43,163 bases of DNA from the NCBI GenBank assembly GCA_015067525.1, contig SVMH01000014.1, positions 1 through 43,163 of the forward strand, read 5' to 3'. Source of the stretch: Oscillospiraceae bacterium (lineage in GTDB: Bacteria; Bacillota; Clostridia; Oscillospirales; Oscillospiraceae). The notes under the pieces were generated by a model, which saw only the letters and a list, made by a program, of their open reading frames with translations, did not search any database and had not been told where the DNA came from. Below, one piece after another: positions 1-43,163 of the stretch (its first letter is position 1; each line of letters opens with the position of its first letter). The position numbers and the translations under genes were made by a program.

Positions 1-72
1 AAATTTGTTTTTTCCCTGATGCAATATGAATGAGTATGAAGTTCGGGAAAGTCAGCAGAATAAAGGATTTGA

Positions 73-579
73 ATGAATATGAATAGATGTGAATTGTTGG
101 AGAAACTTTTCCCAACCATGAAGCCTCTGGACGCCCCTGCCAAGAAGGAAGAGGCTCCCGTGGCTGCAGCCGAGGCTGTTGAGGAAGCTGCCGCTCCCGC
201 CATCGACTTCTCCAAGGTGGAGATCGAGCCCCTGTTCAGCGACGAGGTGGACTTTGAGACCTTCTCCAAGTCTGACTTCCGCGCCGTGAAGGTGCTGGCT
301 TGCGAGGCTGTGAAGAAGTCCAAGAAGCTGCTGCAGTTCACGCTGGACGACGGTACCGGCACTGAGCGCACCATCCTCAGCGGTATCCATGAGTTCTACG
401 AGCCCGAGGAGCTGGTGGGCAAGACCCTGATCGCCATCACCAACCTGCCTCCCCGTAAGATGATGGGCATCGAGTCCTGCGGCATGATCATCTCCGCCGT
501 CCACAACGAAGAGGGCGAAGAGAAGCTGCACCTGCTGATGGTGGATGATCACATCCCCGCCGGCGCCAAGCTGTATTGA
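73..579 (+). CDS. Stand-alone tRNA-binding (OB-fold) domain protein, MetRS C-terminal/beta type
   Basis: The 168-aa product resembles the C-terminal tRNA-binding domain of methionyl-tRNA synthetase (the MetG beta / CsaA / Arc1p OB-fold family), which improves tRNA capture. The domain fills roughly residues 58-168, with the family pattern FRAVKVLACEAVKKSKKLL, then LSGIHEFYEPEELVGK and NLPPRKMMGIESCGMI. An Ala/Glu-rich linker (about 20-45) precedes it. Residues 8-15 (LLEKLFPT) look like the LFPR stretch that joins the catalytic half to this domain in full MetRS proteins. No synthetase catalytic motif is present. AAAGGA lies 5 nt before the ATG. Bases 1 to about 117 are clearly more AT-rich than the rest. 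It may be a genuine beta-type protein or the tail of a rearranged metG; the window starts too close to decide. Confidence 0.8.
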   Translation: MNMNRCELLEKLFPTMKPLDAPAKKEEAPVAAAEAVEEAAAPAIDFSKVEIEPLFSDEVDFETFSKSDFRAVKVLACEAVKKSKKLLQFTLDDGTGTERTILSGIHEFYEPEELVGKTLIAITNLPPRKMMGIESCGMIISAVHNEEGEEKLHLLMVDDHIPAGAKLY

Positions 580-600
580 TCTACCCCCAAAACAAAGGAA

Positions 601-634
601 AAAAGTCCCGCAGACGAAAGTCTGCGGGACTTTT
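601..634. terminator. Bidirectional intrinsic terminator between convergent genes
   Basis: Perfect stem AAAAGTCCCGCAGAC / GTCTGCGGGACTTTT closed by a GAAA loop. It has T-runs on both strands and serves the tRNA-binding gene on the left and the phosphoesterase gene on the right. Confidence 0.9.
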
Positions 635-638
635 CTTG

Positions 639-1244
639 TCATTTGGATACAGGCTCCACGTCGATGACGTAGCGCTCGTAGGCGTTGATGATCTTGGTGC
701 CGTTATACTCCATCTCGCGGGGGATCTCGTGGCCGTAGCTCAGGTGGATATGGCCGTGGACGAGATAGCGGGGCCGGTATTTATCCAGCAGCTCCCGCAA
801 CGCCTCGCTGCCGCGGTGGGCGTAGTCGTCGGCGTCGCCCAGACCCAGAGGGGCCGCGTGGGTCACCACGATGTCCACACCGCCGGCCTTTCGCAGCTGC
901 CACCACAGCTTGCGGATGCGGCGGCGCATCTGGGTATCGGTGTACTGGTGGTCACCGGGGTTGTAGCGCATGGAGCCGCCCAAACCCAGGATGCGCAGGC
1001 CCTTGTAGGTGATGATGCGGTCTTCGATGCACTCGCAGCCCTCCGGCGGATGATCGCGGTAGGAGCCGTCGTGGTTGCCGTGGACGTAGAATACCGGCGC
1101 CTTGCCCATGGTGACCAGAAAAGAGAGATAAGAGGCTTTCAGGTCACCGCAGGAGAGGATCATGTCATAGTCTTTCAGCTTGCCGGGGGAGTAGTAGTCC
1201 CACAGGGACAGGCATTCCTCGTCAGCCAGCGTCAGGATCTTCAT
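639..1244 (-). CDS. Calcineurin-like metallophosphoesterase
   Basis: A 201-aa cytoplasmic hydrolase of the calcineurin-like phosphoesterase superfamily (dinuclear metal site). Visible motifs are GD at 33-34, GNHD at 56-59, VVTHAAP around 126-132 and GHIH at 164-167. The first metal motif, usually DxH, reads ADEE at 7-10, so an acidic residue replaces the His. The substrate cannot be read from sequence; relatives act on cyclic nucleotides, phospholipids or phosphoproteins. Its ATG overlaps the stop of the upstream ParB-like/BMP gene by 4 nt (ATGA), so the two are translationally coupled. It ends at the shared terminator at 601-634. Confidence 0.9.
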   Translation of the reverse strand: MKILTLADEECLSLWDYYSPGKLKDYDMILSCGDLKASYLSFLVTMGKAPVFYVHGNHDGSYRDHPPEGCECIEDRIITYKGLRILGLGGSMRYNPGDHQYTDTQMRRRIRKLWWQLRKAGGVDIVVTHAAPLGLGDADDYAHRGSEALRELLDKYRPRYLVHGHIHLSYGHEIPREMEYNGTKIINAYERYVIDVEPVSK

Positions 1245-3181
1245 GTGATCACCTCCTGCTGGATGTCGGGGATCTGGTCGCGGTAGATGCCCAGCATACG
1301 CACCGTGGGCTGGGAGATGGGCAGGATCTCGTCGTAGGAGGGGATGGAGCCCACCACGTTGTCACACAGCCAGTCCATGTGCAAGATCTCGTCGGCGCTG
1401 AGGATGCGGGAACCCTCGTTGATGACGCGGCCGTCCTGTGTCACGATGCGGGAGCGGAAGGGATCGATGACCCCGTCCCGCAGGCCCTGACGCAAAATCT
1501 TGGCCAGCGACAGCACGCCTGCCGGCAGGGATTTGGACAGCTCCACGTCGATGACGCCGCTGCTCAGGCCCCACCAGTCGTTCACGGCGGCAGAGGTGCG
1601 GGTACTCCAGGTTTCCGAAAGGATGGAGCGGATCACGTTTTCATAGAACTTGCCCCACAGCCACACGGGGCTGCCCAGCGGTTTGCGCATGCCGGTGCTG
1701 TCCATCTCGTAGGTGCCGTAGGCCATGTGGCCCCGCTGTCCCACGGGTGTGTCGCGGTTGGACACCACGTAGATGCCCTGCTCAATGAACTCCTGCGCCG
1801 GATTGCCCGGCAGGCACGACCACTTCAGTTCCACGATGGCGCGGGGATTGGTCATGCGGGCGCCCAGGGCAAAGGCGTTGATGGAGGCGGGCACGCCGTA
1901 GATGGGATAGGAACCCACATAGCCGATGCGGTTGCTGTCGGCGATGGCGCCGGCAATGGCGCCGGTGATGAACTTGGCCTCATAGATGCGGCAGTAGTAG
2001 GTGTGAACGGTGGAGTAGGGCATGTGCACCGAGCAGTTGAGGAAGCGCACGTTGGGATGGCGGACGGAGGCTTTCAAACTGGCGCCGATCAGCTGGGGCG
2101 TGGTGGTAAAGATGACGTCGGCGCGTTCGGCCACGGCCTGCTCCAGCAGGGCCTCCGCCTCCTCGGGGCTGTTGGCACCGAAATAGCTGCGCACGGTGAC
2201 GGCCTGTCCCAACGCCTGCTCCAGATGCTGGCGGCCCAGATCGTGGGCGGCGGTCCATGCGCTGGTCTCCACGGTGCGCTGGTGGACGAAGGCCACGTGG
2301 ATGTGGTTGAGCTTGAGTAGGTGGTTGAAGAGCGTGGATTTGGCTTCCGTGGGGGGCGCTTCGGTGCGCACCACGGGGTCAGGATCGGCGGTGGAGACGA
2401 AGTTGTCCCACATATCCGAAAGGCTCTTTTTCAGCGCGGCCACGCGCAGCGCGGTCAGCTCGGAGTAGGGGTGGACCTGCAGCCACACCAGCAGCGCGTC
2501 CTCCGGTGTCATGGGCAGGCGCTGACCGCCCAGATCGGAGAAGACCTTCTTGAAATAGTGGAAGCCGGAGCGGAAGCGGCGGCGATCCTCCTCCGTCCAG
2601 TCCTGATCGGGGGCAAAGCCCAGCAGGGCTGTCAGCTTGCCGTAATCACCGGGCTGGGTGAAGAGCACATCGTAGAGGCCGGAATGCTGGTAGAAGTCCA
2701 GAAATTCGTAGTAGGCCTGCACACGGGGATCGTCCGTCAGCTCCGGCAGCACGCGGTAAAAGGTGGTGTTGATGCGGGGCGAGCCGTTGAACTTCAGCAC
2801 ACTCAGACGCTTGTTGCCCTCCTGCACGTAGAAATTGCCCAGATATTCATAGCAGATCAGCGGGTCGCGGATACCCACATCGCTGAGGTGGTCGGAGCAC
2901 AGGGTGATCCACTTGGTGGCAAACTCGGTGTCCTCCGGCAGCAGGGGCAGGAAGCTGGGGGAGAAGGCGGCGGTGCGGCCGGCGCTCTTCATGCCCACAA
3001 AGCGCTCCACGGGGATCTCAGCGGTGGCCACCAGCTTGGTGGACTTGACGTTGACGCCCTCCAGCAGCTCATCAAGGACGGGGGGATAGGGGGACTGGCC
3101 GCGGGCAATGCATTCTTTCTGCTCCCGCAGGCCCTGCTTCAGCGCAGTTTGGTACTGGTTGTAGGCTTCATCGGCAATCAT
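1241..3181 (-). CDS. ParB-like / BMP-family ligand-binding fusion protein, no signal peptide
   Basis: A 646-aa protein. Residues about 50-150 resemble a ParB/sulfiredoxin-type fold (GIRDPLICYEYLGNFYVQEG followed by NKRLSVLK; the EGNKR box is at 121-125). Residues from about 293 to 560 resemble the BMP/PnrA/Med family (PF02608), which binds nucleosides or lipoprotein substrates outside the cell for ABC import. There is no signal peptide or lipobox, so it should be cytoplasmic and may work as a sensor rather than a transporter component. The ATG at 3181 has AAAGGAG about 9 nt upstream. A longer reading to 3253 would start inside the promoter. No ABC permease or ATPase gene is nearby. The downstream partner is the phosphoesterase. 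Confidence 0.8.
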   Translation of the reverse strand: MIADEAYNQYQTALKQGLREQKECIARGQSPYPPVLDELLEGVNVKSTKLVATAEIPVERFVGMKSAGRTAAFSPSFLPLLPEDTEFATKWITLCSDHLSDVGIRDPLICYEYLGNFYVQEGNKRLSVLKFNGSPRINTTFYRVLPELTDDPRVQAYYEFLDFYQHSGLYDVLFTQPGDYGKLTALLGFAPDQDWTEEDRRRFRSGFHYFKKVFSDLGGQRLPMTPEDALLVWLQVHPYSELTALRVAALKKSLSDMWDNFVSTADPDPVVRTEAPPTEAKSTLFNHLLKLNHIHVAFVHQRTVETSAWTAAHDLGRQHLEQALGQAVTVRSYFGANSPEEAEALLEQAVAERADVIFTTTPQLIGASLKASVRHPNVRFLNCSVHMPYSTVHTYYCRIYEAKFITGAIAGAIADSNRIGYVGSYPIYGVPASINAFALGARMTNPRAIVELKWSCLPGNPAQEFIEQGIYVVSNRDTPVGQRGHMAYGTYEMDSTGMRKPLGSPVWLWGKFYENVIRSILSETWSTRTSAAVNDWWGLSSGVIDVELSKSLPAGVLSLAKILRQGLRDGVIDPFRSRIVTQDGRVINEGSRILSADEILHMDWLCDNVVGSIPSYDEILPISQPTVRMLGIYRDQIPDIQQEVIT

Positions 3182-3224
3182 ATACGGCACACTCCTTTTC
3201 GGTGGAATGGATGTTACTGCCTCC

Positions 3225-3253
3225 ATTTTAGCAAAAGTTCGCCGCCGCCACAA
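3225..3253 (-). promoter_or_regulatory. Sigma-A promoter for the BMP-phosphoesterase pair
   Basis: Read on the minus strand: TTGTGG, 17 nt, TAAAAT, with an extended TG before the -10. The -10 at 3225-3230 lies about 45 nt upstream of the ATG at 3181, which also rules out the longer start at 3253. Confidence 0.65.
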
Positions 3254-3359
3254 GAGCGAGCGGGGCAGAAACGGCGATTTTCCGGCGTCATGGGCGAAAA
3301 AAAGGGGGAAAAAGGGCGGGAAAGAGCGGGAAAGAGCGGGTGAAAGTGGAAGCTCCGCA

Positions 3360-3388
3360 TTGACTTTTCAAAATTTCTGATATATCAT
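3360..3388 (+). promoter_or_regulatory. Sigma-A promoter for the spoU-dprA-topA-trmFO-plsX run
   Basis: TTGACT, 17 nt, TATCAT, in an AT-rich patch upstream of the methyltransferase gene. It is the first rightward promoter of the housekeeping block. Confidence 0.6.
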
Positions 3389-3442
3389 AAGGTGCACTAT
3401 ACTTAATTAGAATAGGTATCGTATGCCCGGAAGGAGGACAAC

Positions 3443-4198
3443 ATGGAACGTATCACCAGCCGCACCAACCCCTTGATGACCCATTTGCGCAAGCTGTCCT
3501 CTTCCGCCGCCTACCGGCGCGAGCAGGGCGAGTTTTTGTGCGACGGCCCCAAGCTGCTCCAAGAGGCGCTGCAGTGGGGCGCGGAGCTTGTGACCGTGGT
3601 GGCCACTGCCGGTACCGAGCTGCCGGTGCTTCCCGCCGGTGTGCGCGCTGTGGAGGTGCCGGAGGACGTGATGGCCTCCGTGTCCCCCATGAAGACGCCT
3701 CAGGGTGTGCTGTTCACCTGCCGCCTGCCGGAGACCGAGCTGCCCCCTGTGCTGCAGGGCCGGTGCTACGCAGTGCTTGACGGCGTGCAGGATCCCGGTA
3801 ACGTGGGCACCATCTGGCGCACGGCGGACGCTTTTGGCTGTGACGGTTTGATCCTTCTGTCCGGCTGCGCCGACCCCTACAGCCCCAAGACGGTGCGGGC
3901 CTCTATGGGCGCGGTGTTCCGCAGCGCCGTGTGGACGGCGCAGGCGCAGGAGATGAAAGCTGCGCTGGAGCAAAGCGGCGTCCCCCTTTATGGCGCGGCC
4001 CTGCGCGAAGACACGCTGGACGCCCGTGAGGTGGACTATACCCGTGCCGCGCTGGCCATCGGCAGCGAAGGCCGGGGCCTGAGCGCCGAGGTACTGGCGC
4101 TGTGCGACAAAACCGTCCGCATCCCCATGTCGGAGCGGTGCGAATCGCTGAACGCCGCCATTGCAGCCGCTGTGCTGCTGTGGGAGGCATATCGCTGA
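3443..4198 (+). CDS. SpoU/TrmH-family RNA 2'-O-ribose methyltransferase
   Basis: A 251-aa SPOUT-class enzyme that transfers methyl from S-adenosylmethionine to a ribose 2'-OH in tRNA or rRNA. An N-terminal substrate-binding region (about 1-105) is followed by the trefoil-knot domain. Motif 1 is DGVQDPGNVGTIWRTADAFG (113-132, with Asn120 and Arg126), motif 2 is LAIGSEGRGLS, and motif 3 near the C-terminus is SLNAAIAAAVLLWE. AGGAGG precedes the ATG. It lies 17 nt before dprA. The target nucleotide (RlmB-, TrmH- or TsnR-like) cannot be assigned by eye. Confidence 0.92.
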   Translation: MERITSRTNPLMTHLRKLSSSAAYRREQGEFLCDGPKLLQEALQWGAELVTVVATAGTELPVLPAGVRAVEVPEDVMASVSPMKTPQGVLFTCRLPETELPPVLQGRCYAVLDGVQDPGNVGTIWRTADAFGCDGLILLSGCADPYSPKTVRASMGAVFRSAVWTAQAQEMKAALEQSGVPLYGAALREDTLDAREVDYTRAALAIGSEGRGLSAEVLALCDKTVRIPMSERCESLNAAIAAAVLLWEAYR

Positions 4199-4215
4199 GG
4201 AAAGGAGGCCCGGTG

Positions 4216-5424
4216 ATGGCAGCTTTGAAATATTGGGTCTGGCTGACCAATCTGTCGGGCCTTAGTAACCGCAGCCGCTGGCTGCTGCTGGAGCATTTTT
4301 CCTCTCCCGAGGAGATCTATTACGCCGATGAGGCGCAGCTGCCTTTGGTGGAGGGCCTGAGCTCCGCGCAGGCACAGCTGCTGCAGGATAAATCCCTGCG
4401 CCGGGCCGAGGAGATCCTGGCCGAGTGCGCGCGGAAGGATATTTTCATCGTCACCGTGCAGGATGCGGCCTATCCGGCCCGCCTGCGCAGCATTTACGAT
4501 GCGCCCCTTCTGCTGTACGGGAAGGGCGCCATGCCCCTTTTCGACGAAGAGGCGGCCATCGCTATGATCGGCACCCGCAAGTGCACGCCTTACGGCGTCC
4601 ACGCGGCGGAGGCGCTGGGCTATGAAATGGCCAAACAGGGTGCGCTGATCGTGTCCGGCCTCGCTGAGGGTATCGACGCATCGTCCCACAAGGGCGCGCT
4701 GCGCGCCGGCGGCTTTGTGGCAGGCGTGCTGGGCTGTGGTGTGGATGTGGTGTATCCCGCGTCCAGCCGAAGACTTTATGAGGATATCGCCGCCACCGGC
4801 GTGCTGCTTTCGGAGTATCCTCCCGGAAGTCCGCCGGAGCGCTGGCATTTTCCGGAGCGCAACCGCATCATCAGTGGTTTGAGCGTGGCTGCCGTTGTGG
4901 TGGAAGCACCGGAGGACAGCGGCGCACTGATCACTGCCCACGCGGCCATGGAGCAGGGAAGGGACGTATTCGCCGTGCCCGGCCCCATTGATTCCTATGC
5001 AAGCCGGGGCTGCAACGCCCTGATCCGCGACGGTGCGGGGCTGGTGATGGAAGCCTGGGATGTGCTGGGCGGCTATCAGGGCCGGTTCCCCCACCGCATC
5101 CACAGCGACAAGGCCAAGCTGCCCCAGCTCCCTGAGGGCGGCGTCATGCCGGAAGAGACGGAGGCTGTGCCGGTGGTGGAGCTGCCGGTGCTAGATCTGA
5201 AGAGAAATAAAGAGGGATTGACTGATGACCAGCTGCGTATCATACGTCTGCTGGATACCAAAGAGGGCAAACTGACCGATGAGGTGGCGGAGGAATCCGG
5301 CCTGCCCATCCGGCGTGTGCTGTCTGCCCTGACGGTGCTGGAGATCGACGGTTACGCCGCCCAGTGCAGCGCCCGGTGCTTTGTGCGCACCGTGGACATC
5401 AAGGACGAGAAGAAGGAAGGATAA
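4216..5424 (+). CDS. dprA: DNA-processing protein DprA (Smf)
   Basis: A 402-aa protein. DprA binds incoming single-stranded DNA and loads RecA during natural transformation; it is also widely kept in species not known to be competent. Residues 1-75 match the N-terminal SAM/HhH-like region. The Rossmann core starts at IGTRKCTPYG (118-127) and continues with SGLAEGIDASSH, GCGVDVVYP, SEYPPG and FPERNRIISGLS. The C-terminal part (about 330-402) looks like the winged helix (LTDEVAEESGLPIRRVLSAL). The ATG at 4216 follows AAAGGAGG by 7 nt. It ends 5 nt before topA, the usual Firmicute order. Confidence 0.96.
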   Translation: MAALKYWVWLTNLSGLSNRSRWLLLEHFSSPEEIYYADEAQLPLVEGLSSAQAQLLQDKSLRRAEEILAECARKDIFIVTVQDAAYPARLRSIYDAPLLLYGKGAMPLFDEEAAIAMIGTRKCTPYGVHAAEALGYEMAKQGALIVSGLAEGIDASSHKGALRAGGFVAGVLGCGVDVVYPASSRRLYEDIAATGVLLSEYPPGSPPERWHFPERNRIISGLSVAAVVVEAPEDSGALITAHAAMEQGRDVFAVPGPIDSYASRGCNALIRDGAGLVMEAWDVLGGYQGRFPHRIHSDKAKLPQLPEGGVMPEETEAVPVVELPVLDLKRNKEGLTDDQLRIIRLLDTKEGKLTDEVAEESGLPIRRVLSALTVLEIDGYAAQCSARCFVRTVDIKDEKKEG

Positions 5425-5429
5425 GGAAT

Positions 5430-7676
5430 ATGGCAAAAAAGGCTGTGAAAGACCTGGTGATCGTGGAGTCCCCGGCCAAAGCCAAGACCATTGGCAAATA
5501 TCTGGGCAAGGATTACGAGGTCAAGGCCTGCATGGGCCATCTGCGCGACCTGCCCAAGAGCGTGATCGGCGTGGATGTGGATGACGATTTTGAACCCAAC
5601 TACCGCCCCATCAAGGGCAAAGAAGATATCATCGCCGACCTGAAGAAGTCGGCCAAGGCCGCCGGTACCGTGTACCTCGCCACCGACCCCGACCGCGAAG
5701 GCGAGGCCATCAGCTGGCACCTCAAGCATCTGCTGGAACTGAGCGAGGAGAAGGCGCGCCGCGTGACCTTCAACGAGATCACCAACAAGGTGGTCAATGA
5801 GAGCATCCGTGCGCCCCGCGACATCGATCAGAATCTGGTGGATGCCCAGCAGGCGCGCCGCATTCTCGACCGCATCGTGGGCTATCAGCTCTCCCCCCTG
5901 CTGTGGAAGAAGGTGCGCCGCGGCCTCTCTGCCGGCCGTGTGCAGTCGGTGGCCATGCGTCTGGTGGCAGACCGCGAGGCCGAGATCCGCGCCTTTGTGC
6001 CTCAGGAATACTGGACGCTGGACGCCTTTTTGAAGACGGACGCCGGTGCGGTGTTCAAGGCTCACTACTACGGCAAGAACGGCAAGAAGCACGAGCCTGC
6101 TTCCGCCGAAGAGATGGAGGCCATCCGCACGGAGCTGCAGGAGCTGCCCTTCGCCGTCAAGAGCGTCAAGCGCGCCGATAAGCACCGTTCCCCCTCGCCC
6201 CCCTTCACCACCTCCACGCTGCAGCAGGACGCCAGCCGCAAGCTGAACATGACGCCCCGCCGCACCATGGCCATCGCCCAGCAGCTGTATGAAGGTGTGG
6301 ACATTACCGGTGAGGGCACCGTGGGTCTCATCACCTACATGCGTACCGACTCGCTGCGCATTTCCGCCGAGGCGCAGGCCGCCGCCCGCGCGCTGATCGA
6401 CAGCCGCTACGGCAAGGCCTACCGCCCAGACGCCTACCGCAATTACAAGACCAAGGCCGGCGCGCAGGATGCCCACGAGGCCATCCGCCCCAGCGATGTC
6501 AAGCTGACCCCCGAAATGGTGAAGGGAGACCTGACGGCGGAGCAGTACCGCCTCTACCGCCTGATCTGGAGCCGTTTTCTGGCCAGCCAGATGTCCAACG
6601 CCGTGTATGACAGCGTCAATGTGGAGGTGGTGGCCGGTGACCACGCCTTCCGCGCCAGCGCCAGCCAGCTGAAGTTCGCCGGCTACACCGCCGTGTACGA
6701 AGAGAGCCGCGACGAGGAGAAGGAAGAGAAGGAATCCCCCCTGCCCGCGCTGGGCGAGGGTGAAGTGGTGGAGCTGGAGAAGCTCAGCGGTGAGCAGCAT
6801 TTCACCCAGCCCCCCACCCGCTATACCGACGCCACCCTCATCCGCACCATGGAAGAGAACGGCATCGGCCGTCCCTCCACCTATGCGCCTACCGTGTCCA
6901 CCATTCTCGACCGCGAGTACGTGCTCAAAGAGGGCAAGTACCTGCGCATTACCCCCCTTGGCGAAGTGGTGACCGGCCTGATGCGCGAGCGTTTCCCCGA
7001 CATCGTGGATGTGAAGTTCACCGCCCGCATGGAGCAGGATCTGGACGAAGTGGAGTCCGGCGACAAGCAGTGGAAAGAGCTGTTGCGCGCCTTCTACGGC
7101 CCCTTTGCCGCCAATCTCAAGCAGGTGGAGCAGGACATGGAGGGCATCTACCTCAAGGTGCCCGACGAGGTCAGCGAGGAGAAGTGCGACATCTGCGGCA
7201 GGAACATGGTCATCAAGTCCGGCCGCTTCGGCCGCTTCCTGGCCTGCCCTGGCTACCCCGAGTGCAAGTTCACCAAGCCTCTGGTGGTAGAGATGCCTGG
7301 CCGCTGCCCCAAGTGCGGCAATCGCATCCTGAAAAAGACCAGCCGCAACGGCTACACCTACTACGGCTGTGAGAAATTCCCGGAGTGCGACTTTATGACC
7401 TGGGACGTGCCGGTGAAGGACGACTGTCCCGCCTGCGGCCAGACCATGTTCAAAAAGTCCGGCCGCGGCTTCAAGAAGCCCTTCTGCGTCAACCCCGCCT
7501 GCGAGAAGTTCCTGCCGGAAGATCAGCGGGGCTATCCCAAGAAGAAGACGGAGGACGGCGAGGCAAAGACGGAGGAGAAAGCCGCTGCCAAGAAGAGCAG
7601 CGCCAGGAAAACCACCGAGAAGAAGACCACGGCAAAAAAGACCACCCGGAAGGCCAAGGCCGAGGAGACGAAATGA
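5430..7676 (+). CDS. topA: DNA topoisomerase I (type IA)
   Basis: A 748-aa enzyme that relaxes negative supercoils by passing a strand through a transient 5'-phosphotyrosine break. The TOPRIM domain opens with [17 protein letters not shown] and carries the acidic motif [12 protein letters not shown] (first Asp at 86). The catalytic tyrosine is Tyr303 in LITYMRTDS. Three zinc-ribbon repeats follow ([16 protein letters not shown] and CPACGQTM types), then a Lys/Thr/Glu-rich tail over the last ~45 residues that probably contacts DNA or RNA polymerase. AAGGA lies just before the ATG. Its stop codon overlaps the trmFO start. Confidence 0.97.
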
Positions 7677-8980
7677 ATGTAACTGTGATCGGCGCGGGTC
7701 TGGCCGGCAGCGAGGCTGCCTGGCAGCTGGCGCAGCGGGGTATCCATGTGACGCTGTGCGAGATGAAGCCCCACAAGACCACCCCCGCCCATGAAACCGG
7801 ATATTTTGCAGAGCTCTGCTGCTCCAACTCCCTGCGCTCCGACCAGCTGGAGAACGCGGTGGGCCTTCTCAAGGAGGAGCTGCGCCGCCTGGACAGCCTC
7901 ATCATCCGCTGCGCCGACGCCACCCGCGTCCCCGCCGGCGGGGCTCTGGCGGTGGACCGCCACGGCTTTGCCCGCATGGTCACCCAGGAGCTGCGCAATC
8001 ACCCCAATGTCACCGTGGTGGAGGGTGAAGTTACCGAGATCCCCGAGGGCGAGGTGCTCATCGCCTCCGGCCCCCTGACTTCCGACGCGCTGGCAGAGAA
8101 GCTGCAGCAGCTCTTTGGTGAGGCCACCACGCTCAACTTCTTTGACGCGGCCGCCCCTCTGGTCAGCTTTGAGAGCGTGGATATGGATAGCGCCTATTTT
8201 GCCTCCCGCTATGACAAGGGAACCCCCGACTATATCAACTGCCCCATGACGGAAGAGGAGTACAAGGCCTTCTGGTCGGCTTTGATTGCTGCCGAAGAGG
8301 CGGACGTCCACGGCTTTGAGGACAAGCAGGTCTTTGAAGGCTGCATGCCGGTGGAAGTGATGGCCCGCCGCGGTGAGGATACGCTGCGCTACGGCCCCCT
8401 GAAGCCCAAGGGTCTGCCCGATCCCAAGACGGGCCGCGATCCCTACGCGGTGGTGCAGCTTCGCAAGGACAACGCCGACGGCACCATCTACAATCTGGTG
8501 GGCTTCCAGACCCATCTGAAGTGGGGCGAGCAGAAGCGGGTATTTTCCATGATCCCCGCGCTGAAAAACGCCCAGTACCTGCGCTACGGTGTCATGCACC
8601 GCAACACCTATCTCGATTCCCCCCGCCTGCTGGACCGATATTACCGTTTGCGCAAAGAACCCCGCATCGCCTTTGCCGGCCAGATGACCGGCGTGGAGGG
8701 CTATGTGGAGTCCTGCGCCTCCGGCTTCCTGGCCGGCATCGAAATGGCCCGCCGCCTGCGCGGCATGGAGCCGGTCAACTTCCCGCAGGAGACGGCCATC
8801 GGTGCGCTGGGCCTGTATGTCAGCAACGAATCGGTGGGTTCGTTCCAGCCGATGAACATCAACTTCGGCATTATGCCGCCCCTGGGCTACAAGGTCCGGG
8901 GTAAGCGCAACAAGAACGCGGAGCTTTCTGCCCGTTCTCTGGCGCTGATCGATCAACTGCGTGAGGAGGTCATTCGATGA
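7673..8980 (+). CDS. trmFO: Methylenetetrahydrofolate--tRNA-(uracil-5-)-methyltransferase TrmFO
   Basis: A 435-aa flavoprotein, the usual family length. It makes 5-methyluridine at tRNA position 54 using methylenetetrahydrofolate and reduced FAD. The N-terminal FAD-binding motif is [15 protein letters not shown]. Family blocks include [62 protein letters not shown] and [16 protein letters not shown]. The ATG overlaps the topA stop (ATGA), and its own stop overlaps the plsX start by 4 nt, so topA, trmFO and plsX are translationally coupled. Confidence 0.97.
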
Positions 8981-9999
8981 AGATCATTATCGACGCGATG
9001 GGCGGCGACAACGCCCCTCTGGAAATCGTCAAGGGCGCCCTGCAGGGCCAAAAGCGCTTTGGCGTGGACATCGTGCTCACCGGCGACACCACCGCCATTT
9101 TGAAGGCGCTGGAGGCCTGCGGCGAGAAGACGCTGCCTCAGGGTGTGGAGATCGCCCACGCCGACGAGGTGGTGGAGATGTGCGACGACCCCGCCACGGT
9201 GTTCCGCAGAAAGAAGAATTCCTCCATGGCGCTGGGCCTGAACATGGTCCGCGAGGGTAAGGGCGATGCCTTTATCTCTGCCGGCTCCACCGGCGCACTG
9301 CTCACCGGTGCGACGCTCCTGGTCAAGCGCGTGCGCGGTATCCGCCGCGCCGCCATGGCACCCACCATTCCCACCACCACCGGCAAGGCCGTGCTGATTG
9401 ACTGCGGCGCCAACGCCGAGTGCACGCCGGAGTATCTGGTGCAGTTTGCCTATCTCGGCAGCTTCTACGCCAGCCGCGTGCTGGGTATCGAGAAGCCCCG
9501 CGTGGGCCTTCTGAACATCGGTGCCGAGGACAGTAAGGGTACCGATCTGCAGCGCGAGACCCTCACTTGGCTGCGTCAGGCCGGCGAGGCGGGTCACCTG
9601 AACTTCATCGGCAACATCGAGGCCAAGGAGGCCATCAAGGGCGGCTGCGACGTGATCGTGGCGGACGGTTTTTCCGGCAACGTGATGCTCAAGACCATGG
9701 AAGGCGTAGGCTCCATGGCCGGCAGCGCCATCAAGGGCATTTTCAAGAAGAACCTGCTGACCAAGCTGGCGGCACTGGCCGTCATGCCCGGTCTCAACGA
9801 TTTCCGCGCCATGATGGATCCCAACAAGGTGGGCGGCACCGCCTTTATCGGTATTTCCAAGCCCGTCATCAAGGCCCACGGCTCTTCCAACGCCGAGGCC
9901 ATTGAGAATGCGGTGGGTCAGGCGGTGCAGTTTGCCCAGAGCGGCATCATCACCGATATCGAGGAGAATATCGACCTCATGAAGATCGAACGGGAATAA
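8977..9999 (+). CDS. plsX: Phosphate acyltransferase PlsX
   Basis: A 340-aa soluble or peripheral-membrane enzyme that converts acyl-ACP and phosphate to acyl-phosphate, the donor for PlsY in phosphatidic acid synthesis. Family signatures are [12 protein letters not shown] at the N-terminus, [43 protein letters not shown] and [11 protein letters not shown]. The start overlaps the end of trmFO by 4 nt. plsX usually sits with fapR or fabD/fabG; here it hangs on the topA-trmFO unit, with acpP following under its own promoter. Confidence 0.97.
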
Positions 10000-10014
10000 T
10001 TCACCAAAAACCTA

Positions 10015-10043
10015 TTGACACGGCCAAGCAATTGCCGTATGAT
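10015..10043 (+). promoter_or_regulatory. Strong sigma-A promoter for acpP
   Basis: TTGACA, exactly 17 nt, TATGAT, in the 83-nt gap after plsX. This near-consensus promoter fits the high demand for acyl carrier protein. No FapR-like palindrome was seen. Confidence 0.85.
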
Positions 10044-10082
10044 TTTTCACGATGAAACCCGAATGGGAAGGAGGACTACCGC

Positions 10083-10328
10083 ATGACGATGGAAGAAATC
10101 TTCAAAACGATGCAGGACCTGATTGCTGAGCAGTTTGCTCTGGAGCCTGATGAGATCAGCATGGAGAGCTCCTTTACGGATGATCTGGGCGCCGATTCCG
10201 TTGACCTGGTGGAACTGGTCATGGCTATGGAAGAGGAATTCGACATCGGTGAGATCGATGAAGAAGACCTGACCAGCCTGAAGACGGTTGGCGACTGCGT
10301 CCGTTATCTCAACGGTAAGCTTAACTGA
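10083..10328 (+). CDS. acpP: Acyl carrier protein
   Basis: An 81-aa acidic helical protein that carries acyl chains on phosphopantetheine during fatty acid and phospholipid synthesis. The attachment motif is [10 protein letters not shown] with Ser39. AAGGAGG precedes the ATG. It follows plsX, which uses acyl-ACP, and precedes rnc, the usual bacterial gene neighbourhood. It is flanked by its own promoter and terminator. Confidence 0.97.
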
Positions 10329-10340
10329 CAACAGCTGAAA

Positions 10341-10382
10341 AAAGAGGCCCCGCCCATGGATATGTGCGGGGTTTCCTTTTTC
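10341..10382 (+). terminator. Terminator after acpP
   Basis: Stem CCCCGC / GCGGGG (10348-10353 and 10366-10371) with a 12-nt loop; A-rich before it and TTTCCTTTTT after it. Confidence 0.75.
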
Positions 10383-10402
10383 CGCTGTGGAGAGGAGACA
10401 CA

Positions 10403-11086
10403 ATGAAAACCTTAGAAGAGAAGCTGGGCTACACCTTCCGCGACCGGCAGCTGCTGGAAGCGGCCCTGTATCACAGCTCCTATGCCAACGAGCACCGCGG
10501 CAGCGGTATCCAGAGCAATGAGCGGCTGGAGTTCCTGGGCGACAGCGTGCTGGGCATGGTGACGGCGGACTATCTTTACCGCAAGCACCCCCATCTGCCG
10601 GAGGGCGACCTGACCCGCATCCGCGCCGCCCTTGTGTGCGAGCAGAGCCTGTACGAGGTGGCGCAGAGTCTGAATCTGGGCAGCTATCTCAAGCTGGGTC
10701 GGGGCGAGGAGAGCGGCGGTGGTCGTCAGCGGCCCTCCATTCTGGCCGATGCCACCGAGTCCGTGTTCGCAGCCGTGTATCTGGACGGCGGACTGGAGGA
10801 GGCTCGCAGCCTCATCCACCGGGTGCTTTTGGACAAGGAGCGGGAGGAAGTGGTGGAGGAGCGCCGCCGCGATTACAAAACGGCGTTGCAGGAACTGGTG
10901 CAGCGCACCCCCGGCCACACCATCACCTATGAGCTGGTGTGGGAAACGGGCCCCGATCATTGCCGCGTGTTTGTGATGGAAGTCCGGGTGGACGGCGAAG
11001 CTGTGGGCCGCGGTGAAGGCCGCAGCAAGAAGAGCGCCGAACAGGCCGCTGCCTGTGATGCCCTTGCCAGAATGAAAAATCAATAA
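10403..11086 (+). CDS. rnc: Ribonuclease III
   Basis: A 227-aa double-strand-specific endonuclease for rRNA and mRNA maturation. The catalytic signature NERLEFLGDSVLG starts at residue 39 (Glu40 and Asp47 match the E. coli metal ligands), and the second acidic cluster is in ADATESVFAAVYLDGG. A dsRNA-binding domain occupies about 155-225 (YKTALQELVQRTPGHTITYE and a GRGEGRSKKSAEQAAA end). The ATG at 10403 follows GAGAGGAGA; the upstream in-frame extension covers the terminator loop. smc and ftsY, the frequent downstream partners, are absent; uppP follows. Confidence 0.97.
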   Translation: MKTLEEKLGYTFRDRQLLEAALYHSSYANEHRGSGIQSNERLEFLGDSVLGMVTADYLYRKHPHLPEGDLTRIRAALVCEQSLYEVAQSLNLGSYLKLGRGEESGGGRQRPSILADATESVFAAVYLDGGLEEARSLIHRVLLDKEREEVVEERRRDYKTALQELVQRTPGHTITYELVWETGPDHCRVFVMEVRVDGEAVGRGEGRSKKSAEQAAACDALARMKNQ

Positions 11087-11090
11087 CACG

Positions 11091-11119
11091 AAGGGTCATC
11101 TGTAAAGATGGCCCTTTTC
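11091..11119 (+). terminator. Terminator after rnc
   Basis: Stem AAGGGTCATC / GATGGCCCTT with a 6-nt loop (one G-U type pair), followed by TTTTCG. Confidence 0.75.
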
Positions 11120-11159
11120 GCTTCTTTGGCAAGAAAGGGTAGTATTTTTGCTGATCCTA

Positions 11160-11168
11160 TGATATAAT
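11160..11168 (+). promoter_or_regulatory. Extended -10 promoter for uppP-ftsK
   Basis: TGATATAAT: a perfect TATAAT with the extended TGn, and no good -35 at 16-18 nt. The 5' leader to the uppP ATG would be about 85 nt. Confidence 0.6.
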
Positions 11169-11260
11169 GAATATTCATAAAGAGAAAAATGCGGTACAAA
11201 ATGCAATATTTTTCGCGTTTTCTACCGGCTGTAATCAAATTCGACGGGAGTGACACAGAT

Positions 11261-12088
11261 ATGACGTATTTATCCTCCTTTCTGCTGGGCCTGATCCAGG
11301 GTGTGGCGGAGTTTCTGCCCATCTCCAGCTCCGGCCATCTGGCTATTGCCCAGAATCTGTTGAACCTGCAGGCAGAGGTGCCGGAATTCTACGATGTACT
11401 GCTGCATCTGGGAACGCTGCTGGCGGTGTTCGTGGCTTATTGGCAGGACATCGTGGATATGGTGGGTGAGTTTTTCCGCGGTGCCGGCGATCTGGTGCGG
11501 CGTTCGACGCCCACGCCCGTGCCGCCAGCCCGGCGCATGATCGTGCTGATCGTCATCGCCACGCTGCCCCTGTTTGCCGTGCTGCCCATCCGCAAGTCGG
11601 TGCAGGGTCTGGGCGATAATATGGTGTTCATCGGCGCAGCGCTGATCGTGACGGGCTTTTTGCTCTTTGCCAGCGACCTGATGCGCAAGGGCCGCAAGAC
11701 GGAGCGCCACGCCACCTGGCTGGACGCCATCGTGGTGGGTATCGGTCAGGCCATTGCCACCGTGCCCGGTATCTCCCGTTCCGGCATGACCATCACCGCC
11801 GGCTGCTTCTGCGGCTTTGAGCGGAAGTTCGCGGTACGCTTTTCGTTCCTCATGTCCATTCCCGCCATTCTGGGCGCCAACATTCTCAGCCTGGCCGACG
11901 CCATCGACGCGGGCGTCAACTGGGCGGAGCTGCCCATGTATCTGGTGGGCGTGGTGACCGCCGCTGTGGTGGGTTACCTGTGCATCCGTTTGCTGAAGAT
12001 GATCGCCGACAAGGGCAAGTTCGGCTTTTTTGCCTATTACTGCTGGGCGGTGGGCGTGCTGACGCTGGTGCTCAACGCTGTCAAGTAA
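11261..12088 (+). CDS. uppP: Undecaprenyl-diphosphatase UppP (BacA)
   Basis: A 275-aa polytopic membrane enzyme that dephosphorylates undecaprenyl pyrophosphate to recycle the lipid carrier of peptidoglycan synthesis; extra copies give bacitracin resistance. The two family motifs are LIQGVAEFLPISSSGHLAI near the N-terminus and GIGQAIATVPGISRSGMTI in the middle. About eight hydrophobic segments are visible. The ATG at 11261 has GGGAG upstream; an upstream in-frame ATG would add a charged stretch not typical of the family. ftsK starts 38 nt downstream. Confidence 0.95.
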   Translation: MTYLSSFLLGLIQGVAEFLPISSSGHLAIAQNLLNLQAEVPEFYDVLLHLGTLLAVFVAYWQDIVDMVGEFFRGAGDLVRRSTPTPVPPARRMIVLIVIATLPLFAVLPIRKSVQGLGDNMVFIGAALIVTGFLLFASDLMRKGRKTERHATWLDAIVVGIGQAIATVPGISRSGMTITAGCFCGFERKFAVRFSFLMSIPAILGANILSLADAIDAGVNWAELPMYLVGVVTAAVVGYLCIRLLKMIADKGKFGFFAYYCWAVGVLTLVLNAVK

Positions 12089-12126
12089 ACCGGTTTTACA
12101 TTACGAAAGAAAAGGAAGGAGCATCT

Positions 12127-14673
12127 ATGGCCTCTTCACAGAAGAAAAAAACCAATACCAAAACCAAGGCCGCCGCAAGTAAAAGCACCCGCAGCCGCAG
12201 GGAGACGGCACCGGAGCCCAAGCGCACCTATCGCCGGGAAATCGGCGCGGCGGTATGTCTGCTGCTGGCGCTGTGTGTGGCGGTGAGTTATTTCAGCGCC
12301 GACGCCTTTTTCCTGGCCATCTTTGCCACGGTACTCAAGGGCAGCTTCGGCTACGGTTACTGGGCGGTGGCTATCGTACTGGCGGTGGCCGGTGTGAACC
12401 TGCTGCGCCATCGCGACCGCCCCGTCACCCTGCGCACCATGTGTACGCTGCTGCTGCCGCTGATCGTGGGCGTGCTGTGCCATGTGCTGCTGTGCCGTGA
12501 GAGCTATGCCCTGGGCACGGCGGACCTGCTGCCCTCGCTGTGGCGTGACGGTCAGCTGCTGAAGTGCGGCGGCGCCGTCAGCGGTCTGCTGGCCGCGGCG
12601 CTGCTGGCGGGCTTCGGCAAGATCGTGTCTGCCATCGTGTTTGCTGTGGCGCTGGTGGGCTGCGTTTTCGGGGCCTTCCATCTCTCGCCGGAAAAGATGG
12701 CTCAGTCGCTGCGTGAGCGGCGTGAGGCCCGTCTGGCGGAGGAAGAGGCCTGGGCCGAAGAGGAAGACGGTCAGCTGCAGATCCCGTCCAAGCCCGCGCC
12801 GGCTGCTGTGAAAAAGCCTGCAGCGCGCCGCAGCACCATCGATATCCCGTTGGATGATGAGCTGCCTGCGGTGGATGAGGAGATCCCCGTACCGGAGATC
12901 AAGCCGGAGAAGAAGAGCTTCTTCATCCGCAAGAGCGACGATGTTCGCACTCCCGACCAGGTGCTCAAGGGCGAGAGCGTGAGCGCAGCCGAAGAGCAGG
13001 CTGCCGCCGCTCCTGCGCCGGAGAAGAAAAAGCGCCGCACCAAGGCTGAGGAGGTCTCCCGCGAAGAGGTGCAGCAGGCCACGGAAGAGGTCAGCCGCGC
13101 CATCGAGGAGGAACTGGCCGAGCCCGAGGAGACATATCAGTATCCCCCCATCACGCTGCTGGACGAGAACAGCGAGAGCAACTACACCGAGGTGGGCGCG
13201 GAGCTGCGCAGCAACTCCCGCCGCCTTGCCGAGACACTGCGCAGCTTTGGCGTGGAGGCCAAGGCCGGTGAAGTGGTCCACGGCCCCAGCGTGACCCGCT
13301 ACGAATTTACATTGGATCAGGGTGTGAAGCTCAGCAAGATCACCAACCTGGCCGACGATATCGCACTGGCGCTGGGTGCCAGCGGCGTGCGTATCGCCCC
13401 CATCCCCAACAAGATCAGCGTGGTGGGCATCGAGGTACCTAACCGTGCCGTGTCCGCCGTGCGCATCCGCGATGTCATCGAGTCCCGCGCCTTTACCGAA
13501 CACACCTCCTCTGTGGCCTTTGCTGTGGGTAAGGACATCGGCGGCAACCACATCGTGGGCAACATCGCGGCTCTGCCCCATGTGCTCATTGCCGGCACCA
13601 CCGGCTCGGGTAAGTCGGTGTGCACCAACTCCTTGATCGTGAGCCTCCTCTACAAGTCTACGCCGGAGGAAGTCCGCTTCATCATGGTGGACCCCAAGAT
13701 GGTGGAGCTGGCGCCCTACAACGGCATTCCTCATCTGCTGATTCCCGTGGTCACCGACCCGAAAAAGGCGGCGGGCGCCCTGCAGTGGGCGGTGTTCGAG
13801 ATGATGAAGCGCTACAAGCTGTTCTCGGAAAAGGGCGTGAAGAAGCTGGCGGAATATAACGCGCTGGCGGAGACAGACCCTGAGCTGAAAAAGCTGCCCA
13901 CCGTGGTGGTGGTCATCGACGAGCTGGCCGACCTGATGCTGGTAGCTGCCAAGGAAGTGGAAGAATCCATCTGCCGTGTGGCCCAGATGGGCCGTGCTGC
14001 CGGCATGCATCTGGTCATCGCCACCCAGCGCCCGTCCTCCGACGTCATTACGGGTCTGATGAAGGCCAATATCCCCAGCCGCATCGCCTTTGCGGTGGCA
14101 TCCTCTCTGGAGTCGCGCATCATTCTGGATACGCAGGGTGCCGAAAAGCTGGTGGGCCGCGGCGATATGCTCTACTTCCCCCTGGGCACCGGCAAGCCTC
14201 AGCGCGTGCAGGGCTGCTTCATCACCCCCGAGGAGATCGAGCGGGTGGTCAGCTTCGTCAAGGAGAGCGGCGAGGCCGACTATTCCACCGAGGTCATGGA
14301 GAAGATCGAAGAAGCCATGCGCAAGGACGAAAAGGGCGGCGACAAGAAGAGCGGCGGAGACAACAGCGCCTCTGCCGATGATGGCGACGAGCTGTTGCCC
14401 GCCGCTGTGGAAGTGGTGCTGGAGACGGGACAGGCTTCCGTGTCCATGCTGCAGCGCCGGCTGAAGCTGGGTTACTCCCGCGCCGCCCGTCTGGTGGACC
14501 AGATGGAGGAGCGGGGCATCGTGGGCCCCTTCGAAGGCTCCAAGCCCCGTCAGCTGCTGATCGACCGGGCCAAGTGGCAGGAGATGCAGATGGCGAGCGC
14601 CCAGCCCGAGCCTACTTTTGACCGCAGCGGCTCCATTTCCGACATGTTTGAGAGCCACGACGCACTGGAATAA
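12127..14673 (+). CDS. ftsK: DNA translocase FtsK/SpoIIIE
   Basis: An 848-aa membrane-anchored motor that pumps chromosomal DNA through the division or sporulation septum. A basic N-terminal tail (1-40) is followed by about four membrane segments (about 40-185), a charged linker rich in Glu, Ala and Lys (about 195-340), and the RecA-like motor. The Walker A motif GTTGSGKS is at 490-497 and the Walker B motif VVVVIDELAD has Asp598/Glu599. The C-terminal gamma winged helix (about 755-815; ASVSMLQRRLKLGYSRAARL) should read KOPS/SRS-type DNA sites. AAGGAAGGAG precedes the ATG. Confidence 0.97.
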   Translation: MASSQKKKTNTKTKAAASKSTRSRRETAPEPKRTYRREIGAAVCLLLALCVAVSYFSADAFFLAIFATVLKGSFGYGYWAVAIVLAVAGVNLLRHRDRPVTLRTMCTLLLPLIVGVLCHVLLCRESYALGTADLLPSLWRDGQLLKCGGAVSGLLAAALLAGFGKIVSAIVFAVALVGCVFGAFHLSPEKMAQSLRERREARLAEEEAWAEEEDGQLQIPSKPAPAAVKKPAARRSTIDIPLDDELPAVDEEIPVPEIKPEKKSFFIRKSDDVRTPDQVLKGESVSAAEEQAAAAPAPEKKKRRTKAEEVSREEVQQATEEVSRAIEEELAEPEETYQYPPITLLDENSESNYTEVGAELRSNSRRLAETLRSFGVEAKAGEVVHGPSVTRYEFTLDQGVKLSKITNLADDIALALGASGVRIAPIPNKISVVGIEVPNRAVSAVRIRDVIESRAFTEHTSSVAFAVGKDIGGNHIVGNIAALPHVLIAGTTGSGKSVCTNSLIVSLLYKSTPEEVRFIMVDPKMVELAPYNGIPHLLIPVVTDPKKAAGALQWAVFEMMKRYKLFSEKGVKKLAEYNALAETDPELKKLPTVVVVIDELADLMLVAAKEVEESICRVAQMGRAAGMHLVIATQRPSSDVITGLMKANIPSRIAFAVASSLESRIILDTQGAEKLVGRGDMLYFPLGTGKPQRVQGCFITPEEIERVVSFVKESGEADYSTEVMEKIEEAMRKDEKGGDKKSGGDNSASADDGDELLPAAVEVVLETGQASVSMLQRRLKLGYSRAARLVDQMEERGIVGPFEGSKPRQLLIDRAKWQEMQMASAQPEPTFDRSGSISDMFESHDALE

Positions 14674-14675
14674 GA

Positions 14676-14705
14676 AAAACCGCGCCTTCGGGCGCGGTTT
14701 TTTCG
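14676..14705 (+). terminator. Terminator after ftsK
   Basis: Stem AAACCGCGCC / GGCGCGGTTT with a TTCG tetraloop, followed by a T-run. Confidence 0.92.
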
Positions 14706-14745
14706 CAATGGAAAGTCCGGTTGCGGATTTGAAAAGGGAAATAGG

Positions 14746-14774
14746 TGGACAGTCATGGCCAAAGCAGGTACAAT
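14746..14774 (+). promoter_or_regulatory. Promoter for the XRE regulator gene
   Basis: TGGACA, 17 nt, TACAAT, about 24 nt before the ATG, with ATAAGGAGGT as the ribosome-binding site. Confidence 0.65.
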
Positions 14775-14797
14775 GCAGGCATAAGGAGGTGGCGCAT

Positions 14798-15331
14798 ATG
14801 ACGCTGGGTGAAAAGATATTGGCGCTGCGCAAGGCGCGGGGCTGGTCTCAGGAAGAGCTGGCCGGACGCATTGGTGTGACGCGGCAGGCCTTGTCTCGCT
14901 GGGAGTCCGATGCCGCTGTGCCGGACACGGTAAACGTGGTGCAGATGGCCGACCTCTTCGGCGTCAGCTGCGACTATCTGCTGCGGGAGGAATGGACGGA
15001 GGAGCAGACCACCGCACCGAAGGAAGGCTTATCAAAGGAATCGCGCATCGTAGCGTGGGCCCTGACGGCACTGGGTGCGGCGGGTGTGCTGACCATGATG
15101 ATCATCTGGAGCATGGATTGGGCGACATCGTCGACAAATCAGGGGCCGTTGGCGTATTGGCTCGGCAGAGGCTTGCTGTGGCTCTTCCTGATGTGTTGGA
15201 GCGTGTTTGCTATCGGCATTGCCGAGGTGCGGGGCGGCAAATTCAGCGAGTTGTTCCACGCTGTGCTGCACGAGGCGTCGCCGAAAAAGATCCGGCAGGA
15301 TCTGGGACTGGACAACGACGAAACGAAATAA
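14798..15331 (+). CDS. XRE-family helix-turn-helix regulator with C-terminal membrane segments
   Basis: A 177-aa protein. Residues 1-65 are an XRE/Cro-CI HTH (LGEKILALRKARGWSQEELA, then GVTRQALSRWESDAAVPD, and the common FGVSCDYLL end). After a short linker come two hydrophobic segments, roughly 84-106 and 122-146, so the DNA-binding domain is probably tethered to the membrane. Such regulators often respond to envelope signals or control a neighbouring gene. It is transcribed alone between two terminators and no target is evident. Confidence 0.9.
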   Translation: MTLGEKILALRKARGWSQEELAGRIGVTRQALSRWESDAAVPDTVNVVQMADLFGVSCDYLLREEWTEEQTTAPKEGLSKESRIVAWALTALGAAGVLTMMIIWSMDWATSSTNQGPLAYWLGRGLLWLFLMCWSVFAIGIAEVRGGKFSELFHAVLHEASPKKIRQDLGLDNDETK

Positions 15332-15358
15332 AAAGAGGACGCAGCTGCGTCCTCTTTT
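15331..15358. terminator. Bidirectional terminator
   Basis: A perfect 28-bp palindrome; each arm reads AAAAGAGGACGCAG and then CTGCGTCCTCTTTT. It lies between the convergent XRE and coiled-coil genes. Confidence 0.88.
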
Positions 15359-15363
15359 ATCGT

Positions 15364-15831
15364 TTAATCGTCGGGGCCAAAGTGATCGGCGTCGGTTTCT
15401 TCCGGCGGATCTGTCAGCGCCGCCAGCCGCGGCATTTGGGCGGTGAGCAGCTCGTCAATTCGCTTTTGCAGGGCGGACCAGTAGAACTCCGCCTTTTCCT
15501 CCGCCTGCGACACCATGGCGCGGCACTGCTCCTCCGTTTGGGCAAACAGGGCCTGAGCCTGCTGCTCGGCCTGTGCCAGACGCAGATAGTACTCCGACTC
15601 CTTGCGCCGCTTCATGTCCTCCACACTCTGCAGATATTGGTCGGCGGCGGCCTGCGAGGCATGAAACACGCCGTTGAGCTCCATGGCGGCCTGGGCAATG
15701 GAACCGGCCTCGTCCAGCACCAGCACCCGCTCATCCAGCGCGCGGCGCAGCGCATCGAGCTGCTGCTGTTGCTGCCGTACCAGAGTCAGCAGTTCCTCGC
15801 GGCTTAAATTGTCCAAAGGATTGTCCGTCAT
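15364..15831 (-). CDS. Coiled-coil protein of unknown function
   Basis: A 155-aa soluble protein not assigned to a family. It is rich in Gln, Ala, Glu and Leu, with a predicted coiled coil from about residue 10 to 125 (LVRQQQQQLDALRRALDE, and ESEYYLRLAQAEQQAQALFA). The acidic, proline-containing tail (DPPEETDADHFGPDD) is probably disordered. It has no signal peptide or membrane segment. The architecture vaguely recalls DivIVA-like scaffold proteins, but no family motif is present. It has its own promoter and shares the palindromic terminator with the XRE gene. Confidence 0.8.
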   Translation of the reverse strand: MTDNPLDNLSREELLTLVRQQQQQLDALRRALDERVLVLDEAGSIAQAAMELNGVFHASQAAADQYLQSVEDMKRRKESEYYLRLAQAEQQAQALFAQTEEQCRAMVSQAEEKAEFYWSALQKRIDELLTAQMPRLAALTDPPEETDADHFGPDD

Positions 15832-15858
15832 GGCATGTTACTCCGTGGTGTTTTCCTT

Positions 15859-15887
15859 ATTTTAACGCGATTTGCGCCCAGCGTCAA
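15859..15887 (-). promoter_or_regulatory. Promoter for the coiled-coil protein gene
   Basis: Minus strand: TTGACG, 17 nt, TAAAAT; the -10 is 28 nt from the ATG. Confidence 0.7.
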
Positions 15888-15890
15888 TGA

Positions 15891-15926
15891 AAAAAGGAAG
15901 CAGAGGCGGTACTCTGCTTCCTTTTT
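15891..15926 (-). terminator. Terminator after the AGCS symporter gene
   Basis: Stem AAAAAGGAAGCAGAG / CTCTGCTTCCTTTTT with a 6-nt loop; T-runs on both strands. Confidence 0.88.
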
Positions 15927-15933
15927 GAAAAGG

Positions 15934-17349
15934 TTAGTTCCAGAAATCGGTTTCCTGCTTCAGACCGATGTCGGCAGCCTTGAAGACGGGATCCTTGCCC
16001 TCCTTGCGCTGCTTCATATAGTCCTTCAGGGCATCCAGCGCAGGCTTGCCCAGCAGCAGGATGACGGGGATGTTGATGACCACCATGATGGCCTGGAAGA
16101 GGTCGGCGGTGTCCCAGGCGAGGCCGGCGCTCAGCAGGGCACCCACGAACACGATGGCGGTGGCGATCAGGCGGAAGACGGTCATAAAGGTCTGGGAGGG
16201 GCTGCGCTTGAGGATGTACTTCAGGCAGCCTTCGCAGTAATAGTAGTTGCCGATCAGCGTGGTGAAAGCGAAGAGGCACATGGCCACGGCGATGAAGATG
16301 GGGCCGAAGGAGCCCAGGGTAGCGGCCATGGTCTGCTGCACGTAGGGGGCGCCCTGCAGGGATTCCTCGGGAGCAATGCCGCTGGAGAGGCACATCAGAG
16401 CGGTAGCGGTGCAGATCAGCAGGGTGTCGATGAACACGGACAGCATCTGCACCAGACCCTGCTTGGCGGGGTGGGACACGTCGGCGGTGGCGGCGGCGTT
16501 GGGAGCGGAGCCCATACCGGCCTCGTTGGAGTACAGACCGCGCTTGATGCCCTGCATCATGGCGCTGCCGGCGAAGCCGCCGAAGATGGCCTTGAAGTCA
16601 AAGGCGCCGGCGAAGATGTTGGCGAACACGCCGGGGACATGCTTGATGTTGATGATGACAACGATGAGGGCCACCACGATGTAGATGACACCCATGATGG
16701 GGACCAGCACGCCGGTGATGTTGGTCAGGCGCTTGGCGCCGCCCAGAATGCAAACGGCAAACAGCACGGCCAGAATGGCACCGATGATGATGGGCGTGGT
16801 CTCACCATAGAAGCTGAAGCCGGAGAAGGAGGACTGCAGGTTGTAGGAGGCCAGCATGTTGTAGCCGATGGCGTAGGTGCAGATGAGCACCACGGCGAAG
16901 ATGACGCCCAGCCAGCGCTGCTTCAGACCGGATTCAATGTAGTAGGAAGGGCCGCCGTAGCTGGTGCCGTCCTTGTCGCGCTTTTTATAGATCTGAGCCA
17001 GGGTGGACTCGATGAAGGCGGAAGCGCCGCCCAGAATGGCGGTGACCCACATCCAGAATACGGCACCGTAGCCGCCCACGCAGATGGCGGTGGACACGCC
17101 CACGATGTTGCCGGTACCCACGCGGGAGGCGGTGGATACCATCAGCGCGGCGAAAGAGGAAATGGCTTTGTCATCCTTGGGCTTTTCCGTGACCACGCGG
17201 ATGGATTCACCGAACAGGCGGACCTGAATGAGGCCGGTGCGGATGGTGAAGTACAGGCCGGCTGCCAGCAGGAAGACCGGTACCCACGGATCGTACAGGA
17301 AGCCGCTGATGGCGTTGACGACGCCGTCGATGGCATTGATAATGTTCAT
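15934..17349 (-). CDS. AGCS-family Na+/alanine (or glycine) symporter
   Basis: A 471-aa inner-membrane protein of the alanine or glycine:cation symporter family (AlsT/DagA type), importing small neutral amino acids with Na+. About ten to eleven hydrophobic segments are visible. Family stretches include GLIQVRLFGESIRV, TASRVGTGNIVGVSTAI, FWMWVTAILGGASAFIESTL, GLYSNEAGMGSAPNAAAT, and FTTLIGNYYYCEG near the C-terminus. AAGGAGAG precedes the ATG. It has its own promoter and terminator. Alanine dehydrogenase occurs 15 kb away in this window, so alanine use is plausible but not shown. Confidence 0.95.
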   Translation of the reverse strand: MNIINAIDGVVNAISGFLYDPWVPVFLLAAGLYFTIRTGLIQVRLFGESIRVVTEKPKDDKAISSFAALMVSTASRVGTGNIVGVSTAICVGGYGAVFWMWVTAILGGASAFIESTLAQIYKKRDKDGTSYGGPSYYIESGLKQRWLGVIFAVVLICTYAIGYNMLASYNLQSSFSGFSFYGETTPIIIGAILAVLFAVCILGGAKRLTNITGVLVPIMGVIYIVVALIVVIINIKHVPGVFANIFAGAFDFKAIFGGFAGSAMMQGIKRGLYSNEAGMGSAPNAAATADVSHPAKQGLVQMLSVFIDTLLICTATALMCLSSGIAPEESLQGAPYVQQTMAATLGSFGPIFIAVAMCLFAFTTLIGNYYYCEGCLKYILKRSPSQTFMTVFRLIATAIVFVGALLSAGLAWDTADLFQAIMVVINIPVILLLGKPALDALKDYMKQRKEGKDPVFKAADIGLKQETDFWN

Positions 17350-17381
17350 GGATTTTCTCTCCTTATCTGTAATAATATCTT

Positions 17382-17410
17382 ATTATACAGGGGATCGGAA
17401 CAAAACGCAA
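17382..17410 (-). promoter_or_regulatory. Promoter for the AGCS symporter gene
   Basis: Minus strand: TTGCGT, 17 nt, TATAAT, 33 nt before the ATG. Confidence 0.75.
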
Positions 17411-17537
17411 CCGTAAAGAGGACGTAAAGAGGCGGGATTTGATGAAAAGAGGCCGGTGGTGCGTGGAAAACACGATCAAAAGGGCGAGAGGGGCGCAAAC
17501 GGGCGCGTGTTTTTTGGTGGAGTGCGGGTACGGCGCG

Positions 17538-17566
17538 TTGACATTTTTGAACGCTTGGGATAAGAT
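17538..17566 (+). promoter_or_regulatory. Promoter for the DAACS symporter gene
   Basis: TTGACA, 17 nt, TAAGAT, giving a leader of about 50 nt. It is divergent from the AGCS promoter; the ~275-nt gap between the two genes holds nothing else recognisable. Confidence 0.75.
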
Positions 17567-17624
17567 GTATCAGTATCGTACAGACGCGGAACGCTCCGCG
17601 GCTGTTTTGTGTAAGGAGGAAACT

Positions 17625-18818
17625 ATGAAAAATCTGTTCAAAAGTCTGCCTTTCCGGCTGCTGCTGGGCATCGCCATCGGCGTAGTCTGCGGCCTGATCT
17701 TCCCGGAGAGTGTGATGAAAGTCATCGTGACGCTGCAGTACATTATGGGTCAGCTCATCACCTTCTGTGTGCCTCTGATCATTATCGGCTTTATCGCCCC
17801 GTCCATCACCAAGCTGGGCAGCAACGCATCCCGCCTGCTACTGGTGGCGGTTTCCATTGCGTATATCTCTTCTGTCGGTGCAGCCTTCGCCTCCATGGGC
17901 GCCGGCTACGCCCTCATTCCCCACCTGTCCATCGACACCAGTGTGGAAGGTCTGCGTGATCTGCCTGCCGTGGTGTTCCAGCTGGATATCCCCCAGATCA
18001 TGTCCGTCATGAGCGCACTGGCTCTGTCCATCCTGCTGGGTCTGGCCGTTACCTGGACCAAGTCTCAGCGTTTTGCCGAGCTGCTCTCCGAGTTCCAGAA
18101 CATCGTGCTGGCCATCGTCAGCAAGGTGGTCATCCCTGTGCTGCCCTTCTATATCGCCGCCACCTTCTGCAACCTGAGCTATGAGGGCATGATCACCCGC
18201 CAGCTGCCTGCTTTCCTGCAGATCATCGTGATCGTCATCGTGGGCCACTACCTGTGGATGGCGCTGCTGTACGCCATTGCCGGCGCCTACTCCCGTAAGA
18301 ATCCCTTTGAGGTCATCCGCCACTATGGCCCCGCCTATCTGACCGCTATCGGCACTATGTCCTCCGCCGCCACGCTGGCCGTGGCTCTGCGCTGCGCCGG
18401 TAAGAGCAGCGTGCTGCGCAAGGATATGGTGGCCTTCGGTACGCCCCTGTTCGCCAACATCCACCTGTGCGGCTCCGTGCTGACTGAGGTGTTCTTCGTC
18501 ATGACCATCGGCAAGATCCTCTACGGCGAGATCCCCTCCGTGGGCACCATGGTGCTGTTCTGCCTGCTGCTGGGTATCTTCGCCATTGGCGCGCCCGGCG
18601 TGCCCGGCGGCACCGTCATGGCCTCTCTGGGTCTCATCACCGGCGTTCTGCTGTTCAAGAATGACGGTACGGCTCTGATGCTGGCCATCTTCGCCCTGCA
18701 GGACAGCTTCGGCACCGCCTGCAACGTCACCGGCGACGGCGCACTGACCCTGTTCCTCACCGGCTACGCCGAGAAGCACGGCATTGCGGAGACCGACGAG
18801 CAGTCTCCCCTGCAGTAA
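17625..18818 (+). CDS. Dicarboxylate/amino acid:cation symporter (DAACS/SDF family)
   Basis: A 397-aa membrane transporter of the glutamate/aspartate/dicarboxylate:cation family (GltP, DctA, SstT type). Visible features are FRLLLGIAIGVVCGLIFPES, then QLITFCVPLIIIGFIAPSI, a serine/alanine hairpin-1 region (GTMSSAATLAVALRC), and the hairpin-2/TM8 region (ALQDSFGTACNVTGDGALTL). The usual NMDGT of TM7 reads GTPLFANIHLCG here, so substrate choice may differ from classic glutamate carriers. AAGGAGG lies before the ATG at 17625. Monocistronic. Confidence 0.93.
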   Translation: MKNLFKSLPFRLLLGIAIGVVCGLIFPESVMKVIVTLQYIMGQLITFCVPLIIIGFIAPSITKLGSNASRLLLVAVSIAYISSVGAAFASMGAGYALIPHLSIDTSVEGLRDLPAVVFQLDIPQIMSVMSALALSILLGLAVTWTKSQRFAELLSEFQNIVLAIVSKVVIPVLPFYIAATFCNLSYEGMITRQLPAFLQIIVIVIVGHYLWMALLYAIAGAYSRKNPFEVIRHYGPAYLTAIGTMSSAATLAVALRCAGKSSVLRKDMVAFGTPLFANIHLCGSVLTEVFFVMTIGKILYGEIPSVGTMVLFCLLLGIFAIGAPGVPGGTVMASLGLITGVLLFKNDGTALMLAIFALQDSFGTACNVTGDGALTLFLTGYAEKHGIAETDEQSPLQ

Positions 18819-18828
18819 AGAAAACAAA

Positions 18829-18857
18829 AAAAGAGAGCGCCGCAGGCGCTCTCTTTT
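18829..18857. terminator. Bidirectional terminator
   Basis: Stem AAGAGAGCGCC / GGCGCTCTCTT with a GCA loop, A-tract before and T-tract after. It serves the DAACS gene (+) and the GtrA gene (-). Confidence 0.9.
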
Positions 18858-18862
18858 TTCGC

Positions 18863-19273
18863 TTATTGGGCGGTGTCGATGGTCTTGCCGAACACCACGA
18901 ACCGATCGTAAAGGTATTCGGTGACGAAGTTGGTCAGCATGGTGATGGCCAGCACCAGGTATTCGTTCCACCCCACGTTGGAGCCGGTGAGTACGGCGGT
19001 CCACCAGGTGGAAAGCGGGGTGAATACCAGATAGAACAGGGCCACCAGCGCCATGGCCTTGGGCACGTTGCCGGCAGAGTGGAAGGTGAATTTGCGGTTG
19101 AAGGTGAAGTTCCACAGCACCGACAGGATCAGGGAGATGAGATAGGAGACCCAGTGGGGCCAGTGCAGCACCTCTTCCATCAGCGTGAAGCTGGCGATCT
19201 GGATAACGCCGGCGCTGGCGGAAAAGAGAACAAACTTCACGGTGCGGAGCAGTTCTTTCTTTGTCTCGGTCAT
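18863..19273 (-). CDS. GtrA-family membrane protein
   Basis: A 136-aa protein with four hydrophobic segments (about 10-30, 38-58, 70-92 and 102-124). It matches the GtrA/DPMS3 family, proposed to flip or anchor polyprenyl-linked sugars for cell-surface polysaccharides. Family cues are FVLFSASAGVIQIASF, LSVLWNFTFNRKFTF and FVTEYLYDRFVVF. AGGAGG precedes the ATG at 19273; the longer reading upstream runs into repeat and tRNA sequence. No glycosyltransferase gene is adjacent, so its partner is elsewhere. Confidence 0.9.
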   Translation of the reverse strand: MTETKKELLRTVKFVLFSASAGVIQIASFTLMEEVLHWPHWVSYLISLILSVLWNFTFNRKFTFHSAGNVPKAMALVALFYLVFTPLSTWWTAVLTGSNVGWNEYLVLAITMLTNFVTEYLYDRFVVFGKTIDTAQ

Positions 19274-19303
19274 AGGGCACCTCCTGCGGGAGAAGTTGGT
19301 AGT

Positions 19304-19332
19304 ATCATACGCCAAAACGGCGGAGTTTGCAA
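19304..19332 (-). promoter_or_regulatory. Promoter for the GtrA gene
   Basis: Minus strand: TTGCAA, 17 nt, TATGAT, about 31 nt before the ATG. It lies 30 nt downstream of the tRNA-derived repeat at 19362-19415. Confidence 0.7.
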
Positions 19333-19361
19333 GCGTTTGCGTTTTGGTGCAAATGGATTCT

Positions 19362-19415
19362 TGGCGCAGCGGGTGGGATTTACCCTGCGGGCATAAACTT
19401 CGAATCCCCCGATAG
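19362..19415 (-). repeat. tRNA 3'-end repeat element, short copy (after tRNA-Ser CGA)
   Basis: In the tRNA sense (minus) the unit starts with CGGGGGATTCGAAG (an antisense T-arm sequence), has an imperfect hairpin TTTATGCCC-GCA-GGGTAAA, and ends in AATCCCACCCGCTGCGCCA, an exact 19-nt copy of the 3' end of the adjacent tRNA-Ser including CCA (identical at 19362-19380 and 19451-19469). The ends can pair (GGGATT/AATCCC). It lacks the two large conserved hairpins of the copies at 20262 and 31501. Confidence 0.7.
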
Positions 19416-19450
19416 AAAAAGAGAGACGCCACAAGGCGTCTCTCTTTTTC
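19415..19450 (-). terminator. Terminator after tRNA-Ser(CGA)
   Basis: Stem AAAAAGAGAGACGCC / GGCGTCTCTCTTTTT with an ACAA loop, directly after the tRNA CCA end on the minus strand. Confidence 0.9.
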
Positions 19451-19537
19451 TGGCGCAGCGGGTGGGATTCGAACCCACGTGGATTGCTCCAAACTGATTT
19501 CGAGTCAGCCCCGTTATGACCACTTCGATACCGCTGC
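19451..19537 (-). tRNA. tRNA-Ser (anticodon CGA)
   Basis: 87 nt with an encoded CCA. The acceptor stem pairs GCAGCGG with CCGCTGC. The anticodon arm CTGAC-TCGAAAT-CAG places CGA in the loop (reads UCG codons). A long variable arm and the T-arm GTGGGTTCGAATCCCAC are present. Confidence 0.95.
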
Positions 19538-19561
19538 GTATGTGAACTTTTCAGCTTGCCT

Positions 19562-19590
19562 ATCATACCACACTTTTTTCTGCCGTGCAA
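19562..19590 (-). promoter_or_regulatory. Promoter for tRNA-Ser(CGA)
   Basis: Minus strand: TTGCAC, 17 nt, TATGAT, about 25 nt upstream of the tRNA. Confidence 0.7.
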
Positions 19591-19632
19591 CGCAAAAGAC
19601 AAAAAATCTTTGGCCGGAAAATGATTTTCTTC

Positions 19633-19662
19633 TTGACATAGGCTGTCCTCTTATGCTATCAT
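19633..19662 (+). promoter_or_regulatory. Promoter for the Gly-Arg-His-Gln-Lys tRNA operon
   Basis: TTGACA, 18 nt, TATCAT with an extended TG, about 32 nt before tRNA-Gly. No separate promoter is seen before the Arg, His, Gln or Lys genes. Confidence 0.7.
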
Positions 19663-19693
19663 GACAAAGCTGACGATTTCACGGAGGGCGCAT

Positions 19694-19768
19694 GCGGGTG
19701 TAGCACAATGGCCAGGGCACCAGCCTTCCAAGCTGGGGATGCGGGTTCGATTCCCGTCACCCGCTCCA
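19694..19768 (+). tRNA. tRNA-Gly (anticodon TCC)
   Basis: 75 nt including CCA. Acceptor GCGGGTG/CACCCGC; anticodon arm CAGCC-TTCCAAG-CTG gives TCC (GGA codons); T-arm GCGGGTTCGATTCCCGT. First gene of the rightward tRNA operon. Confidence 0.95.
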
Positions 19769-19781
19769 CTGTTTCACTTAT

Positions 19782-19858
19782 GCGCCAGTAGCTCAGCTGG
19801 ATAGAGCAACTGCCTTCTAAGCAGTAGGCCAGGGGTTCGAGTCCCTTCTGGCGTGCCA
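19782..19858 (+). tRNA. tRNA-Arg (anticodon TCT)
   Basis: 77 nt including CCA. Acceptor GCGCCAG/CTGGCGT; anticodon loop CTTCTAA gives TCT (AGA codons); T-arm AGGGGTTCGAGTCCCTT. Confidence 0.95.
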
Positions 19859-19913
19859 CTTTTTCTCTGGAGCATCGAAATCGAAATGCAGATTCCCGTG
19901 CGGATGCATATGT

Positions 19914-19991
<78 letters not shown>

Positions 19992-20000
19992 CACAAAGAA

Positions 20001-20038
20001 CAGGGATTGGGAGTGATCCCAATCCCTGCTTCTATTTT
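20001..20038 (+). terminator. Hairpin/terminator between tRNA-His and tRNA-Gln
   Basis: Perfect 12-bp stem CAGGGATTGGGA / TCCCAATCCCTG with a GTGA loop, then CTTCTATTTTT. As no promoter follows, tRNA-Gln and tRNA-Lys are probably made by read-through or by processing. Confidence 0.8.
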
Positions 20039-20045
20039 TCCACAC

Positions 20046-20120
20046 AGGGGTGTCGCCAAGTGGTAAGGCAAGGGACTTTGACTCCCTCATCCGCTGGTTC
20101 GAGTCCAGCCATCCCTGCCA
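20046..20120 (+). tRNA. tRNA-Gln (anticodon TTG)
   Basis: 75 nt including CCA. Acceptor AGGGGTG/CATCCCT; anticodon loop CTTTGAC gives TTG (CAA codons); T-arm GCTGGTTCGAGTCCAGC. Confidence 0.94.
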
Positions 20121-20154
20121 GATAACAACGGATGGCAACATCCTTTTTATATTT

Positions 20155-20230
20155 GCTTCGTTAGCTCAGTCGGCAGAGCACCTGCCTTTTAAGCAGGGTG
20201 TCCGGGGTTCGAATCCCCGACGAGGCACCA
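20155..20230 (+). tRNA. tRNA-Lys (anticodon TTT)
   Basis: 76 nt including CCA. Acceptor GCTTCGT/ACGAGGC; anticodon loop CTTTTAA gives TTT (AAA codons); T-arm CGGGGTTCGAATCCCCG. Its last 13 nt and the following terminator are duplicated 166 bp downstream. Confidence 0.95.
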
Positions 20231-20260
20231 AAAAAACCAGCCCAAAGGGCTGGTTTTTTT
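20231..20260 (+). terminator. Terminator after tRNA-Lys (first copy)
   Basis: Stem ACCAGCCC / GGGCTGGT with an AAA loop between an A-tract and T7. It belongs to a 44-bp perfect direct repeat (20218-20261 and 20384-20427). Confidence 0.92.
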
Positions 20261-20261
20261 G

Positions 20262-20396
20262 CATGCCGAGGAGGGGATTCGAAGTAAGATCGTGATATGC
20301 CGGCGGCATATCACGCCGCCAGCGCGAACGTTGGCGGCAACGTTGATTTTCGCCCTTTGGGGCGAAAAAGCAGCCGAATATCTCGACGAGGCACCA
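20262..20396 (+). repeat. tRNA 3'-end repeat element, copy after tRNA-Lys
   Basis: Reading in the tRNA sense: GAGGGGATTCGAAG (antisense T-arm), hairpin CGTGATATGCC-GGC-GGCATATCACG (20291-20315), hairpin CCGCCAGCG-CGAA-CGTTGGCGG (20316-20337), hairpin TTTTCGCCC-TTTG-GGGCGAAAA (20347-20368), then CCGAATATCT and a copy of the tRNA-Lys 3' end CGACGAGGCACCA. Both strands of the last two hairpins recur almost unchanged in the element at 31501-31630. The element plus its terminator copy is bounded by a 44-bp perfect direct repeat. Confidence 0.8.
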
Positions 20397-20427
20397 AAAA
20401 AACCAGCCCAAAGGGCTGGTTTTTTTG
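20397..20427 (+). terminator. Second copy of the tRNA-Lys terminator
   Basis: Identical stem ACCAGCCC / GGGCTGGT with T7, the downstream arm of the 44-bp direct repeat. Confidence 0.9.
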
Positions 20428-20432
20428 TATTT

Positions 20433-20609
20433 TTACGATTCTTCTTTATCTTTTGCGGTATGCCGGCCCTCAAACGAAAGCACCTTCACTTCCGGTTCGG
20501 CTGACTGCAGATACATCTCCTCGCACGCCTGCTGGGCGGCGATCAGGTGCGAAATGGCGTCTTCGGTGGCGCGAAACAGCGCAAAATACATTTCTTTATA
20601 GTCCGGCAT
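20433..20609 (-). CDS. Small hypothetical protein (58 aa)
   Basis: Reading begins MPDYKEMYFALFRATEDAIS on the minus strand and ends ...RHTAKDKEES with a stop at 20433. The composition (aromatic N-terminus, mid-protein Ala/Gln/Glu helix with IAAQQACEEMYLQ, charged tail) looks like a real helical protein. GAAAGAGGACA lies before the ATG, and a good promoter (TTGACT, 17 nt, TATAAT) lies upstream. It is divergent from the small XRE regulator and may be its target. Function unknown; similar short proteins are, to my recollection, common in clostridial genomes. It ends 6 nt from the duplicated tRNA-Lys terminator. Confidence 0.7.
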   Translation of the reverse strand: MPDYKEMYFALFRATEDAISHLIAAQQACEEMYLQSAEPEVKVLSFEGRHTAKDKEES

Positions 20610-20630
20610 CCCGATGTCCTCTTTCGATAT

Positions 20631-20686
20631 GGGGATTATATCCCCTTAATGGAAAAGATTATAACCCCCATAATGAGGAAAGTCAA
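20631..20686. promoter_or_regulatory. Divergent promoter region with GGGGRTTATA half-sites
   Basis: The minus-strand promoter is TTGACT (20681-20686), 17 nt, TATAAT (20658-20663). The perfect palindrome GGGGATTATATCCCC is at 20631-20645, and a third half-site, GGGGGTTATAAT on the minus strand, covers the -10 at 20658-20669. The three related half-sites between the 58-aa gene and the XRE gene look like operators. Confidence 0.6.
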
Positions 20687-20703
20687 TGAAAAGGGGGCTG
20701 CGT

Positions 20704-20925
20704 ATGATCTGTTTTGACAAGCTTTGGCGGACGATGGAGCAAAAGGGCGTGAGCACATACGTGCTGCGGGAAAAGTGCGGCATCGACAGTAAGACGATTC
20801 GCCGTCTGCGTACCAATGAGAATATGGAGACAAAGACGCTTAATAAGATCTGTGTTGCGTTGGATTGCTCCTTGGACGAGATCGCGGAATATGTGAAAGA
20901 AGACGGCGATACCCTGCAGAATTGA
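20704..20925 (+). CDS. Small XRE-family helix-turn-helix regulator
   Basis: A 73-aa protein that is almost entirely one HTH_3/XRE domain: MICFDKLWRTMEQKGVSTYV, then REKCGIDSKTIRRLRTNENM, and ETKTLNKICVALDCSLDEIA. The start at 20704 is preferred because relatives begin at this FDKLW block and AGGGGG precedes it by 7 nt; an ATG at 20686 would add six residues. It probably represses the divergent 58-aa gene and itself through the GGGGRTTATA sites. A terminator follows at once. Confidence 0.88.
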   Translation: MICFDKLWRTMEQKGVSTYVLREKCGIDSKTIRRLRTNENMETKTLNKICVALDCSLDEIAEYVKEDGDTLQN

Positions 20926-20939
20926 ATGATAACAAGCGA

Positions 20940-20968
20940 AAAACGCCAGCCCATTGGGCTGGCGTTTT
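20940..20968. terminator. Bidirectional terminator
   Basis: Stem AAAACGCCAGCCC / GGGCTGGCGTTTT with an ATT loop, shared by the XRE gene (+) and the MATE gene (-). Confidence 0.9.
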
Positions 20969-20980
20969 GTTTTGGTTGAC

Positions 20981-22357
20981 TTACAGAGCCGGCAGCGCAT
21001 TTCCCCGCGCGCGCTTGGTGTGACGGCGGAACACGATGAAAAAGGCGATCATCTCGATGACAAAGGTCATGGTCCAGGAGATGGGATAGGACACGTACAA
21101 ACACTCCAGCGTGTGGAACTGAGGGACCTGGAAGACGGTATAGATCCAGCCCAGGCGGAAAGCGCACACGCCCATCACCGACATGACCATGGGCGTTACG
21201 GAAGCGCCCATGCCGCGCAGCGCGCCGGTGGCGACTTCCATCAGACCGCACAGGAAATAGGGCAGACACACGAAGGTCATGCGCAGGATACCGTAGGAGA
21301 TGGCTTCGGGCGAGTCAGTGATATAGATCTGCAGCAGCTGCGGCGCGGCCAGATACATGCCGCCGCCTGCCAGAATACCGGCGACTGTAGCGCAGATGCA
21401 GCACAGCGCCACCACTTTTTTCACCCGTCCGTACTGTCCGGCGCCTACGTTTTGGCCGGTGTAGTTGACGGCGGTCTGGCTAAAGGCGTTGAGCGTGACG
21501 TACACAAAGCCTTCCAGATTACCGGCAGCCGCCATGCCGGACACCACCACATCGCCGAAGGAGTTGACAGAGGACTGGATGATTACGTTGGAAATGGCGA
21601 AAAGGGAACTCTGGATGCCGGCGGGTACGCCGATGCGCAAAATCCGCAGGAGCTGGGCCTTGTGGGGCAGGAGCTGTCCCAGATCCAGATGGCAGCCGTC
21701 GGTGCGCCGCATCAGCGCCCGCACCACCAGTACGGCGGCCAGTGCCTGCGAGAGAATGGTGGCCAGAGCTACGCCCTCCACGTTCATGCCGCAGACCACC
21801 ACAAAGAACAGGTTGAGCACCACGTTGACCACACCTGCCAGCGTCAGGTAGATCAGGGGACTTCTGGTGTCGCCTGCGGCGCGGAGGATGGAGGCGCAGA
21901 AGTTGTAGACCATGATAAAGGTCATGCCGCAGAAATAGATGCGCATATAGGCGGCCGACAGGGGCAGGATGTCTGCCGGCGTGTCCATCCAGTGCAGGAA
22001 GGTGGACGAGAGGGAAACGCCGATCACCGTCAGCACGGCACCGCCAAAGATGGATACGAACACCGCCGTGTGGATGATGCGGTGCAGCATCTTTTCCTGC
22101 TTGGCGCCGATGGCGTGGGCCACGCAAACGCCGGCACCCACGGAGAGGCCTACAAACAGGTTGACGATCAGGTTGGTCAGCGCGCCGGTGGCGCCCACGG
22201 CGCCTACGGAAAGACTGCCGCGAAAACGCCCCACCACCACCAGGTCGGCCGCGTTGAACAGCAGCTGCAGCACACTGGTGAGAATGATGGGGACGGTGTA
22301 TGTGATAATGCCGGACAGCAAAGGTCCGCTGGTCAGATCACGCTGGCTTCGTTTCAT
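20981..22357 (-). CDS. MATE-family efflux transporter
   Basis: A 458-aa, 12-segment membrane protein of the multidrug and toxic compound extrusion family (NorM/DinF/VmrA type), which exports cationic compounds with Na+ or H+. Visible family features are LLFNAADLVVVGRF in the first helix pair, VGLSVGAGVCVAHAIGAKQE, AASILRAAGDTRSPL-like spacing after the fifth helix, and GVPAGIQSSLFAISNVIIQS at the start of the second half. The ATG at 22357 suits the family length; its ribosome site (GGGTGAT) is weak. Two promoters lie upstream, the distal one followed by a hairpin. Confidence 0.93.
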   Translation of the reverse strand: MKRSQRDLTSGPLLSGIITYTVPIILTSVLQLLFNAADLVVVGRFRGSLSVGAVGATGALTNLIVNLFVGLSVGAGVCVAHAIGAKQEKMLHRIIHTAVFVSIFGGAVLTVIGVSLSSTFLHWMDTPADILPLSAAYMRIYFCGMTFIMVYNFCASILRAAGDTRSPLIYLTLAGVVNVVLNLFFVVVCGMNVEGVALATILSQALAAVLVVRALMRRTDGCHLDLGQLLPHKAQLLRILRIGVPAGIQSSLFAISNVIIQSSVNSFGDVVVSGMAAAGNLEGFVYVTLNAFSQTAVNYTGQNVGAGQYGRVKKVVALCCICATVAGILAGGGMYLAAPQLLQIYITDSPEAISYGILRMTFVCLPYFLCGLMEVATGALRGMGASVTPMVMSVMGVCAFRLGWIYTVFQVPQFHTLECLYVSYPISWTMTFVIEMIAFFIVFRRHTKRARGNALPAL

Positions 22358-22409
22358 AGCGATCACCCGTACGATCCCGAGAATTTGAAATGCAATCCAT
22401 TTCAAGGTC

Positions 22410-22437
22410 ATTATATCGGTTTGCCCCGAAATGGCAA
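22410..22437 (-). promoter_or_regulatory. Proximal promoter for the MATE gene
   Basis: Minus strand: TTGCCA, 16 nt, TATAAT; leader about 46 nt. Confidence 0.7.
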
Positions 22438-22496
22438 GAGGAAAAGCGGAAAAAGTTGACCAAAAAATGAGATTCTTTTTTGGCAAAACAACAAAG

Positions 22497-22556
22497 GGGG
22501 CGATCCGATGATCGCCCCAACAAATCCAATATATCAAATCTGGAAGACGCTGTCAA
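22497..22556 (-). promoter_or_regulatory. Distal promoter with immediate hairpin, MATE leader
   Basis: Minus strand: TTGACA (22551-22556), 17 nt, TATATT (22528-22533). About 4 nt after the expected start comes a 9-bp hairpin GGGGCGATC / GATCGCCCC (22497-22518) followed by CTTTGTTGTTTTG. It could end transcription early, make a very short RNA, or act as a leader attenuator. The rest of the gene-free stretch 22358-22667 holds only the proximal MATE promoter and the ncRNA promoter. Confidence 0.55.
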
Positions 22557-22632
22557 TGCAAAACGGGGCTGCGGGGTGGCAAATCTGCCTTTTGCATGAA
22601 ATGGGGACTGTGATTTTGTACAACTTTCCGAC

Positions 22633-22661
22633 TTGAAAATGGCGTACCGTTGTGCTATATT
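22633..22661 (+). promoter_or_regulatory. Promoter for the structured ncRNA
   Basis: TTGAAA, 17 nt, TATATT with an extended TGC before the -10. The expected start is at about 22668. Confidence 0.8.
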
Positions 22662-22667
22662 ACAATC

Positions 22668-22969
22668 AGAAAGGGTGATACCAATGTACAGGTAAAAACC
22701 TGAGGCTTCCGAAGGAGAAGCCGCCAACAGACGAAGAAGCAGTTCGCGTAAAAAAGCTCACCGACATATAAGTAAGTCCCGCTTAGGGAAAGAAAAGAAG
22801 CAACAATGAGGAGTGTTTCGGGAAAGAGCACCGAAGGAAAGAGCGAACGCCGCGTCTGAATCTGCAGAAAGAGAGGTTAACCAAGGATGTTAGATAATAA
22901 GAACGCAGAGAGCTAAGCCTTGACTGTCGTGTCTGACAAGCACGTTCGGTCAAGGCTTAGCTCTTTTTT
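22668..22969 (+). ncRNA. Structured non-coding RNA (~300 nt), possibly raiA-motif type
   Basis: No reading frame fits, yet it has its own promoter and terminator. Helices seen: CAGGT-AAAA-ACCTG (22689-22702); GGCTTC/GAAGCC (22704-22722); an outer long-range helix CAGACG/CGTCTG (22728-22733 with 22853-22858) enclosing GTTCGC/GCGAAC (22742-22747 with 22843-22848). Purine-rich conserved-looking joints include AAGTAAGTCCC, GGGAAAG and CCAAGGATGTT. The blocks GTGATACCA, AAGTAAGTCCC and CCAAGGATGTT match my memory of the raiA-motif (ARRPOF) class of Firmicutes; this is recollection, not a search result. RNase P, tmRNA, SRP and 6S RNA signatures are absent. No raiA gene is adjacent. Confidence 0.75.
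22909..22969 (+). terminator. Terminator of the ncRNA
   Basis: Perfect 16-bp stem AGAGCTAAGCCTTGAC / GTCAAGGCTTAGCTCT with a 24-nt loop that can itself pair (CGTG/CACG), followed by T6. Confidence 0.9.
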
Positions 22970-22981
22970 ACGGCATATATT

Positions 22982-23003
22982 CCGCCCGATGGGGCGGTTT
23001 TTT
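22982..23003 (+). terminator. Backup terminator between the ncRNA and the PHP gene
   Basis: Stem CCGCCC / GGGCGG followed by T6 on the plus strand; it may also slow minus-strand transcription from the PHP gene. Confidence 0.7.
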
Positions 23004-23007
23004 GCGT

Positions 23008-23820
23008 TTACAGGCCCGTTTCCCGGAACCCCTCCGCCGTCAGCGTCCAGACGCTGTCAAAGCCGCAGCTGCGGGCCAGCTGCGCCGCGCCGTCAAAGCC
23101 GTAGAGCAGGTGGGCGGTGCTGTGGGCGTCGCTGGACAGGAGGATGCGCCCGCCGCGCTGACGGATGTGGCGCAGAATAAAGGGGGCGGGATAGGGGGTG
23201 ACACGGCAGCCGCGGGAGATGGCGCCGGTGTTGATCTCGAAAAGGGGCTCACCGGCCATCAGGGCGTCCACCGCCTCCAGTGCCGCGTGGCGGTAGCGGC
23301 GCTCATCCGTGGAGAAGAGGCAGTCGGCCTCGTTGAATTTGGTGATGAGGTCAAAGTGACCGATGATCTGGGGGGCAAATTTGCGGCCCAGATCGGCCAC
23401 ATTGGTATAGTACAGCCGGCATAGGGCGGTCCAGTCGCCGCCGAAGAGGTGCTGTGCCGCTGCTACCAGCTCCTTGGGATCGGAGTCCACGGAGATGACG
23501 CGGCCGTCATATTTGACGTAATGCACCGAGCCGATGCGGTAGTCGTAAGGGGCATCGGTAGGAGCGGAGTAGTAGTCCAGCTCAATGCCGCGGTAAAGAT
23601 CCAACCGGCCGGCGTACTGCTGCCGCAGCGCCGCTGTTTCGGATAGAAAAGCGGCCTCATTCTCCGGCGTCATGGCGTAGTGACAGGGGAAGTCCGTTGT
23701 GGCATGGCCCACCAGACCCAGAGTCTGCAGCCCCTGCCGGGCCGCCTGAGCGGCCATTTCCGCCGCGCTGTTGTGACCGTGGTCGCGGCTGGTATGCACA
23801 TGGAGATCGCTGAGGATCAT
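23008..23820 (-). CDS. PHP-domain phosphatase (histidinol-phosphatase HisK type)
   Basis: A 270-aa metal-dependent phosphoesterase of the polymerase-and-histidinol-phosphatase family. Residues SDLHVHTSRDHGHNS at 4-18 give the first two metal histidines (His7, His9), with LVGHATTDF, the GIELDYY acidic motif, HYVK, IGHFDLITKF and the closing LLSSDAHST. HisK enzymes hydrolyse histidinol phosphate in histidine synthesis, but no other his gene is nearby, so the true substrate is open. AGGAGGTGATC lies just before the ATG. Confidence 0.9.
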   Translation of the reverse strand: MILSDLHVHTSRDHGHNSAAEMAAQAARQGLQTLGLVGHATTDFPCHYAMTPENEAAFLSETAALRQQYAGRLDLYRGIELDYYSAPTDAPYDYRIGSVHYVKYDGRVISVDSDPKELVAAAQHLFGGDWTALCRLYYTNVADLGRKFAPQIIGHFDLITKFNEADCLFSTDERRYRHAALEAVDALMAGEPLFEINTGAISRGCRVTPYPAPFILRHIRQRGGRILLSSDAHSTAHLLYGFDGAAQLARSCGFDSVWTLTAEGFRETGL

Positions 23821-23899
23821 GATCGATCACCTCCTGCCGTCCATGATACGCCTTTTCCGCCTGCCGCGTCAAGCGGCGGATTTTGGGCGGGGAAAAGGG

Positions 23900-23928
23900 T
23901 TGACGGGGAGGCGGGGCGGCACTATAAT
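23900..23928 (+). promoter_or_regulatory. Promoter for the MFS gene
   Basis: TTGACG, 17 nt, TATAAT; leader about 45 nt. Confidence 0.8.
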
Positions 23929-23979
23929 GACGCTGATAAGGGCGAAGGCGTCAGTCTTTGCCGAACGGAGGGTCCGAGA

Positions 23980-25290
23980 ATGGACAAGAAACAGACAAAC
24001 CGGCTGACAGCGCTGTGCTGTCTGGTGTATTTCTCCAGCTATATCACCCGCCTTGACTATGCCGCCGTGCTGGTGGAGATCGTGCAGGACCTGCAGATCG
24101 CCAAGACCACGGCCGGCATTGCCGTGACCGGCAGCTTCATCACCTACGGTGTGGGCATGCTGCTCTTCGGCGTGGCGGCGGACTATATCAAGCCCCGCAC
24201 GCTGATCGTGATCGGGCTGCTGGGTACATCGGCCATCAATCTGGCCATGGGCGTCCTGCCGGATATCCGCGTCATGATCGCCATCTGGTGCTTCAACGGC
24301 TTCTTCCAAGCCATGGTCTGGCCGCCGGTGACCCGCATTCTGGCCGAGCAGCTGGGACAGACGGAGTCCCGCGGCGCCATCGCCAAGGTGATTCTGGCGG
24401 CGCAGGTGGCCACGCTGGCCATCTATGTGCTGGCACCGGCTGCCATCCGGCTGAGCGGCTGGCGCATGGTATTTCTGGCCGCCGGCGCTGCGGGCGTGGC
24501 AAGCGTGCTGCTGTGGTACGGCGGCACGGCGGGCCTTACCCAGAAGGCGGCGGGCCGTGTGCAGAAGACCGCACAGGCGCGTGCCGGTGTGGGACGGCTG
24601 ATTTTGGAGGCAGGCCTCATCCCCATGATGATCGCCATTTTGCTCATGGGCATGCTGCGCGACGGCCTGCAGACCTGGATGCCCACCTATATCTGCGAGG
24701 TGTTCGGGCTGAGCACGGAAACCTCCATCCTCATCAGCGGTTTGCTGCCGGTGGTGAGTATGGCGGCCATCACCCTGTCCACTATGCTGCTGCAGCGCAG
24801 CAATAATGAGCCCCTCAGCGGCGCGCTGTTCTTCGCGGTGGGCTTTGTGGCGGCGGCCATCATGGTGGTGATCTTCCCCGGCGGCGCGGTGGTGGGCGTG
24901 GCACTGTTTGTGGTGCTGGCTGGCAGCATGCACGGCGTCAACCAGCTGATCATCTGCTATACGCCGGCCCATTTTGAGCCCTACGGCCGTGTGGCCACCT
25001 TCTCCGGCCTTCTCAACTGCTTTGTGTATGTGGGTGCGGCCACCTCCACTTACGGCTTTGCCGGTTTTTCCGAGGCCTTCGGCTGGCGCAGCACCATGAT
25101 TTTGTGGATGGGCATCGCCCTGCTGGGTGTGGTGTTCTGTCTGCTGTGCGTGCGGCGCTGGAGCCGCTTCTGCCGCAAGAGCATGGAAGAACAAAATATC
25201 CCCGGTGTTTTTGCACCGGGGATATTTTGTTTTCGTAAAGAAGACAAAATGTGGCAATGTGTACTCCCAAGAAAAACGAAAAGAAAATAA
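23980..25290 (+). CDS. MFS transporter (organophosphate:phosphate antiporter-like)
   Basis: A 436-aa, 12-segment major facilitator protein. RLDYAAVLVEIVQDL, GSFITYGVGMLLFGVAADYI and FNGFFQAMVWPPVTRILAEQ resemble the OPA family (GlpT/UhpT/UhpC), which exchanges sugar or glycerol phosphates for phosphate; the actual substrate is not known. GGAGGG precedes the ATG at 23980. Oddity: the natural C-terminus appears to be near residue 404 (SMEEQN), and the remaining ~32 codons run through a perfect 17-bp terminator hairpin (25191-25230) into A-rich intergenic sequence before a stop. Confidence 0.9.
   Translation: MDKKQTNRLTALCCLVYFSSYITRLDYAAVLVEIVQDLQIAKTTAGIAVTGSFITYGVGMLLFGVAADYIKPRTLIVIGLLGTSAINLAMGVLPDIRVMIAIWCFNGFFQAMVWPPVTRILAEQLGQTESRGAIAKVILAAQVATLAIYVLAPAAIRLSGWRMVFLAAGAAGVASVLLWYGGTAGLTQKAAGRVQKTAQARAGVGRLILEAGLIPMMIAILLMGMLRDGLQTWMPTYICEVFGLSTETSILISGLLPVVSMAAITLSTMLLQRSNNEPLSGALFFAVGFVAAAIMVVIFPGGAVVGVALFVVLAGSMHGVNQLIICYTPAHFEPYGRVATFSGLLNCFVYVGAATSTYGFAGFSEAFGWRSTMILWMGIALLGVVFCLLCVRRWSRFCRKSMEEQNIPGVFAPGIFCFRKEDKMWQCVLPRKTKRK
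25191..25233 (+). terminator. Terminator hairpin inside the 3' end of the MFS gene
   Basis: Perfect 17-bp stem ACAAAATATCCCCGGTG / CACCGGGGATATTTTGT with a 6-nt loop and TTTTGTTTTC at its 3' side. It lies 57 nt before the MFS stop codon. Confidence 0.85.
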
Positions 25291-25331
25291 CAAAAAGACG
25301 CAGAAAAAGCGAAAAAGAGCGGCGATTTTTC

Positions 25332-25360
25332 TTGACAGATGAGGGAATAATCCATATAAT
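25332..25360 (+). promoter_or_regulatory. Promoter for the OPT-PqqD cluster
   Basis: Consensus TTGACA, 17 nt, TATAAT. The ~70-nt leader carries a hairpin GTCCCGC / GCGGGAC at 25373-25389. Confidence 0.88.
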
Positions 25361-25435
25361 AACGTAGTCTGTGTCCCGCGGCGCGGGACGCTTATGTTTT
25401 TTTACATGATCTGATGATATAAAGGAGAAATCAAC

Positions 25436-27361
25436 GTGGAAGAAAAGAAGTTCCAGCCGTTTATCCCGGCGGACAAGGTCGTGCCCGAATTCACGGTGTT
25501 TTCCGTGGTGCTGGGCATACTGCTGGCTGTGATTTTCGGCGGCGCCAATGCCTATCTGGGCCTGCGCGTGGGCATGACGGTCTCCGCCTCCATCCCCGCA
25601 GCCGTGATCTCCATGGGCGTGATCCGCAAGATCCTCAAGCGCGATTCCATTCTGGAAAACAACATGGTGCAGACCATCGGCTCTGCCGGCGAATCGCTGG
25701 CGGCCGGCGCCATCTTCACCATGCCGGCGCTGTTCATGTGGGCCACTGAGGGTCTGTGCGAAGTGCCCTCTCTGGTGGAGATCGGCCTCATTGCCCTGAT
25801 CGGCGGCCTGCTGGGCGTGCTGATGATGATCCCCCTGCGCTCGGCCCTCATTGTGAAGGAGCACGGCGTGCTGGGCTATCCCGAAGGTCAGGCCTGCGCC
25901 GAGGTGCTGATGGCCGGTGAAGAGGGCGGCAGCAGCTCTTCCACCGTGTTTGCCGGTCTCGGTATTGCCGCGGCCTATAAGTTCATCACCGACGGCCTCA
26001 AGCTGTTCCCCAGTGAGGTGGACTGGACCATTCCCGCCTATAAGGGCAGCGGCGTGGGTGTGGATGTGCTGCCGGCACTGGCCGGCGTGGGCTACATCTG
26101 CGGCGCCCGCGTATCCAGCTATATGTTTGCCGGCTCCACGCTGGCGTGGTTCGTGCTGATGCCCCTGATCGCCCTGTTCGGCAGCGATCTGGTGATCTAT
26201 CCCGCCACCGATACGGTCTCCCAGCTGTGGGCGGCCGAGGGTACGTGGGGCCTGTGGGATACCTTCATCCGCTATATCGGTGCCGGCGCGCTGGCGGCCG
26301 GCGGTATCATCAGCCTCATCAAGTCCCTGCCCTTGATCGTTAAGACCTTCGCCTCCGCCTTCCGTGATTACGGCAAGGGCAGCGTGGGTACGCTGCGCAC
26401 CGAGCAGGAGATCCCCGTGAAGGCAGTGCTGCTGGCCTGTCTGGCCATCACCCTTTTCATGTGGCTCTATCCCGGCATCCCTGTTAACTCCGTGGGCGCC
26501 GTGACTGTGCTGGTGTTCGGCTTCTTCTTCGCCACCGTGTCCTCCCGTATGGTGGGCATGATCGGCTCTTCCAACAACCCCGTTTCCGGCATGGCTATCG
26601 CCACGCTGCTGATCGCCACGCTGATGCTCAAGAGCACCGGCACGGACGGCGCAGAGGGCATGGTGGGCGCCATTGCCATCGGCAGCGTCATCTGCATCAT
26701 TGCCGCCATCTCCGGTGATACGTCGCAGGACCTGAAGACTGGCTTCCTGCTGGGTGCCACCCCCAAGAAGCAGCAGTACGGCGAGCTGATCGGCGTGAGT
26801 GTGTCCGCTGTGACCATCGGCGCCATTTTGTACCTGCTCAACGCCGCGTGGGGCTTTGGCGGCGACGAGCTGGGCGCTCCTCAGGCCATGATGATGAAAA
26901 TGGTCATCGAAGGCGTCATGGGCGGCGATCTGCCCTGGGCGCTGGTGTTCACCGGCGTATTTCTGGCGGTGTTCATCGAAATTCTGGGTCTGCCGGTGCT
27001 GCCGGTGGCCATCGGTATCTACCTGCCCTTCCACCTCAACGCCGGTATCATGGCCGGCGGTCTGGTGCGCTGGTTGGTGGAAAAGCGCAAGTATTCCTCC
27101 GAAAAGGCCAAGAACGACGTCATCCAGTCCGGCGTGCTTTACACCTCCGGCATGATCGCCGGCGAGGGCATCGTGGGCATTATTCTGGCTGTGCTGGCCG
27201 TCATCACCGTAAACGACAGAAGCGTGGGCGAGATCATCGACATCTCCGGCTCCTTCTCTCTGGGCAATATCGGCGGTCTGGTGGCCTTTGGCCTGCTGCT
27301 GGTGAGCATCGTGCTCTATGCCCATAAGGGCGCCGGAAGCACCAAGAAGGCAAAGAACTAA
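25436..27361 (+). CDS. OPT-family oligopeptide transporter
   Basis: A 641-aa membrane protein with about 15-16 hydrophobic segments, of the OPT superfamily (import of small peptides, or of metals bound to peptides or siderophores). Family-like stretches are EFTVFSVVLGILLAVIFGGA, NAYLGLRVGMTVSASIPAAV and GSAGESLAAGAIFTMPAL near the N-terminus, GYPEGQACAEVL, GSSNNPVSGMAIATLL, and SGDTSQDLKTGFLLGATPKK in the second half. The start is GTG at 25436 with AAAGGAG 8 nt before it. It leads a probable four-gene unit with a PqqD-like protein and two membrane proteins. Confidence 0.93.
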   Translation: MEEKKFQPFIPADKVVPEFTVFSVVLGILLAVIFGGANAYLGLRVGMTVSASIPAAVISMGVIRKILKRDSILENNMVQTIGSAGESLAAGAIFTMPALFMWATEGLCEVPSLVEIGLIALIGGLLGVLMMIPLRSALIVKEHGVLGYPEGQACAEVLMAGEEGGSSSSTVFAGLGIAAAYKFITDGLKLFPSEVDWTIPAYKGSGVGVDVLPALAGVGYICGARVSSYMFAGSTLAWFVLMPLIALFGSDLVIYPATDTVSQLWAAEGTWGLWDTFIRYIGAGALAAGGIISLIKSLPLIVKTFASAFRDYGKGSVGTLRTEQEIPVKAVLLACLAITLFMWLYPGIPVNSVGAVTVLVFGFFFATVSSRMVGMIGSSNNPVSGMAIATLLIATLMLKSTGTDGAEGMVGAIAIGSVICIIAAISGDTSQDLKTGFLLGATPKKQQYGELIGVSVSAVTIGAILYLLNAAWGFGGDELGAPQAMMMKMVIEGVMGGDLPWALVFTGVFLAVFIEILGLPVLPVAIGIYLPFHLNAGIMAGGLVRWLVEKRKYSSEKAKNDVIQSGVLYTSGMIAGEGIVGIILAVLAVITVNDRSVGEIIDISGSFSLGNIGGLVAFGLLLVSIVLYAHKGAGSTKKAKN

Positions 27362-27381
27362 AGGATTGCAAAAAGAAAGAT

Positions 27382-27411
27382 CGGGCTATATACTATGAGG
27401 TATATAGCCCG
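27382..27411 (+). terminator. Hairpin between the OPT and PqqD-like genes
   Basis: Perfect 12-bp stem CGGGCTATATAC / GTATATAGCCCG with a 6-nt loop. Only ATTTTG follows, so it is more likely a partial terminator or mRNA-end stabiliser lowering downstream expression. Confidence 0.6.
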
Positions 27412-27435
27412 ATTTTGACGAAAGCAGGCAAAGCT

Positions 27436-27786
27436 ATGGCGAAGAAAAGCAAAGAGAATTATCTGGACTACGTGCCCGCCATCTCTCCCAGACATACGTG
27501 GAGCGTGGCAGACGGCAAGGTGACCATCCATATGGAGCACCGCGGCTTTTACAACTGGGTCGCGCAGAAGTTTTTCCACCGTCCCCGCGTCAGCCACATC
27601 GATCTGGATGCGCACGGCAGCTACATCTACCAGCAGATCGACGGCGAGCGCACCGTGGGCGAGCTGGCGCTGCTGATGAAGGAGCGTTTCGGCGCCGACG
27701 CCGAGCCGCTGTATGACCGGCTGGTGAAATACATGCAGATCCTGCACAACAACGGCTTTATTTATTACTGCAAGAGGGGAGAATAA
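27436..27786 (+). CDS. PqqD-family (RiPP recognition element-like) protein
   Basis: A 116-aa soluble protein. Residues about 50-112 match the PqqD fold: SYIYQQIDGERTVGELALLM, then KERFGADAEPLYDRLVKYMQ and ILHNNGFIYY. In RiPP pathways PqqD domains bind leader peptides for radical-SAM enzymes; no radical-SAM gene or precursor peptide is seen here. The ATG at 27436 is used; a TTG at 27415 is an alternative, and the ribosome site is weak. It sits 75 nt after the OPT gene and 3 nt before the next gene, hence likely co-transcribed. Its role may be peptide recognition beside the transporter, which is inference. Confidence 0.85.
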   Translation: MAKKSKENYLDYVPAISPRHTWSVADGKVTIHMEHRGFYNWVAQKFFHRPRVSHIDLDAHGSYIYQQIDGERTVGELALLMKERFGADAEPLYDRLVKYMQILHNNGFIYYCKRGE

Positions 27787-27789
27787 GCG

Positions 27790-28155
27790 ATGTTTGGCGA
27801 GGGAAATGAATTTTTCGGCGCTGTACTGCTGTTCATGGCGGCCACGGTGTTTGCTTTCATCTGGGGGCGTCGTCGCGGCGAGGATCCGGAAAAGACGATG
27901 CAGCAAAAGCTGCTGAAGGCGGCCACCAAGAAGGTGGTCAAGTATCTGGAGAAGAATACCTACATCACCGAAGAGGGCGTGGCCAAGCTCCTGCGCGGCA
28001 CCACCGTCCGCGATCCGTGGCTGCGCAAGCTGATGCGCATCGATGACGCCAAGACCTATGCCAAGGGTCTGGTGCGGATCCTGGTGGAGCAGGGAACCAT
28101 CCAATATGCCGGCAAGGACGGCTACTGCCTGCCGGAAAAGAAGGAAGAGAAATAA
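27790..28155 (+). CDS. Small membrane-anchored protein with helical C-terminal domain, unknown
   Basis: A 121-aa protein with one N-terminal membrane segment (about 8-25, FFGAVLLFMAATVFAFIWG) followed by positive charges and a cytoplasmic region. The region LLKAATKKVVKYLEKNTYIT, then EEGVAKLLRG and YAKGLVRILVEQGTIQYAGK (about 40-112) resembles a winged-helix-type fold, but no family is claimed. It begins 3 nt after the PqqD-like gene, so a functional link is likely. Confidence 0.78.
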   Translation: MFGEGNEFFGAVLLFMAATVFAFIWGRRRGEDPEKTMQQKLLKAATKKVVKYLEKNTYITEEGVAKLLRGTTVRDPWLRKLMRIDDAKTYAKGLVRILVEQGTIQYAGKDGYCLPEKKEEK

Positions 28156-28190
28156 ACGGGCCGTCAGGCGGATGAAAGGGAGGCACGGAT

Positions 28191-28853
28191 ATGGGAAACG
28201 AGATTTACGGCGAAGCATGGGTGGCCGGTATCGGCATTGCGGTGATGATCGTGTGGCTGCTTGTTGCCGGTCTGGGCATTGCCACCTATGTGATGCGGGG
28301 CATCGGCCTTTATGATCTGGGCCGCAAGCGTGAGGTGCGGGGTGCTTGGCTGGCGTGGGTACCGGGCCTCTGGGTCTGGACCATGGGCGCCGTGGTGGAC
28401 TATCACGCCGCGCAGCGCGGCATCAAGCGCCGCTGGCGCTGGCTGCTGCTGGGTGTGTACGGCCTGATCGTGGCCGGCTATGTGCTGATGTTGGTGGTGG
28501 CCGTTGTTACCGGGCTTTCCGTGGCGGGAAAGGCAGAACCCTCGGAAGAGATGCTGCTGGCGATGATGGGCGGCATCTTTGCCGCGTATATCCCCATGCT
28601 GGTGGGCGTCATGGTCTATCTGCCCTGCTATTACGTGTGTATCTACAAGGTCTTTGAGGAAACGGCGCCGGAAAAGGCGGTGAAATACCTGCTTTTGAGC
28701 GTGCTGGTGCCGTTGGCCTTCGGTATCTGCCTGATGAACTGCGCCAGACGGCCTGTGGCTGCGGCGCAGGAAGTGCCGGCGATTCCGGGCGATGTGGGCG
28801 ACGGCTTTGTGCCGCAGGATCCCTTCGCGCAGAAGGGAACGGAAAACAGCTGA
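28191..28853 (+). CDS. Polytopic membrane protein, unknown function
   Basis: A 220-aa protein with four clear hydrophobic segments (about 9-35, 83-109, 122-151 and 166-184) and a weaker one at 52-70 (GAWLAWVPGLWVWTMG). The LYDLGRKREVRGAWLAWVPG stretch is a feature of small clostridial membrane proteins I cannot name. The C-terminal tail (about 187-220) is Pro/Ala rich and likely disordered. GAAAGGGAGG precedes the ATG. Last gene of the OPT cluster, followed by a terminator. Confidence 0.78.
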   Translation: MGNEIYGEAWVAGIGIAVMIVWLLVAGLGIATYVMRGIGLYDLGRKREVRGAWLAWVPGLWVWTMGAVVDYHAAQRGIKRRWRWLLLGVYGLIVAGYVLMLVVAVVTGLSVAGKAEPSEEMLLAMMGGIFAAYIPMLVGVMVYLPCYYVCIYKVFEETAPEKAVKYLLLSVLVPLAFGICLMNCARRPVAAAQEVPAIPGDVGDGFVPQDPFAQKGTENS

Positions 28854-28887
28854 AAAAAAGGACTCCGCTGCTGCGGAGTCCTTTTTT
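28854..28887. terminator. Bidirectional terminator
   Basis: Stem AAAAGGACTCCGC / GCGGAGTCCTTTT with a TGCT loop; ends the OPT cluster (+) and the DUF11 gene (-). Confidence 0.92.
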
Positions 28888-28895
28888 GTTTACGC

Positions 28896-29747
28896 TCAGA
28901 CCGTGCCGGTGACGGTGAGGGTGGCGGTGCCGGGGGTGATGACCCATGCGCCGCTTTCGTTCTGGGTGAAGGTGGCGGCGGGCACGGTGATGCGGCCGGG
29001 CACCGTGGCAAAGAGGCCGGTGGCCTCGTTGTAGGTGTAGTCGTCCGGCTCGGTCCAGGCCTCGCCGTTGAAGGTGACGGTCAGGTCGCTGAGGATGGGA
29101 TCAAAGGTGTCGGTGATGGCGGCGTTGTCGGAGAGGAGCGCCGGCGTGTTGCCGGTATTCTGGATGACAAAAGTGTACGTCAACTGCCCGTTTTCCGAAA
29201 CCGTCAGGGGGGAGAGGCTCTTGCTGATGGTCAGATACGGCGCTGCGGCAGCAGCCACAGTGGCCGTGTCGCTCAGCGGTGCGCTCAGCCCGCCGCCGGT
29301 AACGGTGACGGTGTTGGTGACGGTGGCCTCAATATCCAGCGGCGCGTACTGGTTCAGCCGCGCCTCATACACCAGCAGTGCGTTGCCGCCGGCGGGCACG
29401 GTGATGCCGCTCACACTCAGCGGAGGGCCTGCGGTGACGGTGGGGGTGGCCTGCACGACGCCGTTCAAAAAATAGCGCAGGGAGCCCTCCACATAGTCCA
29501 GCGGCACCAAGGTGCCGCCGTCGTAGTCATAGGCGCCCAGATCGTCGGTGACGGTCAGGCCGGTGAAGGCGGCGGTGCCGGTGTTGGCCAGATTGACCAC
29601 ATACACAACGGTGTCCTGCGGCGTATAGGTGCCGCTCAGCGCCGTTTTGGTGACAGACAAAACCTCCAGCAGCTCACCGGTGGTGATGTTGGAGGTGGTA
29701 ACGGTGTTGTTATAAGAAAGGGTTGCCTGATTGGTAAAGATCGCCAT
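28896..29747 (-). CDS. DUF11 repeat-domain protein without a signal peptide
   Basis: A 283-aa beta-rich protein with two DUF11-type (conserved repeat, Ig-like) domains. Repeat 1 is about 28-115 (VTKTALSGTYTPQDTVVYVV, then NTGTAAFTGLTVTDDLG) and repeat 2 about 172-280 (ISKSLSPLTVSENGQLTYTF, then QNTGNTPALL, ITDTFDPIL). Such domains are normally surface exposed, yet the N-terminus (MAIFTNQATLSYNNTVTTSN) is no signal peptide, and there is no LPXTG, S-layer or membrane anchor. It is Thr/Val/Ala rich with almost no Lys, Arg or Cys. CAGGAGGT precedes the ATG. A spore-coat or exosporium role is possible; that is inference. Confidence 0.88.
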   Translation of the reverse strand: MAIFTNQATLSYNNTVTTSNITTGELLEVLSVTKTALSGTYTPQDTVVYVVNLANTGTAAFTGLTVTDDLGAYDYDGGTLVPLDYVEGSLRYFLNGVVQATPTVTAGPPLSVSGITVPAGGNALLVYEARLNQYAPLDIEATVTNTVTVTGGGLSAPLSDTATVAAAAAPYLTISKSLSPLTVSENGQLTYTFVIQNTGNTPALLSDNAAITDTFDPILSDLTVTFNGEAWTEPDDYTYNEATGLFATVPGRITVPAATFTQNESGAWVITPGTATLTVTGTV

Positions 29748-29823
29748 GGCGATACCTCCTGTGGGAAATCCGCAGGCACGGGGCCTGCAGGACTATCCTA
29801 TGCCGCACGGCCTGCGGACGTGC

Positions 29824-29849
29824 AAAAAGACCGCCCGCAGGCGGTCTTT
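29824..29849 (-). terminator. Terminator after the esterase gene
   Basis: Stem AAAGACCGCC / GGCGGTCTTT with a 4-nt loop and T5 on the minus strand. Between it and the DUF11 start lie two more small inverted repeats (GCAGGC/GCCTGC and CCGCA/TGCGG). Confidence 0.88.
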
Positions 29850-29857
29850 GGAGATAT

Positions 29858-30541
29858 TTAATAGTATTCGCTGCATACGTCGGGTACAAAGGTGAAATCG
29901 GTGCGCCGCTGCTGCAGCAGCCAGTCGACCAAATCGGTGTGGGCGTAGGCATAGTTGATGCCGTCGTCGTGACCCTTGCCCTCCAGATAGACCAGGCGGA
30001 CGCTGCCGCCGGCGGCTGCGAGAAAGTCGCACATCATCTGGGAGCAGGCCGGCAAAACCAGCGAGTCGTCTGCGCCGTGGAATACATACACCGGCGTGTT
30101 CGCCAGACGCGGCGCACGCCAGGCCATGCCGCCGCCGGCGATGGGCGCGATAGCGGAGAAAAAATTGGGGTAGGTCAGGCCCATGGACCAGGTGCCGTAA
30201 CCGCCCATGCTGGAGCCGGTGAGGCAGATGCGGTCGGGCCGGATGGTGAATTCGTCAGCCACGGTATCGATGATGGCCTTTACCTTGTCCACGATGTTGT
30301 CCCATACCACCTCGGTGGGGCACTGGGGCACCAGAATGACGGCCGGATACGTGCGGCCCTCGCTGAGCAGCAGGGGAATGCCGTGGCGGTACAGGTGGTC
30401 AAATTCCGTGCCCCGCTCGCCGGCACCGTGAAGGTAGATCAGCAGCGGCAGGCCGGCGTAGTCGTCGGAGTAGTAGACGGCGTAGTTCATACTGCCGCTT
30501 TCGACAGCGGAGACGAATTTCATGTTCATTTGGATAGACAC
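29858..30541 (-). CDS. Alpha/beta-hydrolase esterase (PHB-depolymerase/phospholipase-carboxylesterase type)
   Basis: A 227-aa cytoplasmic serine hydrolase. The oxyanion region YLHGAGERG is at 36-44, the nucleophile elbow GSSMGG is at 109-114 (Ser111), the acid is in FHGADDSLV (Asp158 or Asp159), and the histidine is His191 in GKGHDDG. The pattern fits esterases of the peptidase S9/phospholipase-carboxylesterase group acting on small acyl esters. The start is GTG at 30541 with AAGGAGG 8 nt upstream; in-frame ATGs a few codons later lack such a site. Monocistronic. Confidence 0.9.
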   Translation of the reverse strand: MSIQMNMKFVSAVESGSMNYAVYYSDDYAGLPLLIYLHGAGERGTEFDHLYRHGIPLLLSEGRTYPAVILVPQCPTEVVWDNIVDKVKAIIDTVADEFTIRPDRICLTGSSMGGYGTWSMGLTYPNFFSAIAPIAGGGMAWRAPRLANTPVYVFHGADDSLVLPACSQMMCDFLAAAGGSVRLVYLEGKGHDDGINYAYAHTDLVDWLLQQRRTDFTFVPDVCSEYY

Positions 30542-30646
30542 GGCACATCCTCCTTATCTTTGCGCATGGCAGAAACCTGAGAACAGGATAACACAAAGCG
30601 CGGTGGATGAACAGCGTTTTTTCACCGATGGGAAGCGTTTCGGTTA

Positions 30647-30675
30647 TTGACGGAGGCTGTGTGCAAACCTATAAT
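30647..30675 (+). promoter_or_regulatory. Promoter for the TauE/SafE gene
   Basis: TTGACG, 17 nt, TATAAT, about 45 nt before the ATG. Confidence 0.82.
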
Positions 30676-30719
30676 AAAAAGCGAATTTGTGCCCCGGCGG
30701 GCAGGAGAGGAGGAAAGGG

Positions 30720-31454
30720 ATGAGCGAAGCAACGGCGGTGCTGATCGCGCTGATCGCCCTGTGCGGCAGCTATATCCAGAGCGTGACGGGCTTTGGTTTC
30801 GGCATCTTTGTGATGATGTTCTTTCCGGTTCTGCTGCAGTACACCGAAGCCAATGTGCTCTCCAGCTTGCTGGGGATCTTCACCTCTCTGGCGATGGTGA
30901 TCCAAATGCGGCGCCTCATCAACTGGAAGAACATCCTTTTTCCTCTGCTGGGCTGTTTGCTGGCCACCTACGGCGCGGTGAATTTCATCAAGCGGCAGGA
31001 AAACGAGCTGCTGCTGATGCTGCTGGGCGCGGTACTTTTGCTGCTGAGCGTGTACTTTTTCTTCTTCTCCGGAAAGCTGCGCCTGCGCCCTTCGTGGTAT
31101 GCCGGTTTGACGGCCGGCGTGCTGTCCGGTGTGATGGGCGGCATGTTCTCCATGGGCGGCCCACCGGTGGTGATCTACTTTCTCCAGTCTGAGGAAGATT
31201 CGGACCATTACCTTGCCACCATCTCCGGCTATTTTGTCTGTTCCAACCTGATCTCCATCGCCACCAAAGTGATGGCGGGCTTTGTGACGGACACCGTATT
31301 GCTTGCCTTTGCGGTGGGCGCCATCGGTATGGCGGCCGGCGCGTTCGTCGGCAAAAAGACGCGTGAGCGGGTGCCGGCTCGAATGGTGCGCAAATTGGTG
31401 TACGGCTTTATGGCCATCAGCGGCGCGGTGTATATGATCAGTGCCCTGATATGA
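30720..31454 (+). CDS. TauE/SafE (DUF81) family membrane transporter
   Basis: A 244-aa protein with about eight hydrophobic segments in two similar halves. The sulfite/sulfonate exporter family (PF01925) signature appears as GSYIQSVTGFGFGIFVMMFF in the first half and GVLSGVMGGMFSMGGPPVVI in the second. Family members export sulfite, sulfoacetate or related anions; the substrate here is unknown. AGGAGGAAAGGG precedes the ATG at 30720. Monocistronic, with a strong terminator. Confidence 0.92.
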   Translation: MSEATAVLIALIALCGSYIQSVTGFGFGIFVMMFFPVLLQYTEANVLSSLLGIFTSLAMVIQMRRLINWKNILFPLLGCLLATYGAVNFIKRQENELLLMLLGAVLLLLSVYFFFFSGKLRLRPSWYAGLTAGVLSGVMGGMFSMGGPPVVIYFLQSEEDSDHYLATISGYFVCSNLISIATKVMAGFVTDTVLLAFAVGAIGMAAGAFVGKKTRERVPARMVRKLVYGFMAISGAVYMISALI

Positions 31455-31464
31455 GGATGAAATG

Positions 31465-31503
31465 AAAAAAGAGGACGCACCTTTTCGGTGTGTCCTCTTT
31501 TTT
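31465..31503. terminator. Terminator after the TauE/SafE gene
   Basis: Stem AAAAAAGAGGACGCACC / GGTGTGTCCTCTTTTTT (one wobble) with a 5-nt loop. Its T-run abuts the tRNA-end copy of the next repeat element. Confidence 0.92.
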
Positions 31504-31630
31504 GGCGCAGAAGGAGGGATTTGTCTGCATTTTCGCCCATCGGGCGAAAATAGAGGAAACCGCCAACGTGCGCGCTGGCGGTGCAACAGCCCACCGGGCT
31601 GTTGCGACAGAAGTTCAAATCCCCCCAGAC
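31501..31630 (-). repeat. tRNA 3'-end repeat element, copy after tRNA-Ser(GCT)
   Basis: In the tRNA sense (minus): GGGGGGATTTGAACTTC (antisense T-arm), hairpin GCAACAGCCC-GGT-GGGCTGTTGC (31583-31605), hairpin CCGCCAGCG-CGCA-CGTTGGCGG (31560-31581), hairpin TTTTCGCCC-GAT-GGGCGAAAA (31530-31550), then CAAATCCCTCCTTCTGCGCC(A), a copy of the tRNA-Ser 3' end. A 23-bp direct repeat marks this (31501-31523 and 31668-31690). The ends pair nearly perfectly (GGGGGGATTTG with CAAATCCCTCC). The order and sequence of the two inner hairpins equal those of the copy at 20262-20396. Confidence 0.8.
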
Positions 31631-31631
31631 G

Positions 31632-31670
31632 AAAATAAAGGCACCAGCCATATGGCTGATGCCTTTATTT
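31632..31670 (-). terminator. Terminator after tRNA-Ser(GCT)
   Basis: 17-bp stem on the minus strand, arms AAATAAAGGCATCAGCC and GGCTGGTGCCTTTATTT, with an ATAT loop, directly after CCA and before the repeat element. Confidence 0.88.
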
Positions 31671-31763
31671 GGCGCAGAAGGAGGGATTTGAACCCTCGCG
31701 CGGGTTTTTAAGCCGCCTACTCCCTTAGCAGGGGAGCCCCTTCGGCCACTTGGGTACTTCTGC
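31670..31763 (-). tRNA. tRNA-Ser (anticodon GCT)
   Basis: 94 nt including CCA. Acceptor GCAGAAG/CTTCTGC; anticodon arm CTCCC-CTGCTAA-GGGAG gives GCT (AGC/AGU codons). Long class II variable arm; T-arm GAGGGTTCAAATCCCTC. Confidence 0.95.
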
Positions 31764-31787
31764 ATGGTCGAACGTTCGTATAAAGTC

Positions 31788-31875
31788 TGGCGGAGAGAGT
31801 GGGATTCGAACCCACGGATGCTTTCACATCGCCGGTTTTCAAGACCGGTGCTTTCAACCACTCAGCCATCTCTCC
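31788..31875 (-). tRNA. tRNA-Ser (anticodon TGA)
   Basis: 88 nt including CCA. Acceptor GGAGAGA/TCTCTCC; anticodon arm CCGGT-CTTGAAA-ACCGG gives TGA (UCA codons). Co-transcribed with tRNA-Ser(GCT); no terminator lies in the 24-nt gap. Confidence 0.95.
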
Positions 31876-31910
31876 GTGCGAAAAGCATACTCAATCCAGA
31901 CGCAGATAAT

Positions 31911-31939
31911 ATACTACCATGCCGGAGACGGTTTGTCAA
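31911..31939 (-). promoter_or_regulatory. Promoter for the two tRNA-Ser genes
   Basis: Minus strand: TTGACA, 17 nt, TAGTAT, about 35 nt upstream of tRNA-Ser(TGA). Confidence 0.7.
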
Positions 31940-31982
31940 GAAAAAGAAAAACAAGAAATTTGAAAAAATCCGAAAAAAAGGC

Positions 31983-32011
31983 TTGCATTTTTAAAAAGGA
32001 TGTGGTATTCT
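31983..32011 (+). promoter_or_regulatory. Promoter for tRNA-Pro
   Basis: TTGCAT, 17 nt, TATTCT with a TG two bases before the -10. Confidence 0.65.
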
Positions 32012-32042
32012 AACTAAGCTGACGCGTTCGGCAAGTGAATAT

Positions 32043-32119
32043 CCGGGTGTGGCGAAGTTTGGTATCGCGCTTGAATGGGGTTCAAGAGGCCTTGAGTTCG
32101 AATCTCAACACTCGGACCA
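32043..32119 (+). tRNA. tRNA-Pro (anticodon GGG)
   Basis: 77 nt including CCA. Acceptor CCGGGTG/CACTCGG; anticodon arm CTTGA-ATGGGGT-TCAAG gives GGG (CCC codons). No repeat element follows this tRNA. Confidence 0.93.
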
Positions 32120-32153
32120 AAGAAGCAAGTCGTTTGACTTGCTTCTTTTTTTA
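32120..32153 (+). terminator. Terminator after tRNA-Pro
   Basis: Stem AAGAAGCAAGTC / GACTTGCTTCTT with a GTTT loop and a T-run. Confidence 0.92.
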
Positions 32154-32173
32154 TTTCCACCGCCGGAAATGGA

Positions 32174-32201
32174 TTGACACGGAACGCGGGACATGCATAA
32201 T
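32174..32201 (+). promoter_or_regulatory. Promoter for the ald-EamA operon
   Basis: TTGACA, 16 nt, CATAAT; leader about 50 nt with AAAGAGGAGG before ald. Confidence 0.78.
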
Positions 32202-32256
32202 AGAAGTATCTTGTTTAGAAAACGTAAAGGAAACAGAACAAAGAGGAGGAAACAGC

Positions 32257-33426
32257 ATGATTTTCGGTGTGCTGAAGGATATTAAGGAAGGCGAAAACCG
32301 GGTGATCTGTACGCCGGCGGAGGTGGCCTCCATTACGGCGGCAGGCCACACCGTGCTGGTGCAGAAGGATGCCGGCAAGGGCGCCGGTTTTTCCGACGCG
32401 GCCTATGAAAAGGCCGGCGGCCGCATTGCGACGGCGGAGGAAGTGTGGACTACCTGTGATTTTGTGGCCAAGGTGAAGGAGATCGATCCTTCCGAGTTTG
32501 GCTATCTGCGGGAGGATCTGATGATCTACTGCTGCATCCACCCCGCCGGACACCCCGAAGAGGTGCAGGCCATTCTGGACAGCAAGTGCATCGCCATTAC
32601 CGCCGAGGACAGCCACCGCTACGGCTCGCCCAACTGCGAGGCGGCCGGCAAGCAGGGTGCTCTGTTCGGTCTGGAGTCCATGCTGACCATCAACGGCGGC
32701 AAGGGCAAGTTCGTCGGCGGCTTTGCCGGCGCGCCGGGCATGAACGTGGTGATCCTGGGCGGCGGCGTTGTGGGTCAGGGCGCACTGTCTGTGCTGCACG
32801 CGCTGGGCGCCAACGTGACGGTGATGGACATCAACATCGGTTTGATGCGCCAGCTGGGTGAGCGCTACAACCAGAAGATCAACACCATGTACTGCACGCG
32901 GGAGAACATCGCCTCCGTACTGCCCCAGACCGACCTGATCATCAACTGCGTCAAGTGGCCCAAGCAGCGCAAGGATTTCCTCATCACCAAGGACATGCTG
33001 AAGCTGATGGAGCCGGGCAGCGTGCTGGTGGACATCTCCAACGATGATCCCGGCGCCATCGAGTCCAGCCACGAGACCCACCATGACGATCCCCGCTACG
33101 TGGTCAACGGCGTGGTGCACTACTGCGTCAGCAACATCCCCGGCGCGGTGGCCCATTCCACCTCCGTGGCGCTGGGCTGCGAAACGCTGCCGCTGCTGCT
33201 GAACATTATGAACAACGGCATTGTGGAGGCCTGCGTCAGCGACGGCTATATCCGCCGCAGCCTGACGGCCTATAAGGGCTATCTGACCCACGAGGAGACC
33301 AGCGGCGTGCAGGGCCGTCCCTGGATCCGTCCGGAGGACATTCTGGGCATTGCCGACCGTCAGCTGGATCCGGCACCCCGTGCCACCGTTACCCGCAGCA
33401 ACAACTTCATCACCTGCTGCAAGTAA
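32257..33426 (+). CDS. ald: Alanine dehydrogenase
   Basis: A 389-aa NAD-dependent enzyme of the AlaDH/PNT family that interconverts L-alanine with pyruvate and ammonium. Arg15 in ENRVICTP, Lys74 in KVKE and His95 in YCCIHPAG line up with the substrate-site residues of the Bacillus enzyme (Arg15, Lys75, His96). The Rossmann motif is GGGVVGQGA (168-176) with Asp191 to hold NAD. VVNGVVHYCVSNIPGAVAHS is the conserved C-terminal block. It is about 18 aa longer than typical, through a C-terminal tail, and the VDQGG loop is changed to VDISNDDPG, so a related amino-acid dehydrogenase activity is possible. It leads an operon with an EamA transporter. Confidence 0.87.
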   Translation: MIFGVLKDIKEGENRVICTPAEVASITAAGHTVLVQKDAGKGAGFSDAAYEKAGGRIATAEEVWTTCDFVAKVKEIDPSEFGYLREDLMIYCCIHPAGHPEEVQAILDSKCIAITAEDSHRYGSPNCEAAGKQGALFGLESMLTINGGKGKFVGGFAGAPGMNVVILGGGVVGQGALSVLHALGANVTVMDINIGLMRQLGERYNQKINTMYCTRENIASVLPQTDLIINCVKWPKQRKDFLITKDMLKLMEPGSVLVDISNDDPGAIESSHETHHDDPRYVVNGVVHYCVSNIPGAVAHSTSVALGCETLPLLLNIMNNGIVEACVSDGYIRRSLTAYKGYLTHEETSGVQGRPWIRPEDILGIADRQLDPAPRATVTRSNNFITCCK

Positions 33427-33449
33427 ACTGAGAGAAGGGAGCAGACCCT

Positions 33450-34349
33450 ATGCCGCACAACGACAACAAATACCGTCTGGCGCTGCTGGCCGCACTGATC
33501 GGCAACGCCATCTGGGGCTTCAGCTTCCTGTTCACCCGCAGGGCGCTGCAGGTGACGCCGCTGCCGTCGGTGCTGCTGAGCATGCGCTTTACTTTGGCCT
33601 TTGCCATCATGAGCGTGATGCTGGCGCTGGGAAAGGCCAGCTTCCGCCTCAAAGGGAAGAAGATCGGCTCGCTGCTGTTTCTGGGCATCGTGGAGCCGCT
33701 GTGCTTCCTTCTGGAGACCTACGGCATCCTCTACACCAATGCCACCGTGGCCGGTGTGGTGATGGCGGTCTCGCCCATCGTCTCCATCCTGCTGGCGGCC
33801 ATCTTCCTGCACGAGGTGCCCAACCGCGTGCAGATGCTGTTCTGCCTGCTGCCGGTGGCGGGCGTGGTGCTTATCACCGTGTCCGGCAGCGATCTGGGCG
33901 TGGTGACGCCGCTGGGCCTTGCACTGCTGCTGGGCAACTGCGTGACGGCCGGCGCGTACAAGACCGTGAACCGCAAGTCGGCGCAGGAGTTTTCCGCCTT
34001 TGAGCGCACCTATGCCGTCATCGGCATTGCGGCTGTCGCCTTTCTGGTGATGGCCATGGTGCAGCTTAAGGGCGATGTGGCGGCGTATCTGGCACCGCTG
34101 GGCGATGCAACGTACGTCACCTCGCTGCTGGTGCTCAGTGTGTTCTGCTCGGTGGTGGCGTATCTGCTGGCCAACTACGGCTCGGGCCTGATGAGCGTTG
34201 CCAAGATCGCTACCTTCGGCGCCATTTCCACGGTGTGCTCCACCTTTGCCGGTGTGGTGCTGCTGAAAGAGCCGGTGTCGTGGCTGATGCTGCTGGGCGC
34301 GGCGCTGATCGTGGTGGGCGTGTGGCAGGTGACACGCAAAGGTACATAA
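33450..34349 (+). CDS. EamA/DMT-superfamily transporter
   Basis: A 299-aa membrane protein with ten hydrophobic segments in two EamA repeats (first LLAALIGNAIWGFSFLFTRR, second ALLLGNCVTAGAYKTVNRKS). The ends of both repeats carry the usual pattern, LHEVPNRVQMLFCLLPVAGV and LLKEPVSWLMLLGAALIVVG. Members export amino acids or other metabolites. It lies 23 nt after ald, so export of alanine or a related compound is a reasonable guess. AGAAGGGAG precedes the ATG. Confidence 0.93.
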   Translation: MPHNDNKYRLALLAALIGNAIWGFSFLFTRRALQVTPLPSVLLSMRFTLAFAIMSVMLALGKASFRLKGKKIGSLLFLGIVEPLCFLLETYGILYTNATVAGVVMAVSPIVSILLAAIFLHEVPNRVQMLFCLLPVAGVVLITVSGSDLGVVTPLGLALLLGNCVTAGAYKTVNRKSAQEFSAFERTYAVIGIAAVAFLVMAMVQLKGDVAAYLAPLGDATYVTSLLVLSVFCSVVAYLLANYGSGLMSVAKIATFGAISTVCSTFAGVVLLKEPVSWLMLLGAALIVVGVWQVTRKGT

Positions 34350-34351
34350 AG

Positions 34352-34387
34352 AAAAGAAGCTGTTCTTCGCCGAACAGCTTCTTTTTT
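34352..34387 (+). terminator. Terminator after the ald-EamA operon
   Basis: Stem AAAAGAAGCTGTTC / GAACAGCTTCTTTT with a 6-nt loop and T-run. Confidence 0.92.
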
Positions 34388-34456
34388 CTATACAAACGGC
34401 AGAAAGTGTGGTAAACTGTTAATTGGTGAAAAGTGGCTTTTCACAGTAAAGGAGAA

Positions 34457-34534
34457 ATGACTGCCGCCTATGCGGCAGCGGACATAGAACAAAGGCGGCA
34501 TCCCGCATGCCGCGGAAAGGACAGAAACACATGA
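34457..34534 (+). CDS. Possible 25-aa leader peptide before the HD gene
   Basis: A reading MTAAYAAADIEQRRHPACRG plus five more residues starts at an ATG right after AAAGGAG (only 2 nt of spacing) and ends in TGA overlapping the HD gene's ATG (ATGA). Codons 2-8 form a hairpin (CTGCCGC/GCGGCAG). It could couple translation to the HD gene or be fortuitous; the ribosome-site spacing is poor. Confidence 0.25.
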   Translation: MTAAYAAADIEQRRHPACRGKDRNT

Positions 34535-35190
34535 TCACTTTTGAAGAAATTCGCCATAACGAGACCATCAACACCTATATCCGCAAGGCGGACGAGTCGC
34601 TGGTGGCGCTGGGCTATACGGAGCACTCTTTTGCCCACGTGGGCATGGTGGCCGCCAATGCCCGCTATATTCTGGAGCGTCTGGGTCATTCTGAGCGCAC
34701 GCTGGAACTGGTGCAGATCGCGGCCTACCTCCACGACATCGGTAATCTGGTCAACCGCGCCGATCACTCCCAGTCCGGCGCCGTGATGGCCTTCCGCATT
34801 CTGGACAAGCTGGGCATGGACGCCGCAGAGATCGCCGAGATCGTCACCGCCATCGGCAACCACGATGAGGGCACCGGCCGTCCCGTGAGCCCCATGGCGG
34901 CGGCGCTGATCCTGGCCGATAAGTCCGACGTGCGCCGCAGCCGCGTACGCAATCAGGATGAGAGCGCCTTTGATATCCATGACCGGGTCAACTACTCGGT
35001 GAAAAAGGCGGAGCTGAAGATCAACGAGGACCGAACCCTCATCAAGCTGAAGCTGTCGGTGGATACCCGCTACGGCAGCGTCATGGACTATTTTGAGATC
35101 TTCATGGGCCGCATGCTGCTGTGCCGCAAGGCGGCCGAGGCGCTGGGCCTGCAGTTCAAGCTGATGATCAACGAACAGCAGCTCATCTGA
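34531..35190 (+). CDS. HD-domain phosphohydrolase
   Basis: A 219-aa cytoplasmic protein with an HD-fold metal site: His36 in SFAHVGM, His68-Asp69 in AAYLHDIGN, His79 in ADHSQSG, His111 in GNHDEG, and Asp130 in LADKSD. HD proteins cleave phosphate esters of nucleotides or cyclic dinucleotides; the substrate is unknown. The start at 34531 follows GGAAAGGA by about 10 nt; an in-frame ATG at 34507 would add eight basic residues. It lies 48 nt before the Na/Pi transporter gene, suggesting a link to phosphate control. Confidence 0.87.
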   Translation: MITFEEIRHNETINTYIRKADESLVALGYTEHSFAHVGMVAANARYILERLGHSERTLELVQIAAYLHDIGNLVNRADHSQSGAVMAFRILDKLGMDAAEIAEIVTAIGNHDEGTGRPVSPMAAALILADKSDVRRSRVRNQDESAFDIHDRVNYSVKKAELKINEDRTLIKLKLSVDTRYGSVMDYFEIFMGRMLLCRKAAEALGLQFKLMINEQQLI

Positions 35191-35206
35191 GAAAATTGGG
35201 CAAACT

Positions 35207-35240
35207 ATGGGGAGCAACCTTGTGGAAAGGAGCTCCCCAT
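35207..35240 (+). promoter_or_regulatory. Hairpin masking the start of the Na/Pi cotransporter gene
   Basis: ATGGGGAGC (35207-35215) pairs perfectly with GCTCCCCAT (35232-35240), which contains the first two bases of the ATG start codon; the Shine-Dalgarno AAAGGA sits in the loop. Folding should lower initiation. Confidence 0.55.
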
Positions 35241-36996
35241 GAATTTTTTTGATGTGTTGTCCCTGCTGGGCGGCGTGAGTCTGTTCCTTTTCGGTATGGA
35301 TCAGATGGGCAGTGCGCTGGAGCGCCGCGCCGGAGCGGGACTGAAAACCATGCTGGGCCGCCTGACCTCCGGCAAGGCGGCGGGTTTTCTCACAGGCCTC
35401 GCCGTCACGGCGGTGATCCAGTCCTCCTCCGCCACCACGGTGATGGTGGTGGGCTTTGTCAACTCGGGGCTCATGAGTCTGCGCCAAGCCATCAATGTCA
35501 TCATGGGCGCCAACGTGGGCACCACGGTGACGGCATGGATCTTCAGTCTGACCGGCCTTGAGAGCGAAAGCATCTGGGTGCAGCTGCTCAAGCCTGCGTC
35601 TTTTACCCCCATTCTGGCGCTCGTTGGCGTGATCTGCCTGATGCGGGGCAGGCAGGGTAGGCGCCGCGATACCGGCGTGATCCTGCTGGGCTTCGCGGTG
35701 CTGATGACCGGCATGGAGATGATGTCCGCCGCGGTGGCGCCGCTGCGGGAGGTGCCGCAATTCGGCCGGGTGCTGCTGCTGTTTACCAACCCCATTCTCG
35801 GCGTACTGGCCGGTGCGGTGCTGACGGCGGTGCTGCAGTCGTCTTCCGCCGCGGTGGGCGTTCTGCAGGCCCTGACGGTTACCGGTCAGGTGACCTACGG
35901 CGCCGCCATCCCTCTCATCATGGGCCAGAACATCGGCACCTGCGTCACGGCTATGCTGTCCTCTGTGGGTACCGGCCGCAATGCCCGCCGCGCCGCGCTG
36001 GTGCATCTGAGCTTCAACGTACTGGGCAGCGCGGTATGGCTGGTGATTTTCCAGTTGGTGCGTACCTTTCTGGCGCTGCCGTTTCTGGACCGCGGTATCG
36101 ACCGGCTGGGCATCGCCGCGGTACACTCGGTGTTCAATATTCTGTGTACCCTTTTGCTGCTGCCGGCGGCGGGCGCTCTGGAAAAGCTGGTCTGCCGCCT
36201 GATCCCGGAGCCGGAGTGCGCGGAACAGCCGGAGGAACTGGATGAGCGCCTCATGGCCACGCCTGCGCTGGCGGTGCAGCGCTGCCGGGATGTGACAGAG
36301 CGGATGGCCGCACTGGCAGACGGCGCGGTGCGCGATGCGCTGGCGGAACTGACGGAGCACGATGCGAGCCGCGCTGCGCGCATCCGGGCGGCGGAAGCCG
36401 ATGCCGACCGCTATGAGGATCTGCTGGGCACCTACCTTGTCCGGCTTTCCGCCCTGCCCCTGAGTGAGGAGGACACGGTGGAGGTGTCGGAGCTTTTGCA
36501 TATGATCGGCGATCTGGAGCGCATCAGCGACCACGCGGTGCATCTGCTGGACGCCGCCTGCGAGATCAGTGAGAAGAAGATCACCTTTACACCCGCTGCC
36601 CGTGCTGAACTGCAAACGCTGCGCGCCGCCGTGGCGGAGGCGGTGGAACTGGCCGTGCGCGCCTTCACCGCCGGTGATCTGTCCGCCGCCGCACAGGTGG
36701 AGCCGCTGGAACAGGTGGTGGACGAGCTGAAAAAGAAACTGCGCGCCCGCCATATCCTGCGTCTGCAGCGGGGCGAATGCTCCATCGAGGCGGGCTTCAT
36801 CTGGTCGGATCTGCTGACGGATCTGGAGCGGGTGGCGGCCCACTGCTCCAGTATTGCCGCCTGCCTTCTGGAAATGCGATATGAGCGGCTGGACCTGCAC
36901 GGCTACCTGCGTGCGGTGCGCCGCGGCAGCGCCGATTATGCCGCATCCTACGCCGATTATCGGTGCAAATATAAATTGGAGCAAGATATAGAATAA
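35239..36996 (+). CDS. Na/Pi-cotransporter II (NptA/YjbB family) with C-terminal PhoU-like domain
   Basis: A 585-aa membrane protein. Two Na_Pi_cotrans repeats carry the signature QSSSATT (61-67) and QSSSAAV (200-206), with FLFGMDQMGSAL at the N-terminus and GANVGTTVTAW between. About nine hydrophobic segments end near residue 320. The C-terminal part (about 340-575) is helical with PhoU-like spacing (LLHMIGDLERISDHAVHLLD, then LLTDLERVAAHCSSIAACLL). Such proteins move phosphate with Na+, often as exporters. AAAGGAG lies before the ATG but is inside the loop of a start-codon hairpin. Upstream neighbour: the HD hydrolase. Confidence 0.95.
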   Translation: MNFFDVLSLLGGVSLFLFGMDQMGSALERRAGAGLKTMLGRLTSGKAAGFLTGLAVTAVIQSSSATTVMVVGFVNSGLMSLRQAINVIMGANVGTTVTAWIFSLTGLESESIWVQLLKPASFTPILALVGVICLMRGRQGRRRDTGVILLGFAVLMTGMEMMSAAVAPLREVPQFGRVLLLFTNPILGVLAGAVLTAVLQSSSAAVGVLQALTVTGQVTYGAAIPLIMGQNIGTCVTAMLSSVGTGRNARRAALVHLSFNVLGSAVWLVIFQLVRTFLALPFLDRGIDRLGIAAVHSVFNILCTLLLLPAAGALEKLVCRLIPEPECAEQPEELDERLMATPALAVQRCRDVTERMAALADGAVRDALAELTEHDASRAARIRAAEADADRYEDLLGTYLVRLSALPLSEEDTVEVSELLHMIGDLERISDHAVHLLDAACEISEKKITFTPAARAELQTLRAAVAEAVELAVRAFTAGDLSAAAQVEPLEQVVDELKKKLRARHILRLQRGECSIEAGFIWSDLLTDLERVAAHCSSIAACLLEMRYERLDLHGYLRAVRRGSADYAASYADYRCKYKLEQDIE

Positions 36997-37029
36997 TTAG
37001 CGCATTATAATGCTCTTTTTGCGTGGGGC

Positions 37030-37058
37030 TTGCCAAAGCGGCGGCACTGTGCTAAGAT
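37030..37058 (+). promoter_or_regulatory. Promoter for the small multidrug-export family gene
   Basis: TTGCCA, 17 nt, TAAGAT with an extended TG (TGTGCTAAGAT). Confidence 0.75.
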
Positions 37059-37086
37059 AGCAAAAAAAGAAACGCGAGGAGAAACC

Positions 37087-37572
37087 ATGTCTACTTTACA
37101 GCACTGCCTGATCGTACTTGTCGTGTCTATGGTGCCGCTGATCGAGCTGCGCGGCGCGATCCCCTACGGTGTGGCCTTTGGCCTGCCGCTGTGGCAGACC
37201 TTCCTGATCGCCATCGTGGGCAACATGCTGCCGGTGCCCATCATCTTTTTCTTTGCCCGCCGCGTGCTGGAATGGGGTGCGGACAAGCCGGTGATCGGCA
37301 AGCTCTTCACCTTCTTTCTGGAAAAGGGCCACAAGGGCGGAGAAAAGCTGCAGGCTAAGGCGGGCCGCGGCCTGTATGTGGCGCTGCTGCTGTTTGTGGG
37401 CATCCCCCTGCCCGGCACCGGCGCGTGGACCGGTACACTGGCGGCCAGCCTCTTGGATATGGATTTCAAGAAGAGCGTGCTGGCCTGCGTGGGCGGCGTG
37501 CTGCTGGCGGGCGTCATTATGGGCGTGCTGAGCGTGCTGGGCGTCAGCGCTTTCGGTGCCATCACGACTTAA
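37087..37572 (+). CDS. Putative small multidrug export protein (PF06695 type)
   Basis: A 161-aa membrane protein with four to five hydrophobic segments. MVPLIELRGAIPYGVAFGLP near the N-terminus and FVGIPLPGTGAWTGTLAASL near residue 118 are the hallmark blocks of the small multidrug-export family, related to DedA/VTT-like proteins. The assigned drug-export role of the family is weakly supported. GCGAGGAGA precedes the ATG at 37087. Monocistronic. Confidence 0.9.
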   Translation: MSTLQHCLIVLVVSMVPLIELRGAIPYGVAFGLPLWQTFLIAIVGNMLPVPIIFFFARRVLEWGADKPVIGKLFTFFLEKGHKGGEKLQAKAGRGLYVALLLFVGIPLPGTGAWTGTLAASLLDMDFKKSVLACVGGVLLAGVIMGVLSVLGVSAFGAITT

Positions 37573-37580
37573 TAAAAGCG

Positions 37581-37617
37581 AAAACGCTCTGCCTTTGCGG
37601 CGGAGCGTTTTTTCTTT
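37581..37617 (+). terminator. Terminator before the V-ATPase operon
   Basis: Stem AAAACGCTCTGCC / GGCGGAGCGTTTT (one G-U) with a 5-nt loop and a T-rich tail. Confidence 0.85.
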
Positions 37618-37684
37618 TGTAAAAATCGTAAAAAAACGGACGGAAATTTTGAAATATGTCACATGATACAAGGAACAGAAAGTG

Positions 37685-37693
37685 TGCTAAGAT
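37685..37693 (+). promoter_or_regulatory. Extended -10 promoter, V-ATPase operon
   Basis: TGCTAAGAT, inside the same TGTGCTAAGATA string used by the gene upstream; the -35 is poor. The leader to 37846 would be about 150 nt. The AT-rich leader holds CATATGCCATATG and TTGACAGTATAAAAT, whose -35 and -10 like parts are too close to act together. Confidence 0.45.
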
Positions 37694-37845
37694 ATAGTTA
37701 AACTCCTGTCGCCTGTCATGCGAAAAAAGAAAGTCATTTGTTGCATATGCCATATGGAGCGGCGGTGATTTTGTTTATATTGACAGTATAAAATGGAAAA
37801 ACTATTCCGCAGGAATTCTATCACAGGCAGAAAGGCGGTGAAAGG

Positions 37846-38160
37846 ATGTATCTGGAAACGGTAAAACAGATCATGGACGTGGAGAACGAGATGGAGCAGG
37901 CCAAGGCCGCCGCTCGCGCCCAGGTACAGCAGCAGCTGGCGGAGGCAGAGCGTGCCGGAAAGGAACTGCTGCAGCGCGCCCGTGAGGAAAGCCGCGCCCG
38001 GCGCGAAGAAACGCTGGCACAGGCGGCCCGTCAGGCCGGTGCACGGCAGCAGGATGCGCTGCGTGATGCGCAGGAAGCCTGCGCGCAGCTGCGTCAGGCT
38101 GCGGCCGGTCAGCTGGAGTGCGCGGCAGATGAGATCGTCAGAAGGGTGGTTGAGCGCTAA
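37846..38160 (+). CDS. V-type ATPase peripheral-stalk subunit (G/H, AhaH/NtpF-like)
   Basis: A 104-aa protein that is almost all coiled coil, rich in Ala, Gln, Arg and Glu (VENEMEQAKAAARAQVQQQL, then AEAERAGKELLQRAREESRA). Its place as first gene of the operon and its length match the peripheral-stalk subunit that pairs with subunit E (NtpE) and links the catalytic head to subunit I. A GGCGGTGAAAGG stretch precedes the ATG. The next gene starts on the base after its stop codon. Confidence 0.9.
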   Translation: MYLETVKQIMDVENEMEQAKAAARAQVQQQLAEAERAGKELLQRAREESRARREETLAQAARQAGARQQDALRDAQEACAQLRQAAAGQLECAADEIVRRVVER

Positions 38161-40600
<2,440 letters not shown>

Positions 40601-40616
40601 GGCGGAGGTACGCCTT

Positions 40617-41201
40617 ATGAAGGGACTGGATAAGATCATCGGGCGCATCCGCGCCGACGCTGCGGCGGAGATCGACGCCATCCGTGCCGAGGGCGACGCC
40701 AAAGCCGCCGAGGTGACAGCCGCCTATGAGGCACAGGCCAAGGCGCTGCTGGACAGCGAGGCGGAAAAGAGCCGTCAGGCCGCCCAAAGCATGGCTGAGC
40801 GCGGCCAGCGCACCGATGCCATGGATAAGAGCAAGGCCATCCTTGCCGCCAAGCAGCAGTGCATCGACGAGGCCTTTGACCGGGCGGCGCAGAAGCTGCG
40901 CCAGCTGCCCCGGGAGGAGTACATCTCCGTACTGGCGGCGCTGGCCGCTTCCGCCGGTGCCGGTGACGAGGAGATCATCCTCTCTGCCGCCGACGCTGCC
41001 GAGATCGGCGCACAGGTGGTGGAAAAGGCCAATGCCGCCAAGAGCGGCGCCGCCTTCACCCTCAGCGCCGAAACACGGGAGCTGGAGGGCGGACTGATCC
41101 TCAAGCGCGGCGACGTGGAAGTCAACTGCGCCTTCGCCACGCACCTGCGTCTGCTGCGGCAGACTATGGCCGCCGATGTGGCCGCCATTCTATTTTCCTA
41201 A
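40617..41201 (+). CDS. ntpE: V-type ATPase subunit E
   Basis: A 194-aa peripheral-stalk protein. The N-terminal half is a long Ala/Glu/Lys-rich coiled coil (IIGRIRADAAAEIDAIRAEG, then DAKAAEVTAAYEAQ). The C-terminal half is globular and contacts the A3B3 head (EGGLILKRGDVEVNCAFATH). The gene is 16 nt after ntpK with GGCGGAGG as ribosome site, and lies between K and C as in other V-type operons. Confidence 0.93.
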   Translation: MKGLDKIIGRIRADAAAEIDAIRAEGDAKAAEVTAAYEAQAKALLDSEAEKSRQAAQSMAERGQRTDAMDKSKAILAAKQQCIDEAFDRAAQKLRQLPREEYISVLAALAASAGAGDEEIILSAADAAEIGAQVVEKANAAKSGAAFTLSAETRELEGGLILKRGDVEVNCAFATHLRLLRQTMAADVAAILFS

Positions 41202-41220
41202 GTAGAAGGGGGGAACCCTT

Positions 41221-42219
41221 TTGAGTAAGAAACGCAGGGACACGGATTATCTGTGCCTGAGCGCCCAGATCCGCAGCATGGAACGCAATTTGCTGGACCG
41301 TGGGCGGATGGAGCGGATGCTGGATGCGCCCACGGCGGCGGAGGCCGCCCGCATCCTGACGGAGGTGGGCTACGAGGCCTTCGACCCCGGCAGCGAGAGC
41401 GGATTGAACCGCGCATTGCTGCAGCGGCGGCTGGATCTCTTTGCCCAGCTTTACCGCTATGCGCCGGAGCCGCAGATCATCGACGTGTTCAAACTGAAAT
41501 ACGACTATCATAACGTAAAGGCCGTCATCAAGTCCCGGGGCACCGACGTGAGCCACCTGCTGGTGGACGCAGGCCGCGTGCCAGCGGAGGAGCTGCAGCG
41601 GCGTTACCGTGAGACGGGCGGCTGGGACTTCCTGCCTCCCGCCATGGCGCAGGCGGCAAAAGAGGGCCAGCGGGTGCTGGCTGAGACCGGCGACCCCCAG
41701 CGCAGCGACGCGCTGGTGGATCGGGCCTACTTTGCCGAGATGCTGGACATGGCCCGCAAGACGGAGTGCGCGTATCTGGTGGACTATGTCCGCGCCATGA
41801 TCGACGCGGCCAACCTGCGCAGTGTGATCCGCACGCTGCGTATGGGCCGTACCCCTGCCTTTTTGCAGGAGTTTCTCTTCCCCGGCGGCAGCGTCAGCGT
41901 GGACAGCGCCCTGAAGGCCGCGGTCAACGGCGAGGTGGAGCAGGTCTACCGCACCACCGCTCTGCGCCGCGCCGCGCAGGCCGGTAAGGAGGCGGTGGAA
42001 GCAGGCGGCAGCCTGACTGCCTTTGAAAAGCTGTGCGACGATGCCGTGATGGCGCAGGCCGGTAAGGCACGGCGCATCCCCTTCGGCGTGGAGGTGGTCA
42101 TCGGCTTTGTGGCCGCCCGCGAAACGGAAGTGAGCAACGTGCGCATCATCATGACGGGCCGTATGGCTGAGCTTCCGGCCGATACCATTCGGGAAAGGCT
42201 GCGTGAATCGTATGTATAA
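41221..42219 (+). CDS. ntpC: V-type ATPase subunit C (d-type)
   Basis: A 332-aa funnel-shaped helical protein that couples the central stalk to the K ring. It begins at a TTG codon (41221), with AGGGGGGAACC upstream; no in-frame ATG before residue 20 is compatible with family alignments. Family stretches include FKLKYDYHNVKAVIKSRG near residue 90, DYVRAMIDAANLRSVIRTLR in the middle, and IPFGVEVVIGFVAARETEVS with NVRIIMTGRMAELPADTIRE at the end. Its last residues overlap the start of the next gene. Confidence 0.93.
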   Translation: MSKKRRDTDYLCLSAQIRSMERNLLDRGRMERMLDAPTAAEAARILTEVGYEAFDPGSESGLNRALLQRRLDLFAQLYRYAPEPQIIDVFKLKYDYHNVKAVIKSRGTDVSHLLVDAGRVPAEELQRRYRETGGWDFLPPAMAQAAKEGQRVLAETGDPQRSDALVDRAYFAEMLDMARKTECAYLVDYVRAMIDAANLRSVIRTLRMGRTPAFLQEFLFPGGSVSVDSALKAAVNGEVEQVYRTTALRRAAQAGKEAVEAGGSLTAFEKLCDDAVMAQAGKARRIPFGVEVVIGFVAARETEVSNVRIIMTGRMAELPADTIRERLRESYV

Positions 42220-42526
42220 AATTGCTGTAATGGGTGACCGGGACAGCGTGCTGGGCTTCCGGGCGCTGGGGCTGGATGTGTTCTTCACAGAGGAGAACGA
42301 TGTGGAGTCCGCCCGCCGCACCCTGCACCGTCTGGCCGGCGAGAATTACGCCGTCATCTATGTGACAGAGCAGCTCTCGGTGCATCTCACGGGCGATATC
42401 GCCCGCTATAAGGACGCGGTGATGCCCGCCATCATCCTCATTCCCGGCAAGTCCGGCTCTCTGGGTCTGGGCGAAGCGGGACTGAAGGCGGCGGTGGAAC
42501 GGGCTGTCGGCGCCGATATTTCCTAA
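42212..42526 (+). CDS. ntpG: V-type ATPase subunit F (NtpG)
   Basis: A 104-aa central-stalk subunit with a Rossmann-like fold: MYKIAVMGDRDSVLGFRALG at the start, YAVIYVTEQ in the middle, IILIPGKSGSLGLG near the end, and a C-terminal helix. It docks on subunit D. The ATG at 42212 overlaps the last codons of ntpC; a GTG at 42203 with AAAGG 4 nt upstream is an alternative giving 107 aa. Confidence 0.93.
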   Translation: MYKIAVMGDRDSVLGFRALGLDVFFTEENDVESARRTLHRLAGENYAVIYVTEQLSVHLTGDIARYKDAVMPAIILIPGKSGSLGLGEAGLKAAVERAVGADIS

Positions 42527-42541
42527 GAAGGGAGAAAAAGC

Positions 42542-43163
42542 ATGGGTAAAGTAATCAAAGTCTCCGGTCCGCTGGTCATCGCGAGCGGCCTTGCCGACGC
42601 CAACATGGCCGACGTGGTCCGCGTAGGCCCCCAGCGTCTGATCGGAGAGATCCTGAATATGACCGGCGATCAGGCCTCCATTCAGGTCTATGAGGAGACC
42701 GGCGGCCTCGGCCCCGGCGCCGAGGTGGTCACCACCGGCGCGCCGCTGAGCGTGGAGCTGGGCCCCGGTTTGATCGAGAATATCTACGACGGTATCCAGC
42801 GCCCGCTGGAGGAGATCGTCAAGCGTGTAGGTGCCAACATCACCCGCGGCATCGAGGTGCCGCCGCTGGATCGGGAAAAGCTGTGGCAGTTTACCCCCGC
42901 TGCCAAGGCCGGCGACGCCGTTGTGGGTGGCGACGTGCTGGGCACTGTGCCGGAGACGTCCGTGGTGCTGCATAAGATCATGGTTCCCAACGGCGTGAAA
43001 GGCACGGTGGAGTGGGTGGCCGATGAGGGTCAGTACAACATCACGGCGCCCATCGCCCGCGTCCGTACCGATAAGGGCGAGGTGCGTGAGCTGACCATGG
43101 TGCAGAAGTGGCCCGTCCGTGTGGGCCGCCCCTACCGCCGCAAGTTCCCGCCTGTCAAGCCCC
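42542..43163 (+). CDS. ntpA: V-type ATPase catalytic subunit A (5' part, runs off the window)
   Basis: The first 207 codons of a protein that should reach about 590 aa. It opens MGKVIKVSGPLVIASGLADA, the N-terminal beta-barrel of V/A-type A subunits, and goes on with VGPQRLIGEILNMTGDQASI and YEETGGLGPGAEVVTTGAPL. The inserted non-homologous region (GANITRGIEVPPLDREKLWQ) and WPVRVGRPYRRKFPP near the window end are also typical. The Walker A motif lies beyond the window. AAGGGAG precedes the ATG. Subunits B and D are expected next. Confidence 0.96.
   Translation, partial: MGKVIKVSGPLVIASGLADANMADVVRVGPQRLIGEILNMTGDQASIQVYEETGGLGPGAEVVTTGAPLSVELGPGLIENIYDGIQRPLEEIVKRVGANITRGIEVPPLDREKLWQFTPAAKAGDAVVGGDVLGTVPETSVVLHKIMVPNGVKGTVEWVADEGQYNITAPIARVRTDKGEVRELTMVQKWPVRVGRPYRRKFPPVKP

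Follow-up and report, generated by a model that had tools for sequence, protein, structure and literature searches.

Hairpin units behind tRNA genes with ends that match the local tRNA: a candidate non-autonomous DNA element of Oscillospiraceae-type gut bacteria

The window, i.e. the whole stretch of 43,163 nucleotides analyzed here from an Oscillospiraceae bacterium, contains a tRNA-Lys(TTT) gene followed by a direct repeat (exact over 44 nt and 98% identical over 47 nt), the copies of which lie at 20218-20261/64 and 20384-20427/30, 166 nt from start to start. The repeat comprises the last 13 nt of tRNA-Lys and a terminator-like hairpin, exactly as described in the first-pass annotation, and the antisense T-arm, three hairpins and T-arm remnant placed there between the copies have all been found. 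The three hairpins are strong as claimed, with stems of 10, 10 and about 9 bp in the fold instead of the 11, 9 and 9 bp originally given. The locus is composed of the following parts:

20155..20230, + strand: tRNA-Lys(TTT), source of the copied 3′ end (ARAGORN)
20229..20261, + strand: terminator-like hairpin T1, abutting the CCA end, identical in sequence to T2 (inverted repeat I3)
20263..20281, + strand: left arm, antisense to the tRNA-Lys 3′ end, made of ATGCC, a 5-nt internal loop GAGGA and GGGGATTCG (sequence, fold, family statistics)
20273-20284: antisense T-arm piece GGGGATTCGAAG, between the 44-bp copies
20292..20314, + strand: hairpin HP1 with a conserved CCGGYGG loop region (fold; covariation, helix 2)
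20315..20338, + strand: hairpin HP2 (fold; covariation, helix 3)
20347..20368, + strand: hairpin HP3, then a GCA linker (fold; covariation, helix 4)
20375-20383: T-arm remains, between the 44-bp copies
20375..20396, + strand: right arm, sense tRNA-Lys 3′ end from C56 to CCA, with a diverged T-stem part
20395..20427, + strand: terminator-like hairpin T2, in the second copy of the 44-bp repeat (inverted repeat I4)

In the predicted fold of the window copy the two T-arm pieces form a stem of their own, which encloses the three hairpins in a multibranch structure. The RNA fold of 20259-20431 reached -91.9 kcal/mol (z -9.8, equalled by none of 200 shuffles), and a z of -7.1 was obtained when the window copy was folded without the terminator. 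The T stem of the right arm reads CGAATATCT against CGAATCCC in the tRNA, and because of this divergence only the acceptor part belongs to the exact repeat. When the region 19400-20700 was compared with Rfam, tRNA alone reached the gathering score. An assembly artefact in a draft genome, the weak point foreseen for the 44-bp repeat, is unlikely as its source, since a single base next to the terminator distinguishes the copies (GCAT/GTAT) and since loci of other genomes (L158, L075, L099 and L131) show the same arrangement of repeated terminators.

The first further copies were supplied by searching the genome of the window (G000, a draft in 87 contigs), where one of the additional copies lies in the window behind tRNA-Ser(GCT), and congeneric genomes. 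Covariance model R1 was built from six aligned copies, in which compensatory changes affect 14 of the 41 predicted pairs. It matched 13 of 32 genus genomes and 27 of 200 family genomes at E <= 0.01, and 6 of 32 and 19 of 200, respectively, at E <= 1e-6 (G000 counted in), with up to 14 matches within one genome. Such a search of Oscillospiraceae had been proposed in the first-pass annotation, on the view that hairpins confined to one genome and lacking a link to tRNA genes elsewhere would speak against its reading; they are neither. At the order level R1 found 12 of 295 genomes (E <= 0.001), and at the class level model R2 found 2 of 341 (E <= 1e-4), in both cases with stricter filters and G000 counted in; the three-hairpin body type is therefore mainly a family-level feature, and its wide spread beyond the family was rejected. 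A 23-nt string led to named hosts, which are Oscillospiraceae MAGs recovered from the rectum of water deer and the cecum of goats. When two hairpin strings were sought in a viral collection, exact matches came from 0 contigs for one and 1 contig for the other. A prophage-like viral contig (L184, IMGVR_UViG_3300033463_000621) carries at its end, positions 1-140, a terminator-like hairpin and a partial unit; a tRNA-3′-end-like stretch lies ahead of the hairpin, where ARAGORN detects no tRNA.

Two further units have been recognized in the window itself:

31503..31635, - strand: second full unit, behind tRNA-Ser(GCT) at 31670-31763 (genome search, covariance model)
19362..19411, - strand: third unit, behind tRNA-Ser(CGA) at 19451-19537 and of a mini form with a single hairpin (boundaries by eye), with the antisense arm at 19401-19411, the hairpin at 19381-19393 and the sense 3′ end at 19362-19380, all on the - strand

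The right arm of the second unit (31503-31523) is an exact copy of the last 21 nt of tRNA-Ser(GCT). With units behind tRNA-Lys, tRNA-Ser(GCT) and tRNA-Ser(CGA), three of the nine tRNAs of the window are known to be unit-bearing.

The models yielded 90 matches, of which 80 were tabled; those dropped were echoes on the reverse strand (three), matches truncated by a contig end (two) and weak or partial matches (five). Orientation was counted on either side of each unit up to 1 kb. A tRNA or tmRNA gene was present within this distance for 55 of the 80 units, and 53 of the 55 lie downstream of it on the same strand, so that the predicted position behind tRNA genes was borne out and the predicted common orientation held with the exception of two inverted units, both at L080 behind tRNA-Gly(CCC). 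This inverted array (L080, 842-1254), in which a partial unit accompanies two full ones, is the sole case among the 80; it seems from it that either orientation can be tolerated, as would be expected of a DNA-level process in which the arms are symmetric. First units are mostly found 30-47 bp past the tRNA. No recognized tRNA lies within 1 kb on either side of 25 units, and 29 units have none within 400 bp upstream; 12 of the latter carry a right-end copy of 18-21/21 positions 34-44 bp upstream and 17 do not, and several other units without an upstream tRNA are at contig ends. Among nine order-level loci with weaker matches (L180, L136, L137, L139-L142, L145 and L148), eight have a tRNA or tmRNA ahead on the same strand at 12-47 bp and L141 has none. 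At L141, from another family of the order, positions 1400-1760 hold a hairpin with a CCCGGTGGG loop and no tRNA was detected. Altogether 14 tRNA isotypes and tmRNA are targeted (13 isotypes and tmRNA in the 80-unit table, Phe added).

The plan of the family leads from a tRNA or tmRNA gene, usually through a terminator-like hairpin, to the left arm, the hairpin body and the right arm, and often on to a further hairpin of this kind or a further unit; the right arm of full copies ends in CCA. Units of about 95-175 bp (166 bp in the window) are commonly organized in tandem arrays with periods near 170, 147, 117 or 95-100 bp, whose near-identical members include the terminator and whose last units may be partial. 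The arms are decayed in many copies, and at tRNA-Lys of congeneric genomes the one-hairpin mini form is encountered. In alignment A3, which holds 64 units fitted to the model and is hence biased towards it, all 41 modelled pairs vary on both sides, 95.1% of the paired cells can pair against 70.0% after shuffling, and pairing falls to 33-47% when the partner is slid by 1 to 3 columns. The body is most constant in the loop region of the first hairpin (CCGGTGG), and the fold z ranges from -7.1 to -10.9 across the folded copies. G-U pairs make up 2.5-3.2% in the units, against 6.3% in the acceptor stem, 10.9% in the T stem and 10.6% in the folded tRNA, a scarcity that taken by itself would point to palindromes kept at the DNA level; however, they are equally rare in tRNA anticodon stems (2.9%) and T1 hairpins (2.1%), and the ratio of G-U pairs to mismatches varies by method, so that the scarcity does not prove such palindromes. 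A similar stretch (beginning CGTCGGAAGAAGGCTG / CGTCAGAAGAAGCCTG) directly follows the right arm in L079, L083, L086 and L116, spanning genomes G248, G189 and G226, as if a second repeat family attached to the end of the element. The congeneric loci L019, L020 and L021 share TGATACA in the loop of a downstream hairpin with otherwise different stems.

The agreement of the ends with the local tRNA was evaluated for the 51 of 80 units with a tRNA up to 400 bp upstream, against 1000 shuffled tRNA assignments. The right arm matched its own tRNA at 18.3 of 21 positions on average (shuffled mean 12.3, maximum 13.3 in 1000) and the left arm matched the antisense T arm at 10.2 of 11 (shuffled 7.7, maximum 8.2); in the unit of L113 (11/21) and the second unit of L104 (9/21) the right arm did no better than chance. 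The boundaries were analyzed in 50 units for the left arm, and right copies could be anchored in 45 of these. The right copy starts at C56, which is present in 39 of the 45 while T55 differs in 42, and it is exact through CCA (21 nt) in 20 anchored copies and shorter in the rest. The left arm corresponds to the reverse complement of the tRNA 3′ stretch from C56. In 48 of 50 units the antisense T arm gives it the better fit, and in the other 2 the sense T arm fits equally well; on these counts duplication of a whole tRNA was rejected as the origin of the left arm. An exact reverse complement of the last 6 nt of the tRNA occurs in 16 of 47 left arms (0 of 1391 in the other-tRNA control). In those 16 the left arm spans 26 nt (11 cases), 25 nt (3) or 23 nt (2) and never 21, and so exceeds the right arm by 2-5 nt where its acceptor part is recognizable (16/47). 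The extra nucleotides are located, as judged by eye, at the acceptor/T-stem junction, and simple copying does not account for them.

The body is shared by units behind different tRNAs. In genome G307 the units behind tRNA-Lys (L150) and tRNA-Ser(GCT) (L187) have a 62-nt body without a single difference, and both arms differ between the two loci, each matching its own tRNA; near copies of the body stand behind tRNA-Arg, tRNA-Gln and tRNA-Phe of this genome, the Arg, Gln and Lys units sharing one tRNA cluster. Like bodies with different ends have been noted in other genomes at lower identity, and for 48 of the 80 units the nearest relative of the body is found in the same genome at a different locus. 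A similar body combined with an unlike right end was counted in 54 of 3160 pairs, an upper bound as it includes some pairs in which both units belong to one tRNA type and a right end is truncated; the 41 cases scored as having a different T-arm are likewise an upper bound due to register shifts in a few rows, and G307 provides the clean case. Since identical bodies leave little time for the arms to be refitted by mutation and selection, both arms would most simply have been copied from the target during insertion. The proposal of the first-pass annotation that this is a mobile or copied unit using tRNA 3′ ends is thus well supported by the position, the matching ends and the body shared across tRNAs.

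Comparison of orthologous tRNA-Lys sites, also suggested there, revealed sites with and without a unit among 21 loci of the genus. Exact copies of the 3′ end are present at four (G031, G028, G001 and G015), and the same site is occupied by the diverged copy in the window and by a degenerate unit in G003; the remaining loci showed no 3′-end copy by an exact-type test, which misses diverged copies. At L160, again a tRNA-Lys site, a left-arm-like stretch and a hairpin are kept. The body types at orthologous tRNA-Lys genes vary by genome and comprise the full and mini forms and two more in L164 and L172.

The interpretation which we favor, with moderate confidence, is that the element is a non-autonomous, hairpin-structured DNA that spreads from one tRNA or tmRNA gene to another in gut bacteria of the Oscillospiraceae type, with both ends copied from the target. 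Insertion would join the body to the target at the T loop; new DNA synthesis would copy the target 3′ end directly into the right arm, and a second copy, made by strand switching or fold-back, would give the left arm. With the target 3′ end copied twice, the tRNA would be left whole and both ends would be rebuilt at each insertion. The kept hairpins and the additional 2-5 nt in the closing stem might be recognized by a recombinase or by stalled replication machinery, so the process could depend either on a trans-acting recombinase recognizing the folded strand or on template switches made by the replication machinery of the host at TTCGAA, the palindrome of the T loop. The recombinase accounts better for the extra nucleotides and the kept hairpins, and template switching for the absence of an enzyme; template switching alone leaves the extra nucleotides of the left arm unexplained. 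A bolder version, which we put forward tentatively as an outside possibility, sees an enzyme-less selfish hairpin DNA, spread when polymerases switch templates at the conserved T loop, with its ends rebuilt for each target, the tyrT/RtT repeats of Escherichia coli being its fixed instance outside Clostridia. The evidence on mobility is static and comes from mostly draft genomes, and gene conversion among existing copies, by homogenizing the bodies, could mimic recent spread.

No mobilizing gene tracks the element among the two families tried, Y1 transposase and reverse transcriptase. These were sought in 12 element-bearing genomes and 12 comparison genomes, the latter all without a model match at E <= 0.001 with stricter filters, so that weak units or units of other types may occur in them. 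A resident Y1 transposase (PF01797) is encoded by 7 of the 24, i.e. by 3 of 12 element-bearing (G031, G115 and G222) and 4 of 12 comparison genomes (G119, G074, G076 and G408), and was found in none of the element-bearing G000, G248, G157, G189, G145, G187, G226, G024 and G192. A resident reverse transcriptase (PF00078) is encoded by 10 of the 24, 2 of 12 element-bearing (G024 and G226) and 8 of 12 comparison genomes; at E <= 1e-8 none was detected in 10 of the 12 element-bearing genomes, including G000, G248, G157, G115, G189, G145 and G187. Both candidates were rejected.

The folds are also open to an explanation at the RNA level, possible in our judgement though doubtful, in which read-through from the tRNA yields a tRNA mimic whose arms are kept complementary by selection. 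It would form an acceptor/T-arm minihelix with a CCA end and a short bulge in place of the D and anticodon domains, and the roles envisaged for it are in tRNA processing, termination or quality control. The fold z of -7.1 to -10.9 in the folded copies and the covariation of 41 of 41 pairs suit a selected RNA equally well, as covariation cannot separate RNA from folded DNA; the extra nucleotides placed by eye at the acceptor/T-stem junction of the left arm, the annotation of E. coli RtT as an RNA and the units behind tmRNA, which itself has a T arm and CCA, also speak for it. The covarying structure is likewise compatible with the second proposal of the first-pass annotation, an RNA that tRNA-processing enzymes would mature. 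Such a function is harder to reconcile with the patchy distribution (27 of 200 family genomes, and differing states at one orthologous tRNA), with arms that are decayed in many copies, with a left-arm acceptor part recognizable in 16 of 47 only, with the terminator-like hairpin that usually separates the tRNA from the unit and with the L080 units inverted relative to their tRNA.

Two further explanations dispense with a spreading element. Palindromic terminators and T arms might simply be hot spots of slippage, inverted duplication and gene conversion, with ancestral bodies homogenized in place; the arrays of near-identical units including the terminator, the partial last units, the hairpins all along the units and the failure of both enzyme families to track the element agree with this. 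We consider it improbable nonetheless, because a 62-nt body is identical behind different tRNAs inside differing ends, the copies start specifically at C56, the surplus length of the left arm over the right one is nearly constant in the units that allow it to be measured, and orthologous sites without the unit exist. Least probable is that the units are remnant attachment sites of islands or prophages which target tRNAs by tyrosine integrases. The duplicated tRNA 3′ end would be expected of them, and islands may share some of the tRNAs, as indicated by a tRNA-Leu 3′ half at L079/L086 and the prophage-like contig L184; an antisense copy, a conserved covarying body and the repetition of units some 95-175 bp in length are established as foreign to attachment sites, and as many as 14 tRNA isotypes and tmRNA are targeted. 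As an observation by eye, the tRNA-Leu-3′-half-like stretches of L079 and L086 stand isolated upstream of the units, as would be seen at the distal boundary of an island that had integrated at the anticodon loop.

In the mobile elements known so far the ends belong to the element itself, and the target is duplicated only as a by-product of insertion. To our knowledge no known kind of element rebuilds both ends from each target, and for this reason the element described here is counted as a new kind; it may instead fall under the tyrT repeats if these are taken as the kind. If the favored interpretation were confirmed, the element would represent a new mode of DNA spread in which the middle travels while both ends come from each target and the essential tRNA and tmRNA genes are kept intact. 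It may also account for small spurious ORFs annotated behind tRNAs of gut Oscillospiraceae.

Several known systems share single traits with the family. REP/REPIN sequences, associated with Y1/RAYT, are short, non-autonomous and palindromic and occur many times per genome. The family resembles them in being short, palindromic and multi-copy, but no Y1_Tnp match was found in the unit-richest genomes G248, G157 and G189, and we know of no tie of REPs to tRNA genes. Retroelements of the SINE-like type possess tRNA-derived 3′ ends of the CCA type, a trait in common with the family, whereas no reverse-transcriptase match at E <= 1e-8 was obtained in 10 of 12 element-bearing genomes. The attC sites of integrons are folded single-strand sites with bulges, and the cassettes form tandem arrays of small units as seen here; the ends of attC are conserved and are not known to copy a target, whereas those of our units match it. 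Casposons, according to passages of one report, insert at tRNA 3′ ends with duplication of the target, a process akin to the insertion of CRISPR spacers (PMC6977970). They encode Cas1, their terminal inverted repeats are fixed and their duplications measure 14-15 bp. The present units likewise duplicate the tRNA 3′ end, but they are only about 95-175 bp long, repeat about 21 nt or more, from C56 in the right arm, and have inverted ends that vary with the target; the 166-bp unit of the window is too short to encode a Cas1-type integrase. In two structured-RNA surveys examined for tRNA-linked motifs, the passages of PMC8040213 described none of like kind and PMC2864571 gave no occurrence, and no description of the element was found in Rfam or in the searchable literature outside subscription papers and preprints. 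Over all scanned sequences only tRNA, tmRNA and, in E. coli, RtT reached the Rfam gathering level, and no family covers the unit.

The closest parallel is offered by the tyrT repeats of E. coli, which have been known since the 1970s with a role that is unclear, their RtT RNA being released as RNA from the tRNA transcript. The first-pass annotation knew of no named element with the plan of the window unit; these repeats (RtT RNA, RF00391; rttR, tpr) have it, consisting like our family of tandem units in which the tRNA 3′ end is paired with an antisense arm. The final 19 nt of tRNA-Tyr are reproduced exactly at the end of each of the three 178-bp units of tyrT, and every unit has a GGGGAAGGAT stretch that is predicted to pair with this end around internal hairpins (a comparison with shuffles, made for one unit, gave z -2.7). 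In E. coli K-12 tyrT no obvious terminator is seen by eye between the tRNA and the unit, whereas the window family usually has one. An RtT-repeat match was present in 4692 of 5426 E. coli genomes, the 30 records listed being all annotated as RtT sRNA. Passages of the RtT literature deal with a tandem GA motif (PMC7657543) and with a variable tandem repeat in Salmonella (PMC2658671). The Rfam model of RtT gave 4 matches in E. coli L135, used as the positive control, and 0 in eight element loci (L150, L020, L075, L086, L131, L168, L142 and L136); RtT was not listed at E <= 5 in 19400-20700 of the window nor at E <= 1 in L172/L164. The fourth match in K-12 (L135, 1464-1595) lies across tyrV from the three-unit array. 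At L172, on the reverse strand behind tRNA-Lys of G003, the junctions GGGGATGAGAA...GAGAATCCCC resemble GGATGAGAAG...GAGTAATCC of E. coli RtT, and the RtT model is unmatched there. Judged by sequence, the window element follows the RtT plan with a body that is unrelated by this model, and membership in the RtT family is not supported. The Oscillospiraceae units allow the tyrT/RtT repeats of E. coli to be viewed comparatively, across numerous sites and species and against orthologous sites that lack a unit, which makes mobility, RNA function and hot-spot slippage testable.
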